NCBI GenBank assembly: GCA_010672925.1
Contig: JAAHFP010000025.1
Coordinates: forward strand, 1 to 64,000
Direction of reading: 5' to 3'
From: Symploca sp. SIO1C2
Lineage (GTDB): Bacteria; Cyanobacteriota; Cyanobacteriia; Cyanobacteriales; Coleofasciculaceae
Length of the DNA stretch: 64,000 nucleotides
In this document: piece by piece, positions 1 through 64,000 of the stretch
Layout: each line of letters starts with the position of its first letter
Position numbering within the stretch: position 1 is the stretch's first letter
Position numbers and translations under genes: made by a program
Notes under the pieces: model-generated
Seen by the model: the letters and a program-made list of their open reading frames with translations, nothing else
Database searches by the model: none
Told to the model about the DNA's origin: nothing

Positions 1-1
1 A

Positions 2-1066
2 TATCAGACGTCTGTGCCTCCGCCACCACCACCACCACCGCCACCACCGCCACCACCACCACCACCACCGCCACCACCACCACCACCACCACCACCGCCA
101 CCGCCACCACCACCACCGCCACCACCGCCACCACCGCCACCACCGCCACCACCACCACCCAATACTCCGCCAAATCTTGTTGGTTTAAATATTCCTAGAA
201 TTAAAGAAGGGCAATCTGCTACAGCTTTTCTGTCTGCCACAGACCCCAACCCAGACGCGATCGCTTTTTTACTGAATGGCTCCGAGGTAGGCACAGATCC
301 TAGTACGGCAGGAACCCGTTCATTAACTACTAACCTAGGTTTATTTACCGATAATGGTGTTCATACCTATACAGCTCAAGCTAGGGACTCCCAAGGAGGA
401 TTAAGCAATACCGTTACCCAGAACTTAATTGTCGAAAATGTTGCACCAACCCTGAGTAGTTTGAGCCTCTCAAGTAATGTAATTTACGAAGGTCAATCTG
501 CTACAGCTTTCTTGTCTGCCACAGATCCGGGAGCAGATGCCATCAGTTTCTTCTTAAATGGTGAAAATGTTGGCACTGATGGGAGAATCTCAGGAACTCG
601 GACAGCTAGCAGAAATCTGGGTACTTTTGCAGATGAAGGTACTTTTACTTACACTGGTCAAGCCCAGGATAAAGACGGCGCTTTCAGTAATACTTCTACT
701 CAGCAACTAACAGTATTAAATGTTGCCCCCACCATTACCCAGCTTACTCAAGACTTGGTGGTTGGTGTTGATGAGATGTTTTATTTTTCTGCAGCTGCCA
801 CTGATCCAGGAATTTTAGACATTCTCACCTTTGAGTGGGATTTTGATATGGATGGCATATTCGATGACTTTACTGGTACAAGTGGACAGTTGTCTTTTGA
901 TAGACCAGGCACTTATGATGTAGCGTTGCGCGTCTCGGATGGTGATGGTGGTTTTGCTTTTGGTTCCTTTACCGTTAGCGCAGTACCTGAACCATCTTCA
1001 GTGCTTAGCCTCTTCGGTATTGGTGTTTTCGGTGTTGGTGCTTTCCTTAAAGGCAAACGTCGTTAA
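2..1066 (+). CDS. PEP-CTERM surface protein with polyproline tract (5' partial)
   Basis: The reading frame is open to the window edge, so the real start lies upstream; the first GTG at 14 is only an internal codon. After a run of 48 consecutive prolines (17-160) come two similar domains of roughly 95 residues that both contain EGQSATAFLSATDP, then a PKD-like domain with the pattern FEWDFDMDG and GTYDVALRVSDGDGG. The last 26 residues are a PEP-CTERM sorting signal: VPEPSS, a hydrophobic stretch and a terminal KGKRR. Proteins with this tail are exported, processed by an exosortase and held at the cell surface or in the extracellular matrix. The polyproline stretch may act as a stiff spacer (inference). 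What lies N-terminal of it cannot be seen. Confidence 0.85.
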   Translation, partial: YQTSVPPPPPPPPPPPPPPPPPPPPPPPPPPPPPPPPPPPPPPPPPPPPPPPPNTPPNLVGLNIPRIKEGQSATAFLSATDPNPDAIAFLLNGSEVGTDPSTAGTRSLTTNLGLFTDNGVHTYTAQARDSQGGLSNTVTQNLIVENVAPTLSSLSLSSNVIYEGQSATAFLSATDPGADAISFFLNGENVGTDGRISGTRTASRNLGTFADEGTFTYTGQAQDKDGAFSNTSTQQLTVLNVAPTITQLTQDLVVGVDEMFYFSAAATDPGILDILTFEWDFDMDGIFDDFTGTSGQLSFDRPGTYDVALRVSDGDGGFAFGSFTVSAVPEPSSVLSLFGIGVFGVGAFLKGKRR

Positions 1067-1658
1067 AGCGGAAAATGGGAATGGGGAATTGGATATTTCT
1101 TCCTCATCTCCCTTGCTTGGGGGGTTACAGATTTAGGACAAGATCCTGTAGGGGCGGGTTCACCAAGAACTAAGACAATCAACAAGTCAATATTCAAAAC
1201 CCGCCCCGGTTTCCCCAGAAATGATTGACACTCTTGAGCTTCACCTGTGCCCAGCTGATTGTTGAATTTTCAGGAAATATTCGACCTCTTGTCTCAATCC
1301 CAGGAGGGCGTAGCATCGGCGGAACAAAGCTTTGATTTTATGGGTAATCACCCCAGCGCCAATGCTACGCCCCTACAGCCAATTATCGACTTTTGCCAGA
1401 GGTCTATTTAAACGGTAGAAACAAAGAAATGGTCTTGGATTCCCTTTGTTGGTTGGGCTTGCCATTATTTTTTGGTACTATTATTTTACGACAGAAAAAG
1501 TGTGCCAAATATAGAGTCTCCTGCTAAAAAAAATATCCTATAGATCTATAAAATTAGGGTAGCTTCGGAGCAGAAATAATAAGGCAAGCAAGTGCTTTCC
1601 GGATAGCTAAAAGACTGTTGAGTATGATCAATCATAAGCTGTCCAATTTGGCTTTCGG
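1067..1658. other. Intergenic region with two inverted repeats
   Basis: No gene is supported here. A stem is formed by GGGCGGGTT near 1152-1160 and its complement near 1198-1206, downstream of the PEP-CTERM gene, so it could act in termination although no T-run follows. A second stem pairs GGGCGTAGCAT (1306-1316) with its exact complement (1362-1372). The 15-mer ATGCTACGCCCCTAC at 1362-1376 recurs at 29948-29962 and 33359-33373, so this is a small dispersed repeat. Confidence 0.6.
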
Positions 1659-4133
1659 ATGGTTGATTTTTCTCCTTATTTAAAATTTATTTGTACCACT
1701 CCTCGTTACCAGGAGACATTATCCCGTTACACAGCGACGGATGCAATTCATTTGAAGTTGGAAGCACAAACATTAGTGTGGAAAGAATTGGAGGGTAGGG
1801 AGACAGAGAAATCAAGGCAACAGGCTGAGCCATTTCCAGTATTAGAGGGATTGCGGAAATATGCGGCAAATCATGTGTTGCTGTCAGGGAAACCGGGTTC
1901 GGGAAAATCAACGACACTGAAGCGATTGTTGCGGGAAATGGCAGAAGTCGCCCAATTAAAAGTAGGGGCAAAGCATTTAGGCCATAATTTATCGACACAA
2001 CCCAAGTTTGTCTATCTAAATGCTTTGCCCTCCGAGGATTTACGGCAAAGAGAAGTGTGGGAAGATCTGAAAATTCCAGTGTTGGTACAGCTGAAATCGG
2101 AGCGCTCGATTGTGGAGACGATTCGTGCAGAATTTCGCCAAGGGCAGTTAGCGGTTAGTACTAAAGAAATCGATAACTGGCTGGTAGAGGGAAAACTTTT
2201 TCTACTGCTGGACGGAGTAAATGAAATTCCCTCGGAAAAGTTGCGGCGACAGTTGCAGCAGTTTCGGGAGGAGCATCCCCATATACCAATGATTTTCACC
2301 ACGCGGAATTTGGCAGTGGGAGGTGATTTTGGAATTGAGAAGAAGCTGGAAATGCTTCCTCTTACAGAAGCTCAAATGCGGGAATTTGTGGGTAAGTATT
2401 TGCCGGAGTATCGAGAGGTGTTGCTGGAGCAATTGCAGGATAGATTGCGGGAGGTTGCAGAAACTCCCCTATTGTTAAAGATGCTTTGTGAAGTATTTAA
2501 TCCCCAAACCCAGCAGATACCTCAAAGTAAGGGAGAGTTATTTCAGGCATTTGACGAAAAGTATAACCAGCATAAGCAATATCCCCCCGTTTCCGGAAAT
2601 TTTCGCCGGTTTAAGTCAGAGGTGTTGCAGCATCTGGCATTTGAAATGATTCGGGGGGATAGAGAGAAGCCCACGGAGGCGTGGTTAACAGTTTCCCATA
2701 GGAAAGCAGAGGGGATTTTAGAAGGATGGTTGGGTAAGCGTGGGGAAACTGATGCTGCAACAAAAGCGAAGGAATGGTTAGAGGATTTACTGGAACATCA
2801 TTTACTGCAAGTGGCGGCAGATTCCAGGGAGATTGAATTTCATCACCAGTTGTTTCAGGAATATTATGCAGCAAAAGCTTTATTGGTAATGCTTGAGAAA
2901 CATAAGTCGAAGAAGCATGAGTCGGATGTGATGAACGATGAGCAGTTGCAGCATTTCTTTTTGAATTATCTCAAATGGACGGAACCCATAGCACTGATGT
3001 TGGGGTTGCTGGAGAATGAGGAGCAGGCGTTTCGGGTGGTAAGATTGGCGCTGGATTTGGATTTGCAGTTAGGGGCAAGGTTGGCAGGGGAGGTGAAGCC
3101 GGAATTTCAGAAACAAACTGTGAGCTTAATAGAATCTGTTAAAGTTCCTAAGCAATGGAAGTTTTGGTTTGTTAGTCTCAAGGGTCTGGTTAGAATCCCT
3201 GAATGGTTACAGGTTAAGCTGTTGGGAATAACGCAATCAAATGCAGCAATTCCCCGATTGCATCAAGCCCTCCAAAATGAAGACTATAATGTGCGTGAAA
3301 ATGCAGTAGAAGCGTTAGTAAAGCTGGACTCACCCACAGTGACAGTGATTCCTGCATTGCTTCAAACTCTCCAAGATGAAGACTATAATGTGCGTATGAA
3401 GGCAGCAGAGGCGTTAATAAAACTGGATTCTCCCACAGCAATTCCTAGATTAATTCAAGCTTTCCAAGATAAAAACTCCTTTGTGCGTAAGAAGGCGGAA
3501 GAGGCGTTAATAAAACTGAACTCCCCCACAGCAATTGCCGGATTGTTTCAAGTCATCGAAGAGGGAGACTCCTTTATGCGTAGAAATGCAGTAGAGGTAT
3601 TAGGAAAGTTAGACTCACCCATAGTAATTCCTGGATTACTTCAAGCTCTCCAAGATGAAGACTCCTTGGTGTGCAATGAAGCGAAAGAGGCGTTAATAAA
3701 ACTGAACTCCCCCGCAGCAATTTCCGGATTACTTCCCTATCTGCCTAAAAGTACGGCAGAGGTATTAGGAAAACTGGGCTCTGAGCAAAACATTCCCAGA
3801 TTGCTCGCTGCCCTGGAAAATCAGGACTCCTTGGTGCGCATTAAGGCAGCAATGTCATTAGGGCAAATCAAACAAGACAAAGCCGCCCACACTTTGCCGA
3901 ATCTTCTTGCCCTCATTTCTACTGAATTAGGAGAAACAGTACTTGACGCAATTTCTAATATTCAACAAAACTGCCAATTTTACAACTACACAATTTTCCA
4001 CAAGCAGCTACCTCCAGTCGTTATCCCTCAGCCTCCAGAATCAAATGTATACAACATTCATAGCGACCGTGTCCAAATCATTGAAGAAAATAACGGTACT
4101 GTCATTGGTCAACAAAACCTCAAGACAGGGTGA
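1659..4133 (+). CDS. NACHT NTPase with C-terminal HEAT repeats and a terminal signalling-type motif
   Basis: An NLR-like STAND NTPase of 824 residues. The P-loop GKPGSGKSTT lies near residue 77 and a Walker B segment LFLLLDGVNEIP near residue 183, as in NACHT proteins. Residues about 527-746 hold six or more HEAT-type repeats with the recurring pattern AIPxLxQALQDED..VRxxAxEALxKLxSP, the likely sensor part. The last 25 residues carry VQIIEENNGTVIGQQ (4071-4115). Nearly the same motif opens the next gene (4254-4307). Bacterial STAND proteins of this type are mostly immune or cell-death switches. The N-terminal 60 residues match no effector domain that I recognise, so the effector may be the downstream gene. 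The ATG at 1659 has only a weak ribosome site. Confidence 0.85.
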   Translation: MVDFSPYLKFICTTPRYQETLSRYTATDAIHLKLEAQTLVWKELEGRETEKSRQQAEPFPVLEGLRKYAANHVLLSGKPGSGKSTTLKRLLREMAEVAQLKVGAKHLGHNLSTQPKFVYLNALPSEDLRQREVWEDLKIPVLVQLKSERSIVETIRAEFRQGQLAVSTKEIDNWLVEGKLFLLLDGVNEIPSEKLRRQLQQFREEHPHIPMIFTTRNLAVGGDFGIEKKLEMLPLTEAQMREFVGKYLPEYREVLLEQLQDRLREVAETPLLLKMLCEVFNPQTQQIPQSKGELFQAFDEKYNQHKQYPPVSGNFRRFKSEVLQHLAFEMIRGDREKPTEAWLTVSHRKAEGILEGWLGKRGETDAATKAKEWLEDLLEHHLLQVAADSREIEFHHQLFQEYYAAKALLVMLEKHKSKKHESDVMNDEQLQHFFLNYLKWTEPIALMLGLLENEEQAFRVVRLALDLDLQLGARLAGEVKPEFQKQTVSLIESVKVPKQWKFWFVSLKGLVRIPEWLQVKLLGITQSNAAIPRLHQALQNEDYNVRENAVEALVKLDSPTVTVIPALLQTLQDEDYNVRMKAAEALIKLDSPTAIPRLIQAFQDKNSFVRKKAEEALIKLNSPTAIAGLFQVIEEGDSFMRRNAVEVLGKLDSPIVIPGLLQALQDEDSLVCNEAKEALIKLNSPAAISGLLPYLPKSTAEVLGKLGSEQNIPRLLAALENQDSLVRIKAAMSLGQIKQDKAAHTLPNLLALISTELGETVLDAISNIQQNCQFYNYTIFHKQLPPVVIPQPPESNVYNIHSDRVQIIEENNGTVIGQQNLKTG

Positions 4134-4139
4134 AGGCGG

Positions 4140-4170
4140 GAGCCCCGATGTTTTTAAGAAGTCGGGGCTC
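4140..4170 (+). promoter_or_regulatory. Hairpin between NACHT gene and small partner gene
   Basis: GAGCCCCGA (4140-4148) and TCGGGGCTC (4162-4170) form a perfect 9-bp stem with a 13-nt loop. It begins 7 nt after the NACHT stop codon. No T-run follows, so it is more likely to be a partial terminator, a processing site or an mRNA stabiliser that sets the ratio of the two proteins than a full terminator. This role is inferred. Confidence 0.5.
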
Positions 4171-4217
4171 TGAACTCCGAAATATACCCAATACAAATTA
4201 CAATAACCAAAGGAATT

Positions 4218-4604
4218 ATGACTGAATTATCTAAGTACAAAATTACCACCGAATTTAATCAAATCATTGAACGAAATGATGGTAATGTCATTGGTAAACA
4301 AGTACAAGCTTCAAGCAAAAACCTCGATCAACTTGTGCTTGACTTCCAACAATTTATCAACAGCCTGCAACAGAAATACTCCCAGCTTACTGATGAAACC
4401 GCGATCGCTCAAATCATTGATGTAGAAGCAAAACTCATTAAAACCCAAGACAAACCACGCTGGCAAAACATCCTGAATCTCAAACGTCTCTGGAATGGTA
4501 GTAAAAAAGCAGCTACTAAAATAGGTGAACATTTTGTTGAAGAAAACCCTTGGGGCAAAGGTGCGATCGCATTTCTTGAAGGGGTGAGTGAAGATATAAA
4601 GTAA
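4218..4604 (+). CDS. Small partner protein sharing the NACHT tail motif
   Basis: A 128-residue protein 84 bp after the NACHT gene, same strand. Residues 14-29 read NQIIERNDGNVIGKQV, matching the NACHT C-terminal motif at 10 of about 14 aligned positions, and the DNA is also alike. The rest is predicted mostly helical: a heptad-like stretch (residues 35-70), then a C-terminal segment ending FLEGVSEDIK. That ending resembles FIMGAIEDFQEK at the end of the small protein at 51391-51762, so both small proteins may share one fold. No catalytic motif is visible. I infer an adaptor or effector recruited to the NACHT protein by motif-motif contact. ATG at 4218 is preceded by AAAGGAA. Confidence 0.7.
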   Translation: MTELSKYKITTEFNQIIERNDGNVIGKQVQASSKNLDQLVLDFQQFINSLQQKYSQLTDETAIAQIIDVEAKLIKTQDKPRWQNILNLKRLWNGSKKAATKIGEHFVEENPWGKGAIAFLEGVSEDIK

Positions 4605-4701
4605 AGGAAGATAATTTATTAAGTGATTGTATTCGCAACATGGTGCGTTACGCTGCGCTAACACACCCTACGATAGGTACATTTTTTCGGAGTCAATCAC
4701 C

Positions 4702-5253
4702 TTAAAACTCCGGTGACCACAAGTCGGAAACTGCTATCTCAAAACCGGGAAGCAAATCGGGAATACTCAGAACATCACCATCACCTAAAACTACCACTTC
4801 TTCACCAGGACGGTAAATTTCAACCCTGTGCTTTTCTGGATTAATCAGAATACCTACTTTTGTTCCCTGGGATAGAAAACTTTGAATCTTTTTTCTGAGA
4901 TTTAAAAGTGAATCTGTGGGAGACTTAACCTCCACCATCAAATCAGGAGCGAGTTCGGCAAAAGAACGGGTAGTGCGTCGCATCCTTTCTGCTAGTACAA
5001 ATGAAACATCAGGTGCTCTGACATCTGAATTGGGAAGTTCAAAACCGGCACTTGAACCCGTTACTCTTCCTAACTTACGGGGTTTTACCCAGTTACGCAA
5101 TTGTGCTGCTACTTCCGTTGCTACTTCATCTGATTCGTACCCTGATGGACTCATAATAGTAATATTTCCGTCAACTAGCTCCATGTGATAGTCAGGATGC
5201 TCTGCTTGGAATTTCTCTAGGTCTTTGCTTGTCAGTTTTGTCAGAGTTGCCAT
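4702..5253 (-). CDS. Uma2 family endonuclease
   Basis: 183 residues, the usual length for Uma2 (DUF820) proteins, which have a PD-(D/E)XK-like fold and are greatly expanded in cyanobacteria. Visible family features: HMELVDGNI near the N-terminus, the acidic residue in RAPDVSFV (about residue 79) and the EVK of LMVEVKSPTDS (about residue 108), which together resemble the metal-binding D...ExK set. It is transcribed towards the small NACHT partner gene and away from a second Uma2 gene at 5393. The biological role of the family is not known; many copies are thought to be selfish or mobile-element related. Confidence 0.85.
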   Translation of the reverse strand: MATLTKLTSKDLEKFQAEHPDYHMELVDGNITIMSPSGYESDEVATEVAAQLRNWVKPRKLGRVTGSSAGFELPNSDVRAPDVSFVLAERMRRTTRSFAELAPDLMVEVKSPTDSLLNLRKKIQSFLSQGTKVGILINPEKHRVEIYRPGEEVVVLGDGDVLSIPDLLPGFEIAVSDLWSPEF

Positions 5254-5392
5254 TTTATTCTTCCTCTAACTTACATTATCATTATGTTAATTTTAATGCT
5301 TGATATGATTTTAAGTAATAATAGTATTTTAGCAAAATTCAAGCCATAATATCACCCTGACTGACTTGATCATTATTGAATTGAGGTGAGTA

Positions 5393-6043
5393 ATGCTTTT
5401 AGAACTGAGACGGTTAACAGTGCCACCGGGACAACGGGTTTTATTGGAAGAAGTTAATTGGCATGAATTTGAAATAATTTTGGAGGAGTTAGGGGAACAT
5501 CGAGCTGCACGGGTTGCTTATGACAAGGGAATTTTGGAGATTATGACCCCATTACCAGAGCATGAAAGTGGTAAAGTTTTCATCGGCGATTTTGTTAAAG
5601 CTATCCTTGAAGAGCTAGATATTGAATTTTTGAGTCTAGGCTCAACAACTTTTAAAAATCAAGCTATGCTTCAAGGAATCGAACCAGATGACTGTTTTTA
5701 TATCGAAAATGAAGCCGCTGTTCGTGGAAAAGACCGCTTGGATTTAACCATCGATCCACCACCAGATTTAGCGTTGGAAATTGATATCACTTCTCGCACT
5801 CATCCTAATATCTACGCAGCTTTAGGTGTTCCGGAACTATGGCGATTTGAGAAAGGAGAGCTACAAATCAATATTTTGCAGTCTGATGGCAAATATGCCA
5901 GCAGGGAACGCAGTGGTATTTTTCCCAATTTACTTCTCATCGAAAACTTACCAAAATACATCCAGACAAGTAAAGCAATCGGTCGAAATAAAACTATGAA
6001 AATATTTCGGCAATGGATAAGAGATTCCGTGGTTGGAAATTAG
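5393..6043 (+). CDS. Uma2 family endonuclease
   Basis: 216 residues, divergent from the preceding Uma2 gene with 139 bp between the starts. The N-terminal part (EFEIILEELGEHRAARVAYD, GILEIMTPLPEHE) and the core DLALEIDITSRTH with ALGVPELWRFEKG are typical of the longer Uma2 subgroup. In place of ExK the core has EID, a common variant in this subgroup. A GAGGTGAG ribosome site sits 4-11 nt before ATG 5393. The last 20 residues are basic and not typical of the domain. Confidence 0.82.
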   Translation: MLLELRRLTVPPGQRVLLEEVNWHEFEIILEELGEHRAARVAYDKGILEIMTPLPEHESGKVFIGDFVKAILEELDIEFLSLGSTTFKNQAMLQGIEPDDCFYIENEAAVRGKDRLDLTIDPPPDLALEIDITSRTHPNIYAALGVPELWRFEKGELQINILQSDGKYASRERSGIFPNLLLIENLPKYIQTSKAIGRNKTMKIFRQWIRDSVVGN

Positions 6044-6513
6044 GAGCAGAAGTAAGACAGGATTCTATGGATGCGTTGGCTTGATGTCCAGCCTGCCGTT
6101 ATGAGACTATAACTGTCAGTTTTAGGGGCACAAGCCGCGATCGCTTCTACAGGACTTTATGGACATCCAGATACTGAGCTCGAATATGTTTAGAGAGTTG
6201 AGCATGTTTGTGTAAGACTTTTTCTAGGGTTGTGCAGTATTGCTCTACATCGATCCATTGCTCAAGAACCTCCGTAAAAGGATTAAACACAATCAGGCGA
6301 ATCTCTTCATCATCCGAATTAAAAATTAAGAATTAATAACTGATAATGGTAGTATTTTACCTCGTCCTATTGGCGGGTTCTTGGGCTTTGGGAGGATAGG
6401 TATTGAATGGAGAATGGAGAATTTCCTGTTGTTTGTACTGTTAAGCGCTCATTATTCATTACTTCTCAGAATGGTACATCCTCATCTGGTGATGCCGACT
6501 GCTGAGGAGCAAC
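6044..6513. other. Intergenic region, mostly degraded sequence
   Basis: Apart from the minus-strand relic at 6147-6332 and one HIP1-like site near 6137, I see no gene, strong hairpin or tandem array here. The region separates the convergent end of dnaX from the Uma2 gene. Confidence 0.4.
6147..6332 (-). pseudogene. ORF relic without start codon
   Basis: On the minus strand an uninterrupted frame of about 57 codons ends at the TAG complement at 6147-6149. It encodes sequence such as EEIRLIVFNPFTEVLEQW and LEKVLHKHAQLSKHIR, with protein-like composition. There is no in-frame ATG, GTG or TTG start of use, and a stop codon lies just upstream. It is probably the 3' remnant of a decayed gene; I do not recognise the family. 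Confidence 0.35.
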
Positions 6514-8634
6514 CTAGGTTACTTCAGGAAATTGGGGTTGCTCGGAAACTACAGATTGAGGCTGGTTATTATCATGGGCTAGCTCTATAATTTCTCCCTC
6601 AAAAAATTGCTTGAGCTCCTCCATTGCTTTATCAACATATTCTGTATCCCACTCTAGTTCCTGGCTTGGCGTTAATTCTTTAGCAGGAGAATCAACCAGT
6701 GACGAAACTTTGGTCTCCAACTTAGGGTCTGTTTTTAAACCTTCGGAGGAAGTTAGTGTAGCGGTAGCAACGTCAGGAGCATCAGCCTTGGGATTATTAT
6801 TTACTTTGGGTGTCTCAAATGGTACTGTTTTTGTTGCTGTAGATCCTGAGGAATTAGCTACTTGGGTCACCTGAGCTTGAGGCTCTGACTCTAGAAATTT
6901 ATTGGAATCTCTTGGTGGTGTAATCGAAGAATTGTTGCTAGACTTTCGAGTTTTAGTTAGTAGTTTAACCTTGACCTGAGATTTGTATGCAGCGTTAAAA
7001 GCAGCTTCAATAGTAGGTAATTGGTTTTGGGCTAACTTCAGTAAAGGCTGGGAACTAACACCAACACAAGCGACTGTTCCTTCAAAACTTAATAGATAAC
7101 AGTGCTGATGCAATAAGGCTTTAATTGCAGGGAGTCGAAGCTGTACAATTACCTGTTGCCATAGTTCCTCAAGAATAGTTGAGTTAGGATTAATAGTCTT
7201 TTCCGTTACAGCATTTTCGGTGTTAGCAGAAGCAGTAACAGTTGGTTCTGAGGGAGATTTGTTGGATGTTGGAGCTACTGGAGGTGAATCGGCAACAGAA
7301 GCAATACCATTAGTAGAAGGCTTAATCTCTGGAGTAGATTGCTGTTGTCGTCGATTTGGTTGCGATGGTTGAGGGGAAACAGAGTGAGTTGCTTCCTGGG
7401 GGTGAGGGAATTTGCGGGTCGCATTTCGATTCTCCCCGTCTCCCCGTCTCCCTGTCCCCGCGTCTCCCCGTCCCCGTGTCCCCGCGTCTCTTTTCAAATC
7501 AGAAGCCTGAGTTTGAGGTTTGCCAGTAAATAATTCCTGGCTATTGGCTGAAGGCAACAAGCCAAGTAGGGTAATTTCTAACCACAGACGTGGCTGGGTA
7601 GTATTTTTAATTTGAGCTTCACTGTTTTTCAGGTGTTGTTGACTTTGTAAGATACTAGGAACTTCTTGCGTTTGGCTCAACTCACGCAACTGATTCCAGG
7701 TTGGGGAAGTAACTGCTACTAGTTCCCTACGACTAGGAGCAGTTTTAGCAATGAGCAAGTCTCGGTAGAAACCAGCAAGATTTTGGAGAACTACTAAGGG
7801 CTCTCTGCCTTTATCCATCAAGTGGCGGCATTGTTCCAGTACAGCCTCAGAGTTGTCATTAGCGATCGCTTTAGCAAGTACCATCAAATCTTTTTCCGGT
7901 ACTGCTCCCACTAAATCCCAAACTGCCTCTACTGTAACTTGTCCAGTAATCAAACTGAGCTGGTCTAACAGACTTTCAGCATCTCGGAGTCCCCCTTGAG
8001 CCACTTGTGCGACTAAAGTTATTGCCTCGGCTGTAATATCAATATTTTCTTGAGAGGCGATTGCTTTGAGATGAGTTACCATTCCCTCCAAAGGAATACG
8101 ACGAAAGTCAAACCTTTGGCAGCGAGAGATAATGGTGGGCAGTACCCGCTGGGGGTCAGTTGTTGCTAAAACAAAAACTACCCGCTTTGGTGGTTCTTCC
8201 AGGGTTTTCAGCAAGGCATTAAAAGCTGCCGTACTGAGCATGTGAACTTCATCAATAATGTAAACCTTATAGCGGCAGCGAGCAGGGGCAAATTGGGCTT
8301 TTTCAATAATTTCCCGAATGTTATCAACACCGGTGTTACTCGCAGCGTCAATTTCCGTCACATCTAGGGCATAACCACCAGCAATTTCCTGACAGGCTTC
8401 ACATAACCCACAAGGCTTTGGGGTTGGTTGCTCACTGTCCAAACAATTGAGGGATTTTGCCAGAATCCGCGCAGAAGAGGTTTTTCCTGTACCTCTAGGA
8501 CCAGTGAACAAATAGGCAGGAGCGATCCTTTGAGTAACAATGGCATTGGTGAGGGTTTTTGCGATCGCCTCTTGCCCCACCAAATCCTTAAAGGTTTGGG
8601 GGCGATATTTGTGATGTAGGGGTTCGTAACTCAC
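6514..8634 (-). CDS. dnaX: DNA polymerase III gamma/tau subunit
   Basis: Clamp-loader ATPase. YEPLHHKYRPQTF at the N-terminus, Walker A GPRGTGKTSSARILAK (residue ~43), a zinc module (C...CGLCEAC), Walker B VYIIDEVHML, and sensor SRCQRFDF are all present. The C-terminal half is long, as in tau. I choose GTG at 8634, which gives the family N-terminus and has GGAG upstream; the longer reading would need a TTG at 8658. Residues about 380-402 (7431-7496) are a low-complexity Arg/Gly/Asp stretch encoded by a GTCCCCGCGTCTCC-type tandem repeat like those found between genes in this window, so a repeat seems to have entered the hinge between the ATPase and tau parts without breaking the frame. Confidence 0.95.
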   Translation of the reverse strand: MSYEPLHHKYRPQTFKDLVGQEAIAKTLTNAIVTQRIAPAYLFTGPRGTGKTSSARILAKSLNCLDSEQPTPKPCGLCEACQEIAGGYALDVTEIDAASNTGVDNIREIIEKAQFAPARCRYKVYIIDEVHMLSTAAFNALLKTLEEPPKRVVFVLATTDPQRVLPTIISRCQRFDFRRIPLEGMVTHLKAIASQENIDITAEAITLVAQVAQGGLRDAESLLDQLSLITGQVTVEAVWDLVGAVPEKDLMVLAKAIANDNSEAVLEQCRHLMDKGREPLVVLQNLAGFYRDLLIAKTAPSRRELVAVTSPTWNQLRELSQTQEVPSILQSQQHLKNSEAQIKNTTQPRLWLEITLLGLLPSANSQELFTGKPQTQASDLKRDAGTRGRGDAGTGRRGDGENRNATRKFPHPQEATHSVSPQPSQPNRRQQQSTPEIKPSTNGIASVADSPPVAPTSNKSPSEPTVTASANTENAVTEKTINPNSTILEELWQQVIVQLRLPAIKALLHQHCYLLSFEGTVACVGVSSQPLLKLAQNQLPTIEAAFNAAYKSQVKVKLLTKTRKSSNNSSITPPRDSNKFLESEPQAQVTQVANSSGSTATKTVPFETPKVNNNPKADAPDVATATLTSSEGLKTDPKLETKVSSLVDSPAKELTPSQELEWDTEYVDKAMEELKQFFEGEIIELAHDNNQPQSVVSEQPQFPEVT

Positions 8635-8726
8635 TATGCTCCGGGTGAGAGGACTCAAAACTGGGGTTGGTTGTATGATTAATGATCAGTGACATCAGTA
8701 CATATGATCTTATCAAACGGTCATAG

Positions 8727-8926
8727 AAAATGGAGAATGGAGAATGGAGAATGGAGAATTGAGAATTGAGAATTGAGAATTGAGAATTGGCGAGTGTCAA
8801 TATCTCCCTTGTCTACCTTCTGCCTTCTGCCTCCTGCCTTCTGCCTTCTGCCTCCTGCCTTCTGCCTCCTGCCTTCTGCCTCCTGCCTCCTGCCTCCTGC
8901 CTCCTGCCTTCTGCCACCTGCCTTTT
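8727..8926. repeat. Two abutting heptanucleotide STRR arrays
   Basis: 8727-8791 holds tandem GGAGAAT and GAGAATT heptamers. 8815-8926 holds about 16 heptamers of the CTTCTGC/CTCCTGC type. Similar short tandemly repeated repetitive sequences are scattered between genes in the whole window. The second array runs open upstream of rnhA in frame, which gives a false N-terminal extension. Confidence 0.85.
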
Positions 8927-8937
8927 TAAAAGAAAAC

Positions 8938-9846
8938 ATGTCTATCACTCGCCAAATCAAAAGCTTTTATACCGATGGTGCCTGCTCTGGGAATCCTGGA
9001 CCAGGTGGCTGGGGTACTATAATTTATTTCACGGATGACTCTGTTGCTGAAATCGGCGGAGCAGAGGCTCAAACCACCAATAACCGGATGGAAATGCAAG
9101 CTGCGATCGCAGCCCTGAAGGTTCTGAAAACCTCTGGACAGGCTGAACCAGTTACACTATACACCGACAGTGAATATGTCAAAAACGGGATCACCAAATG
9201 GATTAAAGGCTGGAAGAAAAAAGGTTGGAGAACCTCCCAGGGAAAAGCCGTTTTAAATCAAGATTTGTGGGAAACTCTTGATGTACTCAATTCCCCCTTG
9301 GTGGAGTGGAGGTATGTCCGGGGGCACAGCGGCAATCAGGGCAATGAGCGTTCTGACCAAGTCGCTCGTGCTTTTGCTACTGGCAAGTCTCCGGTACTAA
9401 AAAATTCATTTGACTTGAATAGTTCACCAGCAATAGTAAAATCGAAAAATCTATCGGTAACAAGAAGAGCCGATTCTGCTGTAGCCCCTGAGCTAACTGA
9501 CAACCATATAGAACCGAACGTTCCTACTTCTGACTTCGCTATGATTGACTCACCTATTTCTTCCCCTACTAATGCAATCGACGAATTACCTAGAGAAGTG
9601 AGAGTTGCTCAACTCCGCAATCTAGTGGAAACTCTACGTACTGCTGATGAAATTGCGACCCAGGGCTACTTGATTAGTAGTTCAGAACTAGCTGACTTAA
9701 TGGATGTTAACGCCAGTGCTGTGACCAGTAGGGGCGACCACTGGCCATGGCGCAATTGGATCGTCTCACGAGTACGACGGGAAGGCAATCAAATTCTCTG
9801 GCAGCTGGAACGAGTAGATCAAGTTAATACTACAGATGCTGATTAA
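8938..9846 (+). CDS. rnhA: Ribonuclease HI with C-terminal extension
   Basis: Cleaves the RNA strand of RNA-DNA hybrids. With ATG 8938 the active-site set is D13 ([17 protein letters not shown]), E52 (NNRMEMQAA), D77 (LYTDSEYV), D140 (ERSDQVA) plus H130. The frame stays open upstream through a heptamer repeat, but those codons give only repeated Cys-Leu-Leu-Pro residues, so the start at 8938 is preferred. At 302 residues the protein is about twice the usual length. After a Ser/Pro-rich linker (150-205), residues about 210-295 form a second domain with [21 protein letters not shown] and [20 protein letters not shown], which looks like a helix-turn-helix fold and may bind nucleic acid (inference). 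Confidence 0.9.
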
Positions 9847-9868
9847 ATGTTAGATGTTAGGTATTAGG

Positions 9869-10058
9869 CAATGGTGACAAGTTAAAAGGTCGTGCATGAG
9901 TGTCAACTTCCATATATGGCGTAGTGGTGCTGAAAAACCTATATATGGAAATACCCCAAGGGTTAAGGCAAATTGTCTTCTTCTTCCTCCGCTCCTCTGC
10001 TCCTCCGCTCCCTCCGCCCCCTTGACAACGGCATTTTTGCCAAAACTTGTCACCAATG
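9869..10058. mobile_element. MITE-like element, family 1, copy A
   Basis: 190 bp bounded by imperfect inverted ends: CAATGGTGACAAGTT at the left and the complement of CATTGGTGACAAGTT at the right. Flanking 9-bp direct repeats GGTATTAGG (9860-9868) and GGTGTTAGG (10059-10067) differ at one base. The interior has a CCATATATGG-type inverted repeat and a pyrimidine-rich CTCCGCTCC tract. There is no coding sequence, so it must be moved in trans. Confidence 0.78.
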
Positions 10059-10074
10059 GGTGTTAGGTAATAGC

Positions 10075-10340
10075 CAATGGTGACAAGTTAAAGGATCGTG
10101 CATGAGTGTCAACTCCCATATATAGCGTTTGAGGGCTCAAAAAACACGCTTATATGGAAAGACCCAAGGGGTCTCCAAAATTGTATTCCACTTCCTCAGC
10201 TTCCCCAGCTCCCCCAGCTTCCCCAGCTTCCCCAGCTTCCCCAGCTTCCCCAGCTTCCCCAGCTTCCTCAGCTTCCCCAGCTTCCCCAGCTTCCCCAGCT
10301 TCCTTGACAACGACATCTTTACCTTAACTTGTCACCAATG
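10075..10340. mobile_element. MITE-like element, family 1, copy B
   Basis: 266 bp with the same ends and the same internal order as copy A. It is flanked by an exact 9-bp duplication GGTAATAGC (10066-10074 and 10341-10349). The size difference from copy A comes from an internal array of the 9-mer CTTCCCCAG (about 10190-10300). The left target duplication overlaps the right duplication of copy A by two bases, so two insertions landed next to each other. Confidence 0.8.
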
Positions 10341-10517
10341 GGTAATAGCTTTAGGTAGAAGAGAGAATTTTATTTGGCCTGATTATCCTTATCATTCCCT
10401 GGTTTGAGCTGATTTTAACTGGTGATTTGCTATACCTAGTCTAGGAGAGCCCCTATAGCAAGGTAAACTCAAATGTTGAGCCTTCAAAAGTTGCCTCAAT
10501 AAACGGAGATTTTAGCC

Positions 10518-11159
10518 TTGGGTATAGAACTGCGCAGTTACGTATTTCTGGACAGCTTACAGCCTCAGCACGCAGCTTATATGGGGACAGTAGCCTTAGG
10601 ATTTTTGCCATTGCCCGGTGATACGTCTCTCTGGGTTGAAATCTCACCAGGTATTGAGATCAACCGAATTACTGATGTCGCCCTCAAAGCTACTTCTGTT
10701 CGCCCTGGGGTACAGTTTGTTGAACGACTTTATGGACTTCTGGAAGTTCACTCCAGTCGCCAGAGTGACACACGGGCTGCTGGGAGGGCAATCCTGGAAG
10801 CATTGGGAGTTAGGGAACAAGAGCGTCTTAAACCCCGGATCATTTCTAGCCAGATTATTCGCAATATTGATGCCCACCAAACACAATTGATTAATCGCAC
10901 CAGACGAGGGCAGATGCTGCTAGCAGGACAAACACTTTATGTGTTGGAAGTTCAACCTGCTGCCTATGCGGCCCTAGCAGCGAATGAAGCGGAGAAGTCG
11001 GCCTTGATTAATATCCTACAAGTTCAAGCTGTAGGCAGTTTCGGACGTCTCTATTTGGGGGGAGAGGAACGAGATATTCTGGTAGGTTCAGCAGCAGCAG
11101 TGACAGCTCTTGAAAGCTTAGGAGGTAGGGAAATTGTAGTAAACAAGCCCCAGGAGTGA
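10518..11159 (+). CDS. ccmP: Carboxysome shell protein CcmP (tandem BMC domain)
   Basis: 213 residues, the same length as CcmP of beta-carboxysomes. It has two bacterial-microcompartment domains: residues about 1-100 ([45 protein letters not shown]) and about 105-205 ([50 protein letters not shown]). CcmP forms pseudohexamers that stack face to face in the shell, with a pore that may gate metabolites. The start codon is TTG, with GGAG 9 nt upstream; no ATG fits the conserved N-terminus, so a low initiation rate is possible and would suit a minor shell component. It lies apart from any ccmKLMN genes and 169 bp before a plsC-like gene. Confidence 0.88.
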
Positions 11160-11328
11160 GGGATATCCATAGAGGGGGAGCTAAGTAATTTAAATTGGGT
11201 CTTAGTTTTGCTAAGAGCCGAAACCTTATCTGTAAAGGTAGGGCAATTCGTAGTTTTTTAATATACTCCAATCAGATCAAAAGCAGATGGTAAGATAAAA
11301 CAACAAGAAAAAATCAAGGAAAAATTTA

Positions 11329-12048
11329 ATGATTAACAAAAGTGATTTACTGGCAAAAATGCCGAATTTATCAGGAGAAAATATAACTCCAAAACTGTTA
11401 CAGAAATCTGTACAAGAAGTAATTTGGCTGAGTAGTACAGCAGTTTACAAATATTGGCTTCAGATGGAATGTCAAGGTCTCGAACATCTCCCTCAGGATA
11501 GAGGTTATATTATTGCTGCTAATCATAGTAGCCATCTTGACGGCCCAGCAGTTATCACAGCTCAAGGACAACACATCAGTCAAGTGTATAGTTTAGCGGC
11601 CAAAGATTACTTTTTTAATAACCCGACTAAGGCTTGGTTATGCGAAAATTTCTTAAACATGATTCCCTTTAAGCGTAAAGGCAAATTTCTCGATTGTATA
11701 CCAACTTGTCAACAGGTAATTGCTCAGAAAAAAGCTATTCTCTTATTTCCAGAAGGAACTCGCTCTGTAACGGGTAAACTTCAAACCCTCAAGCCTGGTT
11801 TAGGAATCCTAGTTATGAAGTTACGTGCTCCTGTAGTTCCTGCTTATATCCAGGGAACCTATCAGGCTTTACCGAAAGGCAAGTACTTCCCCACAAGATA
11901 TCCAATTCGGGTTAGTTTCGGCCCTCCTCGAGAATTTAACCATTACTGGACGCAACAGAATGTGGTTGATAATCACCAAGTTTATCGAGAAATCGTTAAG
12001 GATGTTTATGTTGGGATTGAGGAATTGATGGATGGTTCAACAAGATGA
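11329..12048 (+). CDS. 1-acyl-sn-glycerol-3-phosphate acyltransferase family protein
   Basis: PlsC-type acyltransferase of 239 residues. Motif I NHSSHLDG (HX4D), motif III FPEGTRS and the proline motif VPAYIQGTYQALPKG are present in order. It should transfer an acyl chain to lysophosphatidic acid or a similar lipid at the membrane face. No clear transmembrane helix is seen beyond the hydrophobic motifs. AGGAAAAATTTA before ATG 11329 supplies the ribosome site. It may be cotranscribed with ccmP, but the gap is 169 bp. Confidence 0.85.
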   Translation: MINKSDLLAKMPNLSGENITPKLLQKSVQEVIWLSSTAVYKYWLQMECQGLEHLPQDRGYIIAANHSSHLDGPAVITAQGQHISQVYSLAAKDYFFNNPTKAWLCENFLNMIPFKRKGKFLDCIPTCQQVIAQKKAILLFPEGTRSVTGKLQTLKPGLGILVMKLRAPVVPAYIQGTYQALPKGKYFPTRYPIRVSFGPPREFNHYWTQQNVVDNHQVYREIVKDVYVGIEELMDGSTR

Positions 12049-12522
12049 CCATTTTTTGAATTGTTTTGACCTGCCGAACTCCTATTCTTCCCAAATACTT
12101 ATTTTCCCAAGCCCTCTTGCTTTTTCTCTGGACAGAGGGAACCCTATCCCTATGGATGGAGTCTGGTGTAAGAATAGATAACCCCTAGGGAAAGGTCAAC
12201 AGGCTGTACCTAGGGTTTACAAAAAAAAAGTTGGAAGCGATCGCTATCTTTATATAAAGCACCACGATTGAAACGCTAAACTAGAATATACATCCTTATA
12301 TATCGGCTCTGGGTGATGGGATAAATTTTATCATTGAGGAATATTGAGCCAATTGCAGTTGGCGATACTCAATAAAAAGGTAACAATAGAGGGTAATAAG
12401 TGAGTGAGTAACAGTTGTAGTTAGTCATTACCACCTCAGTTACAGGATTTAGGGGAATAATCACTCTCGCCGTCCCTGCGACTGGTGTGCTTCTACGATG
12501 ATGGGTAATCCTTGGTAAAGTT
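12049..12522. other. Upstream region of the haemagglutinin-CHAT gene
   Basis: No full gene. It holds a HIP1-like site (near 12238), a short inverted repeat ATTGAG...CTCAAT around 12343-12375, and, directly before the start codon, a relic of a CHAT gene 3' end (12483-12518, listed separately). The promoter for the large gene must lie here, but I could not identify it with confidence. Confidence 0.5.
12483..12518 (+). pseudogene. Relic of a CHAT-protease gene 3' end
   Basis: These 36 bases read W-C-A-S-T-M-M-G-N-P-W-stop and match the last 36 bases of the large CHAT gene (21535-21570, W-S-A-F-T-M-I-G-N-P-W-stop) at about 32 positions, in the same frame and including the stop codon. The relic ends 4 bp before the start of that gene. 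I infer a former upstream paralogue removed by deletion, or a recombination junction between tandem copies. Confidence 0.6.
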
Positions 12523-15500
12523 ATGTTGAAACCTCAGCTTTTAACCAGTCTACTGACAACCACCTTCGCTATTGGATTATTCACTGCACCTCCCCATTCA
12601 TCAGCCCAAGGACAATCTCTCACTCCTGCTGCTGACGGTACTGGCACTGTTGTTACCCCCAATGGCAACCAGTTTCAAATTTATGGTGGTTCCTTCTCGG
12701 CTGACGGAACTAATCTATTCCACTCCTTTGAGCAATTTGGCTTATCCTCTGGTCAAATTGCTAACTTTGTATCCTCTCCAGAAATTCACAATATCCTAGG
12801 ACGAATTGTTGGTGGGGATCCTTCGGTGATTAATGGCTTGGTTCAAGTCACTGGGGGTAACTCTAACTTATTTTTAATGAACCCAGCTGGGATTGTTTTT
12901 GGTGCAGATGCTAGTTTAAATGTCCCGGCTGATTTTTTTTCTACCACGGCTACAGGTATTGGCTTTGGTGGAGATAATTGGTTTAACGCTTTAGGCAGCA
13001 ACAATTACCAGGATTTAACCGGTACTCCCAGTCAGTTAGCCTTTGACTTGTCTCAACCAGGAACTATTATCAATGCCGGTTCTTTAGAAGTGGAACCAGG
13101 GAAAAATATTTCCCTAGTTGGCGGCAATGTAATCAACACTGGAAATATTACGGCAGCAGGAGGAAATATTTCCCTGGCTGCGATACCAGGGGAGAATTTA
13201 GTTAAGATAACTCAACCTGGACATTTACTAAGTTTAGAGATTGAACCTCCCAGAGATTCTACAGGGCAAATGCTAGACATTGACCCTGTAGATTTACCGA
13301 CTTTGCTCACAGGACCGCTGCAGGGAGTAGAAACTGGGTTAAATGTCACTCCAACAGGAGAAGTACAGGTAGCTAATTCCAGCACTAATATTCCCCAGGA
13401 TTCAGGTACAACTATCATTTCCGGCTCACTAGATGTCTCCGATGCTTCCCTAATAACCAACAACCAACAACCAACAACCAATAACCAACAACAAATAACC
13501 ATTTTAGGAGACAAAGTTGGTTTAATTGGAGCCAACATTGATGCTTCTGGCAGGAATGGTGGTGGTACAGTCTTGATTGGTGGGGATTATCAAGGACAAG
13601 GAACAGTACCCAATGCGTCCCGTACTTTTGTTAGTAGCGATTCGGTGATTAATGCCGATGCTTTGGACAATGGTGATGGGGGGAAAGTAATAGTTTGGGC
13701 AGACGAAACCACTCGATTTTTCGGTGAGATTAATAGTCGTGGTGGTGCTTTTTCAGGGGATGGTGGTTTTGTTGAAGTATCGGGTTTAGAATTTTTGGAC
13801 TACCAAGGGACAGTCAATACCTTAGCTCCTTTTGGTAATCCTGGAACCCTGCTACTCGACCCGACTAATATTGAAATTGTTGCTGCTGGAGGGACAGCTA
13901 CCTTACTAACGGAAGTTGATGAATTTGGTGACCTGGATATAGGTGATCCTACGACGATCGATGCGGATTTGATTAATAATGCTGCTGCTAATGTTATTCT
14001 GCAAGCAGCTAATGACATTACTTTTAATGAAGAAATCAATATTGCTGCTGATGGAGTTGGACTAACTGCTGAGGCAGGTAATGATATTAATGTTAACGCC
14101 AACATCACTACTACTAATGGTAATATTGCCCTCAATGCCGACGTTGATCGCATAAATGGCGGTACACTAAATCTCACCGGCGTAATTATTGATACTGGTA
14201 CTGGCAATTTCACTGGTACTGGCAACGATATTAATTTTCAAGACAACATCATCACCACCACTAATGGTGATATTGCCCTCAATGCCGACGCTGATCGCAT
14301 AAATGGCGGTACACTAAATCTCACTGGCGTAAGTATTGATACTGGTACTGGCAATTTCACCGGCACGGGTAACGATATTAATTTTGAAAACAACATCATC
14401 ACCACCACTGATGGTAATATTGCCCTCAATGCCGACGCTGATGGCATAGATGGCGGTGCTCTCAACCTTAATAATGTAATTATTGATATTGGTACTGGCA
14501 ATTTCACCGGCACAGGCACAGGCAATGCCACTTTCAAAAATGGCATCACTCTCAACGCTAGCAGTATTAATACGGGCGGCAATATTGACCTTACGGGTAC
14601 GGGAGCAGATGGGAATAATGACAACTACGGCATTCATCTTGTCAACGATAGCGTGTTGGCATCGACAGGGGCAGGAAGCATTACCCTAGATGGTACAGGG
14701 GGTACTGGGACTAATAACCTGGATGGGATCAAGATTGAAGGCGCAGACTCCCGCATCTCTTCCGTGGATGGGAATATTCAACTAACAGGCAGAGGTGGAA
14801 ATGGGACTGCCAATGCCAACAATGGTATTTCCTTAGTGGCTGGTGGTGTAGTGGAATCCACTGGTGAGGGAACAGTTACCCTAACCGGGATTGGCGGCAG
14901 TGGCACAGATCCGAACCGGGGAATACAGATTCTGGACGACTCCCGTGTCTCTTCCGCGAATGGAGATCTCACTGTGACGGGTACTGGTGGCGACGGCAAT
15001 TTGAATGATAATCAAGGCATTTTTGTTCGCAATGGTGAAGTGGAATCAACTGGGACAGGAGCAATTACCCTAGTGGGAACTGCTGCTAACGGTGAAGGGA
15101 TTCGCTTTGAGGGTGATAGCTTTGCTGCTGCTGGGGATGGCAAAATCACTTTCACTGCTGATGAAATCAATCTCTTGGATAATACTGAAATCATTGGTAC
15201 TGGTGATGTCCAATTGCAACCCTTAGACAATGCCTTAGACATTACTATTGGTGGCGCTACTGACGATAACCGCTTAAATCTCGACACCAACGAACTTAAC
15301 TCCTTACAGGATGGCTTTGAACGAATCATTATTGGACGAGATGATAGCAGCAACACTATTACTGCAACTGGTGACGTTACTTTCAATGACCCGGTTACTT
15401 TACAATCACCTGTAGGTGCTGGCTCTATCGACACTAGCGGTTTTACTCTTACTGGAGTCGATGATGCTTCAATTACCCTAGAAGCTAGACGACTAATCAC

Positions 15501-18500
15501 TACTGGCGATCTTACCAGTGTTGAGGATATCACCCTAACCAGTGACGGCATTGATTTAGAAGGTCAAGTATCGGGTGGTGGTATCTTGACCTTAGAGCCA
15601 TTTTCTGTCGCTCAAAACATCCAAATTGGCAATACAGTCAACATTGGTCCCAACAGTCTAGACTTGTCAGACACAGATATCGCTAATTTGCAAGCTGGTT
15701 TTGCAGAAATCATTATTGGTCGTGCTGATAGCACTGGTACTGTTACCATTAACGACGGGGCAATATTAAATGACCCTGTCAATATTGCTGGGGGTGCAAC
15801 TTTAGTTGGCCCGGAACAAAACACTACCTGGGAGATTACAGGCGCTAATGAAGGTAATCTTAACGGTGTTTTCCCCAATGGCTTAACCTTCAACAATATT
15901 GAAAACTTAACTGGCGGCAGTTTTGATGACACTTTTGCCTTTGGTGATGGGGTTGTCTTCAATGGCAATATCACTGATAACGGAGGCATAGATAATTTTG
16001 ATTTCTCTGCCTACACCACTCCCTTGACTGTGAATCTCGATACCTTGGGAGCAGTAGGTATTGAAAATATTATTGGTACAACTGCTGCTCAGAGTACCTT
16101 AACTGGAGCTAACTCTCCCAATGATTGGGAAATTACGGCAAATAACGCAGGTACAATTAATGGCGTCAATTTCACGGATTTCAATAACCTAGTTGGTGGT
16201 ACTGACATAGACACCTTCACTCTTAATGGTGGCAACGTTGATAATATCGACGGCGCTGGAGGTAACAACACCATTGTTGGTGGTAACATTGCCAATACCT
16301 GGAATTTGACTGGTGCTGATGCTGGTAATGTTAACGGTGGCAATAATTTTACAAGAATTCAAAATGTCACTGGTGGCAGTGCAAATGACACTTTTGCTTT
16401 TGATGATGGTGTTAACTTTAATGGCAACATCAGTGATAGCGGGGGCAATGATACTTTTGATTACTCTGCTTATACAACTGATCCGAATGTGAACCTCAAT
16501 ACCTTAGGAGCAATAGGTATTGAAAATATTATCGGTACAACTGCTGCTGCTCAGAGTACTTTGAACGGAGCTGATACTGTCAATAATTGGGAGATTACCG
16601 CACCCAACACCGGCACAGTTAATAACTTCAACTTCACGGATTTCAACAACCTCGTCGGTGGGAACTTAGCAGACACCTTTACCCTCTTCGATGGTGGAAC
16701 TGTTGACGGTATTGATGGCGGTGGAGGTGACAATACTATCGCTGGTGACAACAATCCTAATACCTGGAATTTAACTGGTCTTAATGCTGGCAACCTCGAA
16801 AACAAAATTAACAACTTTACTAGGATTGAAAACCTCATCGGTGGTACAGAAAATGACAACTTTGTATTTGCTGATGGTATTGATTTCGATGGCACGATCC
16901 GTGACAACGGAGGTAATGACCAATTGGATTACTCTGCCTACACCGGCCCCCTAAGTGTGAACCTCAATACCCTGGGAGCAGAAGGCATTGAAACAGTTAT
17001 CGGTACAACTCTAGACGACGAGAGCCTCTTATTCGGGGCTAATCAAAATAATAATTGGGAGATTACAGGTATCAACAGTGGTATCCTTAATGGTACTCTC
17101 CAATTTACTGATTTTGATAATCTTGTAGGCGGTTTTCTACAAGATACTTTCATCATCAATGGTGGCGAAGTTAACAGTATTAACGGCGGTCCCGGTAACG
17201 ACACCATCGTTGGTGATAACATTAACAATAACAATACCTGGAATATTACTGGTGCTGATACTGGTAACTTTAACGGTGCTAATAACTTTCAGGCAATTAG
17301 AAATCTCATTGGTGGCAATGCCAATGATAGCTTCGTTTTTGCTGATGGTATTGGGTTCAACGGTAATATCAGTGATCAAGGAGGTACGGACAATTTTGAT
17401 TACTCTAACTACACCATAGATCCTAATGTAGACCTCAATACCCTGGGAGCAGTAGGTATTGAAGAAGTTATCGGTACAACCAATGCTGCCACGAGTACCT
17501 TGATTGGAGGTAATGTTGTCAATGATTGGCAGATTACGGCAAATAACGCAGGCACAGTCAATGACATCAATTTTAGAGATTTCAACCAAGTCATCGGTGG
17601 TAGCTTAGCAGACACTTTCACCATCAATGGCGGCGAAGTTGACAATATCAACGGCGGTGCTGGAAACAACACCATTGTTGCTGAAAATACTCCTAACACC
17701 TGGAATCTGACTGGTGCTGATGCTGGTAATCTCAACGGTGCTAATAACTTTACTCGAATTCAAAACCTCATCGGCGGCACTTTAGATGATAGCTTCGTTT
17801 TTGCTGATGGGGTTAACTTTAATGGCAGCATCAGTGATCAAGGAGGTACAGACACTTTTGATTACTCTGCCTATAACACTCCCCTTAATGTAAATATCGA
17901 TATCCTCGGAGCATTAGGTATCGAACAAGTTATCGGTACAACTGCGGCTCAAAGTACTTTAACAGGAGCCAATAATCCTAATGTTTGGGAAATTACCAAC
18001 CTCAACCAAGGTACACTCAACGACACTCTCATATTTGTTGACTTCGACACCCTCATGGGAGGCGACTTAACAGACACCTTTATCCTTAATGGTGGTAGCG
18101 TTACTAATATCAATGGTGGTGCAGGTATAAATACTCTTGTTGCTAACAATACAAATAACACCTGGAATCTGACTGGTGCTGATACTGGTAACCTCAACGG
18201 CACTAATAATTTTACTCGAATTCAAAACCTCATCGGCGGCACTTTAGATGACAGCTTTCTTGTTGGTGATGGTGTTGATTTCAATGGCAGCATTAGTGAT
18301 AATGGAGGAACTGACAATATAAATTTCTCTGCCTACACCACTCCCCTAACTGTGAACTTGGAAAGGCTGGGACTAGTAGGCATTGAAGAAATTATCGGCA
18401 CCACTGCTGCTGAGAGTACCTTAATTGGAGCTACCATTCCCAATACTTGGGAGATTACCAACCTTAATCAAGGCAGAATCAATGGCACTCTCAACTTCAC

Positions 18501-21500
18501 CGATTTCAATAACCTCATCGGTGGTAACGTAGAAGATACCTTTATCCTTAATGGTGGTAGCGTTACTAATATTATTGGCGGTGAAGGCAGCAACACTCTC
18601 ATTGGTAACAATACGAATAACAACTGGAATCTGATTGGTTTTGATACTGGTAATCTCAACGGCACTAATAACTTTACTCAGGTTCAAAACTTGACCGGTG
18701 GTAGTTTGAGTGATACCTTCCTCTTTAACAATGATGCCAGTGTTAGCGGTAATCTGAACGGTGGCTTGGGTGAGCTAATCCTGCAAGGAGATCAAATTAA
18801 TTTCTCTGGCAATGTCTCTGGTACAGGCAATTTGACCATCGAGCCTTTAGATCCCACACGCTCAATCCAAATTGGTGGTATCAATACTAACAACAATACT
18901 ATTCTGAATTTAACCTCAGAACAGATTGGTTTGTTGCAAGACGGATTTAATCAGATCACCATCGGACATAGTGGAGGAAGCGGTGCTATTACCCTAACTG
19001 ATAATGCTACCTTTAAGGACCCAATTACTTTGCAATCGCCTCTTGGTTCAGGCTCCATAAATACCACCGGTTTTACCCTTACCGCTCCCAGCATCAACCT
19101 CACTGCTGCTGACAATATCACTACTGGTGCGATCAACTTGACTCCCGCTGCGAATCTAGGAGGCAACAACTCCCTCAATATTAATACTCCTGGGACTGTT
19201 AATCTCGAAGGCACCATTACCACCAATGGTACTGACTTTTTGCTTGGCAATGCGATCGCTCCAGAGCAAATTAACATCAAAGCTTCCGTCTTTACCACCG
19301 GTGGCAATATCAATTTTAACAGTGTCGGAACAATTGCTGTCTCCGATAACGTAACCACTACCAATAATACAACTGACCAGAATACAACTACTAATAACGT
19401 AACCACTACTGATAATACAATTGATCAGACTATAACTACTAGTAACATAACCATCATTAATAATACGATTGACCCGAATATAACCACCAATGACAATACT
19501 GACACCAGCACCTCTTCAGATGACGTAACTACTACTGATAATACGATTGACCCGAATACAACCACTATCGATATCAGTACTATTACCTTAGATTCCAGTA
19601 ATAGTAATGGTAATGGGGGTGATATCACTCTAGGTAGTCAAACCGAAGCAGTTACCATCAGTAACCTCAACTCATCAGGAGCTATCAACGGTGGCAATAT
19701 CACGGTTGCCGCCAACACCCAACTGAGTACGTTGCAAATTAACTCTAGTGGCGCTGTTGGTACAGGTGGTAATGTTACACTATCCCCTGGAGCAGAGAGC
19801 CAAGTGAGTTCGATTAACGCTGAGGGAGGAACCACAGGGGGAACAGTGAACATCACGACTAGCAGCTTTTTCCAGGCAACTGACACCTTCACCTCTGCCA
19901 ATGGTTTAGAGGCCAGCATTTCTACAGTTGGGGGTAATAGTGGGGGTTCGATTAGGATTCAGCATGGAGGAAATGGAGAAATTGCCTTTGATGTAGGCAC
20001 AAGTAACAGTAACAGCACCAGTGGAGTCATCACTAGTGGTGACTTTACCATTAACCCACTCGAATCCTTTCTCTTTACTCACCAAGAAGGTAACATTGAA
20101 ATTATTAGTGTTGATCCACCCCCTGGTCCTAGTACCAGCACTAGCAATAACAATAGCAATAGCACTAACACTAACACTAGCTCTGATAATAATTCAGCTT
20201 CTGGTTCCACTCAAACACCCATTAATCCTGTTGATTTAACTTTAAATCAATTTTTACAGAGAGAAAACTCACCAACAATCAGGGAAATTTCCTCCCTAGA
20301 AGTTGATACAGCAGTAGAAGAATTAGAAGAAACTATCAACGATTCTTTTGAAGAGCATTTTGGCCTTAGCGATACCCCCACCGTTAACCTACAACAAGCT
20401 CAAGCTACTCTTAATCAGGTTGAAGAATCCACTGGTGTGAAACCGGCTCTGATTTATGCCTTCTTCGTCCCCTCCAGCCTTACCTCCTCAAATACCACTG
20501 GGGGAGAGTTATCTTTATCAACGTCACAAATAACTTCTCCCAATGACGAGTTGGAGTTGGTACTAATCACTTCTGATGGTAAACCGATTCGGCGACGGGT
20601 AGGTAAAACCCGCAAAGAAGTTATCCAAGTAGCGCGAGAGTTTCGCTTCAATGTTACTGATGTGGACAACCCCCTTGGCTACCTGCCTCCAGCAAAGCAG
20701 CTTTATCAATGGTTAATTGCTCCTCTGCAAACTGACTTAGAAGCACAACAGATTCAGAATCTCGTGTTTATCCTAGACAAAGGTTTGCGATCGCTCCCTA
20801 TTGCCGCACTCCATGATGGTACTGGTTTTCTTGTTGAAAAGTATAGTGTTGGTTTAATGCCAACCCTCAGCCTCACCAATACTAGTCCCGTGAATATCAA
20901 ACATGTTGAAGTTCTGGCTATGGGAGCCGAGAAATTCACAGACCGCAATCCCTTACCCGCAGTACCGGTGGAACTAGACACCATCGCTGATGCACTTTGG
21001 CCTGGTGAGTCTTTCCTCAATCAAGAATTTACTTACAAGCGACTCAAAGAAATTCGCTCTAATAAACCCTTTGGCATTATACATTTAGCTACCCACGGTG
21101 ACTTTTTACCAGGTAAGCCGGGAAGTTCCTATATTCAGTTATGGGATGCCAAGCTGGGATTAGACTCTCTCAGGGAGTTAGGGTGGAGTAATCCAGCAGT
21201 AGAGTTAGTAGTCCTAAGTGCCTGTCGCACCGCCTTAGGAGATCATGAAGCGGAATTAGGATTTGCTGGATTAGCGGTACTATCTGGAGCAAAGTCAGCT
21301 TTAGCGAGTCTCTGGTATGTCAGTGATGCAGGGACATTGGGGGTAATGAGGAGTTTTTACGAACAATTACACAACGCACCAATCAAAACCCAAGCTTTAA
21401 GGCAAGCACAGTTAGCGATGATTAACCAAGAGGTGCGCATCGAGGGACAGAAATTGGTGAGTAAAAGTGGTAGTTTGTCCCTGCCACCTCAGTTGCAGAA

Positions 21501-21570
21501 GTCGGAGAATATAGAACTAAGTCATCCTTTTTACTGGAGTGCTTTCACGATGATTGGTAATCCTTGGTAA
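12523..21570 (+). CDS. Secreted filamentous-haemagglutinin-type protein with C-terminal CHAT protease
   Basis: 3015 residues. Residues 1-29 are a signal peptide (LLTSLLTTTFAIGLFTA). Residues about 30-280 form the two-partner-secretion haemagglutination domain (FEQFGLSSGQIANF, VNGLVQVTGG-like and LFLMNPAGIVFGADASLNVPA). A beta-helix-like body follows, with three ~48-residue repeats (14100-14520), six units of ~155 residues (about 15820-18770; GGxDxFDYSAYTTP, LGAxGIEExIGTT, TWNLTGADxGNLNG) and a Thr/Asn-rich stretch (19345-19575). The last ~300 residues are a CHAT peptidase with H2858 (HLATHGDF) and C2901 (LSACRTALG). Residues 310-327 come from an in-frame CAACAAC-type repeat. The protein should be secreted by a TpsB porin, which is not in this window. 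Substrate unknown. Confidence 0.88.
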   Translation: MLKPQLLTSLLTTTFAIGLFTAPPHSSAQGQSLTPAADGTGTVVTPNGNQFQIYGGSFSADGTNLFHSFEQFGLSSGQIANFVSSPEIHNILGRIVGGDPSVINGLVQVTGGNSNLFLMNPAGIVFGADASLNVPADFFSTTATGIGFGGDNWFNALGSNNYQDLTGTPSQLAFDLSQPGTIINAGSLEVEPGKNISLVGGNVINTGNITAAGGNISLAAIPGENLVKITQPGHLLSLEIEPPRDSTGQMLDIDPVDLPTLLTGPLQGVETGLNVTPTGEVQVANSSTNIPQDSGTTIISGSLDVSDASLITNNQQPTTNNQQQITILGDKVGLIGANIDASGRNGGGTVLIGGDYQGQGTVPNASRTFVSSDSVINADALDNGDGGKVIVWADETTRFFGEINSRGGAFSGDGGFVEVSGLEFLDYQGTVNTLAPFGNPGTLLLDPTNIEIVAAGGTATLLTEVDEFGDLDIGDPTTIDADLINNAAANVILQAANDITFNEEINIAADGVGLTAEAGNDINVNANITTTNGNIALNADVDRINGGTLNLTGVIIDTGTGNFTGTGNDINFQDNIITTTNGDIALNADADRINGGTLNLTGVSIDTGTGNFTGTGNDINFENNIITTTDGNIALNADADGIDGGALNLNNVIIDIGTGNFTGTGTGNATFKNGITLNASSINTGGNIDLTGTGADGNNDNYGIHLVNDSVLASTGAGSITLDGTGGTGTNNLDGIKIEGADSRISSVDGNIQLTGRGGNGTANANNGISLVAGGVVESTGEGTVTLTGIGGSGTDPNRGIQILDDSRVSSANGDLTVTGTGGDGNLNDNQGIFVRNGEVESTGTGAITLVGTAANGEGIRFEGDSFAAAGDGKITFTADEINLLDNTEIIGTGDVQLQPLDNALDITIGGATDDNRLNLDTNELNSLQDGFERIIIGRDDSSNTITATGDVTFNDPVTLQSPVGAGSIDTSGFTLTGVDDASITLEARRLITTGDLTSVEDITLTSDGIDLEGQVSGGGILTLEPFSVAQNIQIGNTVNIGPNSLDLSDTDIANLQAGFAEIIIGRADSTGTVTINDGAILNDPVNIAGGATLVGPEQNTTWEITGANEGNLNGVFPNGLTFNNIENLTGGSFDDTFAFGDGVVFNGNITDNGGIDNFDFSAYTTPLTVNLDTLGAVGIENIIGTTAAQSTLTGANSPNDWEITANNAGTINGVNFTDFNNLVGGTDIDTFTLNGGNVDNIDGAGGNNTIVGGNIANTWNLTGADAGNVNGGNNFTRIQNVTGGSANDTFAFDDGVNFNGNISDSGGNDTFDYSAYTTDPNVNLNTLGAIGIENIIGTTAAAQSTLNGADTVNNWEITAPNTGTVNNFNFTDFNNLVGGNLADTFTLFDGGTVDGIDGGGGDNTIAGDNNPNTWNLTGLNAGNLENKINNFTRIENLIGGTENDNFVFADGIDFDGTIRDNGGNDQLDYSAYTGPLSVNLNTLGAEGIETVIGTTLDDESLLFGANQNNNWEITGINSGILNGTLQFTDFDNLVGGFLQDTFIINGGEVNSINGGPGNDTIVGDNINNNNTWNITGADTGNFNGANNFQAIRNLIGGNANDSFVFADGIGFNGNISDQGGTDNFDYSNYTIDPNVDLNTLGAVGIEEVIGTTNAATSTLIGGNVVNDWQITANNAGTVNDINFRDFNQVIGGSLADTFTINGGEVDNINGGAGNNTIVAENTPNTWNLTGADAGNLNGANNFTRIQNLIGGTLDDSFVFADGVNFNGSISDQGGTDTFDYSAYNTPLNVNIDILGALGIEQVIGTTAAQSTLTGANNPNVWEITNLNQGTLNDTLIFVDFDTLMGGDLTDTFILNGGSVTNINGGAGINTLVANNTNNTWNLTGADTGNLNGTNNFTRIQNLIGGTLDDSFLVGDGVDFNGSISDNGGTDNINFSAYTTPLTVNLERLGLVGIEEIIGTTAAESTLIGATIPNTWEITNLNQGRINGTLNFTDFNNLIGGNVEDTFILNGGSVTNIIGGEGSNTLIGNNTNNNWNLIGFDTGNLNGTNNFTQVQNLTGGSLSDTFLFNNDASVSGNLNGGLGELILQGDQINFSGNVSGTGNLTIEPLDPTRSIQIGGINTNNNTILNLTSEQIGLLQDGFNQITIGHSGGSGAITLTDNATFKDPITLQSPLGSGSINTTGFTLTAPSINLTAADNITTGAINLTPAANLGGNNSLNINTPGTVNLEGTITTNGTDFLLGNAIAPEQINIKASVFTTGGNINFNSVGTIAVSDNVTTTNNTTDQNTTTNNVTTTDNTIDQTITTSNITIINNTIDPNITTNDNTDTSTSSDDVTTTDNTIDPNTTTIDISTITLDSSNSNGNGGDITLGSQTEAVTISNLNSSGAINGGNITVAANTQLSTLQINSSGAVGTGGNVTLSPGAESQVSSINAEGGTTGGTVNITTSSFFQATDTFTSANGLEASISTVGGNSGGSIRIQHGGNGEIAFDVGTSNSNSTSGVITSGDFTINPLESFLFTHQEGNIEIISVDPPPGPSTSTSNNNSNSTNTNTSSDNNSASGSTQTPINPVDLTLNQFLQRENSPTIREISSLEVDTAVEELEETINDSFEEHFGLSDTPTVNLQQAQATLNQVEESTGVKPALIYAFFVPSSLTSSNTTGGELSLSTSQITSPNDELELVLITSDGKPIRRRVGKTRKEVIQVAREFRFNVTDVDNPLGYLPPAKQLYQWLIAPLQTDLEAQQIQNLVFILDKGLRSLPIAALHDGTGFLVEKYSVGLMPTLSLTNTSPVNIKHVEVLAMGAEKFTDRNPLPAVPVELDTIADALWPGESFLNQEFTYKRLKEIRSNKPFGIIHLATHGDFLPGKPGSSYIQLWDAKLGLDSLRELGWSNPAVELVVLSACRTALGDHEAELGFAGLAVLSGAKSALASLWYVSDAGTLGVMRSFYEQLHNAPIKTQALRQAQLAMINQEVRIEGQKLVSKSGSLSLPPQLQKSENIELSHPFYWSAFTMIGNPW
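13450..13502 (+). repeat. In-frame tandem repeat inside the haemagglutinin gene
   Basis: Tandem CAACAAC/CAATAAC units encode Asn-, Gln- and Thr-rich residues 310-327. The same unit is found in intergenic arrays (for example 31571-31605 and 61370-61393) and in the sensor kinase gene (about 42285-42330 and 45268-45300). Confidence 0.75.
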
Positions 21571-21834
21571 TATTGTTGTTTGTCATTTGTCATTTGTCAT
21601 TTGTCATTTGTCATTGGTTGTTTGTTGAACGGGAAGCAAAGTACAGTTTTAACCAGAGCTATAGCAAAAGGCAGAAGGCAGAAGGGAAGAGGTTGATAGG
21701 TAAAGGTTTGCTGTATTTTGTATTGTCCTAACCGCCTTGGCGATTGCTATAATTAGCAACTAGCAATTAGCAATTAACAATTAGCAATTAACAATTAACA
21801 ATTAGCAATTATTAATTATTAAAATGATCTTGCC
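21571..21834. repeat. Intergenic STRR arrays around a short palindromic element
   Basis: 21572-21617 is a TTGTCAT heptamer array; 21755-21823 is an array of TAGCAATTAACAAT-type heptamers just before the Uma2 start. Between them lies a 92-bp element (21660-21751, listed separately). Confidence 0.75.
21660..21751. mobile_element. Short palindromic repeat element, family E copy 1
   Basis: Inverted ends TATAGCAA and TTGCTATA bound 92 bp. The inside has GCAGAAGG repeats followed by AGGTAAAGGTTT and TGTCCTAACCGCC. Copies with the same order lie at 33248-33345 and, truncated, at 47251-47321. Ends starting with TATA could fit a TA target duplication (inference). Confidence 0.55.
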
Positions 21835-22545
21835 ATGAACATCCTACCAGCACCACCTGTTCGCACCTTTCCCTCCGGAATTCTACCCCTAGAGAATGGA
21901 GATCGTCTTTCTAGGGACGAGTTTGAGCGCCGTTACTATACAATGCCTCATGTAAAAAAAGCAGAATTGATTGAAGGAGTCGTTTACGTGGCATCCCCCC
22001 TCAGATTTGAACCCCATGCTGAACCCCACGGTAATTTGATCGTTTGGTTGGGGAATTATAAAGTAGTTACGCCGGATGTCCGACTAGGAGATAATCCAAC
22101 GGTTCGCCTGGATATGGATAATGAACTCCAGCCTGATACAGTTTTGTTGATTGATGCGACAGCAGGAGGACAATCCCAAATAGATGAAGATGGTTATATC
22201 GAAGGAGCACCGGAGTTAGTAGCGGAAGTAGCTGCTAGCAGTGCTTCCATTGATATGCACGACAAAAAGCGGGTCTATCGACGCAATGGGGTGCAAGAAT
22301 ACATTGTCTGGCGAGTGTTGGAGAACCGACTAGATTGGTTTAGTCTCGAAGGTGGAGAATACGTATCACTGGAAGCAGATGAGGCAGGGGTAATCAAAAG
22401 CCGACAGTTTCCTGGGTTATGGCTGGCAGTGGCAGCATTGTTGTCGGGAGATATGGTCCAGGTATTGGCAACGCTTCAGGAAGGGTTAAACTCACCAGAG
22501 CATCGGGAGTTTGTTCAACAGTTAGCAGAGAAGCGATCGCTCTAA
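21835..22545 (+). CDS. Uma2 family endonuclease
   Basis: 236 residues. N-terminal DRLSRDEFERRYYTMPHVKK and AELIEGVVYVASPL, then PTVRLDMDNELQPDTVLLID (the metal-binding Asp region) and PELVAEVAASSASIDMHDK with EYIVWRVLENRLDWFSLE are typical of the larger cyanobacterial Uma2 subgroup. The core has EVA rather than ExK, so catalytic capacity is uncertain. The start codon directly follows a heptamer repeat array, and no clear ribosome site is seen. It is followed by a PIN-domain relic. Confidence 0.85.
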   Translation: MNILPAPPVRTFPSGILPLENGDRLSRDEFERRYYTMPHVKKAELIEGVVYVASPLRFEPHAEPHGNLIVWLGNYKVVTPDVRLGDNPTVRLDMDNELQPDTVLLIDATAGGQSQIDEDGYIEGAPELVAEVAASSASIDMHDKKRVYRRNGVQEYIVWRVLENRLDWFSLEGGEYVSLEADEAGVIKSRQFPGLWLAVAALLSGDMVQVLATLQEGLNSPEHREFVQQLAEKRSL

Positions 22546-22582
22546 AAAACTGGGATATAGAGAATAGTTATTAAGAGGTTTT

Positions 22583-22630
22583 ATGATTGTTCTGGACACT
22601 CATATTATTAGTTATATCATGTCCGCTTGA
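22583..22630 (+). pseudogene. 5' relic of a PIN-domain (VapC-like) toxin gene
   Basis: ATG at 22583, preceded by AGAGG, starts MIVLDTHIISYIMSA and stops at TGA 22628-22630. MIVLDTHI is the usual beginning of VapC-type PIN ribonucleases, with the first catalytic Asp in LDT. The rest of the gene is missing and a mobile element begins 15 bp later. The call rests on few residues. Confidence 0.45.
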
Positions 22631-22644
22631 GGGCACACGTCAGT

Positions 22645-22851
22645 CATTGGTGTCAACTTAAGTCTAGACATAGCTGACTAGCTGGATTTCCTAACTCACC
22701 TTGGATTCAAATCCAAGGCTAATAGCTTAAGTCCATTGAAATGGACTAACTTTTTCGGATTTATTTTAGTCATCTTTAGATGACTTGAGCTATTAGCCTG
22801 TCGTTTAAACGACAGGTGAGGCAAGGATTTCACTTTAAGTTGACAGGAATG
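22645..22851. mobile_element. MITE-like structured element, family 2, copy D1
   Basis: 207 bp with ends CATTGGTGTCAACTTAA and, inverted, a copy with two changes (TTAAGTTGACAGGAATG). The flanking 9-mers CACGTCAGT (22636-22644) and CACGTCGGT (22852-22860) differ at one base. Inside are four hairpins in a row: CCTTGGATTCAAATCCAAGG, AGTCCATTGAAATGGACT, AGTCATCTTTAGATGACT and CCTGTCGTTTAAACGACAGG (22797-22816). Copies D2 and D3 lie at 57627 and 59738. Confidence 0.78.
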
Positions 22852-22895
22852 CACGTCGGTGCGCCCCTACCAGTAAAGAGATTGGGTTGCTGAGA

Positions 22896-23474
22896 TTACC
22901 TGGGTGCTTTACTCCAACCATTTGCGATCGCGTCTTGTTCTGAACAAAACCATCTTTCTCCCTTTGCTGGATCAATGACAGTTGATTGATAATCTTTCAT
23001 CCCTGGCATGTGATAAACTTGGCTTCCAGTATTATGAGAGATATTGCCTTTGATATTGCACCAAGGTAAATAAACAAAGCCCCCAAATCCCTTGGTAATA
23101 ACTGCAATCAAAGCTAAACTTCCCATACCAATTAGTATTTCAATTGGTCTAAGTTTCTTTTTCTTCTGCTTCTTAAGCAATGGACTTGTCCGAAAATTAG
23201 TCGCAGATTTTTTAGGAGATTGGGCTTTAGTTTTATTTCTGGATAAATCTAATGGTTGTGAAGCAACCCCTTGAATTGATGCATTAGAGGCGCGTACTTT
23301 TCCGTTTGACTCAGTTGTTAATTCATACAGGATTGTATCTCCAACTTTGGGACGGCGCTTTGCTCCCTTTAGGGCACTAATATGTAGGAAAACTTCTTTG
23401 CCACCCTGCTCCGGCTTGATGAAGCCAAAACCCCGTTCATCTTTCCACGTTGTTAATTTACCCTTCTGTGACAT
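22896..23474 (-). CDS. Cold-shock domain protein with membrane segment and C-terminal sunset-type domain
   Basis: 192 residues. Residues 1-70 are a cold-shock (OB-fold) domain: KGKLTTWKDERGFGFIKPE has the RNP1-type GFGFI, and VFLHISAL the second motif. A Lys-rich linker (about 80-108) is followed by one transmembrane helix (IEILIGMGSLALIAVITKGF). Residues about 138-190 (CNIKGNISHNTGSQVYHMPG, GERWFCSEQDAIANGWSKA) match the small domain with conserved Cys and Trp often called sunset domain. The protein may tether a nucleic-acid-binding domain to a membrane, with the tail on the other side. The topology is inferred. Confidence 0.75.
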   Translation of the reverse strand: MSQKGKLTTWKDERGFGFIKPEQGGKEVFLHISALKGAKRRPKVGDTILYELTTESNGKVRASNASIQGVASQPLDLSRNKTKAQSPKKSATNFRTSPLLKKQKKKKLRPIEILIGMGSLALIAVITKGFGGFVYLPWCNIKGNISHNTGSQVYHMPGMKDYQSTVIDPAKGERWFCSEQDAIANGWSKAPR

Positions 23475-23861
23475 TATTTTCAGATAACCTTGTTTTTTTA
23501 CACGCTATAACTCACTTAAACCTTGCACTTTTACCAGAAAATTACTCCTGATCTCTTAACTTATTACTTATTACTCTTCAGAAAGTAGAAATAACAACAG
23601 GATGGCTGAATCTCTTGATATAACACGTTTGCTGAATTTTTTTTGGACTGAAGTCCTACTACTGCTTATTACTTATTACTTCAAAGCCTAAATCAATCGA
23701 CTCGATGAGGCAAACCTTAAATAATTATCTACCTTATCCTCCTTGTCTCCCTTGTCCTCCTTGTCTCCCTTGCCCCTCTGTCCCCCACTCCCTACTCCCT
23801 TCTTCGTTCACCAAGATATACTAAAAATTTGAGATATCTTTCTGCTGACTGCTACTATTCT
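23475..23861. other. Intergenic region with repeats
   Basis: Holds TTATTACT-type repeats (about 23560-23580 and 23665-23682), a 55-bp block (23672-23728) whose inverse is found at about 29055-29100, and a pyrimidine array of CTTGTCTCC units (23745-23790). Promoters for the divergent cold-shock-type and M16 genes must lie here. Confidence 0.5.
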
Positions 23862-25478
23862 ATGAATTCGCTGTCTAGATCTGTTCCAATTTTCCAGCTT
23901 GCTGCTAATGCATTACCCTTAACTAGGGGCTCAAAACAACGCCGGTGGCGTTCAGTGATTGCCGCTTTCCTGGTAGCTTCCATGCTAGGGCTAGTCGCAA
24001 AACCGACTGAGGCTTGGGCTCGCTCAGAAGTACCAACAGATACAGCGGGTTCCATTCAACCCTATTTAGATAACGTTATCGACAAGGTAACGGAGTTTCG
24101 CCTGGATAATGGTATCAAGTTTATTGTCCTCGAACGCCACAGTGCTCCAGTAGTTTCTTTTATCACCTATGCTGATGTTGGCGGTGCTGATGAACCTGAT
24201 GGTAAAACTGGAGTGGCTCACTTCCTAGAGCATTTAGCCTTCAAAGGTACTGATATTGTTGGCACAAGTAACTACGAAGCGGAAAAGCAACTATTTGTGC
24301 GCCTGGATGATTTATTTGAACAAATTCAAAAAGCCAAGGCCGCCGGGGATGAAACAGAAGTTACTAAGTTAGAAGAGGAGTTTGCCCAACTACAAGCTGA
24401 GGCAGGTAAATATGCTAAGCAAAATGAAATGGGTCAAATTGTTGAAAGAGCAGGTGGTGTCGGGTTAAATGCCGCAACCTCAACTGATGCCACCTTCTAC
24501 TTCTATAGCTTCCCTGCCAATAAACTGGAACTATGGATGTCCCTGGAATCAGAGCGCTTCCTCAATCCAGTGTTTCGGGAATTTTATAAGGAGAAAAAGG
24601 TTATCCTAGAAGAGCGTCGTCTACGTACCGATAACTCTCCTATTGGTCAGATGATTGAAGCTTTCTTGGATACTGCCTTCGAGGTACATCCCTACAAACG
24701 TCCGGTGATTGGCTACGACACAGATATCCGCAACCTCACCCGCGCTGATGTACGAGAGTTTTTTGAGACTCACTATATTCCCAGTAATCTCACAATGGCA
24801 GTGGTGGGAGATGTTGACCCGACAGAAGTTCAACAGCTAGCTCAACTCTACTTCGGACGCTACGAAACCAAGCCCTCACCACCACCAGTAACTGCGGTTG
24901 AACCACGACAGCAAGAAACAAGGGAAGTAACTTTGGAATTACCTTCCCAACCCTGGTATTTAGAAGGATACCATCGACCAGCAATCAACCACCCCGATAA
25001 TGTGGTTTATCAAATTATTGGTAGTCTGCTTAGTGATGGTCGCACCTCTCGTCTCTATAAGTCTTTAGTAGAAAAGCAACAAATAGCCCTCTCCGCAGCA
25101 GGATTTAGTGGCTTCCCTGGAGAGAAATATCCCAACTTGATGCTGTTTTATGCCTTAACTGCACCAGGACATACAGTGGATGAAGTAGAAGCAGCATTGC
25201 GTACAGAAATCGAGCTCCTTAAGCAGGAACCAGTATCTAAACAGGATTTGGAGCGAGTGAAAACCCAAGCCCGTGCTGGTTTATTGCGTTCTCTTGGTTC
25301 TAATACGGGTATGGCTCGCAATTTGGTAGAGTACCAAGTTAAAACTGGTGATTGGCGCAACTTGTTCAAGGAACTAGACGCAATAGCAGCAGTTACTCCA
25401 GAGGATATTATGCGGGTAGCTCAAGAAACTTTCACTCCAGAAAATCGCACTATTGGACGCATTTTACCTAGTGAGTAA
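23862..25478 (+). CDS. M16 family metallopeptidase, catalytic subunit
   Basis: 538 residues from ATG 23862; a longer reading would begin at TTG 23829. An N-terminal hydrophobic segment (SVIAAFLVASMLGLVA, AWA) indicates export. The inverted zinc motif HFLEH (H120, E123, H124) and the downstream Glu in VILEERR show an active M16 protease. The second half has the R-Y pair region (QIIGSLLSDGRTSRLYKSLV) of the C-terminal M16 domain. An insertion at about 150-195 is rich in Glu/Lys and probably helical. The next gene encodes a partner without the zinc motif. The pair resembles PqqL/MPP-like heterodimers that degrade peptides in the periplasm. Confidence 0.88.
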   Translation: MNSLSRSVPIFQLAANALPLTRGSKQRRWRSVIAAFLVASMLGLVAKPTEAWARSEVPTDTAGSIQPYLDNVIDKVTEFRLDNGIKFIVLERHSAPVVSFITYADVGGADEPDGKTGVAHFLEHLAFKGTDIVGTSNYEAEKQLFVRLDDLFEQIQKAKAAGDETEVTKLEEEFAQLQAEAGKYAKQNEMGQIVERAGGVGLNAATSTDATFYFYSFPANKLELWMSLESERFLNPVFREFYKEKKVILEERRLRTDNSPIGQMIEAFLDTAFEVHPYKRPVIGYDTDIRNLTRADVREFFETHYIPSNLTMAVVGDVDPTEVQQLAQLYFGRYETKPSPPPVTAVEPRQQETREVTLELPSQPWYLEGYHRPAINHPDNVVYQIIGSLLSDGRTSRLYKSLVEKQQIALSAAGFSGFPGEKYPNLMLFYALTAPGHTVDEVEAALRTEIELLKQEPVSKQDLERVKTQARAGLLRSLGSNTGMARNLVEYQVKTGDWRNLFKELDAIAAVTPEDIMRVAQETFTPENRTIGRILPSE

Positions 25479-25639
25479 GGAAGAGGCAGAAGGCAGGAGG
25501 CAGGAGGCAGGAGGCAGGAGGAAAGAAAGCTTTTTAACTGATGGGTAATTTCCGCCACACTCTACTAACTCCTCAAAGAGAAATCCTTAAATAACCAATG
25601 ACCAATGACCAATGACCAATGACTAATGACTAATAACCA

Positions 25640-27133
25640 ATGACAATTAACAAAAAACAATCATTAATTCACCACCCTACCAAAACTCTACGCTGGGTAG
25701 GACTATTAGTAATGACAATGCTGCTAGTGGTTACCTTTCGCTTACCAGCATTTGCCAATACCCCACGGCATTATTCTGAGTTAGAATTTCCTCCTTTGCC
25801 AGAGATTCAACTACCGGAGTATAAGCGCTATCAGCTGGATAATGGTATGGTAGTGTATCTGATGGAAGACCATGAACTTCCCCTAGTGAGTGGTACAGCC
25901 ATGATTAAAACTGGCGATCGCCTCGAACCGTTAGACAAAGTCGGCTTGGCTATGCTAGCAGGAAGCGTAATGCGTACTGGTGGCACAACAGCACATTCGG
26001 GGGATGAACTGAATCAACTGTTGGAGCAAAAAGCTGCGGTGGTGGAAACTGGTATCGGTACGGCTTCTGGCAGTGCGAGTTTTAGTGCTCTGAGCGAAGA
26101 TTTAGAACAGGTTTTTGACTTGTTTGCTGAAGTTATCCAAAAACCGAAATTTCCCCAAGAAAAGCTGGATTTAGCTAAAAAGCAACAGGCGGGACAAATT
26201 GCCCGTCGTAACGATGATCCTGGGGATATTGCCAGCCGAGAATTCACCAAACTGATCTACGGTGAAACTAGCCCTTATGCTCGCACTATTGAGTATACAA
26301 CTCTCGACAAGATCTCTCGCTCAGATTTGGTGGCATTCTATGAGGAATATTTTCATCCAGAAAATATGATTCTGGGCATTGTGGGAGATTTTGATTCTGT
26401 CAAGATGCGCCAGCTGATTGGGGAGAAGTTTGGCAACTGGCAACCAGCATCCTCACCCCAAGCAAAAACAGTACCTACTGCTTCCCAAGCCAAGCGAGGG
26501 GGAGTATTTTTGGTAGATCAACCCCAACTCACCCAGAGTAATATTCTTTTAGGACATTTGGGCGGTCAGTTCGATAACCCAGATTATCCAACTTTGGGAG
26601 TATTAAATGAGGTACTCAATGGGTTTGGTGGACGTTTGTTTAACGAAGTGCGATCGCGTCAGGGTCTTGCTTACTCTGTTTACGGCTACTGGAGCCCCCG
26701 TCACGACTATCCTGGTATGTTTCTGGCTGGAGGACAAACCCGTTCCGATGCGACTGTACCCTTTATTAAAGCCGTCCTTTCAGAAATAAAGAAAATCCGT
26801 ACCACACCCATCACCGCCAAAGAGCTTACCCAAGCGAAGGAAGGGGTAGTCAACTCCTTTGTTTTCAACTTCCAAAGCCCTAGTCAAACCCTATCCCGAC
26901 TGATGCGCTATGAGTATTATGGCTACCCGGCTGATTTTATCTTCGACTATCTCAAGGGGGTGGAGAAGACAACTATTAAAGATGTGCAGCGTGTTGCCCA
27001 AAAATATCTCAAACCTGAGGAGATTGTTACTCTGGTAGTAGGTAATATCGAGGAAATACAGCCACCCCTAGACATATTTTCGACAGAGGTGACCTCGATA
27101 GATGTTACTATTCCAGAACCAACCAAGAGTTGA
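25640..27133 (+). CDS. M16 family peptidase-like protein, non-catalytic subunit
   Basis: 497 residues with an N-terminal export signal (VGLLVMTMLLVVTFRLPAFA). The fold markers of M16 are present (KRYQLDNGMVVYLMEDHELPLVSG; FGGRLFNEVRSRQGLAYSVYGYW), but the position of HxxEH reads GLAMLAGSVMRTGGT, so zinc cannot be bound. It follows the catalytic M16 gene after 161 bp of AGGCAGG and CCAATGA heptamers. Non-catalytic M16 subunits help hold the substrate in the chamber. An independent promoter or repeat-driven coupling is possible. Confidence 0.87.
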   Translation: MTINKKQSLIHHPTKTLRWVGLLVMTMLLVVTFRLPAFANTPRHYSELEFPPLPEIQLPEYKRYQLDNGMVVYLMEDHELPLVSGTAMIKTGDRLEPLDKVGLAMLAGSVMRTGGTTAHSGDELNQLLEQKAAVVETGIGTASGSASFSALSEDLEQVFDLFAEVIQKPKFPQEKLDLAKKQQAGQIARRNDDPGDIASREFTKLIYGETSPYARTIEYTTLDKISRSDLVAFYEEYFHPENMILGIVGDFDSVKMRQLIGEKFGNWQPASSPQAKTVPTASQAKRGGVFLVDQPQLTQSNILLGHLGGQFDNPDYPTLGVLNEVLNGFGGRLFNEVRSRQGLAYSVYGYWSPRHDYPGMFLAGGQTRSDATVPFIKAVLSEIKKIRTTPITAKELTQAKEGVVNSFVFNFQSPSQTLSRLMRYEYYGYPADFIFDYLKGVEKTTIKDVQRVAQKYLKPEEIVTLVVGNIEEIQPPLDIFSTEVTSIDVTIPEPTKS

Positions 27134-27446
27134 GGTAAGTGGAACTGGCAGGATAGCAATAAGTGGTGGAACTGGCATCCTGTCAGTAAAAATGTGGAAC
27201 TAGCATCCTGCCAGTAAAATGTGGAACTAGCATCCTGCCAGTAAAATGTGGAACTGGCAGGATGCTAGTAAAATGTGGAACTGGCATCCTGCCAGTAAAA
27301 TGTGGAACTAGCATCCTGCCAGTAAAATGTGGAACTGGCATCCTGCCAGTAGTAAATGTGGAACTGGCATCCTGCCAGTAAGTAGGTATGAGGTGGTAGG
27401 CGTTAAGTAATAGGATAAAAGACGACTATAACCATTCATTAACCTA
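27134..27446. repeat. Array of nine ~27-bp hairpin units
   Basis: From 27136 to about 27385 there are nine direct units of consensus TGTGGAAC-T(A/G)GCATCC-TGCCAGTAAAA. Each holds the palindrome ACTGGCA-TCC-TGCCAGT. In the fifth unit (about 27246-27272) the core is inverted: ACTGGCAGGATGCTAG is the exact complement of the CTAGCATCCTGCCAGT core in the others. Units abut without variable spacers, so this is not CRISPR. A related single hairpin lies at about 60528-60551. Confidence 0.8.
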
Positions 27447-28265
27447 ATGGCGAATAGAGAACATCTTGCCCTACTCAAAAAGGGTGCAGTTAGCTGGATT
27501 GAGTGGAGACAGAACAACCAAAATCTAGTACCAGAGCTCGGTGCGGCTAACCTCAGAGGATTCAACCTCAGAGGAGCTAATCTCAGAGGAGCTAACCTCA
27601 AAAAGGCTGATTTGAGTGGGGCTAAATTTATTAGCGCTATCCTCAGCAATGCCAATCTGAGCAATGCCAATCTTCAGGAAGCCGAGCTCATTTATGCTAA
27701 TCTCATGGGAGCTGAACTTGTTGATGCTGATCTGAGGGGAGCTAACTTGCAGAGGGTAGATCTCCGAGATGCAAACCTGATTGGGGCTGACTTAAGAAAA
27801 GTTAATCTGAGAAAAGCGGATTTGGGTAATGCTAACTTAATTGGCGCTAACCTCAGAAATGCTGACCTCAGAGAAGCTAACTTGGTTGGAGCCCAGTTAA
27901 CAAGAACTAACCTCAGTGAAGCTGACTTGGTTGCAGCCACCCTTTGCCATACTAACCTCACCAGTGCTAATCTCCACGAAGCTGAATTAATTGGGGCTTA
28001 CCTCTACGAAGCCCAACTCTGTCAGGCGAATTTGAGTCGAGCTCATCTAAGTAAAGCATTCCTCTTCGGAGCTAATTTAAAGGAGGCAGATTGCTATCAA
28101 GCAGATTTGAGAGGGACTAATCTCAGCAAAACTAATTTTCAAGGAGCGAACCTCAGCAGGGCTAATTTCCAGGGAGCTAAACTTGAGCGAGTAGATTTTG
28201 GTGATGCTAACCTCCAAGGAGCAACGATGCCTGATGGTACAATCTATCGCTCTAACAAGCTTTAG
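27447..28265 (+). CDS. Pentapeptide-repeat protein
   Basis: 272 residues. After about 30 N-terminal residues (REHLALLKKGAVSWIEWRQ), almost the whole length consists of A(D/N)Lxx pentapeptides such as GANLRGANLKKADLSGA, giving about 40 units and so a right-handed quadrilateral beta-helix of around 10 coils. There is no signal peptide or membrane segment and no extra domain, so it should be cytosolic. Pentapeptide proteins in cyanobacteria are common; most have no known function, a few mimic DNA. Confidence 0.9.
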   Translation: MANREHLALLKKGAVSWIEWRQNNQNLVPELGAANLRGFNLRGANLRGANLKKADLSGAKFISAILSNANLSNANLQEAELIYANLMGAELVDADLRGANLQRVDLRDANLIGADLRKVNLRKADLGNANLIGANLRNADLREANLVGAQLTRTNLSEADLVAATLCHTNLTSANLHEAELIGAYLYEAQLCQANLSRAHLSKAFLFGANLKEADCYQADLRGTNLSKTNFQGANLSRANFQGAKLERVDFGDANLQGATMPDGTIYRSNKL

Positions 28266-28615
28266 AGAGTGATTTCTCCTTTGTCCTTTGTCCTTTGTAC
28301 TCAACACTAATGACTAATGACCAATGACTAATGACCAATAACAAAGCAGATTTGGTATCGAGCCTTTATAATGTCTTTATAATGTTCTTAAACAAGATCC
28401 GAGTGGAAACCAAAAGGAGCATATCAGCTGTGCAGATAACGCTCAAGTAGTTTGGGTAGAGCAATAGCGAAACTCAACAGACTAACCCTAGAGTTGGGTT
28501 TCTCTACGAAAATGCATATGCCTATGTATCTCTACTCAACCGAAGAAGGTGATATACTCCTCAAACATAAAAATCCACTGTACAAATTCAGTCATAAGTT
28601 GCAAGTTATTTGATT
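28266..28615. other. Intergenic region upstream of the NRPIASS-repeat protein
   Basis: 28270-28345 holds TTTGTCC and CCAATGACTAATGA heptamer repeats. The remaining 270 bp is non-repetitive and probably carries the promoter and a long leader for the gene at 28616; a TATAAT-like hexamer lies near 28366 and again near 28377, with uncertain meaning. Confidence 0.4.
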
Positions 28616-29050
28616 ATGAGCACTAGTACTACTAGCGAAACGAAAACTACCAGCAAAAGCAATGGCAATGGAAGTCAAGAGACGGGCAAGGCTAAGACAG
28701 AAACCTTAGAATTGGCAAAGACTGAGCAACAAGAAGCTGCGGGTGTAGCCCCTCTACCGGGAAATCGCCCGATTGCTTCGAGTGAGCTTCACATTAGTGA
28801 AACCGTCTCTATACTCGGCAATCGTCCTGTGGATGCTGCTCATATACAAGTTAAGGGGACTATCTCTGCCATGGGAGAGCGTCCAATAGTTGCCAGTGAC
28901 ATGAAAGTATATGATACGATTTCTGTGTCAGGAGACCGTCCGATTGCCTCTAGTGATCTGGCTTTAACTACTACCAATACCATCTTTAATCGTCCCATTG
29001 CTTCCAATGATATAGATGGATTCGAGGACTTGATGGGTTATCTTGATTAG
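28616..29050 (+). CDS. Hypothetical protein with NRPIASS repeats
   Basis: 144 residues from ATG 28616 (a TTG two codons earlier is less likely). Residues 1-45 are Thr/Ser/Lys/Glu-rich and likely disordered. Residues 50-130 contain five or six imperfect units of about 18 residues with core (G)NRPIASSELHISETVS: NRPIASSEL, NRPVDAAHI, ERPIVASDM, DRPIASSDL, NRPIASNDI. The end is acidic (DGFEDLMGYLD). No known catalytic motif. The repeat resembles short beta-strand repeats seen in other cyanobacterial hypothetical proteins. I cannot assign a function. Confidence 0.7.
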   Translation: MSTSTTSETKTTSKSNGNGSQETGKAKTETLELAKTEQQEAAGVAPLPGNRPIASSELHISETVSILGNRPVDAAHIQVKGTISAMGERPIVASDMKVYDTISVSGDRPIASSDLALTTTNTIFNRPIASNDIDGFEDLMGYLD

Positions 29051-29361
29051 TGAAGACTTGCTTCATCGAGTCGATTGATTCGGGTTTTGAAGTAATAAGC
29101 ATTAGAAGGCAGGAGGCAGGAGGCAGGAGGCAGGAGGCGAGGGAGGAGGTAGAAGGAAAGAGGATTTGACAAAAGTTTCGACCCTCATTACTCATTACTC
29201 ATTACTCATTACTCAAACAAGCTCTCCCACACCTTTTGAGAGTTAACCCGCAGCGGGTAGCCTATTCCTTTTAGAGATGGGAAGGATAGCTACCCGCTTT
29301 TTAATTAGGTAAGTTTAAATAAACTAGATATAGTCAAACTCTCACCAATGACAAAGGACAA
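29051..29361. other. Intergenic region with STRRs and a terminator-like hairpin
   Basis: Contains AGGCAGG heptamers (29106-29137), ATTACTC heptamers (29187-29212), the inverse of the 55-bp block seen at 23672-23728 (about 29055-29100), and a strong hairpin at 29252-29298 listed separately. Confidence 0.55.
29252..29302 (+). terminator. Long hairpin followed by T-run
   Basis: AGCGGGTAGC (29252-29261) pairs with GCTACCCGCT (29289-29298). The stem continues through CTATTCCTT and AAGGATAG with one bulge, the loop holds TTAGAGATGGG, and five T follow (29298-29302). It fits an intrinsic terminator about 200 bp after the NRPIASS gene. A related hairpin lies inverted at 48890-48941, so it may also be a dispersed palindromic repeat. 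Confidence 0.6.
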
Positions 29362-29889
29362 ATGACGAATGACAACATTCTGTTCAGTACCTGCTGGATT
29401 ACAGTCAAGGAAACGCCTCAAGGCTTTCATTATTTAGAAAGAAAGGGCAGAGATTCAGTTGGAATATTTTTGCTAAGAAAAAGTAACGCTAATAGCAGTG
29501 GGTATGAAGTTTTGATTAGGCAGCAGCCACTTTGTATTCAAAGTGTAGCTATTCATGAAACACTGAAACTCTATCCTTGTCCCATTACTGGTGGAATAGA
29601 GTCAGGTGAGTCACCAGAGGAAGCCGCCGTTAGAGAAGTGTATGAAGAATCAGGTTTCTCAGTTTCAGTGTTGCCTTTAGGTAAATATATCGTTGGCACT
29701 CAAACTAATGAAATCTGTTACCTGTATTATGCGGATGTAACTGATATCAAACCAGAAATAGCTCAGCAAGATGGTAGTTATTTTGAAGCTATCAGCCAAA
29801 ATGAGTGGCATCCTTTGGAATATTTGCATTCCTGTGATTACGGAGCTTGTCAAATTGGCTATTTCAAATTGAAAGAGGTCATATTTTAG
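29362..29889 (+). CDS. Nudix hydrolase
   Basis: 175 residues. The Nudix box GGIESGESPEEAAVREVYEE-SG (residues about 74-96) fits GX5EX7REUXEEXGU exactly. The family hydrolyses nucleoside diphosphates linked to another group, using a metal held by the REUXEE glutamates. The substrate cannot be read from the sequence. The start ATG lies at the end of a CAATGAC heptamer array, and no clear ribosome site is seen. Confidence 0.88.
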   Translation: MTNDNILFSTCWITVKETPQGFHYLERKGRDSVGIFLLRKSNANSSGYEVLIRQQPLCIQSVAIHETLKLYPCPITGGIESGESPEEAAVREVYEESGFSVSVLPLGKYIVGTQTNEICYLYYADVTDIKPEIAQQDGSYFEAISQNEWHPLEYLHSCDYGACQIGYFKLKEVIF

Positions 29890-30040
29890 CTTTCAGCTTT
29901 CAGCTTGAAAATTACCTAGGGATTTTCTGGGCAATATGCTAGCGCCAATGCTACGCCCCTACAGCCTTGCAACCTTCTTTCTTCCCTCGGAGCCTCCTGC
30001 CTTGGAGCCCTCTGCCTTTTGCTATATGACCTGAATCAAT

Positions 30041-30059
30041 CCCGACAAAAAAAGTCGGG
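30041..30059 (+). promoter_or_regulatory. Small hairpin in the thrC leader
   Basis: CCCGAC (30041-30046) and GTCGGG (30054-30059) form a 6-bp stem with an A-only loop of seven, about 70 nt before the thrC start. It might be the terminator of an upstream transcript or a leader structure. No T-run follows. Confidence 0.35.
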
Positions 30060-30129
30060 TATATTTGACTGGTATTATAGCTTGTGTTACTGTGTTGCGA
30101 GTGTTAATAAAAGTAGGGAAATTATATAT

Positions 30130-31434
30130 ATGACTCAGGCAACTATAGCTAAGCCCGCAGAGACCACCACCATTAAGAGCTTGAAGTGCAAAGAGTGTGG
30201 TATGGAGTACGATGCCAAGGCAATGCACATTTGTGAAGATAATTGTTTTGGTCCTCTGGAAGTCAGCTATGACTATGATGCGATCCGACGCCAGGTAACC
30301 CGCGAAACGATTCAAGCAGGACCGAATTCCATTTGGCGCTATCGTCCCTTCCTACCAGTAACCACTGATAATGTTATTGATGTTGGCACTGGCATGACTC
30401 CCTTAGTGAAGTCTCACCGCTTAGCAAGACGCCTGGGTTTGAAAAATCTCTACATTAAAAATGATGCGGTAAACATGCCTACCCTCAGCTTTAAAGATAG
30501 AGTAGTGTCCGTTGCTCTAAGTAGAGCTAGAGAGTTAGGTTTTTCAACAGTATCCTGTGCTAGTACGGGAAACTTAGCTAATTCTACCGCCGCGATCGCA
30601 GCTCATGCCGGACTCGACTGTTGTGTCTTTATTCCTGCTGACCTAGAAGCTGGTAAAGTTCTGGGTACTCTAATTTACAATCCGACAGTAATGGCAGTAC
30701 AAGGCAACTATGACCAGGTCAACCGCCTCTGCTGTGAAGTGGGAAATACTTATGGTTGGGGATTTGTCAACATTAATCTGCGACCCTACTATTCGGAAGG
30801 CTCTAAAACCCTTGGCTTTGAAGTAGCTGAGCAACTGGGTTGGCAACTACCGGATCATATTGTTGCTCCCCTAGCCTCTGGCTCCTTGTACGGCAAAATC
30901 TACAAAGGCTTCCAAGAGTTCATCAAAGTTGGTTTAGTCGAGGATAAAGCAGTTCGTTTCAGTGGAGCACAAGCAGAAGGTTGTTCCCCCATTGCTACAG
31001 CTTTCAAAGAAGGAAGAGATTTTGTCACTCCAGTGAAGCCAAATACGATTGCCAAATCTATTGCTATCGGCAATCCCGCTGACGGTATCTATGCTCTGGA
31101 AATCGCTAAGAAAACTGGCGGTAATATCGAATCAGTTACCGATGCAGAAATTGTCGAAGGCATGAAGCTGCTAGCAGAGACAGAGGGTATCTTTACTGAA
31201 ACAGCTGGAGGTACTACAATTGCTGTGCTGAAGAAACTAGTAGAAGCTGGCAAAATTGACCCCGATGAAACCACTGTTGCCTACATTACTGGCAATGGAC
31301 TGAAAACCCAAGAAGCAGTTCAAGGCTACATCGGTGAACCTCTAACTATTGAAGCTAAGCTAGATAGTTTTGAGCGAGCACTAGAACGTTCCCGCACTCT
31401 TGAGCGCCTCGAATGGCAACAAGTTTTGGTTTAA
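30130..31434 (+). CDS. thrC: Threonine synthase
   Basis: Converts O-phosphohomoserine to threonine with pyridoxal phosphate. 434 residues from ATG 30130; the open frame extends upstream but lacks family sequence. The N-terminus has a Cys-rich segment (LKCKECGMEYDA, HICEDNCFGPLEV) like a small zinc ribbon, common in the shorter ThrC group. The PLP lysine is K122 in TLSFKDRVVS, and ASTGNLANSTAA is the phosphate/PLP loop region. It is followed after 175 bp by a CysO-like sulfur-carrier gene, which may be in the same operon, although the gap holds a GTGTTAG array. Confidence 0.92.
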   Translation: MTQATIAKPAETTTIKSLKCKECGMEYDAKAMHICEDNCFGPLEVSYDYDAIRRQVTRETIQAGPNSIWRYRPFLPVTTDNVIDVGTGMTPLVKSHRLARRLGLKNLYIKNDAVNMPTLSFKDRVVSVALSRARELGFSTVSCASTGNLANSTAAIAAHAGLDCCVFIPADLEAGKVLGTLIYNPTVMAVQGNYDQVNRLCCEVGNTYGWGFVNINLRPYYSEGSKTLGFEVAEQLGWQLPDHIVAPLASGSLYGKIYKGFQEFIKVGLVEDKAVRFSGAQAEGCSPIATAFKEGRDFVTPVKPNTIAKSIAIGNPADGIYALEIAKKTGGNIESVTDAEIVEGMKLLAETEGIFTETAGGTTIAVLKKLVEAGKIDPDETTVAYITGNGLKTQEAVQGYIGEPLTIEAKLDSFERALERSRTLERLEWQQVLV

Positions 31435-31436
31435 AG

Positions 31437-31470
31437 AGGTGTTAGGTGTTAGGTGTTAGGTGTTAGGTAG
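31437..31470. repeat. GTGTTAG heptamer array
   Basis: Four to five head-to-tail GTGTTAG units directly after the thrC stop codon. Confidence 0.8.
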
Positions 31471-31609
31471 TGGTGTTGTACCAAATCTAGTTACTTACTA
31501 CCTTACCCGTTTCTCACTAACCTAATACTTTACACAAGGATGCTCTCAATCAATTTTGCTTCCTCTACCAACAACCAAAAACAAATAACCAACAACAAAC
31601 AACAAATCT

Positions 31610-31885
31610 ATGACTGTCACAGTTAAAATTCCCACCCCACTGCGAAAATTCACCAACAACGAAAAAGAAGTTAAATCCACCGGCAGCAATATCACCGAAC
31701 TATTCGACTCCCTTGAAAGCAGTTGTCCAGGTATTAAAGGAAGGTTGTATAAAGGGGAAGGTGAACTGAATCGTTTTTTAAATGTCTACGTTAACGATGA
31801 AGACATCCGCTTTCTAGATGGTGCTAATACTGCCCTTAATGATGGGGATGAAGTGAGTATTTTGACAGCAGTTGCCGGTGGCTGA
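31610..31885 (+). CDS. MoaD/ThiS-family sulfur carrier, CysO-like
   Basis: 91 residues with a ubiquitin-like beta-grasp pattern and a C-terminal VAGG, the site of adenylation and thiocarboxylation. VTVKIPTPLRKFTNN at the start and FLNVYVNDEDIRFLDG in the middle are close to mycobacterial CysO, the sulfur donor in a cysteine pathway, rather than to ThiS or MoaD. Here the neighbour is thrC, a fold type II PLP enzyme like CysM. That adjacency suggests a sulfur-transfer reaction on a threonine-pathway substrate or a regulatory pairing, which is inference. Just before the ATG lies a CAACAAC repeat. Confidence 0.8.
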   Translation: MTVTVKIPTPLRKFTNNEKEVKSTGSNITELFDSLESSCPGIKGRLYKGEGELNRFLNVYVNDEDIRFLDGANTALNDGDEVSILTAVAGG

Positions 31886-31913
31886 AGTGTAGATAGGTGA
31901 GCTAGTCCTCTGA

Positions 31914-32085
31914 AGGCAGAAGGCAGAAGGCAGAAGGCAGAAGGCAGGAGAGAAGAAAGTTTGGAAAGGAAGCTTTTTCATCTTTTCTACCTGGCGGATT
32001 ATTTTCGCCGTGCTCCACTAGGGGGAGCATCTCAGGAATTTTTACTGACATGGGGACGCGGAGACGCGGAGACGCGGAGACGCAC
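31914..32085. repeat. Two STRR arrays between the carrier gene and trpS
   Basis: 31914-31947 is a GAAGGCA heptamer array and 32050-32084 an array of GGAGACGC-type units. The latter resembles the unit that has entered dnaX and the sensor kinase in frame. Confidence 0.75.
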
Positions 32086-32115
32086 AAATGAACAACAAAT
32101 ATTTAACCAACACCA

Positions 32116-33126
32116 ATGGCTAAGCAGCGCGTTCTCTCTGGAGTTCAACCAACTGGAAATCTTCACTTAGGTAACTATCTAGGGGCAATCCGTAACTGGG
32201 TTGAAGCTCAAAGTCAATACGATAATTTTTTCTTTGTAGTTGATCTACACGCAATCACTGTACCTCACAACCCAACAACCCTAGCCGCAAATACCTATTC
32301 CATTGCCGCCCTCTACTTAGCCTGTGGGATTGATTTAGAATACTCTACTATCTTTGTGCAATCCCATATCTGCGCTCACAGTGAACTCACTTGGCTGCTC
32401 AATTGTATTACTCCCCTCAACTGGCTGGAGAGAATGATCCAGTTTAAGGAAAAAGCTCTCAAACAAGGCGAAAATGTCAGTGTCGGTTTACTGGATTACC
32501 CAGTACTGATGGCTGCTGATATTTTACTCTACGATGCTGATAAAATACCTGTAGGAGAAGACCAAAAGCAACACCTAGAATTAACTCGTGACATTGCCAT
32601 CCGCATCAATGATCAATTCGGCGGTAAAGGAAAAGCAGTATTAAAGTTGCCAGAACCATTGATTCGGAAAGAAGGAGCCAGGGTAATGAGTTTAACCGAT
32701 GGCACCAAGAAAATGTCTAAATCTGACCCTTCAGAATTAAGCCGGATTAATTTGCTCGACACTCCCGAAGAGATTAAAAAGAAAATTAAGCGTTGTAAAA
32801 CTGATCCAGTTAAGGGTTTAGAGTTTGACAATCCTGAACGTCCAGAATGCCATAATTTGCTGACTCTATATACCTTACTATCTGGGCAAAACAAGGAAGA
32901 AGTAGCCAAAGAATGTCAGGATATGGGCTGGGGACAGTTTAAACCATTACTGACAGAAGTCACAATTGAGGCTATTAAGCCAATTCAACAGAAGTATCAG
33001 GAAGTGATGGAGGAGAAGGGATATCTGGAGTCGGTTTTACGAGAGGGAAGGCAGAAAGCAGAAGCTGTTGCGAATCAGACTCTGGCTAGGGTGAAAACTG
33101 CTCTCGGTTATTCGATACCGCTGTAA
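32116..33126 (+). CDS. trpS: Tryptophanyl-tRNA synthetase
   Basis: Class I aminoacyl-tRNA synthetase, 336 residues, usual bacterial length. VLSGVQPTGNLHLGNYLGA carries the HIGH-equivalent (HLGN) and KKMSKSDPSE at about residue 198 the KMSKS loop. VGEDQKQHLELTRDIA is the tryptophan-binding region. It charges tRNA-Trp in the cytosol. No operon partner is evident; the gene ends 280 bp before the ATPase pair. Confidence 0.95.
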   Translation: MAKQRVLSGVQPTGNLHLGNYLGAIRNWVEAQSQYDNFFFVVDLHAITVPHNPTTLAANTYSIAALYLACGIDLEYSTIFVQSHICAHSELTWLLNCITPLNWLERMIQFKEKALKQGENVSVGLLDYPVLMAADILLYDADKIPVGEDQKQHLELTRDIAIRINDQFGGKGKAVLKLPEPLIRKEGARVMSLTDGTKKMSKSDPSELSRINLLDTPEEIKKKIKRCKTDPVKGLEFDNPERPECHNLLTLYTLLSGQNKEEVAKECQDMGWGQFKPLLTEVTIEAIKPIQQKYQEVMEEKGYLESVLREGRQKAEAVANQTLARVKTALGYSIPL

Positions 33127-33247
33127 GGAATAAGTATTGGTAAAATTCACCTTTCCCAAAAGCCTTGTTGTAGACTTTTAAGAAGTACACTCAGTCGCGA
33201 GGGGTTTGGGCGTAGCATTTGGATAGGTATATTTAGGTATGTGTACT

Positions 33248-33345
33248 TATAGTAAAAGGCAGAGGGCAGAAGGCAGAAGGGAAGAGATTGACAGGTAAAG
33301 GTTTCAGCATTTGGTGTTATCCTAACTGCTTTGGTGGTTGCTATA
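33248..33345. mobile_element. Short palindromic repeat element, family E copy 2
   Basis: Inverted ends TATAGTAA and TTGCTATA bound 98 bp with the same interior order as the copy at 21660-21751 (GCAGAAGG units, GACAGGTAAAGGTTT, ATCCTAACTGC). Confidence 0.55.
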
Positions 33346-33406
33346 AATTATCCCCCAAATGCTACGCCCCTACTGCCTTCCAAAGTATTGAGAAAGTAAT
33401 AGGGCA

Positions 33407-34792
33407 ATGAAAGTTAAAGTTACAAATCTTGGTGTTTTAAAGCAAGCTGAATTTATCCTTGGCGACTTGACAATTATTTGTGGCGGTAACAATACTGGCA
33501 AGACTTATGCTACTTATGCCCTATTTGGCTTTTTATCTACTTGGCGACGAATGTTGCCTATCCCAATTAGTAACGATAACATCGAACAACTTCTAGCAAA
33601 CGGCGTAATTCGTCTTGACCTACAAGAATATATCAAACAGTACGAGCAGATTGTTACCAAGGGTTGTCAGGCATATACTCAACAATTGCCAAAAGTTTTT
33701 GCAGCACAGGCAGAAAGATTTAAAAAAACCGACTTTCAGGTAAGCTTGGATATCAAAAATGTTAGATTAGTAGACAGCTTTGAGGTGACAATGAGAGCCG
33801 TCAATGCTGAACTATTTGCTATCACCAAAAGTGAAGAAAGTACAGAATTAGTGATAACTCTCCTGGTTGAGCAAGAAAAGATAACTATCCCTTTAAATAT
33901 CATTATACGCATTATTACTGATGCTCTCAAAGACATCCTTTTTAGCCAACTTTTTCCTCGCCCTTTTATTGCCAGTGCAGAACGAACAGGTGCTGCCATT
34001 TTTCGCCAAGAGTTGAATTTTGCCCGTAACCGACTACTTGAAGAAATGGGGCAAGCTGACACAAATATTGCTCCTATGGAGCTTCTCTTTAAAGATTATG
34101 ATGATTATGCCCTACCAGTAAAGACAAATGTGGAGTTTACCCGGCAACTGGAAACAATTGTCAAAAAAAGCAGTTTTTTGGCTCAAAACCATCCCGATAT
34201 CTTAGCTGATTTTGCTGATATCATTGGCGGCGAGTACACTGTCAACCGCAACGATGAACTTTACTATGTACCAAAAGGTAAGCGTCTCAAACTTACTATG
34301 GATGAAAGTTCTAGTGCAGTGCGTTCTTTACTAGATATAGGTTTTTACTTAAGACACGAAGCCCAACTTGGTGACTTACTGATGGTGGATGAACCTGAAC
34401 TAAATTTGCACCCGGAAAACCAACGCCGTGTTGCACGGCTTTTTGCCCGGTTGGTCAACCTTGGTATTAAAGTTTTTATTACTACCCACAGCGACTATAT
34501 CATCAAAGAACTGAATACATTAATTATGCTCAACCATGACAAACCCAATCTTAAGCGAATTGCTGAAGAAGAAGGTTATCGGTCAGAAGAACTGATCTCT
34601 GCGGAAAAACTCAAAGTCTATATTGCTGAAGAAGCATCGATAAAACTAGAGGGAAAAACTAGAAAAACTAAACACCATACCCTCACACCAGCTAATATCG
34701 ATCCAGAATTGGGTATTGAAGCTCGTAGCTTTGATACTACCATTGAAACGATGAACCGGATTCAGGAAGCAATTGTTTGGGGTGAGGAGTAA
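33407..34792 (+). CDS. AAA/ABC-type ATPase of a two-gene system
   Basis: 461 residues. Walker A is GGNNTGKT near residue 25 after the SMC-like opening VTNLGVLKQAEFIL; Walker B is LLMVDEPELNLHPENQ near residue 325, followed by a switch His in FITTHSDYIIKEL. This layout is the AAA_15/AAA_21 type used in many phage-defence ATPases (OLD, PtuA, AriA). No Toprim domain follows, so it is not a full OLD nuclease. The stop overlaps the start of the next gene by one base (TAATG), which implies translational coupling to a nuclease-like partner. The ATG has no strong ribosome site. Confidence 0.82.
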   Translation: MKVKVTNLGVLKQAEFILGDLTIICGGNNTGKTYATYALFGFLSTWRRMLPIPISNDNIEQLLANGVIRLDLQEYIKQYEQIVTKGCQAYTQQLPKVFAAQAERFKKTDFQVSLDIKNVRLVDSFEVTMRAVNAELFAITKSEESTELVITLLVEQEKITIPLNIIIRIITDALKDILFSQLFPRPFIASAERTGAAIFRQELNFARNRLLEEMGQADTNIAPMELLFKDYDDYALPVKTNVEFTRQLETIVKKSSFLAQNHPDILADFADIIGGEYTVNRNDELYYVPKGKRLKLTMDESSSAVRSLLDIGFYLRHEAQLGDLLMVDEPELNLHPENQRRVARLFARLVNLGIKVFITTHSDYIIKELNTLIMLNHDKPNLKRIAEEEGYRSEELISAEKLKVYIAEEASIKLEGKTRKTKHHTLTPANIDPELGIEARSFDTTIETMNRIQEAIVWGEE

Positions 34793-35355
34793 TGTCTGAT
34801 ATTGCTCTGCTCAAAGAGATGATCAAGGAAACTGCTACAGTACCATTAGAAGAGCACAATGGCAAAAATCAAGTCACACTTATAGAACCGCCTCCTGCCA
34901 ACTATTCTGTAACCATTCATGGAATGCCCTATAAGGATGAAGTCATAATTATTAAAGCAGATACTTTTAGTTCACCAAGGGCAGTCTTTAATGGAAAACG
35001 TGGTGAATGCAAACGTGCAGATTTTGTGATTATTGCCGATACTGATAATAAAAAATTCAGAAAAGTAATTCTCTGTATTGAAATGAAGGCAGGTAAAGGA
35101 GGAACAGAATCAGAAATCATCCAACAGCTTAAAGGGGCACAGTGTTTTGTTGCCTATTGTCGGGAAATTGGCCAGGTATTTTGGAATCAAAGAAATTTCC
35201 TTAAAGGTTATGAATATCGTTTCATCAGTCTTAGGGAGATCAGCATTGCTAAAAAACCGACACGGACTTTGGCAAAAGTTGGTATTCATAATTGTCCAGA
35301 GCGAATGCTGAAAATTACCTCCCCACATCACCTTCAGTTCAATCGCTTAGTTTGA
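34792..35355 (+). CDS. Putative PD-(D/E)XK-type nuclease, partner of the ATPase
   Basis: 187 residues, coupled to the upstream ATPase by TAATG. Residues about 74-120 show CKRADFVIIAD, then ILCIEMKAGKGGT and IIQQLKGAQCF. The D...ExK...Q order is that of a PD-(D/E)XK core. The first 70 residues (VTIHGMPYKDEVIIIKAD) could form a sensor or substrate-binding part. I do not recognise a named family. With the ATPase it would make a compact two-gene defence-like module; the activity is inferred from motifs only. Confidence 0.6.
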   Translation: MSDIALLKEMIKETATVPLEEHNGKNQVTLIEPPPANYSVTIHGMPYKDEVIIIKADTFSSPRAVFNGKRGECKRADFVIIADTDNKKFRKVILCIEMKAGKGGTESEIIQQLKGAQCFVAYCREIGQVFWNQRNFLKGYEYRFISLREISIAKKPTRTLAKVGIHNCPERMLKITSPHHLQFNRLV

Positions 35356-35508
35356 AATTCGGAACTGAATGGCACGCTTGTTATGACTCAAACCTTGAAT
35401 TGACAATGCTTTTGTATATTAAGCGATCGCAAGGATATGTGGTAAATGCTCTCAGTGATACAAGAGCAGTAGAAATAGCCCTTTCAGAGACCACTCTAAA
35501 ATTAGTCA

Positions 35509-35919
35509 TTATCCTGGAGTAGCGATAATGTAGGGAGAGTTAACATTGATGAACCAATTCTCATCGATAACTTCTATGTTCTCATCCAAGATGAGGATTA
35601 AATCACCAATCTTAGCTGGGGAATGACCATAAAGCGAGTCTGAATCAACAGGGAGATTGATAGTGAGTGCAAACTTGAGTTGTAGCCAATATTGATTTTT
35701 GGTATTGTTAGGTGAAATTACCCAAGAACCACTCGTTAACTCTGCATGAGGCAGTTGGGAAAAGGAAATGACTTCATAAAATTCGTCTTCATCCCAGTAG
35801 CCGTTAATTTGAGCATTACAAGCTTGCAGATGTTGCTCAGCAATTTGATTAGCGTCAATTTGTTCCAATGTTTGGCTAAGATTGTACCAGATTGGGTTAT
35901 TCTTGAGTGTGATAGTCAC
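35509..35919 (-). CDS. Hypothetical protein
   Basis: 136 residues from GTG 35919, with GGGG about 9 nt upstream. Acidic, no membrane segment and no catalytic motif that I recognise. It contains a mixed pattern of strands (YWLQLKFALTINLPVDSD, GDLILILDENIEVID). The preceding gene ends 12 bp before it, so the two form an operon. Function unknown. Confidence 0.6.
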   Translation of the reverse strand: MTITLKNNPIWYNLSQTLEQIDANQIAEQHLQACNAQINGYWDEDEFYEVISFSQLPHAELTSGSWVISPNNTKNQYWLQLKFALTINLPVDSDSLYGHSPAKIGDLILILDENIEVIDENWFINVNSPYIIATPG

Positions 35920-35931
35920 AATAATGACCCC

Positions 35932-36288
35932 TTAGTGAGTAGTTTGTTTCCCAGGAAAGTGGAGAACTCCTTCCACTATTCTGCCGTGAAATCGTCGTTC
36001 GCCGCCTTTACCAAGAACTTTAGATTTGAAATCGTAGCCAGGTTCTTCAGAGGGGACAAGTCCAGTGTTCCCTTTAGGGGGAACAAGTCCTTTGTTGATG
36101 CTTCGGAGATGTTTGCCAATTGGATCGTAGAGGATGCCAAGTTGAATTTGGTTGGTGTTGAATGAGATAAGTCGGCCTTCTAATGATTGGTAGATTTCAT
36201 CCGGTTGAATTTCTTGCCAGGTCTTGGGTAATTTTGGGGTTTCTAGCTCATAATCACTCATTGTATCTAAAGATAAAGTCGCTGGCAT
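35932..36288 (-). CDS. Hypothetical protein, first gene of a two-gene operon
   Basis: 118 residues; an internal ATG at 36261 is an alternative start. No membrane segment. Residues 25-118 hold several short strands (EGRLISFNTNQIQLGILYDP, GGERRFHGRIVEGVLHFPG) that suggest a small beta-rich fold. It lies 12 bp before the 136-residue gene. No known domain recognised. An effector-immunity or structural pair is possible, but nothing visible decides it. Confidence 0.55.
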   Translation of the reverse strand: MPATLSLDTMSDYELETPKLPKTWQEIQPDEIYQSLEGRLISFNTNQIQLGILYDPIGKHLRSINKGLVPPKGNTGLVPSEEPGYDFKSKVLGKGGERRFHGRIVEGVLHFPGKQTTH

Positions 36289-36349
36289 TGCTTTATAGTA
36301 GCAAGCGATCGCAATTTGGGCATATGCAATACACCCAACACCACTAGCT

Positions 36350-38446
36350 TCAAACTACAGTCAACAACAACAAACCAACAACCATTGCCCCACTTCCGAA
36401 GATAAATGACCAGAAGCGGTGATAACTATTAACCTTTGTACCGCTACTGCTAGTAAACTGGGTCATATCTACCCAAGGAGCAATACCTCGTCGAAACCAA
36501 CCAGTAGTTTCTCCTTGAGAACCGAGCAAATTCTTCACTTTGCCCATACCAAACAGGAAATTTCCTAAGGAACCGAAGCGAGAAGCATAGCGTAGGAAAA
36601 TCATACCAGTAGCATCTTGGAATTTCAGGTCAGAGCCAAAGGCATAACCGGCATCACCCCTACCAATTAACTCACCCTGGAGTTTTACTGGTTGACCCCG
36701 TAAAGGACTAGCATAGGGGTCGGACATTAGAGTAAGAATATCTGATGCCTGAGCTTGCTTGAAGTTGGGATACATAACTAAAGTGCGTAGGCAAATTGCT
36801 ATGCCCAAACCTATAACGGCAAAGGCAATAGGAGCAGTTGGTAAGATATTGATAAAAGTTAGCCCTAGCAACAAACCTGCAACCAAACCAATGGGTATAG
36901 CGATAAACAGCAACAAGTCAGTAGCAAAATTACGGTAGAGTTTTGGCTTGTTGAGACTCTTACTTTCCCCTACTATACGACCCATATCAAACTCCGTAGG
37001 TAAACCCAGTTGTTCAGCATAGGTACTGAGGGCACGTACCCGTTTACCTGTTAGAGGATGAGTAGAATTCAACTCCATCCACCAACCCCAAGGATTAAAT
37101 AAATCCCACAAAAAGACTCTACCCACTTGCTCCGGCTGCGCTGCCACCCGATAGGCAGTACCACTGCTAGCTGCTGCTTTGGGGTCATAAATACCTAAAG
37201 CACGAGTACCTTCAACTAAGCGACTTGGTTCTTTTGCTCGTTGTCCTTCTTCCACAATACCGTAGGCAATTTTCACCAAAGCGCGGGAGAGGGCATTAGG
37301 GTTGCCAGTGGTTTCTGCGGCAAAGTGATCAGCAAAATATTCCCTAGTGCGAGACAAATATAACAGTAGGTAAGTGCCAACTAAATAAAATCCATAGGCA
37401 ATTAAAGCCGCACTCTGAGCAGCATCTCTTGCTTTTTCACTACCACTGCGTCCCAGGCGTCGGGCAGTAATATAAATTAGATAGGTGATTTGTACTAAGG
37501 TGGAAGCCACCGTCATTACCGCAAAATCCCAATGGACAATATGCCCTAGTTCATGAGCATAAACTGTAGCAATTTCTTCATCATCTAGATAGGTAAAAAG
37601 TCCCTGACTAACTACCAAACGGGCGCTATTGGGTAGGGAACCATAGGTAAAGGCGGTGGGATTTTGATCATCAATGATGCCCAGTCGAGGCTGCTTGAGT
37701 TGTTTCTCCGCACAGACATACTGAATAACTTTTGCTGCTTCGGGACTCTGACTTTCTACCTCAGACAGGGAAACCCAACGGGTTTGGTACAGCCAGCGCT
37801 GGCTTAAATCCATCAGCCAGGGAGAGAGAAAAAAGGCAACAATATTGAATACTAGGGTAAAAACTACTGCTGTGAACAAACCAGCGATGGGATTAGGACT
37901 CTCTAAGATAAAGATAACTGCTAAAGCCAGCACCAGTATCATACCGAAAAGCAAAGAGAGGGTAACACCAGAAGCTAAAGAGAGGCTACCAGCGAAACCT
38001 GCCAGGGCAAGCTTGACACCAGTTTGAGCTGCACGGGCTCCCTTTTGAACTACCTTGCTAGGAGGTTCCGGTGTTGTTGCCGTTGAAGCGGTAGATGTGC
38101 CTACCTCTGAAGTAGACTCCTGGGACGTTTGGGCATTAGAGGAAGCGGTAGATGTGCCTACCTCTGAAGTAGACTCCTGGGACATTTGGGCATTAGAGAG
38201 GGAACTAAGGGTTTGTTTTGCCCAACTACGAAGCTGGGAATTGTTACTATTTGCCAGCTGTTGACAAAGAGCGGACGCTTTTTTGATATTACCAGCACGA
38301 TAATATGCTTTCACCAGGATCATCTGGGCTTGGAGGTAATCTTTCGAGTCTGGTGTAGCACCGTAGTTACAAAAATTTTGCAGTATTTGTACTGCTTCTT
38401 GGGGACGCCCTTGTTTTAGGGCATCTAATCCAGCTTGGAGTGACAT
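36350..38446 (-). CDS. M48 family metalloprotease with N-terminal helical repeats
   Basis: 698 residues. Residues 1-95 look like TPR helices (LQAGLDALKQGRPQEAVQIL, AYYRAGNIKKASALCQQLA). A Ser/Thr-rich linker holds a tandem duplication of about 19 residues (SNAQ.SQESTSEVGTSTAS; 38088-38200). Two transmembrane helices follow, then the M48 (HtpX/Ste24-type) zinc motif HELGH with H298, and DHFAAE as third ligand region. Two more transmembrane helices lie near 490-540. It is a membrane protease with the active site probably facing the cytosol, for quality control of membrane proteins. The last 150 residues have no named domain. Confidence 0.87.
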   Translation of the reverse strand: MSLQAGLDALKQGRPQEAVQILQNFCNYGATPDSKDYLQAQMILVKAYYRAGNIKKASALCQQLANSNNSQLRSWAKQTLSSLSNAQMSQESTSEVGTSTASSNAQTSQESTSEVGTSTASTATTPEPPSKVVQKGARAAQTGVKLALAGFAGSLSLASGVTLSLLFGMILVLALAVIFILESPNPIAGLFTAVVFTLVFNIVAFFLSPWLMDLSQRWLYQTRWVSLSEVESQSPEAAKVIQYVCAEKQLKQPRLGIIDDQNPTAFTYGSLPNSARLVVSQGLFTYLDDEEIATVYAHELGHIVHWDFAVMTVASTLVQITYLIYITARRLGRSGSEKARDAAQSAALIAYGFYLVGTYLLLYLSRTREYFADHFAAETTGNPNALSRALVKIAYGIVEEGQRAKEPSRLVEGTRALGIYDPKAAASSGTAYRVAAQPEQVGRVFLWDLFNPWGWWMELNSTHPLTGKRVRALSTYAEQLGLPTEFDMGRIVGESKSLNKPKLYRNFATDLLLFIAIPIGLVAGLLLGLTFINILPTAPIAFAVIGLGIAICLRTLVMYPNFKQAQASDILTLMSDPYASPLRGQPVKLQGELIGRGDAGYAFGSDLKFQDATGMIFLRYASRFGSLGNFLFGMGKVKNLLGSQGETTGWFRRGIAPWVDMTQFTSSSGTKVNSYHRFWSFIFGSGAMVVGLLLLTVV

Positions 38447-38620
38447 AAGAATTGAGAATTGAGAATTGGGAATGGGAAGGTGTTTAATTAATAGATACAG
38501 TAATGGTCACGCAAATTTCGTAAAAATTCTCATAAATTTATGGTTAGAAATTGAGAATATCTCCCCCATCTCCCTTGTCTCCCCCATCTCTCTTGTCTCC
38601 CTTGTCCCCCACACTCCTCC

Positions 38621-39721
38621 TCACCCTACCTCAACCACAGGCAATACAACAGTAAACGTAGTCCCTGCTCCTACTTCACTTTCTACTGTAATTGTACCCT
38701 GGTGGAGATCAACTGCTTGTTTAACGATGCACAAACCTAACCCTGTTCCAGGAATCTTGCCAACATTATTTGCTCTCTCAAACTGCTCGAAAAGCTTGGC
38801 TTGATATTCTGGAGGAATACCAATTCCTTGGTCTCGAACACGAAAAATCATCTGTTGTTCATCACCAGAGACTTCTAGGTGGACATTACCACCCTCAGGA
38901 GAATATTTAATCGCATTGGAGAGTAAGTTACCTAGGATGTGGCTCAGTAGTTTTCCATCCAGATAAGTTTTAGAACATTCCTTCTGAGAGCAAAAAGTCA
39001 GTTGGTGTTGCTTGGTAGTAAATTGAAACTGTTCGAGCACATTTTGGCAAAAAGCGATCACATTCAACTCAATTGGTTCAAAACTGAGTTTATTAGCTCC
39101 TGCTTTATCAAGAACTAAAATATCCTCTAGCATCTGATTAATATTATCTATGGCAGATTGAATTCGCTCAAAATGTTTAACTTTTTTTTCTTCTGTCAGT
39201 TTGTCTTGATAGAATTGCAATATCTCAGAACTTCCTTGAATTGTCGCCAAAGGATTGCGGATATCGTGAGCGGCAATGGAGAGTAGCCGAGATTTATCTT
39301 CTATAGAAACTTTGTTTTTGAGGAGAGACTGCTGCATTTGAGTTTGCTGTTGATGTTTCCTCAGAGCCATCTTGATTGTGGCATGTAGTTCTCGATCTTT
39401 AAAAGGTTTAAGAATGTAACCATAAGAACCAGTTGCCTCAGCTCTCTCTAAAGTTTGATCATCAGCATAAGCAGTTAGATAAACAACAGGAATACCTAAT
39501 TGCTCGTTAATTTGACCTGCTGTTTCTATACCATCCATATCTCCTTTGATGACGATATCCATCAAGATTAAATCTGGCTGAATCTCACTTGCTCGTTGGA
39601 TAGCCTTGTCTCCAGAAGAAACAATATCAGTTACGGTATAGCCTAATTTAGTCAGTTTTCGGGATAAACCCTTAGCAATTAACAGCTCGTCTTCTACAAT
39701 TAAAATTTTGGTGTCACTCAC
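38621..39721 (-). CDS. Receiver domain fused to histidine kinase
   Basis: 366 residues. A response-regulator receiver comes first: acidic pocket E10/D11, phosphoacceptor D55 (LILMDIVIKGDMDG), then a HisKA with H152 (IAAHDIRNPLATIQGS) and a HATPase with GNLLSNAIKYSPEGG, FRVRDQGIGIPP and GTGLGLCIVKQA. It can accept phosphate from the upstream kinase and signal on. The start codon overlaps the end of the 2091-residue kinase gene by 8 bp, so the two are coupled and belong to one pathway. There is no DNA-binding output in either. Confidence 0.92.
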   Translation of the reverse strand: MSDTKILIVEDELLIAKGLSRKLTKLGYTVTDIVSSGDKAIQRASEIQPDLILMDIVIKGDMDGIETAGQINEQLGIPVVYLTAYADDQTLERAEATGSYGYILKPFKDRELHATIKMALRKHQQQTQMQQSLLKNKVSIEDKSRLLSIAAHDIRNPLATIQGSSEILQFYQDKLTEEKKVKHFERIQSAIDNINQMLEDILVLDKAGANKLSFEPIELNVIAFCQNVLEQFQFTTKQHQLTFCSQKECSKTYLDGKLLSHILGNLLSNAIKYSPEGGNVHLEVSGDEQQMIFRVRDQGIGIPPEYQAKLFEQFERANNVGKIPGTGLGLCIVKQAVDLHQGTITVESEVGAGTTFTVVLPVVEVG

Positions 39722-42700
39722 AGTTTGACAGTCTCCGTCGATAATGAAGTTCTGAAAATGTTAGCTGAAACGATGTGCCGTTACACTGTTTCAGTTCTAT
39801 TGTTCCTTCCAACTGTTCAGTTAGAGTACATACTAATTGCAAACCTAATGATTCAGTATCTCGAAAATCTAGATCTTCAGGGAAGCCAATACCATTATCT
39901 CTGATTATCAGATTGATTTGCTTATCTGGTAACTGATGCAACTCCAGCCATAGTTTATTGTTGGTTCTACCTTTGGGAAAGGCGTGTTTAAATATATTGG
40001 CAATCAATTCATTGACAATTAAGCCACAAGGGTTAGCTGTTTCAATGTTGAGTAAGACTGGTTCAATATTCAACTCAAGATCAATTGCCCTGTCATCACT
40101 ATAACCATAAGAACTAAATAAGTTGTCTAATAAAGACTCAAGATACTCACCAAAGTTGATTTGATCTAAGTTATCAGAACGGTATAGTTTTTCGTGAATC
40201 AGAGCCATTGAGTGAATGCGGTTCTGACTATCCTCAAGTACTTTAATGATTTCGAGATCTTCGGTAGAGTCAGTCTGCAATTCTAGGAGACTCGATACCA
40301 CCAGTAAATTGTTTTTCACTCGATGGTGAATTTCCTTGAGCAGGAGTTCTTTCTCTTTGAGGGATGTTTTGAGCTGAGTTTCTGCCTGTTTACTCTCTTG
40401 GACATCCTCAACCACACTAATAAAGTATTGAGCTACACCCTCAGAATTGTGTACCAGAGATATTGTTAGATGCCCCCATTGCACTTGGCCATCTCGGCGA
40501 ATGTAGCGCTTTTCTAGGGAGTCGGTGTTAATCCTACCAGCTAATGCTTGATTCCAGTATTCTTGATCAAGTACTATGTCATCTGGGTGGGTAATCTCTT
40601 CCCAAGTCTGCCCCAATAGCTCTAACTCGCTATACCCCAACAGGTCACAAAACCCTTGGTTGGCTCGGAGAATATGACCAGATAGGGAACTCAAGACAAT
40701 TCCTACGGCAGCTTGCTCGAAGATGGCACGAAAGCGTTCTTCACTTTCTCGTAGTGCTTTATCTGCTTGTTTGCGGTCGGTGATATCTTCGGCAATCCCT
40801 GCTACTCGGTAGACTTCCCCAGCCTGATTATAAATAGGAAAAGCGCGATCGCGAATCCAGCGAATTTCTCCATAGGCTCCCACAATCCTATATTCTTCAT
40901 CGTACTCACCTAGAACCTGTTTAGGAAAAGCGGCTAGGACTTCTTCCCGGTTAGCTGGATGAATAGCATCCACCAAAGATGTAGGTGAAGTGTATAACTC
41001 AGCACAAGAACGACCCCAAATAGTTTCATAGGCAGGAGAGACGTAGATGATATTTTGTTGTTCGGGGTCTCTCATCCAGAAAACACTCTCAATGTTTTCC
41101 GCCAGCTGTCGGAAACGCTCTTCACTCTCTCTTACATCTAATTCTGCCTCCTGGCGCTCTAGGGCGTTAGCAAAAATTTCCCCCACTAGCCTGAGCAGAG
41201 TTATTGTCTCTTTTGTCCAAACTTTGGATGTCCTGACTGCATTAAACCCAACAAAACCCAAAAGCTGACTCTGAGCCACCATTGGTATGCCAATCAGGGA
41301 TTGAGTTGATTGTTGCAACAAATAAGCTTTTTCCTTGCTGGCGGTAGGGGGTAAATCAGTGATTTGAGATATATCCACTAACTCAAACCGCTGTAATTTT
41401 TCCCGTAGCCAGGGGAAAGCGGCCAAAGATATCTCCTGTAAATTGGTTACTTGGGACTCAATGCCGGGGGCACACCACTCTTGAATATTGCTAACTTGAG
41501 TAGCATCATCAGAAATTTGAAAGACATAACTACAGTCAACCTCAGCAAATTCTCCAATTTGTTGTAGAGTTGCTTTGATACCCTGATCAATGTCATCAGA
41601 TTTGAGGTTAATAAATTGGGTGGAAATGCTAGTGATCAGCTGTTCTAGTTCAATTCGCGTTTCGAGAGCTGCTTCGGTTTCCTTGCGATCGCTAATGTCT
41701 TCCACCACTACGCTCAAATAAGGCTCAACGACCGACTCCTCTGAAGAGTAGTGCACTAGGGAGACAGTTACACTAACCCAGACGAAGGAACCATCCCGGC
41801 GGAGGTAACGCTTTTGTTGGGAGTAGGTGGGAATTTCTCCAGCTATCAGCGCTCGACGGAACTTGAGGCTCAGAATCCAATCTTCAGGATGACTGAGGTC
41901 TGAACCTGTCTTCTGTAGTAATTCTTGCTGAGTGTAGCCTAAAATCTCGCACAGTTTTTGGTTGACCATCAACCACTGACCATTAATCGCCACCTGAGCA
42001 ACTCCTACTGCTGCTTGCTCAAATAGGGAACGAAAACGCACTTCGCTCTCTTGCAAAGCAGCAGTACGTTGGATTACTTTAGCTTCTAGATCATCATTTA
42101 AATTTTTCAGGGCAGCTTCTGCTTGCTTATGGGCAATAGCAATTCCTGCTAGCTGAGTTGCTAACTCTACCAAGTTTTCGCCCTGTAAGGCAGGAGGGTT
42201 AGAGACGTAGGATCCTACAGGAGTTGTCACTTGAGGCTCATGACGATACATGATAAACGTGCCTAAAACTTTACCCTTGTTGGAAAAAATGGTTGTTTGT
42301 TGTTGGTTGTTTGTTGTTGGTTGTTTGTTGTTGGTTGTTGGGCAATAGGGAATTGGGAATAGGGAATTGGAAATTGGGGATGTCTCCCTTGTCTCCCTTG
42401 TCTCCCTTGTCTCCCTTGTCTCCTTATCTCCGCGTCCCCGCGTCTCCGCGTCCCCGCGTCCCCCTGTCTCCTCATCTCCCTCAATATCTGCTAACACAAT
42501 GGAACAACTAAAACCCTCTGCATGGACTTCGATAAAATGACAGAGGTGATCCAGCACCGACTCTAGGGATGCCCCTGTTGCCAACATTTGTAGTACCTGC
42601 TTTTGTCCTAGCAATAAGCTTTCAGCCCGCTTACGCTTGCTAATATCTTCAGCAATACCCACAATTCGGTAAACTTGTCCGGATTGATCGATAACAGGAA

Positions 42701-45700
42701 AACTGCGACCCCAAATCCAGCGGATCTGACCATCGGGTTTAATAATGCGATACTCCTGGTTTAAAGGCACACCGTCAGTTTGTTTTTGTATAGCAGCTCT
42801 AAAAAACTCCCGATCTTCAGGATGAATCGCTTCTATCCAGCTTTGAGGCTGTTGGTATAAACTATTGCAAGGTCTCCCAAATAGTGACTCATAAGCCGGA
42901 CTGATGTAGAGCAATTCGCTGTGATCTGGCTTACTAATGTAAAATACTTCCCGGATATTTTCTGCTAATTGACGGAATTTCTCTTCACTCTCCCGCAGCG
43001 CCTCTTGTGCTTTTTTGCGCTCTAGTTCTGAACCAGCACGCACACCAAAAATTTGCAGAATCTCTTCCATAAATCTGGTATTGGGAAGAGGTTTGCGAGC
43101 CATAACAGCCATCAAACCTAAGATTTGACCTGCACTATTAACTAAAGGAATGCCCAAATAGCTCTCAATCCCCATCTCCGAGAGCATGGTATCCTCAGGA
43201 AATTGCTGCTGTACATTTTGAGGATAGATGCACATCCTCCTCTCCATTAAATCGGCACAAGGAGTGTTAGCCAAATTGTAGTTAAAATTTTCAGTAATCT
43301 CGCCATCAATACAGACAGCCACTGTTTTGATACGTTCGTCCTGGAAGTCAACTAACTCACCAACCAAGGCATATTCCACATCCAATGCCTTGGCTAAATA
43401 TGCTACTAGCGACTGGAAAAAAGCTTCACCTTTAGCAGAAGAGATACCTAGAACTAAATTCCTCAGAGCTTCATCCATGCGCTTGTGTTCAGTAATATCA
43501 CGACCTACAGCATAGAAAAAACCAGCTTCTGGAGCGATAGCCGTCCAAGATAACCATAGATAAGAACCATCTTTACACCGATAGCGATTCTCGAAGTTCT
43601 CGACGGGACTACCCTCTGATAACTTTTCTACCATCGCCATAGTTGCTTCTACATCTTCAGGATGTACAAACTCCAGGAATGGTCGTACCAGAAATTCTGC
43701 TTCTGTATAGCCCAGTAAATCTTCAAAATGGTGGTTAATTCGCTTGAGGTAACCATCAAAACCGGCAATGCAAAACAAGTCGAGGGAGAGTAGAAAAAAG
43801 AGGTTTAATTCTTCCTCTGCTTGCTGACGCTCCACAGCATTAGAAAGTACATTACTAATAGCCTGAAGAAAATTGACATCTTCTTGGCTGAATTTTCGCT
43901 GTTGGGTAGTATGAACACTCAATACTCCAAAAGGAACTTGCTTACCTTGAATAACAATACTCATACCACTCACTACACCATGTTGCTGCAGTAAGGATGA
44001 GCCATTAAAGCGGGTTTCCGCCTGCAAGTCGCTGACAACTACCTGCTCAGACGAATGCAGGGTATAGCCTGCTTGAGAGTCTTTAGTTGCTCTGACTCTT
44101 GATTTAACAATTGCACCTTTTTGCCAGCCGAATCCTGCTACTAATCTGAAGGCATCCAAGTTTGACAGGAATTCTACAACTTTAGAGTATTCTACCCGCA
44201 AAATTCGAGCTGCAAGGTTTACTGCTTCATCCATCAAGCTCTCTAGATCCGTCTCTACCAAGGCTCGCTGACCTAATTGGGCTATTGCTTCCTGTTGATG
44301 GGCACGGATTCTTACTTCTGTCTCTGCTTGTTTACGCTCAACTTCTGCTCGCTTGCGATCGCGAATTTCTGTTATAAGAATTTTATTAGTTTCTTTAATT
44401 TGGGTAGTTCTTTCCTGAACCCGGAGTTCTAACTGCTCCCTAGCTAATTCCAACTCCTCTTCTGCTGATTTTCGCTCGGTAATGTCCCGACTTACCCAAA
44501 CAACCCTATCCTCAGAGATTGGGGAAATCTTAGCAGAGAACCAAACTGGAGCTTTGCCATTGAGCAATTTGTACTCAAAATTGACTACTTGCTGAGTATC
44601 TAAAGCCCGCTGAATTTGAGAAAGATACTTAGGAGATTCTTCTTCATCCCACAATCTTTCCAAAGTTTGTTGAACAATGTCAGTATCCGATTGATACAAA
44701 TATTCAGGATGGGTGGGGGCAATTTTGATATTTTGTCCTGAGCGGTCGCAGATTATGACCACATCAGTCATTGCTTCAAAGAACCCCCGAATTTCCCTCT
44801 CCGACATCCGCAGCTTTTGTTCAGTTAGCTGACCTTCCAACAGTTTCTGTTCTAATTCTTGATTGTTAACTTTAAGTTGAATAGCCTGTTTAATAATTTG
44901 TCGTTCCAGCTTGGCTTTGAGTTTACTAACTTCTTCTTCACCTTGTAGACATTCCTTTTTTTCTGCTTCTAGTTGGCATATCTGCTGCCGTAATACCTCA
45001 ACTGTGTCATAAAGCCGCATCGGGTCTAGGATTTGTAATAAATTTGCCTGGGTAATAATTCCCTGCAATTCTCCATCAGTGCCAGTTACGACTAAATGCT
45101 GTAGATCATCTTGCTGCATCTGTTGATAAGCTACCCAAAGATTGTCCTCCGGATGCAGGCAACCTAAGGCTGTACTCATCACCATCTGTGCTTGAATTTC
45201 CCCCTCCTCTAACCCTAGTAAACATTGAAACTGGACAATATCTTGCTCCGTTACTATGCCTATGGGAATTGTTGTTTGTTGTTGGTTGTTTGTTGTTGGT
45301 TGTTTGGGAATTGGGAATTGGGAATTGGGAAATTCTTCCCCATCTCCCTGTCCCCGCGTCACCGTGTCACCGCGTCCCCATGTCTCCCCATCTTGAGTAA
45401 TTACCACACAACTGCTCTGATGTTCTGCCATGAGCTGCGCTAACTGTAGCAGTGAACTGTTGATTGAAGCGTAAATCACCTGGGTATTCATTACTTCTGC
45501 TACTGAGCGCCATTTGAGCATATTGACTGGTTGCATAGCAGCACACAGGGTTTGGTTGGTAATTGCCCCAATTATTTGCTCCTGCTCATCTAATACTGGT
45601 ATATGACAAATTCGATGTTGCCGTAGGATAGAAAAGACTGAAAAAACATCTCGAAACTCCTCTGGCTTCAGGGTAATTGGCTGCTGTACCATTACATCAC

Positions 45701-45989
45701 CAATTGTCATCTGGGCTAAGTTTTGCTTTGCTGCTACTAAATCAACTAAATTCTGCCCAGTAAAAATTCCTACTAACTTATCAGCCTGAGTTACCAGAAC
45801 GTAGTTAGTCCCCTTTTGCGGAGAGACAGTAAATTTCTCTGATGCCTTAATATCACGACAGCTACCCACTGCCTGATTCATCTGAGCCAGAACTTCTAAC
45901 AATGGACTCTCTGAAGTAACTCTCAGGGGAGAGCAATCTATTACTTCTTCTAGTCTAGGGGAATAGACAGGCGAATTGTCAAGTGGCAT
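39714..45989 (-). CDS. Large CBS/PAS/GAF sensor histidine kinase
   Basis: 2091 residues, soluble. In order: four CBS motifs (about 10-335), coiled coil, PAS (~395-510), GAF (~565-720), PAS (~730-840), GAF (~840-985), PAS (~1000-1125), an interrupted GAF-like region (~1117-1330), PAS (~1310-1440), GAF (~1440-1615), PAS (~1620-1745), PAS (~1747-1870), HisKA_2 with H1888/H1889 (LLKEIHHRVKNNL) and HATPase (IVNELIANIFKHAFP, IRDNGIGFPEDL). No GAF has an obvious chromophore Cys-His of phytochromes. Residues about 202-241 and 1170-1235 are encoded by tandem repeats of intergenic type. CBS pairs often bind adenine nucleotides, so energy state may be sensed. Confidence 0.9.
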   Translation of the reverse strand: MPLDNSPVYSPRLEEVIDCSPLRVTSESPLLEVLAQMNQAVGSCRDIKASEKFTVSPQKGTNYVLVTQADKLVGIFTGQNLVDLVAAKQNLAQMTIGDVMVQQPITLKPEEFRDVFSVFSILRQHRICHIPVLDEQEQIIGAITNQTLCAAMQPVNMLKWRSVAEVMNTQVIYASINSSLLQLAQLMAEHQSSCVVITQDGETWGRGDTVTRGQGDGEEFPNSQFPIPKQPTTNNQQQTTIPIGIVTEQDIVQFQCLLGLEEGEIQAQMVMSTALGCLHPEDNLWVAYQQMQQDDLQHLVVTGTDGELQGIITQANLLQILDPMRLYDTVEVLRQQICQLEAEKKECLQGEEEVSKLKAKLERQIIKQAIQLKVNNQELEQKLLEGQLTEQKLRMSEREIRGFFEAMTDVVIICDRSGQNIKIAPTHPEYLYQSDTDIVQQTLERLWDEEESPKYLSQIQRALDTQQVVNFEYKLLNGKAPVWFSAKISPISEDRVVWVSRDITERKSAEEELELAREQLELRVQERTTQIKETNKILITEIRDRKRAEVERKQAETEVRIRAHQQEAIAQLGQRALVETDLESLMDEAVNLAARILRVEYSKVVEFLSNLDAFRLVAGFGWQKGAIVKSRVRATKDSQAGYTLHSSEQVVVSDLQAETRFNGSSLLQQHGVVSGMSIVIQGKQVPFGVLSVHTTQQRKFSQEDVNFLQAISNVLSNAVERQQAEEELNLFFLLSLDLFCIAGFDGYLKRINHHFEDLLGYTEAEFLVRPFLEFVHPEDVEATMAMVEKLSEGSPVENFENRYRCKDGSYLWLSWTAIAPEAGFFYAVGRDITEHKRMDEALRNLVLGISSAKGEAFFQSLVAYLAKALDVEYALVGELVDFQDERIKTVAVCIDGEITENFNYNLANTPCADLMERRMCIYPQNVQQQFPEDTMLSEMGIESYLGIPLVNSAGQILGLMAVMARKPLPNTRFMEEILQIFGVRAGSELERKKAQEALRESEEKFRQLAENIREVFYISKPDHSELLYISPAYESLFGRPCNSLYQQPQSWIEAIHPEDREFFRAAIQKQTDGVPLNQEYRIIKPDGQIRWIWGRSFPVIDQSGQVYRIVGIAEDISKRKRAESLLLGQKQVLQMLATGASLESVLDHLCHFIEVHAEGFSCSIVLADIEGDEETGGRGDAETRGRGDKETRETRETRETRETSPISNSLFPIPYCPTTNNKQPTTNNQQQTTIFSNKGKVLGTFIMYRHEPQVTTPVGSYVSNPPALQGENLVELATQLAGIAIAHKQAEAALKNLNDDLEAKVIQRTAALQESEVRFRSLFEQAAVGVAQVAINGQWLMVNQKLCEILGYTQQELLQKTGSDLSHPEDWILSLKFRRALIAGEIPTYSQQKRYLRRDGSFVWVSVTVSLVHYSSEESVVEPYLSVVVEDISDRKETEAALETRIELEQLITSISTQFINLKSDDIDQGIKATLQQIGEFAEVDCSYVFQISDDATQVSNIQEWCAPGIESQVTNLQEISLAAFPWLREKLQRFELVDISQITDLPPTASKEKAYLLQQSTQSLIGIPMVAQSQLLGFVGFNAVRTSKVWTKETITLLRLVGEIFANALERQEAELDVRESEERFRQLAENIESVFWMRDPEQQNIIYVSPAYETIWGRSCAELYTSPTSLVDAIHPANREEVLAAFPKQVLGEYDEEYRIVGAYGEIRWIRDRAFPIYNQAGEVYRVAGIAEDITDRKQADKALRESEERFRAIFEQAAVGIVLSSLSGHILRANQGFCDLLGYSELELLGQTWEEITHPDDIVLDQEYWNQALAGRINTDSLEKRYIRRDGQVQWGHLTISLVHNSEGVAQYFISVVEDVQESKQAETQLKTSLKEKELLLKEIHHRVKNNLLVVSSLLELQTDSTEDLEIIKVLEDSQNRIHSMALIHEKLYRSDNLDQINFGEYLESLLDNLFSSYGYSDDRAIDLELNIEPVLLNIETANPCGLIVNELIANIFKHAFPKGRTNNKLWLELHQLPDKQINLIIRDNGIGFPEDLDFRDTESLGLQLVCTLTEQLEGTIELKQCNGTSFQLTFSELHYRRRLSNCE
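42285..42480 (-). repeat. Tandem repeats inserted in frame in the sensor kinase (GAF-like region)
   Basis: Includes TTGTTGGTTGTT, GGGAATT and TGTCTCCCT units (on the plus strand) and encodes RETRET, GDAETRGRGD and NNQQTT-type residues 1170-1235. The flanking residues (FIEVHAEGFSCSIVLAD before, GKVLGTFIMYRHEP after) read as one split GAF domain. Confidence 0.75.
45268..45385 (-). repeat. Tandem repeats inserted in frame between CBS motifs of the sensor kinase
   Basis: TTGTTGG, GGGAATT and GTCACCGCGTC-type units encode residues about 202-241, between HQSSCVVITQDGE and IGIVTEQDIVQ, two consecutive strands of one CBS motif. Confidence 0.75.
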
Positions 45990-46421
45990 AGGTAGTAAAG
46001 AAGCATCTAAAGCTAATTTAGCAATAATTTGGATGAGAGAGCAGAGAAGATTGAATTAAATTCAAAAGCTGCCCCAATTGAGGATTTCGTGTATCAACAG
46101 TTACTCTATTGCTCTTAAAAACACCAATTGGCTCACATTGAATTAGTTGGCAACGCTTTTCTCTTGAATTTAATAAGTAATATTACGTACTTTTTACTGA
46201 TTGGCTCAAATTAGATTAAAATATGCCTCTAATGGATAGTTGGTTACTTAATTAACTCTCCATCTCCCTATCCGTATCCCTGCCTCTGTGTTTAAACGGT
46301 AATCACAGATGCTAAATAGACATCTCCAATAATTATGGTATGAGCCCCATGCTAACTGACCCAAATCGGGGTTTCTAGAGATGTCTAATCAATATTTTGA
46401 GCTTGATGCTTTTATGCTGTC
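45990..46421. other. Intergenic region upstream of the sensor kinase
   Basis: AT-rich, no gene. It should contain the promoter of the two-gene sensor operon, which I cannot place. A 69-bp inverted-repeat element lies at 46318-46386. Confidence 0.5.
46318..46386. mobile_element. 69-bp palindromic element, family F copy 1
   Basis: AGACATCTC at 46318-46326 and its complement at 46378-46386 bound 69 bp. A second element of the same length and ends lies at 61231-61299. It lies between the converging 3' end of nothing and the Uma2 3' end, so it may act as a terminator or MITE remnant. Confidence 0.5.
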
Positions 46422-46961
46422 TTAAGCCAATAATTCTTCAACTGCTACGCTAAAACCTGGCAATACTTTTTGCGTACTAACTGTACTAGGGGAGGTAAAC
46501 ATCAATCCACCTTCATTGGTAATTACCATCACCCAACCACTTTCAGGGTAAACTAGCCAAACTTCTTCACCTCCAGACTCTAAATACTCTTGAGCTTTGA
46601 GTAATACATTCTCCGCTAAATCAGTGGGAGAAACTATCTCGGCGCAGAGGGGGAAACTTTGGGGTAAGGTGGCTGCATTGCCATACTGTGCCACTAATGC
46701 AGGGGTGAGATATGCCACGTCGGGAGAGCGCCCTTGCTTGTGAGTACGACAGGGTACATCCGTATAAACTTTGCCACCAATTCCACTAGAGTCTTGGAAG
46801 TCCTGCCAATAGCGACCAAGCCTCAACTGAATCTCACCGTGCTTCAAGGTCATGCCATTTTTCTCTACTAGTTGACCGTCTACCCACTCCATCCTATCAG
46901 GAGGATTGGTAATAAACTCTTCTAGAGAAAAATTGTCTTTGACAGCAACCACAGAAACCAT
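46422..46961 (-). CDS. Uma2 family endonuclease
   Basis: 179 residues, usual length. SLEEFITNPPDRMEWVDGQLVEKNG opens the domain; the Asp of GRSPDVAYLTPALVAQYGN and the Glu of LCAEIVSPTDLAENVLLKAQEYLE are the usual active-site region, with EIV in place of ExK and a Lys two turns later. VLPGFSVAVEELLA is the usual C-terminus. It stands alone on the minus strand. Confidence 0.85.
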   Translation of the reverse strand: MVSVVAVKDNFSLEEFITNPPDRMEWVDGQLVEKNGMTLKHGEIQLRLGRYWQDFQDSSGIGGKVYTDVPCRTHKQGRSPDVAYLTPALVAQYGNAATLPQSFPLCAEIVSPTDLAENVLLKAQEYLESGGEEVWLVYPESGWVMVITNEGGLMFTSPSTVSTQKVLPGFSVAVEELLA

Positions 46962-47041
46962 TTCTTTTCCTCAATCTTGATTAACAACAACCGAGCTATG
47001 TTTATAGTGTAATCGCATGAAAGTTCCCAACAGGCTTTATT

Positions 47042-47248
47042 TCAAAAATTTGACTCTTCTAGTTTACCCCAGTCTTGAACAATAATTTTACCGCCTCTTT
47101 TATAAATCATTATTCCTTTGAGTTTTTTAAACAAACGTACACATTCTTCATAGGTAATACCAATACTGCGAGCAATTTGATAGTAAGGCAGCTTAGTATT
47201 TAAACAATTTCCTTCTGCCACATCATAAGTGCCATCGCGAATGTCCAA
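47042..47248 (-). pseudogene. Crp/Fnr-type regulator remnant (C-terminal helix-turn-helix)
   Basis: The frame from about 47248 to the stop at 47042 encodes LDIRDGTYDVAEGNCLNTKL, then YYQIARSIGITYEECVRLFKKLK and IMIYKRGGKIIVQDWGKLEE, the winged helix end of a Crp-family regulator. The nucleotide-binding half is absent. The frame opens to an ATG at 47299, but those codons lie in a family E repeat (47251-47321), so the insertion or a deletion next to it removed the 5' part. A globin gene diverges from it. Confidence 0.65.
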
Positions 47249-47250
47249 GG

Positions 47251-47321
47251 TATAGCAAAAGGCAAAAGGGAAAAGATTGACAGGTAGAGGTTTTAGCATT
47301 TGTTGTTGTCCTAACTGCCTT
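47251..47321. mobile_element. Short palindromic repeat element, family E copy 3 (truncated)
   Basis: TATAGCAAAAGG, GATTGACAGGTAGAGGTTTT and GTCCTAACTGCC match the copies at 21660 and 33248 in order; the right inverted end is missing. It abuts the truncated Crp-type frame. Confidence 0.55.
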
Positions 47322-47440
47322 TTTAAGCATTTTTTTTACAAAAGTTAATATTTAAACATGAGCTACCTCAGAGACGGGACTCAAAGTTGATGCCAGAGTA
47401 AGAGTATCGAGTTTTGGAACTGACTTAGGAGTTTTGTAAA

Positions 47441-47884
47441 ATGAGCAATACAGTTAGCCAAGAAACTATCAATATCGTCAAATCTACCGCCCCCATCCTC
47501 AAAAAACATGGTCAAAAAATTACTACTCGGATGTACGAGGTGATGTTTGAGCAATATCCAGATGTGAAAACACAGTTTGATATGTCTGCCCAAGCTAATG
47601 GTACTCAACCCGCCAAACTTGCTACCGCTGTCTATAGCTATGCAACTCATATTGATCATCTTGAAACTTTACAAGCTATGGTAGATAAAATTGCTCATCG
47701 TCACGTACAAACCCACGTCTTACCAGAACAGTATCCTATTGTAGGAAAATGTTTGTTACAAGCAATGAAAGATGTGTTGGGAGATGCCGCAACAGAAGAA
47801 GTAGTGGCTGCTTGGGCTGAAGCCTATCAAGCCTTAGCTGAGATCTTTATTAATCGAGAACAACAAATTTATCAGAGTAATTAA
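47441..47884 (+). CDS. Single-domain globin (flavohaemoglobin type)
   Basis: 147 residues with a classical 3-over-3 globin pattern: SQETINIVKSTAPILKKHG (helix A), FEQYPDVKTQFDM (CD), proximal His in DKIAHRHVQTHV and LLQAMKDVLGDAATEEVVAAWAEAY (GH). It is like the haem domain of flavohaemoglobins and Vitreoscilla globin but lacks the reductase part. Possible roles are nitric oxide or oxygen binding. A broken Crp-type regulator diverges from it, a family often linked to NO or oxygen control, so regulation may have changed (inference). Confidence 0.88.
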   Translation: MSNTVSQETINIVKSTAPILKKHGQKITTRMYEVMFEQYPDVKTQFDMSAQANGTQPAKLATAVYSYATHIDHLETLQAMVDKIAHRHVQTHVLPEQYPIVGKCLLQAMKDVLGDAATEEVVAAWAEAYQALAEIFINREQQIYQSN

Positions 47885-48054
47885 TCATTTGTTGTTTGTC
47901 ATTGGTCATCGGTCGCGATCGCTTATATTGTAGATTGGGTGAAGTCGCAGGTATTAATTCCTGCTTTACCCAACAAGAAAATAAGCTCAACCAACGGCGC
48001 AATCTTAGTTCACTACCTCAATGTCGGCTCCAGCTTAAATTTATTAAAATTCTC

Positions 48055-48112
48055 CTACCACCTACCACCTACCACCTAACACCTACCATCTACTACCTAC
48101 CACCTAACACCT
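48055..48112. repeat. CACCTAC heptamer array
   Basis: About eight heptamers of CACCTAC/CACCTAA type directly after the 3' end of the lysozyme-like gene. Confidence 0.8.
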
Positions 48113-48743
48113 ACTTACCTTGCAGTTCTTCTTGAAGCAAACGCTGATAAATTTTGGGTAACTTCTTTGTCACCACATTATCTTCTATGCCGTAACCCAA
48201 ACTTGTCCAAGTACCCGAAAGCTTGCGTAATACCTCATCCAACTTTCCTTGCTGGAGTTTTTGGGAAATATCCATACCCCAAGCTTGTTGATCACTGAGC
48301 CAAGCATAAACCACTTCATCTTGATATTGTGCCTCAAAGCTGTAATTCTTCCAGACCCAGAAGCCTGAAGGTCCTGGATGATAGCGCATTGCCTTCTCAT
48401 GCCAAGTAGTGTTAATAAATTGATACCGTCCTGCTGCCGTTGTACAATTACCTTTATTAGGACCGGCAACAATTGTGACACAATGTTCAGGATGACGGCT
48501 CAGGTCTCGGATGCGCTGACCTCCGTACAAAAGTGTATAGGGTTGAGAATCATTTGCTTCACTAGCCGCTATGGTTCGCATTAAGGCTCGAATATAGGGA
48601 TCGCCTCCCTTCATTACCAGTGGAGGTGTACCAGAGGAACCACCTGAATAATTTGGTAGTTGTCTTTGCCCAAATCCTGAACGCAATTCTACCGCCCAGG
48701 TGATTAACACCAAGACACTGATGAGAGTGACTATACGCTTCAT
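48111..48743 (-). CDS. Secreted GH104-type lysozyme (lambda endolysin-like)
   Basis: 210 residues from ATG 48743, where a signal or anchor helix begins (IVTLISVLVLITWAVE); the frame is open ten codons further. RTIAASEANDSQPY carries the likely catalytic Glu, as in AWSEGT of lambda R protein. LLYGGQRIRDLSRHPEH and GNCTTAAGRYQFINTTWHEKA follow the lambda fold order, and LSGTWTSLGYG closes the domain. It should cleave peptidoglycan. No phage genes are nearby, and the N-terminal export signal points to a host enzyme for wall remodelling or competition. Confidence 0.82.
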   Translation of the reverse strand: MKRIVTLISVLVLITWAVELRSGFGQRQLPNYSGGSSGTPPLVMKGGDPYIRALMRTIAASEANDSQPYTLLYGGQRIRDLSRHPEHCVTIVAGPNKGNCTTAAGRYQFINTTWHEKAMRYHPGPSGFWVWKNYSFEAQYQDEVVYAWLSDQQAWGMDISQKLQQGKLDEVLRKLSGTWTSLGYGIEDNVVTKKLPKIYQRLLQEELQGK

Positions 48744-48889
48744 GATGGATGACCAGAAAATTTTTTGAGGCAAGAGTTTGATTAATGTTATTTGTTGTTA
48801 GTTGTTAGTCGTTTGTAAAAAAAAGAAACAACAAACAAAAAACAAACAACAAACAACCTTTGCGAAGCATGGTGAGCAACGCGAAGCAT

Positions 48890-48941
48890 AGCGGCGGGCG
48901 GCTATCTCTCCCATCCCTTAAGAAATGGGCTTCCCGCCGCT
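48890..48941 (-). repeat. Strong palindromic element related to 29252-29302
   Basis: AGCGGCGGG (48890-48898) pairs with CCCGCCGCT (48933-48941), with an inner stem CCCAT/ATGGG. Read on the minus strand, the centre (TTAAGGGATGGGAGAGATAGC) aligns with TTTTAGAGATGGGAAGGATAGC at 29269-29290. This is a dispersed structured repeat. Confidence 0.55.
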
Positions 48942-49014
48942 TTCAGTGAATTACCAAGTTCAAAAATCCTCACACTGCCCCAAAATAGAGCTGGACAAAT
49001 TTCACCTGTCTTAC

Positions 49015-49677
49015 CTATCCGGTGACACTAGCAAATAGTTGAGTCCAGTTTTTTTCTGGAGCTTCTGTCTTGGCAACCACTTCTACTATTTTATTCCGCG
49101 CTTCCGGTTCTGACAGGCTCTCCACACAAACTTGTGCTACCTTGGTGCGCGGGATACTACCTTCAAACAAGGTATCTGCCGATGACATTACTACTGGATC
49201 TGAATTATCTTCATTCTTGAGCCCTCCCGGACGCACAATAGTATAAATCAAACCACTGTTTTGCAGGTATGCTTCTGCTTGCTTCTTCCATACCAAAATC
49301 AGCCAAAAGAGATTGAGAGGGTGGAAAAATTGGGATACACAGAGGGAAGATACGAGCACAAAATGCTCAATTCCCTTGCTTTTAGCCACATCCACCAAAT
49401 TTTTATTGCCTTCGTAGTCTACTTTGTAGGGTTCTGTAGGGTCAAAACTTGGCTTAGCACCGGTGGCACACAGGAGTATGGTACTATCTGCGATCGCAGC
49501 TTGGAGACTTTCTGGTTGTAACACATCTCCTACCACTAATTCCACCTCCGCTGGTAGAATTGCTTTCGCGGTTTCCAGGTTCCGCACTAGAGCACGAACC
49601 TGAATGTTACGCTTAACTAACTCTTTGACAATGCGACGCCCCGTCTCCCCTGTTGCTCCGGCTACAAATGCTTTCAT
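49015..49677 (-). CDS. NAD(P)-binding atypical short-chain dehydrogenase
   Basis: 220 residues from ATG 49677 (KAFVAGATGETGRRIVKELV); the open frame extends 14 codons further but the Rossmann start fits 49677. GATGETGR is the nucleotide-binding glycine motif; LVVGDVLQPESL and FVLVSSLCVSQFF follow. No YxxxK pair is seen at the usual place, which is common in atypical SDRs of the NmrA/Ycf39 group. TIVRPGGLKNED is typical of plant and cyanobacterial members. Substrate unknown. Confidence 0.85.
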   Translation of the reverse strand: MKAFVAGATGETGRRIVKELVKRNIQVRALVRNLETAKAILPAEVELVVGDVLQPESLQAAIADSTILLCATGAKPSFDPTEPYKVDYEGNKNLVDVAKSKGIEHFVLVSSLCVSQFFHPLNLFWLILVWKKQAEAYLQNSGLIYTIVRPGGLKNEDNSDPVVMSSADTLFEGSIPRTKVAQVCVESLSEPEARNKIVEVVAKTEAPEKNWTQLFASVTG

Positions 49678-49977
49678 CCCTTTGTCGGTAAATTTCCTAT
49701 GGTTGACTTTCAGATTCACAGGCTATGCTGAGGAAAAGATAGGATTGAGCTTTGGCCTGCTAGCTCTAATTCTTCAATTATTGTAGAACTTTTGCTCAAC
49801 CTACTGATCTTTGTCGTAAATTGGTAAGAATTTGGAGAACTAGTGCAGTGGGCATGGAAATGACCTACCAGGGAAAAAGGCTTTCTTCCCTCGGAACCTT
49901 TTACCTGCTGTCTTCAGGGCACTAGTGGACATCCTTAAATATAGGTAACAGGGAAGTAATACAGAGGAGCTCAATAG
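49678..49977. other. Intergenic region between divergent genes
   Basis: About 300 bp with the promoters of the SDR and DUF1997 genes. I see no repeat or further gene in it. Confidence 0.4.
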
Positions 49978-50682
49978 ATGCATTCACAATCTGCTGATTA
50001 TCAACTGATTCAATTAGAGCAAAAGCAGTTGAATGCTAGAGCCAGTTTTGTAGGGAATGACATTTTAGTGACAAAAAGACCTAACCTAAGCTGTGAATAT
50101 ACTCAATTTCAGAGTCATTTTCACGACTGTATGGAGATGTATGCCAAGGCTGAGGAAGTTACTGCTTATCTAGATGCCCACCAAGAGTGGTTTTATCGTT
50201 GTGCCTCTCCTATGGAAGTGGAACCGATTGGAGAAAATGGTTATGCTTTGGGAATTGGTCACTTTGGCTCTTTTGGCTACAAGTTGGATCCCAAAATTGG
50301 TTTGGAGTTGCTACCTCAGAAGGATGGGATCTATCGCATTCGGACAATTCCCATACCAGATTATGTCCCTCAAAATTATGATGTTGATTTCCAGGCATCT
50401 CAAACTTTTGTAGAAGTCCCTGCCGAAGAGTATTTTCAGGAGCACAATATTGACAATGATCAACTACCACCAGTCATTACCCGCGTAGAATGGGCTCTTG
50501 ACCTTAATGTGTCCTTGTGCTTCCCCAAGTTTATCCGTAAGTTGCCTCAGTCTTTGATTCAAAATACAGGAGATCGCTTGTTGAACCAAATCGTGCGCAA
50601 TATTTCCCGGCGCTTAACTTATAAGGTACAGCAAGACTTTCACGAACGTCGAGGTTTACCCCTACCTAAAATTAGGTCTTAG
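49978..50682 (+). CDS. DUF1997 family protein
   Basis: 234 residues, cytosolic. Fits the plastid/cyanobacterial DUF1997 family: VTAYLDAHQEWFYRCASPMEVEPIG at about residue 62, YALGIGHFGSFGYKLDPKIGLELLP, then ITRVEWALDLNVSLCFPKFI and PQSLIQNTGDRLLNQIVRNISRRLTYKV. The family is conserved among oxygenic phototrophs and has no settled function; a lipid-binding fold has been suggested for its START-like pattern (inference). GGAG lies about 10 nt before ATG. Confidence 0.8.
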   Translation: MHSQSADYQLIQLEQKQLNARASFVGNDILVTKRPNLSCEYTQFQSHFHDCMEMYAKAEEVTAYLDAHQEWFYRCASPMEVEPIGENGYALGIGHFGSFGYKLDPKIGLELLPQKDGIYRIRTIPIPDYVPQNYDVDFQASQTFVEVPAEEYFQEHNIDNDQLPPVITRVEWALDLNVSLCFPKFIRKLPQSLIQNTGDRLLNQIVRNISRRLTYKVQQDFHERRGLPLPKIRS

Positions 50683-51390
50683 GTCTTAGGTTTTAGCTGG
50701 GTTACAACCTGTTTGGTTGTAGTCTCAACGGGAGGATTTTCAGATTTGGGTTGGGGATCTATTTTTTGCCATAAAAGGCGCTGAGGGCTACTGAACCTAA
50801 ATCTGAGGTTATAGGTTCGGCAAAGGTAAAATATTTGCGATCGCTTTCTAAGCCAACTTGTTCTTTTAGGAGACAGTAACTCTAGCTACAGTATCTAGGG
50901 TTTTTTTCCGTCCATCGAGTTGTACAGTTAGTAGCTATGAGCAGCCTCCTTGTTAATCAAAGTACATTATAAGCGTGGCAGCTTTGGCGATAATAATGCA
51001 AAATAGAAGTGAATACTAAATCAGACTGACAAAGTATTCTTTTGTCTATTATCCAAACCTCCTGATATGTAAGGTTTTGGCTTTTGGCAAAAGTGCTATC
51101 CATCAGACTAATTTTGTATAATGACATAAGAAAAACCGCACTAACTTCAGGTGGGACACTTCATAAAGCAAGTATTTTAACCTCTAGTAACTGGAACCAG
51201 TCGTGATCAATATTTTGCTCTGATTTGTGCTAGTAGCTGAAAATCTGGTAAAAATTAGCCAAGTTGGCTTGGACTTATTCGAGTCCCTGGAGATCTACTT
51301 TTAATTAGAATATTGCTTATACCATTCAGTAGCTGAATTTTACTTCAGTGCCCACACTATAGTTTAGAAACTAAGACTAGGTTTAGAGTA
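50683..51390. other. Intergenic region at the left edge of the accessory island
   Basis: Begins with a relic of a ccs1/resB 3' end (50698-50790, listed separately). The remaining 600 bp is AT-rich, with no open frame of note. The promoter of the gene at 51391 should lie here. Confidence 0.5.
50698..50790 (-). pseudogene. Relic of a ccs1/resB 3' end
   Basis: On the minus strand the sequence encodes DPQPKSENPPVETTTKQVVT, matching the end of the intact Ccs1-like protein (TPQPKSENPLVETTTPEVVT). The DNA at 50701-50756 matches 57924-57979 at about 85 percent, both in the same orientation. A 4-bp deletion relative to the intact gene shifts the frame upstream of this segment. It is therefore a fragment of a second copy. 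Confidence 0.6.
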
Positions 51391-51762
51391 ATGACTTCAA
51401 TCAATTTTGAAACAGAGACTTATAATGCCCCCGTTGGCATTGGCAAAGTAACTGGTGGCAAAGTTGAGGCAAACAATATTGTTGGAGTTCTCAACGAAGC
51501 CGATAAGCAGAACCTCGTAGAAGCTGCAGAAGAAATACAACAGCTTTTGGAACAATTGTCCAAAACCTACCCAGCTGAAACTACAAAACAGAAAATGAAG
51601 TTGGCTGGCGAAGCTATTGATCTGATTGAAAATAACCCAACGCTAACGCATAAAATTCTTAGTGCTATCAAAGCTGGTGGAATTCAAGCTCTGGAACAAA
51701 CACTTAATCATCCAGTGGCTAGTTTTATTATGGGGGCTATAGAAGATTTCCAAGAAAAATAG
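51391..51762 (+). CDS. Small protein with adaptor-like N-terminal motif and helical domain
   Basis: 123 residues. Residues 11-33 hold YNAPVGIGKVTGG, then KVEANNIVGVL, a motif repeated at the N-terminus of the next gene. Residues 45-123 form a helical domain (EEIQQLLEQLSKTYPAETT, AIDLIENNPTLTHKILSAIK, FIMGAIEDFQEK) found in many cyanobacterial hypothetical proteins, often beside NACHT, TIR or caspase genes. The small NACHT-linked protein at 4218 ends in a similar way. I infer an adaptor or regulator rather than an enzyme. Confidence 0.7.
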   Translation: MTSINFETETYNAPVGIGKVTGGKVEANNIVGVLNEADKQNLVEAAEEIQQLLEQLSKTYPAETTKQKMKLAGEAIDLIENNPTLTHKILSAIKAGGIQALEQTLNHPVASFIMGAIEDFQEK

Positions 51763-51909
51763 TCAAAGCATTGATGGATAAGTCAAAACATATAAGCTAA
51801 TATACATCAAACTTGACTTGATTTTTGGCTTACATATCTAGGGTGCAGCTATAGTTATCATCAAAACTAATAAAGTAAAGTCAAAATTTACTACACCCAG
51901 ATTAAAGCA

Positions 51910-53523
51910 ATGGAATCCAACCAACAGAATAATCGAGACCACTTAGATAAGTACAATAGTTCTTTTGGAATTGGTCAAGTAACCGGTGGAGAAGTTAATG
52001 CTAAGAATATTGTTGGGACTCTTATATATCAAAATCATACGGATAGTAATACACAACATACATCTCAACTAATGAAGAGAAGGAAATTTTTGACTTTAGC
52101 TTCCGTTAGCGCACTTATTACCGGTGGTGTGCTAATTGAGCCGATGGAACGCAGATCTGAAAAAATGAGGAATGCGAAAGGATCGAGATTGGATCTAGTG
52201 CTTAAAGATCAAAACCCAACCAGTCTTCGTGAATTGATATCTCATTTCCACAAAGCTAATACACCTGATTTAATGCAACGCTATGTTATGGGCTTCACTC
52301 CAATAGTTATAGCTGCAAGTGCAGAAGATCCAGATAGTAGATATTCAAGGTTAAAGGAAGCAAAAACACTATGCGATGAAATGTATATAAATGCTGATGT
52401 TAATCGACATAGAATAAAAGCTGTGCCTGCTTGTTTATCAGCACATTTAATTCCTTTTATGGAAGAATATGACTTGATGTATGCTGGAGACTTAATAGTT
52501 GAAGCTATGGGTTTTCCTCAAAGAGAAATTCAAGAAATGGTAAGCCAAAACTTAACGTCTACACTCATCAAAGATGAATACTCCTGGAATCATTTTTGGG
52601 TGCCAGACAAGGTCATTGATTCCATGGCTTTTCACTTATCTAGGCGTTACAGTAATCCGACTTTATGTCCTAGTGCAAATTTGATTATACAATTTATTAA
52701 ATATTATCAAATATCACTCTACTCTAGAAACTTGAGTCAATCTCTTGCCAAAACTCGCAAGAGACAGAACGAGTTAATAGAAAAAATATTTAAGGAAATC
52801 AAAGAAGCAAAAAACGAATACTCGTGGTTTTGTATACAATGGCTTGATGCACTTCAAGAAGTCGGTAAATATGCGCAAAAAAGCAGTAAAGGAATAAGAT
52901 ACAAGGCACTTCCTCCACAAACCAGTGAATTGATTTTAGGTTGGAGAAATTGTTATCAAAAAAATGATTGGAATACTACAATAGCATCGGGAATTATTAA
53001 TAGTGTATTACTATTAAAATTAACTAAAGATTTAATTCATGGAAGAGGTAACACAGATTGGTATCAACAAGAGTATGGCACTCAAGAGGCAAATCTTACC
53101 ATAGAAAAACTCGAAGAATCTTTTCAGCAGTTATCTTTTCACACATCTATCTTTACTGAAGCACTAAAACGTACAGAAGGCTCTACACAAAGTACCTTAC
53201 AGGAAATAGCAAGGAACACAGCTGGCAAGGAAAAATATTCAATAGAATGGCATAATACTTTATCATTAGTACCTTTTCGTGACCATATTAATCCTTTAGA
53301 ACCACCAGTTAAAGCTTCAGATACAGAATTAGATTATTTGTGGCATTTAGTATCTGGAACAGCTTCTTTAACTGGAGGTTTACTAGGATTGATAATAAGC
53401 ATTTCCGAAGAATATTGGAATAAAATTGCTAGTCGAACTCCTAGAGAAATCGAAAAACATGCTAGACCTACTCCTAATGAACTTGAAGGCAAAATATCAG
53501 TAATTTTTGATTCGCGGCAATGA
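51910..53523 (+). CDS. Putative effector with the same N-terminal motif, one membrane segment and a large unknown domain
   Basis: 537 residues, 147 bp after the small motif protein. Residues 15-38 (YNSSFGIGQVTGG, EVNAKNIVGTL) match the motif of that protein at about 14 of 23 positions. Residues 55-77 (KRRKFLTLASVSALITGG) form a membrane segment that resembles a twin-arginine signal but lies internally. The rest is mainly helical, with no catalytic motif I recognise; a second hydrophobic stretch lies near 480 (ASLTGGLLGLIISIS). The last bases overlap the 3' end of a yoeB relic, so it seems to have arrived by insertion there. I infer a membrane-active effector; the fold is unknown. Confidence 0.65.
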   Translation: MESNQQNNRDHLDKYNSSFGIGQVTGGEVNAKNIVGTLIYQNHTDSNTQHTSQLMKRRKFLTLASVSALITGGVLIEPMERRSEKMRNAKGSRLDLVLKDQNPTSLRELISHFHKANTPDLMQRYVMGFTPIVIAASAEDPDSRYSRLKEAKTLCDEMYINADVNRHRIKAVPACLSAHLIPFMEEYDLMYAGDLIVEAMGFPQREIQEMVSQNLTSTLIKDEYSWNHFWVPDKVIDSMAFHLSRRYSNPTLCPSANLIIQFIKYYQISLYSRNLSQSLAKTRKRQNELIEKIFKEIKEAKNEYSWFCIQWLDALQEVGKYAQKSSKGIRYKALPPQTSELILGWRNCYQKNDWNTTIASGIINSVLLLKLTKDLIHGRGNTDWYQQEYGTQEANLTIEKLEESFQQLSFHTSIFTEALKRTEGSTQSTLQEIARNTAGKEKYSIEWHNTLSLVPFRDHINPLEPPVKASDTELDYLWHLVSGTASLTGGLLGLIISISEEYWNKIASRTPREIEKHARPTPNELEGKISVIFDSRQ

Positions 53524-53759
53524 TAATAATGTCTGTATCTGTTACTTTGTAGATCAAGTGGTGTTCATCATTGATGCGTCGTGACCAATAACAGCTGTAC
53601 TCATGTTTTAGGGCTTTCTGGTTTGCCCAATCCTACAAATGGTGCTCGGTTGATATCTTTAATGAGGGTGATGATTTTTTGGTGAATCTTTTTATTCAGA
53701 CTTGCCCATTCGTTACAATCCTCAAATGCAGAAGCTTCAAATGCAATACGCCGACTCAT
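53521..53759 (-). pseudogene. YoeB-type toxin gene, frameshifted and 3' truncated
   Basis: ATG 53759 overlaps the antitoxin stop (ATGA). The frame begins MSRRIAFEASAFEDCNEWAS and IITLIKDINRAPFVGLGKPE, as in YoeB/Txe ribosome-dependent RNases, then a stop is met at 53601-53603. In the next frame it continues ALKHEYSCYWSRRINDEHHL and IYKVTDTDIIII, so a single extra base in the T-run at 53615-53617 broke it. The usual ending after IIII (catalytic His-Tyr region) is missing: the 537-residue gene's end lies there instead. The toxin must be inactive. Confidence 0.8.
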
Positions 53760-53986
53760 TCAAGAGCCTCAAGATTGACTTCAATCAAATTAGTCCCATT
53801 TTCAACATTTTTTATAGATTGAAGTAAAAGTTTCCGATTTGCTTTCGACTTGGAGAGATAGGCTGTTTCATCGACATCGTAAACGATAATCTCTATTTCT
53901 TTATCCTGAAACAGAGTTTTGAGTGACTCTAGAAAATTTTGGTCTAGATCCCTCGCATTTAGACGGAATGAACTCTCCATACTCAT
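53756..53986 (-). CDS. YoeB-type antitoxin, copy 1
   Basis: 76 residues (RLNARDLDQNFLESLKTLF, EIIVYDVDETAYLSKSKAN, LIEVNLEALE). It precedes a broken yoeB with an ATGA overlap, the usual layout of a YefM/Axe-like antitoxin that also represses its operon. A second copy at 54673 differs at about 10 residues, and both upstream regions share TTTATTATAGCGCTTCTCAG. With the toxin lost, this copy can only act in trans or as a repressor. Confidence 0.78.
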   Translation of the reverse strand: MSMESSFRLNARDLDQNFLESLKTLFQDKEIEIIVYDVDETAYLSKSKANRKLLLQSIKNVENGTNLIEVNLEALE

Positions 53987-54027
53987 CGGCTGCGAACAGT
54001 TTCACTTTATTATAGCGCTTCTCAGTA

Positions 54028-54372
54028 CTAACTTTCCTTCTGAATAACCCCTTCCAATTGCTCAACCAGTGGTGCTAAATTATTCGTCACCGTGTCCCAG
54101 ACAATATCTAAATCGATTGCAAAATAAGCATGAGTTAAACGATTTCGCATCCCAATCATAACAGCCCAAGGAATTCCAGGATATCTAGCCCTACATTCCG
54201 CTGAAATTCTCCCCGCTGCTTCGCCAATAATTTCTAAATCTTTAACAACTGCCAACACTAACATCCTCTCGTTAGCTAAATCTTCTCTAGTCTTTTCCGA
54301 CACAAAACCTAGAGCCTCCCTTGCTGCATCTTGCATATGGTGCAAGCGAGTTAAATCATCAATTGCTGTCAT
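54028..54372 (-). CDS. hepT: HEPN toxin HepT (DUF86)
   Basis: 114 residues. RNRLTHAY (about residue 83) is the RX4HXY active-site motif of HEPN ribonucleases of MntA-HepT modules. The Tyr is the residue that the partner modifies with AMP in studied systems. MLVLAVVKDLEIIGEAAGRI is the helix usual for DUF86. It overlaps the mntA end by 14 bp. When free, HepT cleaves RNA and stops growth. Confidence 0.9.
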   Translation of the reverse strand: MTAIDDLTRLHHMQDAAREALGFVSEKTREDLANERMLVLAVVKDLEIIGEAAGRISAECRARYPGIPWAVMIGMRNRLTHAYFAIDLDIVWDTVTNNLAPLVEQLEGVIQKES

Positions 54373-54676
54373 ACTGCACCACCGCCTCAGCCATTACTCT
54401 GTCTCGAAAATAAATACTTAACTCTTCAGGAGTTCTTAAATCAATCTTTCTCCCCTCAAACAATTCTGCCAGCTCCATCTCCATACTGACTATCTTAAAG
54501 AAACCCGGAATTTTACCTGGCTCAAACTCTACTAAAAAATCAATATCACTCTCCGGTGTAAAATCATCCCTTAACACCGAACCGAATAAGGATAGCTTAC
54601 GGATATAGTGACACTGACAAAATTGTACTAGTTCTTCCCTAGGAATCTCGATCGGTAATTGTTTAGTTTCACTCAT
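54359..54676 (-). CDS. mntA: MNT-type nucleotidyltransferase antitoxin MntA
   Basis: 105 residues. GSVLRDDFTPESDIDFLVEF holds GSX10DXD exactly, the active site of MntA, with a third Asp in KIDLRTP. It should transfer AMP to the HepT tyrosine and thereby silence it. The start codon overlaps the stop of a YoeB-type antitoxin (ATGA at 54673-54676), which is not the usual neighbour of mntA. Transcription and translation are therefore coupled to that antitoxin. Confidence 0.9.
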   Translation of the reverse strand: MSETKQLPIEIPREELVQFCQCHYIRKLSLFGSVLRDDFTPESDIDFLVEFEPGKIPGFFKIVSMEMELAELFEGRKIDLRTPEELSIYFRDRVMAEAVVQYDSN

Positions 54677-54903
54677 TCAAGATCCTCAAGATTGACTTCA
54701 ATCATATTCGTCCCATTTTCAACATTTTTTATGGCTTTAAGTAAACGTTGCTGATTTGCTTCCGACTTGGAGAGATAGGCTGTTTCATCAACATCATAGA
54801 CGATAATCTCTATTTCTCTATCCTGAAACAGAGTTTTGAGTGACTCTAGAAAATTTTGGTTTAGATCCCTCGCATTGAGACGGAATAAACTCTCCATACT
54901 CAT
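54673..54903 (-). CDS. YoeB-type antitoxin, copy 2, leading the MntA-HepT operon
   Basis: 76 residues, nearly identical to the copy at 53756 (RLNARDLNQNFLESLKTLF; NMIEVNLEDLE). Its usual toxin partner is replaced by mntA at exactly the same ATGA overlap. The upstream 40 bp are also duplicated, so the promoter and operator came with it. It may now repress the mntA-hepT genes, and it may neutralise YoeB toxins encoded elsewhere. Confidence 0.78.
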   Translation of the reverse strand: MSMESLFRLNARDLNQNFLESLKTLFQDREIEIIVYDVDETAYLSKSEANQQRLLKAIKNVENGTNMIEVNLEDLE

Positions 54904-55065
54904 CAGCTGTGAACAGTTGCGCTTTATTATAGCGCTTCTCAGTTATATGAATACGGAGTTTTAAACCCAATTATTTTGGTAAATTATCAGGCGATATCTC
55001 AACAAGACCTTTGCTCTCAAAGGAAGTACGATGTAAAAATCCCTCACTAGGAAGACATAACTGGT

Positions 55066-56259
55066 ATGGCGATGATCCGCGAGGTTGAAATTCGAGGCTT
55101 TAAGTCCATCTACTCTGCCAATATTCAACTCGGAAGAGTCAATTGCTTCATTGGGGCTAACGGGGTTGGAAAAAGCAACTTACTTGAAGCGGTGGGAGTG
55201 TTGGGAGCCGCTGCCAATGGTACAGTGGATGACGAAAGTCTCTTGCGTCGTGGAGTTCGGGCTGGTTTACCCCGTCTCTACAAAAGCTCCTTTATTTCTG
55301 ACTGCACCCCTGCTCATATTGCCATTGGAGTCACAACTCAAACAAAGGCAGAATACCGGGTTTCATTGCTCAATCCTCTTGATTCTCCTGAACCGGCCTG
55401 GTCTTACAAAACAGAAGTCTTAGGTGATGGTCAAACACAAATTGTTTCTGATGGCGTCCGCGATCGCAAAAACCTCAACCCTAAGGCTGGTCTTGCTGCT
55501 TTGCAGATCGTTGATTTAGAACCCACTAACCCTGCTGCACAGTTAATGCAGCGCCTGCAAGAATTTGCAATTTATTGCCCTAATACTCCCATCTTGCGTG
55601 GAATTGTACCAGACCAGCAATCTCGTCTACCGATTGGACTCAGTGGTGGACAACTACCCGAAGGGTTTGCTGCTTTGTGTCAGCACCTAGAGGATGATGG
55701 AGAAGAAGGTGAGGACATTTTAGAGCAAGTTCTTGAGTTGATTGATTGGGTAGCCGATATTCAAACAACTAGCCACGGAACTGACTTACTATCTCCCAAA
55801 GTACCTCGCACTCAGCTACTCCTGAAATTCAGCGATCGCTTTATGCGGAAAAGCCGTAACGAACTAACCGCCTATGATGCCAGTGAAGGTGCACTCTACA
55901 TCCTTTTTGCAGCTTTGCTCTGCCTTTTGCCCAAAGCTCCTCGAATGTTCGCCATTGATAATCTAGACCAAGCTTTGAATCCAGGCTTACTGAAAGTGCT
56001 CATTTCTCGGTTGGCTGATTGGCTTGATTATAATGACCCAGATCGACAACTGCTGTTTACTGTCCACAATCCTGCTGCCTTGGATGGCTTGAATTTATCA
56101 GATCCTGAGGTTTACCTGTTTGCTGTGGAACGCAATAGTAATGGCCAAACTGTTATGCGTCGTCTAACCTTAACTCCTGAGCTAATTAAACTCAATGAGC
56201 AATATCCCCTATCTCGTTTGTGGCTTATGGGGCATTTAGGAGCTGTGCCCAATGTCTGA
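55066..56259 (+). CDS. AAA_21-type ATPase of a two-gene defence-like system
   Basis: 397 residues. IREVEIRGFKSIYSANIQLG then Walker A GANGVGKSN (about residue 32); near 300 the Walker B-like region reads FAIDNLDQALNPGLLKVLISR with Asp-Asn in place of Asp-Glu, and LFTVHNPAALDGL holds the switch His. It is the type that is usually followed by a Toprim- or DUF4276-type partner. The start of such a gene overlaps the stop here (56252), but it is only 13 codons long. The replacement of the catalytic Glu of Walker B by Asn may slow or abolish hydrolysis, although this subgroup often has variants there. Confidence 0.8.
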   Translation: MAMIREVEIRGFKSIYSANIQLGRVNCFIGANGVGKSNLLEAVGVLGAAANGTVDDESLLRRGVRAGLPRLYKSSFISDCTPAHIAIGVTTQTKAEYRVSLLNPLDSPEPAWSYKTEVLGDGQTQIVSDGVRDRKNLNPKAGLAALQIVDLEPTNPAAQLMQRLQEFAIYCPNTPILRGIVPDQQSRLPIGLSGGQLPEGFAALCQHLEDDGEEGEDILEQVLELIDWVADIQTTSHGTDLLSPKVPRTQLLLKFSDRFMRKSRNELTAYDASEGALYILFAALLCLLPKAPRMFAIDNLDQALNPGLLKVLISRLADWLDYNDPDRQLLFTVHNPAALDGLNLSDPEVYLFAVERNSNGQTVMRRLTLTPELIKLNEQYPLSRLWLMGHLGAVPNV

Positions 56260-56290
56260 ACTACGCATTGCCTTAGTAGCTCCACATTGA
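56252..56290 (+). pseudogene. Truncated partner gene of the ATPase
   Basis: ATG 56252 overlaps the ATPase stop by 8 bp and reads MSELRIALVAPH, then TGA at 56288-56290. RIALVA is like the first beta strand of DUF4276/Toprim-like partners (usually RIALVxEGPTD). All residues after that strand are lost. The identification rests on position and six residues. Confidence 0.5.
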
Positions 56291-56309
56291 AGTATTGGCT
56301 GAATAGAAG

Positions 56310-56924
56310 TTATTCTGCTGTCATAGATTCGCTGATACCGTAGGCTAAGATTCCCAAAATCTTATTGACATCGTTAAGAAAATACTCTCCTAAATCGATT
56401 TCAACGGTTTGCTTTTCTAATTTTAAAAATTTCCAGATACTGCCTGTGGTTATTGTCCCGTAAATCGTCTTGATTTTATTCTCTTCACGCTCATTAAAAA
56501 TTTGAGCAGCTAACATTTCAGCGATACATTGCCCTAGGCCAGCGTTGAGATTTTCTTTTTTTGCCTCGACAATAATGGTAACAGGTGCAGTAAGGAGTAA
56601 TAGCTCTGGAGAACGGCTAATGAGAAAGTCACAATTTCCATTTAACCCTTGGGCTGGTTCAACGTTAAAATCTACACCAGAAAATAAACTGATGCTTTGG
56701 TGCAACTGCTTTCTGAGTTCGATTAAGATTGGGGCGATAATCATTTCAGAGCGTGATTTTTCCGTATTGCTAGCTAGTGCTAAGGGAACGTTATAGTCTA
56801 AAGTTTCTGTGAGGTAATTACTACATTCAAGTTCAGGTGTCGATGAAAACATCTTGACTTTATCTAAAAGAGTTAAGTCAAAGGTTTTGACTACTTTATC
56901 TAAACTAAAGTCACTGTAGGACAT
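56310..56924 (-). CDS. Stand-alone PD-(D/E)XK-like nuclease domain protein
   Basis: 204 residues. GLNGNCDFLISRSPELLLL, then VTIIVEAKKENLNAGLGQCIAEMLAA, gives the D...ExK...Q order of a PD-(D/E)XK fold like that of restriction R subunits. No helicase or ATPase domain is attached. The gene at 56947 ends 22 bp upstream and has a similar core, so the two form an operon. Could be a defence component or a solitary remnant family. Confidence 0.65.
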   Translation of the reverse strand: MSYSDFSLDKVVKTFDLTLLDKVKMFSSTPELECSNYLTETLDYNVPLALASNTEKSRSEMIIAPILIELRKQLHQSISLFSGVDFNVEPAQGLNGNCDFLISRSPELLLLTAPVTIIVEAKKENLNAGLGQCIAEMLAAQIFNEREENKIKTIYGTITTGSIWKFLKLEKQTVEIDLGEYFLNDVNKILGILAYGISESMTAE

Positions 56925-56946
56925 ATCTTTGGCTCCTGTTTCTTCG

Positions 56947-57591
56947 TTAGATATCAGTTTGCAGCATGATTTGTCTAACTTGTTTCAGGACGCGCATGAT
57001 ATCATATAGTTGATTACGGTTGGGGAGTAGCAAGGAAAAAATATTAGATAAATCGTATTGTGGGTTATTGTGACTTAACAGTTTAATAAATTGGAATTCA
57101 TCGCCATTGGTAATTAATCCATAGACAGGGCGTTCTCGGTTAGGGTTTGCCATCATGTAAGTGAGGGCTTGGGGTAGGGCAACAGAGAAGGCGATGGTTG
57201 ATTTAGACTCAACAACTAATACCCAGAGTTGTTGCTGAATAATTAAAGTATCAATACGCCCTCTGAGTAACTCATCCCTGTCTTCTAGGAGTAGCTTAAC
57301 TTCCGGTTCTGTGGTGATCAAGAAGGGTTCGTCGTATAAAGCAGCAAGGCTTAATAAGGGGGAGATGACTAAGTGATTGATGGTTCCTTCTGCTAAAGAA
57401 CCACGTTTTCGATGGCGCAGAAATCGGTTTCTAATTTGGTCTAATGTGGCTATTTCAAAGTCGGTTAGTTCGGGTAAGTCTTGATGCCATTCTGAGAAAA
57501 ATTGTTGGTTTTCTGTAGGATGAAGATTAAATCTTTCTTCTAGGTCATCTAGACTAGTGATTGTTTTTGATATAGGTTTTGTCTGTACCAT
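56947..57591 (-). CDS. HsdR_N-like PD-(D/E)XK protein
   Basis: 214 residues. LLRGRIDTLIIQQQLWVLVVESKS with ALPQALTYMM follows D...ExK...Q and resembles the nuclease part of type I restriction R subunits, without the helicase. EGTINHLVISPLLSLAALYDEPFLI is the usual lead-in. It is first in the two-gene operon with 56310-56924. Single-domain proteins of this sort are common in cyanobacteria; no role has been assigned. Confidence 0.7.
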   Translation of the reverse strand: MVQTKPISKTITSLDDLEERFNLHPTENQQFFSEWHQDLPELTDFEIATLDQIRNRFLRHRKRGSLAEGTINHLVISPLLSLAALYDEPFLITTEPEVKLLLEDRDELLRGRIDTLIIQQQLWVLVVESKSTIAFSVALPQALTYMMANPNRERPVYGLITNGDEFQFIKLLSHNNPQYDLSNIFSLLLPNRNQLYDIMRVLKQVRQIMLQTDI

Positions 57592-57913
57592 AGTTTGATA
57601 AATTGCTTTAAGGTCACGTTTAGGGTCATTGGTGTCAATTTAAACCTAGACATAGCTGGCTAGTTTGATGACCTAACTCACCTTGGATTCAAATCCAAGG
57701 CTAATAGCTTAAGTCCATTAAAATGGACTAAATTTTTTGGCCTCACCTTAAGTTAGTCATCTAAAGATGACTTGAGCTATGAGCCGGTCGTTTGAACGAC
57801 CGGCGGGATAAGGTTTTCACTTTAAGTTGACACCAATGGTTTAGGGTAACCCTTAAGGTATTTAGTGAAATCTTAATACAACATGCCCCTACGATGTGTG
57901 AATTTAATTCACA
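57592..57913. other. Intergenic region at the right edge of the accessory island
   Basis: Mostly occupied by the family 2 element at 57627-57838. The remaining 75 bp before the ccs1-like stop codon has no visible feature. Confidence 0.6.
57627..57838. mobile_element. MITE-like structured element, family 2, copy D2
   Basis: 212 bp. The ends CATTGGTGTCAA and TTGACACCAATG are perfect complements, and an exact 9-bp duplication GTTTAGGGT lies outside (57618-57626 and 57839-57847). Four hairpins: CCTTGGATTCAAATCCAAGG (57681-57700), AGTCCATT/AATGGACT (57712-57730), AGTCATCTAAAGATGACT (57755-57772) and CCGGTCGTTTGAACGACCGG (57784-57803). The last one differs from copy D1 by a paired change that keeps the stem. 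Confidence 0.85.
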
Positions 57914-59701
57914 CTAGACATTAGTTACAACTTCTGGGGTTGTAGTTTCAACTAGAGGATTTTCAGATTTGGGTTGGGGAGTTGAGAGTTTCTTTGCCAG
58001 CATAGGACCATAAAACATGACGGCAATTCCTAATACTACTAAACCTGAACCACTCCAAGTTAGTGCTGTTACCCAAGCAGGTTCTCGTTTAACTTGCAGA
58101 GTCGATTGTTGTAAGTCTCCAGGATTCCAGGAGGCTTGAGCAATTTTCCAGCCTTTGTACCAGGTGGGGTGATTCATCCAAACTCGACGTTGCTCACTGA
58201 AACTGTCGTGGGGATCAATGATGCGAATTTTACTAGTCCACATGGCGACAGATTCTGAACCTTCATTGCGTTCAACGATAAAGTCTTCTAATTTAATAGC
58301 AAAGGGTAGTTGTAGTAGTTTGGGACTAAAGGCTGCTAGCCACTCCTCGTTAGCATCTGCCACTACGGTAGGTTCTCCCCAAGGTAACCAGGTTTGAGTA
58401 CCACTAGGCAGTTTTACTAATAGGGCAGGAAGTCCCTCAACATTAGGTCCCTCAACATTAGCATCAGCAACAGGAATTACTTCTCGTTGGAGTTGTGCTT
58501 GAGGAATAAATTGTTCTAAGGTAATTTGAAAATCCGCCCAGCCAGGATTAACTGATTGTCCTATTTTGAGATTTCCCGATTTGAATCCTTGAGATGAATT
58601 TGCCCTGTAGTACAGTTCCTCTGCTGCGGTAACAATTACATTGAAGTAATCCTGGGTTGGCTGTGGGGAAATTTGATACTCGATGTCGAGATCCTCGATT
58701 GGCTCCCCTGACACTAATCCTCGAACTGGAGGTAAACCTTGACGTCCGAACACAAACCATTGTTCAGTACTATCTAGGGTAGTTAGTTGGAGTTTAACGG
58801 CAGGATTACGCAGGGTATTAGAGGCAGAAGTCGGTTGGTTGTTACTGTCGAGACGAAAATCTGGCCAAAAATTGACTACTTTGAGGGTTAAGTTACCTAA
58901 TTCAACTGACTCATCATTATTAAGGTTAATCCCGATAGTCTGTTGTTGTTCTTGAAAACTAACCTGCAACTTGCCCCAAGGAGATTCCTCTGTTTTACTG
59001 GGAGGCGATAGTAAAGATTGCAACTCTGAGTCACTCTCTGCTGCCAAAATTTCTAATTCCGCAGGACCAAGGGAAATTTTACTATACCCACTCGGTGCGA
59101 TCGCTAACCAACGGTCTAATTTTTGTCCCATCCTAGAGCTGGTTAAGCTAAGGTTAACAGCAGGATCCTTAACAGTTCCTCCTGGATTAAAGCGGACGGT
59201 TTTGATTGCTTGGTCAGTATAGTTGATTAGGGAGACTTGACCAACTTGATGAGGACTGAGGGAACCATCAGCTTTTACCCAAACATTCCCTTTGGTTACC
59301 TCACCGTTAGGAGACATCACTTCCAACAAGTCCCCTTCTACCCGAATCTGACTATTCGCACCTGCATCGGTTCGCACGAGTAACATGCCTTCTGAGCCTA
59401 AGTGAATTACCGCTGCTGCTCCAGCAATGATAATAATTAGTCCAGTATGAGTTAAAGCAAAACCAATTTTCCTCGCTCCTCGCCAAGGATAACGCGACAA
59501 CGCCGATGCTCCCAAATTCATAGCCAGGAGAAACATTAAAGCGCCAAACCAGGGACTTTTATAGATTTGTTGTTGAACAGTAGTTGAACCAACTTGGGAT
59601 TCGTAAAAGGTTGCTCCAATAAGGATAATGACGATGGCAGTTAGTAACGGTACTGCTAGTTTGATTGAGCCCAGAAAACGAAAAATAGGATTGGATTTCA
59701 T
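57914..59701 (-). CDS. ResB/Ccs1-type cytochrome c maturation protein
   Basis: 595 residues from ATG 59701 (KSNPIFRFLGSIKLAVPLL); the open frame upstream runs into a mobile element. Three N-terminal transmembrane helices (LLTAIVIILIGATFYES, FGALMFLLAMNLGASAL, LIIIIAGAAAVIHLGSEG), a large lumenal or periplasmic part, and a last helix near 560 (WSGSGLVVLGIAVMFYGPML) are the ResB/Ccs1 plan. It works with CcsA in System II to deliver haem to CXXCH apocytochromes. CcsA is not in the window. It is longer than the photosynthetic Ccs1 and sits behind multihaem cytochrome genes, so it is probably dedicated to them. Confidence 0.82.
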   Translation of the reverse strand: MKSNPIFRFLGSIKLAVPLLTAIVIILIGATFYESQVGSTTVQQQIYKSPWFGALMFLLAMNLGASALSRYPWRGARKIGFALTHTGLIIIIAGAAAVIHLGSEGMLLVRTDAGANSQIRVEGDLLEVMSPNGEVTKGNVWVKADGSLSPHQVGQVSLINYTDQAIKTVRFNPGGTVKDPAVNLSLTSSRMGQKLDRWLAIAPSGYSKISLGPAELEILAAESDSELQSLLSPPSKTEESPWGKLQVSFQEQQQTIGINLNNDESVELGNLTLKVVNFWPDFRLDSNNQPTSASNTLRNPAVKLQLTTLDSTEQWFVFGRQGLPPVRGLVSGEPIEDLDIEYQISPQPTQDYFNVIVTAAEELYYRANSSQGFKSGNLKIGQSVNPGWADFQITLEQFIPQAQLQREVIPVADANVEGPNVEGLPALLVKLPSGTQTWLPWGEPTVVADANEEWLAAFSPKLLQLPFAIKLEDFIVERNEGSESVAMWTSKIRIIDPHDSFSEQRRVWMNHPTWYKGWKIAQASWNPGDLQQSTLQVKREPAWVTALTWSGSGLVVLGIAVMFYGPMLAKKLSTPQPKSENPLVETTTPEVVTNV

Positions 59702-60022
59702 AAGACAGGTGGCAGGTAGTAGGTGGCAGGTGGTAGGTATTGGTATCAGCTTAAGGCCGAAACCCTTATTCTGCCGGTCACTCAAGTTCCTTTTCTTGTA
59801 GCTCAAGTCATCTAAAGATGACTAACTTAAGGTAAAGCAGAAAAATTTAGTCTATTTCAATGGACTTAAGCTATTAGCCTTGGATTTGAATCCAAGGTGG
59901 GTTAGGTCATCAACTAGCCAGCTATGTTTAAGCTTAAGTTGACACCAATGGGTGGTAGGTAGCAGCAGGATCCATTTACCATGAATTCCCAATTCCCAAT
60001 TTCCCATTCTAAATTCTAAATT
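59702..60022. other. Intergenic region in the multihaem cluster with mobile element
   Basis: Holds a family 2 element (59738-59950), flanked by GGTGGTAGG/GGTGGCAGG repeats, and an AAATTCT repeat near 60008-60040. Confidence 0.6.
59738..59950. mobile_element. MITE-like structured element, family 2, copy D3 (inverted)
   Basis: 213 bp, in reverse orientation to D2. The right end TTAAGTTGACACCAATG is intact and the left end TATTGGTATCAGCTTAA has three changes. The flanking 9-mers are both GGTGGTAGG (59729-59737 and 59951-59959), although they lie in a GGTGGTAGG-type repeat, which weakens that evidence. Three hairpins are kept and the fourth has decayed. Confidence 0.7.
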
Positions 60023-60475
60023 CTAAATTCTAAATTCTTTTAAAGTATCTTCAATAACAAATCCTGGCACTTTCCCAATCAAAGTATCTGCTATCTCGTG
60101 ATTGGCTCTCAAAAATGTCAAATGAGGCACACCAGTAACTTGATAAGTCTGTATCTGTGGCTGCCACTGAGGGTCATCAATATTGAGCATAGTAAAATTA
60201 ACCGATTCTCCATATTCTTGGTGGAGTTGCTCTAAGGTAGACGCCAGAGATTGACAAGTTTGACACCAATCAGCATAAAATTCAATCAAACTTGGCTTCC
60301 CATTACTCATGGCAACTTCATAAGGTACAGCATCTCGTGCCATGGTTTTGAGGGTAGCCAAATTAGTAAGAGATGAATGAACTACAGGAGAAAAGTCTCG
60401 ATTAGCAATTCCTACAATTCCTATAATCAGTAATAGTGAAGCTAATAAAGGTAGTAATAAGGTTTTTTTTAACAT
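60023..60475 (-). CDS. Membrane-anchored thioredoxin-like protein
   Basis: 150 residues. An N-terminal helix (LLLPLLASLLLIIGIVGIA) anchors or exports it. EFYADWCQTCQSLAST has the CXXC redox centre WCQTC, and VTGVPHLTF holds the cis-Pro. It resembles HCF164/TxlA and ResA-type proteins that keep apocytochrome cysteines reduced for haem attachment. The position between the ResB gene and a cytochrome b-like gene fits that role. Confidence 0.85.
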   Translation of the reverse strand: MLKKTLLLPLLASLLLIIGIVGIANRDFSPVVHSSLTNLATLKTMARDAVPYEVAMSNGKPSLIEFYADWCQTCQSLASTLEQLHQEYGESVNFTMLNIDDPQWQPQIQTYQVTGVPHLTFLRANHEIADTLIGKVPGFVIEDTLKEFRI

Positions 60476-60568
60476 TGAGGATTTAAAAACAGTTATGTGG
60501 GTATGTAGGGGCCTTCACGAAGCGCAACTGGCAAGATGCCAGTTCCACAATCTATTCCCCATTCCCAA

Positions 60569-61180
60569 TTACTGATAATAGTACGCAATTATTATATGAA
60601 TAATCAACATAACGAAAAAGGCGCTAACTAAGAAAATATGGGTATTCAACCAAATAAGGCGTAGGTTACGAATTAGTACCCCCTTAGGAATTAGCTTTTT
60701 CTGGTTTAAACCATCAGCTTTCATCCCGGCCAAACTAAAAACTCTTTGGGGAGATTCTAAGATACCTACTTCTGCCACAGCACCGACTAAAGCCGATAAA
60801 ACAACCCCAAAAAACACCCAGAGGAAGATGGCATTGAAATTTAAACCTTGGCTACCCACTGTATGAATCAAGGTTGTTGCCAACAAAACAATGCCCACAA
60901 TAATATGTAAACTGCGCCAAAATGTCAGAGAACCTGGTACTTTTACCTTGATTTTCCAGCCGTTACCCCGCTTCCTCGCTACCAGAATCATCTCCAAAAG
61001 AACAAAGAATAAGGAAACGTATCCAGTAATCTGCTTATATAAATTTTCTTGAAGCGTTAAGTGCAAGTCAAAATTGCTTTCCCTAAGTAGGGGTAGATAC
61101 CAAGGACTGAGAACAAAAGGAATTAACAGGGCAACACTGACAAACGTCAATATAATTAAAGTTGAAAATTTGATTTTCAT
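60569..61180 (-). CDS. Small membrane cytochrome b-like protein
   Basis: 203 residues with four or five transmembrane helices. Two pairs of His lie in helices: FWRSLHIIVGIVLLATTLIH and LNTHIFLVSAFFVMLIIHII, spaced as for bis-His haem b in cytochrome b561 or ferric-reductase-like proteins. I infer quinol or electron transfer across the membrane for the multihaem proteins of the same operon. No named family is certain. A start at 61180 is reasonable; the upstream 215 bp hold GGGAATT repeats. Confidence 0.65.
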   Translation of the reverse strand: MKIKFSTLIILTFVSVALLIPFVLSPWYLPLLRESNFDLHLTLQENLYKQITGYVSLFFVLLEMILVARKRGNGWKIKVKVPGSLTFWRSLHIIVGIVLLATTLIHTVGSQGLNFNAIFLWVFFGVVLSALVGAVAEVGILESPQRVFSLAGMKADGLNQKKLIPKGVLIRNLRLIWLNTHIFLVSAFFVMLIIHIIIAYYYQ

Positions 61181-61184
61181 ATAA

Positions 61185-61395
61185 TTGGGAATTGGGAATC
61201 GGGAATCGGGAATCGGGAATTGGGAATAAGAGACATCTCCAGAAAAGAAGCTGAAACCCTGATAGGATGTAGGTCAATATTGAGTTTTTGGAGATGTCTA
61301 AACGGTTGTCTTAGGTTAAGTCTGGTAAATTAGCCGAAAATAAATTCCCTATTCCCCATCAAACGACAAACAACCAACAACCAACAACCAACCAA
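61185..61395. repeat. STRR arrays around a 69-bp palindromic element
   Basis: 61185-61226 is a GGGAATC/GGGAATT heptamer array and 61368-61393 a CAACAAC array. The element at 61231-61299 has ends AGACATCTCC and its complement, the same length as the one at 46318-46386. Confidence 0.65.
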
Positions 61396-62055
61396 TTAAG
61401 TTTTCTCAATTGGCAAATTAATCATGACTCCTCCCATCACGTCACCCATCTCGAATACCTTGTCAGGATAACGCTCTAAATGAATAGGATGGGTGTTATG
61501 GCAAGTTACACAAGCTTCAGCAACAGCTATATCCGGATAGAGAGCAGAAAAATAAGTTTGATCTCCTACTTCCTGATAATCTTTGTAAGGTTCACCTGTC
61601 TCATTTACTGCTTCCATCGCTTTCTTTTCAAACTCATTTTTTGGTGCCTGACTATCATTAAGATTCCAGGTAGAAATTAAGTTGTAAGAGAAGGATAGTC
61701 CTGCATCAGCAGCATAGTCAGTGGCGATTTCTGAACCTAAGCGGAACATTTGCGCTGGAAGGGGAATACCATCAGTATTTTCCCAACCTTCCGTGGCTTC
61801 GATTTCGAGTACTCCTTTCTCTTTTTCTTTACCTTCTAGTGTTTTAGCTCGGTTAACTACATGCTTCGTGTATGCTGTACGATCTGCTGCGAGAGTAGTA
61901 TGGACATAATCAGCAACTATTTCTGGGGGAATACCCACAGCTTGCTCCGATGAGCTCCCACCACCACCACAGGCGATGGCAGTAACACAAATAATTGCTG
62001 CTAAAGATATTAGGGCAAGGGTTTTGGCTTTGATTTGACGCAATAAATAGGACAT
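61396..62055 (-). CDS. Tll0287-like (DUF3365) monohaem lipoprotein
   Basis: 219 residues from ATG 62055. The signal peptide ends in a lipobox-like VTAIACGGG, so the Cys is likely lipidated. The domain ends with AEACVTCHNTHP, a single CXXCH haem site, as in Tll0287 and DUF3365 sensor/haem domains. FNLISTWNLNDSQAP-like and YFSALYPDIAV segments are typical. It lies between multihaem cytochromes and the membrane b-type protein, so it may pass electrons between them. Confidence 0.85.
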   Translation of the reverse strand: MSYLLRQIKAKTLALISLAAIICVTAIACGGGGSSSEQAVGIPPEIVADYVHTTLAADRTAYTKHVVNRAKTLEGKEKEKGVLEIEATEGWENTDGIPLPAQMFRLGSEIATDYAADAGLSFSYNLISTWNLNDSQAPKNEFEKKAMEAVNETGEPYKDYQEVGDQTYFSALYPDIAVAEACVTCHNTHPIHLERYPDKVFEMGDVMGGVMINLPIEKT

Positions 62056-62119
62056 ATTTAGTATCGTGAACTCCTCAGGGATTGTTGGAAGAAAATTTTT
62101 CAAGTTACTCTAATTAGAC

Positions 62120-62926
62120 TTAATCTTGAGCTTCTTGTTTTTCTCTTCTCTTCTCGAATTGCCGCACCAGTTCTATGGTTTCCAAATGCAGCTTCGGCAG
62201 GCGGTCAAAGTTAGTTTCGACTAACTCATCATCAAATATACTGTTATAAGAATATTCCATTCCGTGACAATTCATACAAACTTCTTTAACCATGCGATCG
62301 CGCGGCAGTAGAGTATAAGTATTGTTATGATTCACAAATACTTTGTTCTCCCCTTCTTGGCGAGGTAAATGGCAAGTGGCACAGGTAACAGATTCTACCG
62401 ATGGTCTAGGTAATTTACCCTCAGCTAAAAACAGTTTGCTGTGCTGGGATTTCTCATAGTTAAGGGAGTGAGGATCGTTATGGCAAGTCAGGCAAGAGTC
62501 AACAGCAGCTACTACGGTATTAACAGAATGAACATCATGGCAAGTATTACAATTCATCTGCTTTTCTAAGGCAGATTCTTTCATGGGAATACTCGCCATT
62601 GCCGGAGTCAAGGGAGATAATTTTTCATTCAGGCGAATGCCATGTTTTCCCCACAGGAATGTTTCTACTTCAACTTCATGACAGCTCACACAACTCTCTT
62701 GAGTTGGTTGGACAATTAAAGCTTTACTTTCTTCATTTTGGTGACAACTGGAACAGTTGACATCAGCCAAAGCATGGGTACTGCCTTGCCAAAGTTGTTC
62801 AATTTCTGCCAATTGCTCTTGAGATACTGAATCCGCTATGGCATTAGGAGTAAAAGGAGAAATTACATAAAACACCAGCAAAAAAATTGACAGACAAGTT
62901 ACGGTTAGCCACAGTGCGGACTTCAC
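62120..62926 (-). CDS. Hexahaem cytochrome c
   Basis: 268 residues with six CXXCH sites: CSSCH, CVSCH, CNTCH, CLTCH, CATCH and CMNCH. An N-terminal hydrophobic helix (LTVTCLSIFLLVFYVISPF) exports or anchors it. The start is GTG and overlaps the stop of the pentahaem gene (GTGA); GGAGG lies 7 nt upstream, so the two are coupled. The last 40 residues are charged (RQFEKRREKQEAQD) and lack haem sites. I do not recognise a named family; it resembles NrfB/DmsE-like electron carriers only in general form. Confidence 0.88.
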   Translation of the reverse strand: MKSALWLTVTCLSIFLLVFYVISPFTPNAIADSVSQEQLAEIEQLWQGSTHALADVNCSSCHQNEESKALIVQPTQESCVSCHEVEVETFLWGKHGIRLNEKLSPLTPAMASIPMKESALEKQMNCNTCHDVHSVNTVVAAVDSCLTCHNDPHSLNYEKSQHSKLFLAEGKLPRPSVESVTCATCHLPRQEGENKVFVNHNNTYTLLPRDRMVKEVCMNCHGMEYSYNSIFDDELVETNFDRLPKLHLETIELVRQFEKRREKQEAQD

Positions 62927-63570
62927 GATTTACCTCCCAAGAATTCCTTTTCTAAATCCGGTTTCGGAGGTTCTGTCAACTTAGTTGTCACCTTTAGTGC
63001 CGGTAACTCAGGTTTGGGTAACATGTCCGGTTGATCCATATTCTTGCGCAAAAACCCCGTAGAAATGGAACGATGATCATGGAAATTGTGGCATCCTGCG
63101 GTCCAACACCCATCTGGAGTAAAACCGTTATGACTAGCTAAATCGCCATTAATAATTCCCTCATGGCAATTCATGCAAAGGTCTGGTTTAAGATGGACAC
63201 CTCTGCCAAACATGGGAACGTGTTCCTCATGACAAGCAGTACAGGTCAGTACATCAATTTTTTGGAGCAATTCCGCCCAACGAGGGTCTCCAAATTTCTT
63301 GGCTCCATGAGCATCTTTTGCCATTTCTGCTTCGTGACAGCGCATACAAGTTTCATTACTGACAGGTTTAAAGCCTTCATGACAGGAACTACAGGAAGCT
63401 TCAAAGAGCCGATGTTCCTGGGAGGTAGTTCCCGGTACAAAAGCTAAACGCTGATCTAAAGCAAAGGCAGCAATAAACCAGACTATTAACAGCACAATAA
63501 CGGCAATTACTGCTGTTCTGAGTTGCCAGAATGGATTGGGTTTTTTAGCTCTTTTCGCAGGACTAACCAT
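62923..63570 (-). CDS. Pentahaem membrane-anchored cytochrome c
   Basis: 215 residues. A single N-terminal helix (AVIAVIVLLIVWFIAAFAL) gives a NapC/NrfH-like anchor. Four CXXCH sites (CSSCH, CMRCH, CTACH, CMNCH) and one CX4CH (CWTAGCH) are seen. CX4CH sites occur in a few cytochromes such as some c3 types and may need special handling. It is first of a coupled pair with the hexahaem gene. It could draw electrons from the quinone pool or from the partial upstream gene product (inference). Confidence 0.88.
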   Translation of the reverse strand: MVSPAKRAKKPNPFWQLRTAVIAVIVLLIVWFIAAFALDQRLAFVPGTTSQEHRLFEASCSSCHEGFKPVSNETCMRCHEAEMAKDAHGAKKFGDPRWAELLQKIDVLTCTACHEEHVPMFGRGVHLKPDLCMNCHEGIINGDLASHNGFTPDGCWTAGCHNFHDHRSISTGFLRKNMDQPDMLPKPELPALKVTTKLTEPPKPDLEKEFLGGKS

Positions 63571-63691
63571 CTTGGAGGTTGACGGGGTTGAGGTAGACGC
63601 GGTGAGAGAGTTTAGCCATCATGCTTTGATTTACAGAGTATGAAAAAGAGGTGGTAGGTGGTAGGTGGCAGGTGGTTCCAGGGAAGAAAGC

Positions 63692-63747
63692 TTATGATTG
63701 TATTTTCTTCCTCAGCTTCCTTGACAACGCTTAACTTGTCACTAATG
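63692..63747. mobile_element. MITE-like element, family 1, right-end fragment
   Basis: CTCAGCTTCC, TTGACAACGCTTAACTTGTC and ACTAATG match the right end of copy B (10260-10340). The left end is absent, so no target duplication can be tested. Confidence 0.6.
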
Positions 63748-63765
63748 CCTATGGCCTATTGCCTT

Positions 63766-64000
63766 TTACAATAGGAGCAGTAAAAGCATCATAATGATTC
63801 CTGCAACGCCGAATCCTCCCAGGCTAAAGACAACATTCCAATTCGGCTCTGGAGACTCAATACTCGCTATCAAAGCTTGAGGTGCATCAGAAGTATTCAT
63901 ACTAGGTGGTGGAGAATCTAACGCCACCTCTTGAGGGGCATATTCAGCCCCTTCCAGCATTAAGGTAGTAATTGCACCATAGGCATCTACCCAAGCTTGC
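63766..64000 (-). CDS. C-terminus of a membrane-anchored protein (5' partial)
   Basis: The frame is open to the window edge (QAWVDAYGAITTLMLEGAEYA at the visible start), so only the last 77 codons are here. A Pro/Ser-rich linker is followed by one C-terminal helix (SLGGFGVAGIIMMLLLLLL) ending at the stop. It lies 195 bp upstream of the pentahaem gene on the same strand. AWVDAYGA followed by a tail anchor could belong to another cytochrome of this operon, but no haem site is visible in this part. Confidence 0.6.
   Translation of the reverse strand, partial: QAWVDAYGAITTLMLEGAEYAPQEVALDSPPPSMNTSDAPQALIASIESPEPNWNVVFSLGGFGVAGIIMMLLLLLL

Follow-up and report, generated by a model that had tools for sequence, protein, structure and literature searches.

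Small hairpin repeats of 21-27 nt, which carry compensatory mutations and often lie inside minitransposons, were reportedly described in Nostoc as small dispersed repeats (SDR) by Elhai in 2008; if parts of the element core analysed here have been described before, it is most likely in that work. Our literature search, judged by titles and abstracts, returned no paper describing or naming the cyanobacterial core; an earlier description may exist. In the excerpts of the sources on which we draw, GTAG repeats are reported from cyanobacteria (PMC3733652), HUH nucleases that go with GTAG repeats are given as abundant in cyanobacteria (PMC6006769), and IS elements that target REP sequences are known (PMC1525189). 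The Acido-Lenti-1 motif (Rfam RF01687) is presented, likewise in the excerpt used, among candidate RNAs, with Acidobacteria and Lentisphaerae as its hosts (PMC2864571).

We compared with these systems a 212-bp mini-transposon (MITE) at positions 57627-57838 of a stretch of 64,000 nucleotides (the window; C164:1-64000) from a draft host genome of 8.67 Mb in 245 contigs. A first-pass annotation had described four hairpins, perfectly paired ends and a perfect 9-bp duplication, and had read covarying stems as a sign of selection on folded DNA or RNA. This observation was real and the feature well observed; its interpretation was supported in part, and splits into two nested things. In the reading that we regard as probable, the element is a nested repeat, in which an IS4-mobilised MITE shell carries a double-hairpin cargo that is maintained as foldable DNA. 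The parts of the element and its further copies in the window are as follows.

57618-57626, no strand: left target-site duplication, GTTTAGGGT, identical to 57839-57847
57627-57644, forward strand: left terminal inverted repeat of an IS4-type MITE; the IS4-family IS of L247 is bounded by the same ends
57675-57731, forward strand: first half-unit, match to the R1 covariance model
57677-57680, forward strand: 5' side of the outer core stem, CTCA in place of the consensus CCCG, pairing partial
57681-57700, forward strand: hairpin H1, 8-bp stem, loop TCAA; in the predicted fold
57701-57709, forward strand: conserved linker CTAATAGCT, which is the 5' side of the middle stem
57712-57729, forward strand: hairpin H2, 7-bp stem AGTCCAT/ATGGACT, loop TAAA; in the predicted fold
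57753-57809, reverse strand: second half-unit, inverted relative to the first, R1 match
57755-57772, forward strand: hairpin H3, 7-bp stem AGTCATC/GATGACT, loop TAAA; in the predicted fold
57775-57783, forward strand: middle stem, 3' side, AGCTATGAG; one mismatch in the window copy
57784-57803, forward strand: hairpin H4, covarying, CCGGTCGTTTGAACGACCGG; in the predicted fold
57804-57807, forward strand: outer core stem, 3' side, CGGG
57821-57838, reverse strand: right terminal inverted repeat, pairs with 57627-57644
57839-57847, no strand: right target-site duplication, GTTTAGGGT
22645-22851, forward strand: second window copy, the D1 of the first-pass annotation as judged by its H4 sequence
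59738-59950, reverse strand: third window copy, target-site duplication GGTGGTAGG exact

All four hairpins were present in the structure predicted for 57618-57847 (-86.3 kcal/mol, z = -7.1), and none of 200 shuffles folded equally low. The 9-bp duplication was indeed perfect. The 18-bp ends pair at 17 positions and meet as T-G at position 13, so that "perfectly paired" was slightly too strong a description. The two-sided change reported for H4 was recovered, with CCTGTCGTTTAAACGACAGG in the copy at 22645-22851 as against the H4 sequence of the element itself. At 212 bp the element is too short to encode a transposase, and none of the listed open reading frames (minimum 100 aa) overlaps it. Elsewhere in the window we observed a direct repeat of 273 nt (92% identical; 53754-54026 and 54671-54943) and heptad and other short tandem repeats (8798-8937, 13449-13509, 23723-23801 and 25474-25535).

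The end sequence CATTGGTGTCAAYTTAA occurred at 182 sites in the host genome (at most one mismatch; backward control: 1), and the interiors of elements with ends of this type differed widely. Of 70 end pairs (90-500 bp, fetched loci), 41 were flanked by a 9-bp duplication that had no more than one mismatch and was exact in 29. Another 29 of the 70 pairs, some of them false or truncated, had no such duplication, a point that weighs against the preferred reading. The core was absent from 10 of the 41 duplicated copies by a lenient motif and from 15 by a strict motif, one of the core-less copies (L050) retaining a single hairpin. The shell therefore does not need the hairpins. That the transposase of the MITE requires them for transposition, as had been proposed, would agree with their position inside a transposable element, the one point in its favour. 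The proposal is largely refuted, however, and very improbable, given that the core-less copies have the same ends, that inverted flanks of other kinds can enclose the core as well, and that two insertion sequences (L247 and L250, see below) have the ends around a transposase gene.

Insertion sites were analysed for the 41 copies selected by their 9-bp duplication with at most one mismatch. The joined flanks formed a palindrome (at least 8 of 10 pairs) at 15 of the 41 sites, compared with 1.1% of 17870 control windows. The left flank carried GTAGGGG or the right flank CCCCTAC at 25 of 41 sites, both together at none (control: 168 of 14610 windows). Short GTAG-type palindromes are preferred targets of the MITE. 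The window copy's own target is weakly palindromic (6 of 10 pairs), which again does not favour the preferred reading.

A candidate mobiliser was found in a genome of the same order as the host (G030), where an IS of 1410 bp (L247) has the ends CATTGGTGTCAACTTAAG/CATTAGTGTCAACTTAAG, the same as those of the MITE. Its transposase is degraded and lies in three pieces, matching NCBIfam IS4_1 and Pfam Nterm_IS4/DDE_Tnp_1. A related, intact IS in genome G056 (L250; ends CACTGGTGTCAAGTTAAGG) encodes a protein of 443 aa that scored 196 bits with NF033592 (cut-off 115), and its flanking repeat is 10-bp, not 9-bp. This relative was present at no fewer than ten places in G056, with an open frame of 447 aa and 68% identity to L247 over a 133-aa piece. 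In the host draft genome the C-terminal piece of the L247 transposase had no match, and MITE ends were not found near the four DDE_Tnp_1 genes of the host. The IS of L250 had no close match among plasmid sequences, and a sequence search matched no solved structure. Two further candidates were rejected: the transposase of L213 (DDE_Tnp_1_2) appears to interrupt a MITE copy, and the second end of L069, considered as a long element, falls inside a repeat ORF. The lack of a partner transposase in the host draft genome and the 10-bp flanking repeat of L250 stand against an IS4-mobilised shell carrying a hairpin cargo. With the shared ends as a guide, we infer that an IS4 transposase may move the MITE today: a DDE transposase of this family would recognise the ends of about 18 bp, mobilise the non-autonomous MITE and leave the 9-bp duplication, and insertion would favour short GTAG-type palindromes. 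Cyanobacterial MITEs of this kind would thereby gain a likely mobiliser, the IS4 family, and gain a landing-site preference for GTAG-type palindromes.

The core is an inverted pair of half-units, each made up of CCCG, a 20-nt hairpin, CTAATAGCT, two bases and an 18-nt hairpin. A covariance model (R1) built from 22 half-units matched 150 of 150 scored candidates in the host genome (4485 candidates), which places at least 150 half-units there. Under stricter filters, with at most about 30 candidates scored per genome, R1 also matched in 45 of the 194 genomes sampled across the phylum, and in 30 of 96 genera. A DNA pattern scan of GTDB genomes yielded at least 102 stretches, mostly from cyanobacteria, with Nostoc, Microcoleus, Fischerella, Symploca and Limnofasciculus among the matches listed; 11 of 80 listed records were non-cyanobacterial by title and were taken as chance, hairpins being seen in none of them on reading. 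Two of the other 22 loci (L181 and L182) also carry non-cyanobacterial titles. We parsed 74 cores, each with H1 and H4 paired to 75% or more, of which one or more, in the archaeal record L138, are probably due to chance. A single match in the plasmid collection (Allocoleopsis franciscana PCC 7113, NC_019760.1) coincides with a match at 1509-1590 on a 93,032-bp contig of a same-family genome (G007), and the phage collection had no match.

Parsed cores were flanked by at least four different types of inverted sequence, namely CATTGGTGTCAACTTAAG, ACTCAGATCTTGCACCA, GGCTACGGTGTACACACAA and CAGGGCTATTTCATTCT (the last in one parsed core), while other parsed cores had no clear inverted repeat within 110 nt. 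The flanks ACTCAGATCTTGCACCA, GGCTACGGTGTACACACAA and CAGGGCTATTTCATTCT may be transposon ends. Within the host genome alone we found the first two flank types, cores matching none of three end patterns for which we searched, and a tandem array. Similar hairpins occur in numerous cyanobacteria and are bounded there by end repeats of several kinds, so that the hairpin cargo appears to be a widespread repeat in its own right and not a working part of the MITE. The cargo, an inverted pair of units with an 8-bp and a 7-bp hairpin each, would then spread mainly inside several MITE-like shells. Our analysis in this way separates the transposon shell from the cargo repeat, which a covariation screen would merge.

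The core could also move alone in the manner of a REPIN, through a folded single strand cut by an HUH (Y1) nuclease, and could have entered the MITEs by this route. Its inverted doublet, high copy number and variable stems with fixed tip and foot are all consistent with such mobility, as are its tandem array, its presence between inverted flanks of several types and its presence at sites where none of the three end patterns was found; compensatory changes are found in REPINs too, according to the excerpt of PMC3116915. However, the core has no GTAG-type foot, and no clean empty site was found: the single orthologous site read, that of a shell-less core, holds another palindromic repeat in its place and is ambiguous. 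A motif scan for HUH/RAYT transposases gave 0 matches in the 1.59 Mb of loci at hand, which had been chosen for other reasons, the scan being run without a known-gene control. We regard movement of the core on its own as rather unlikely. The orthologous empty site of the window element was uninformative, as its flanking genes match different contigs in relatives.

Several side observations concern the surroundings and the interior of the core. Tandem cores with a period of about 222 bp lie at 678-1060 and 1710-1987 of L368 (G000:C46:22700-25400), in two groups about 650 bp apart. L395 (G002) and L369 apparently represent an orthologous site, which is occupied by a core in one of the two genomes and by another palindromic repeat (CCCACCCCTAACCCCTCCC...) in the second, as if palindromes replaced each other there. 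A repeat of about 24-26 nt, TGGCTTACGCCACGCTACGCTATC, sits in the middle of a core hairpin in L306, L351, L353 and L355, from other cyanobacterial genomes, and across this insert at least 8 of 9 pairs were formed at 4 of 9 distinct sites (control: 23 of 3000). By reading, a repeat with ends GAGATCTTGCACCA is inserted in the H2 loop of L163, and a repeat ended by GATACTGTTGGCGAA in H1 of L043 (259-695) and L120.

The stems of the core covary strongly. Among 404 distinct half-units, selected by flanks and linker independently of pairing, the 3' arm of H1 was the exact reverse complement in 224, with 65 different stems, compared with a mean of 7.7 and a maximum of 16 for permuted arms; after thinning to less than 85% identity, 53 of 127 arms were exact vs 1.1 when permuted. 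In an alignment of 23 copies (A2; 21 from the host genome and two from two same-genus genomes), H4 showed two-sided changes at 7 of 8 pairs, the 184 cells including 63 two-sided changes, 0 one-sided changes and 3 unpaired, while H2 and H3 were nearly invariant. Broken copies are absent from this set because the source parse had discarded cores in which H1 or H4 was paired to less than 75%. For 39 of 42 cores taken without a pairing filter, the 312 cells of H4 comprised 264 Watson-Crick pairs, 7 G-T, 10 A-C and 31 others. On a tree built without H4 from 30 of these 39 copies, those with at least 7 of 8 H4 pairs, the H4 stem had changed at least 13 times. The percentage paired in alignment A1 is not evidence, since its 22 rows were thinned from 172 that had been selected for good pairing.

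The earlier statement that loops vary while stems stay holds for H2 and H3, whose stems are kept as the loops change, and fails for H4, in which the stem varies more than the loop. In the 23-copy alignment the number of further pair types was no higher than in shuffles, 489 of 500 of which equalled or surpassed it. Decay was present too: between nearest-neighbour pairs, H1 showed 182 one-sided, non-Watson-Crick changes as against 399 two-sided changes that still pair. Some copies exchange H4 together with the right flank as a block, and some two-sided changes are therefore not independent substitutions. Decay, block exchange and the shuffle result count against a cargo maintained as foldable DNA. 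Of the selection originally proposed, what stands is that pairing is kept under change of letters, far above permuted arms, in hundreds of half-units and many genomes; maintenance of the fold by selection is one of several candidate processes.

Another such process is mutational, with one arm copied from the other at replication (template switching) and palindromes restored without selection on the fold. Loops were inverted over unchanged stems in H3 (of 39 oriented copies, 31 had TTTA and 6 had TAAA) and likewise in H2 (among half-units, TAAA/TTTA 193/23 and TGAA/TTCA 45/9), which points to exchange at the DNA level, and the pairing-filtered 23-copy set held no one-sided H4 cell. Both findings suit template switching. 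Less easily explained by it are the TNAA tip, the H2 base AGTC/GACT and the linker, which are kept across genomes while the middles of the stems vary (linker and AGTC were also used for the choice of rows), and the near absence from H1 of TTGA, the inverse of the common TCAA (1 of 340). We consider a purely mutational origin possible, though not the probable one. Under the preferred reading of a shell with foldable cargo, what keeps the hairpins paired would be maintenance of the sequence in a foldable DNA form, either a single-strand hairpin or a cruciform, and new stem letters would arise as matched pairs by whole-hairpin exchange, by copying of arm from arm, or by selection. The process that restores the pairing may be any of these.

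Pairing that persists through change of letters and the very stable fold would also be expected if the core were a structured non-coding RNA, or an array of RNA-level processing or stability hairpins, kept by selection on the RNA fold. Read in the half-unit's own orientation, the loop of H1 was TNAA in 331 of 340 well-paired cases, inverted in 9 and never other, and that of H2 was TNAA in 301 of 335, the remainder being inverted (TTNA) except for 2. As one half is inverted relative to the other, a given strand has its TNAA loops in one of them and TTNA loops in its counterpart; the entire core forms an inverted repeat and is strand-symmetric, which is how a DNA-level palindrome would look, and argues against a one-strand RNA. 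Nor was there a wobble bias in the strict test, with 23 G-T vs 18 A-C cells in the 39 copies oriented alike. In mixed core strands, a weaker test, G-T/A-C counts were 65/72 for H1 and 70/100 for H2 in 404 half-units, and 55/49 and 62/80 in 259 of 472 candidates; a tolerance of G-U over A-C on one strand was thus seen neither in oriented copies nor in mixed-strand sets. No Rfam family reached its gathering threshold in the window, and microRNA and similar matches at the E-value threshold, which stayed below their cut-offs, were dismissed as generic hits to long hairpins. The structured-RNA interpretation put forward earlier retains the conserved pairing, but not a wobble signature. Given the covariation, the TNAA loops and a G-T count not above A-C, folding at the DNA level appears to fit these sequences better, and an RNA-level function is unlikely.

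The remaining support for the RNA interpretation is a likeness to the candidate sRNA Acido-Lenti-1. In the window, RF01687 covered the left half-unit at full length with 26.3 bits, below the gathering score of 37 bits. Across 19 searched genomes (150 candidates scored per genome) the best score was 32.1 bits, in relatives, and five matches with E ≤0.001 were obtained in three genomes, all on half-units; there were none at this threshold in 14 control genomes or in the host genome (150 candidates scored). The half-unit resembles Acido-Lenti-1 below the cut-off, and we do not assign the core as a member. The two share an 8-bp stem, a 4-nt loop, a linker beginning with CTAA and a second hairpin ending in ACT; they differ in that the cyanobacterial form, at 26-32 bits, remains under the cut-off and forms a convergent inverted pair. 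In an acidobacterial genome (G232, source of L169) Acido-Lenti-1 had at least 106 matches among 150 scored of 1357 candidates, and the Rfam "RNA" is therefore a high-copy repeat in that genome. The 106 listed places included no convergent neighbours within 300 bp and three divergent ones. In 19 copies from G232 the loops were mostly TTAC or TGAA, and 151 of 152 H1 cells were Watson-Crick over several stems, the outer pairs being fixed by choice because copies were selected by CCC...GGGCTA. Should it be as DNA that the stems are kept paired, certain candidate RNAs called from covariation may be DNA repeats, Acido-Lenti-1 being a concrete case in question. A wider and doubtful extension would make the half-unit a mobile DNA module of both Cyanobacteria and Acidobacteria, filed in the latter as Acido-Lenti-1 RNA, which would be recognised by shape (fixed TNAA tip and foot, free stems), move via folded single-strand DNA and also hitchhike in unrelated MITEs.

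Compared with the other known systems, the core shares with REP/REPIN sequences and their RAYTs the high-copy inverted doublets with compensatory changes (excerpt of PMC3116915) and differs in its foot, which is CCCG/CGGG or a variant and not GTAG/CGTC. The landing sites of the MITE, by contrast with the core, resemble the cyanobacterial GTAG repeats as these appear in the excerpt of PMC3733652. The Type II MITEs of Anabaena sp. 90, for which the consulted part of PMC3542288 names no recognised IS with the same ends, are likened to the present element by description, being cyanobacterial and having several internal inverted repeats. The mini-transposon itself is of an already known kind, an IS4-family MITE, with ends common to an IS4-family IS, 9-bp duplications and a length too short to code; it differs from such MITEs in that its partner was not found in the host draft genome and in that the cargo repeat it carries also lives elsewhere.
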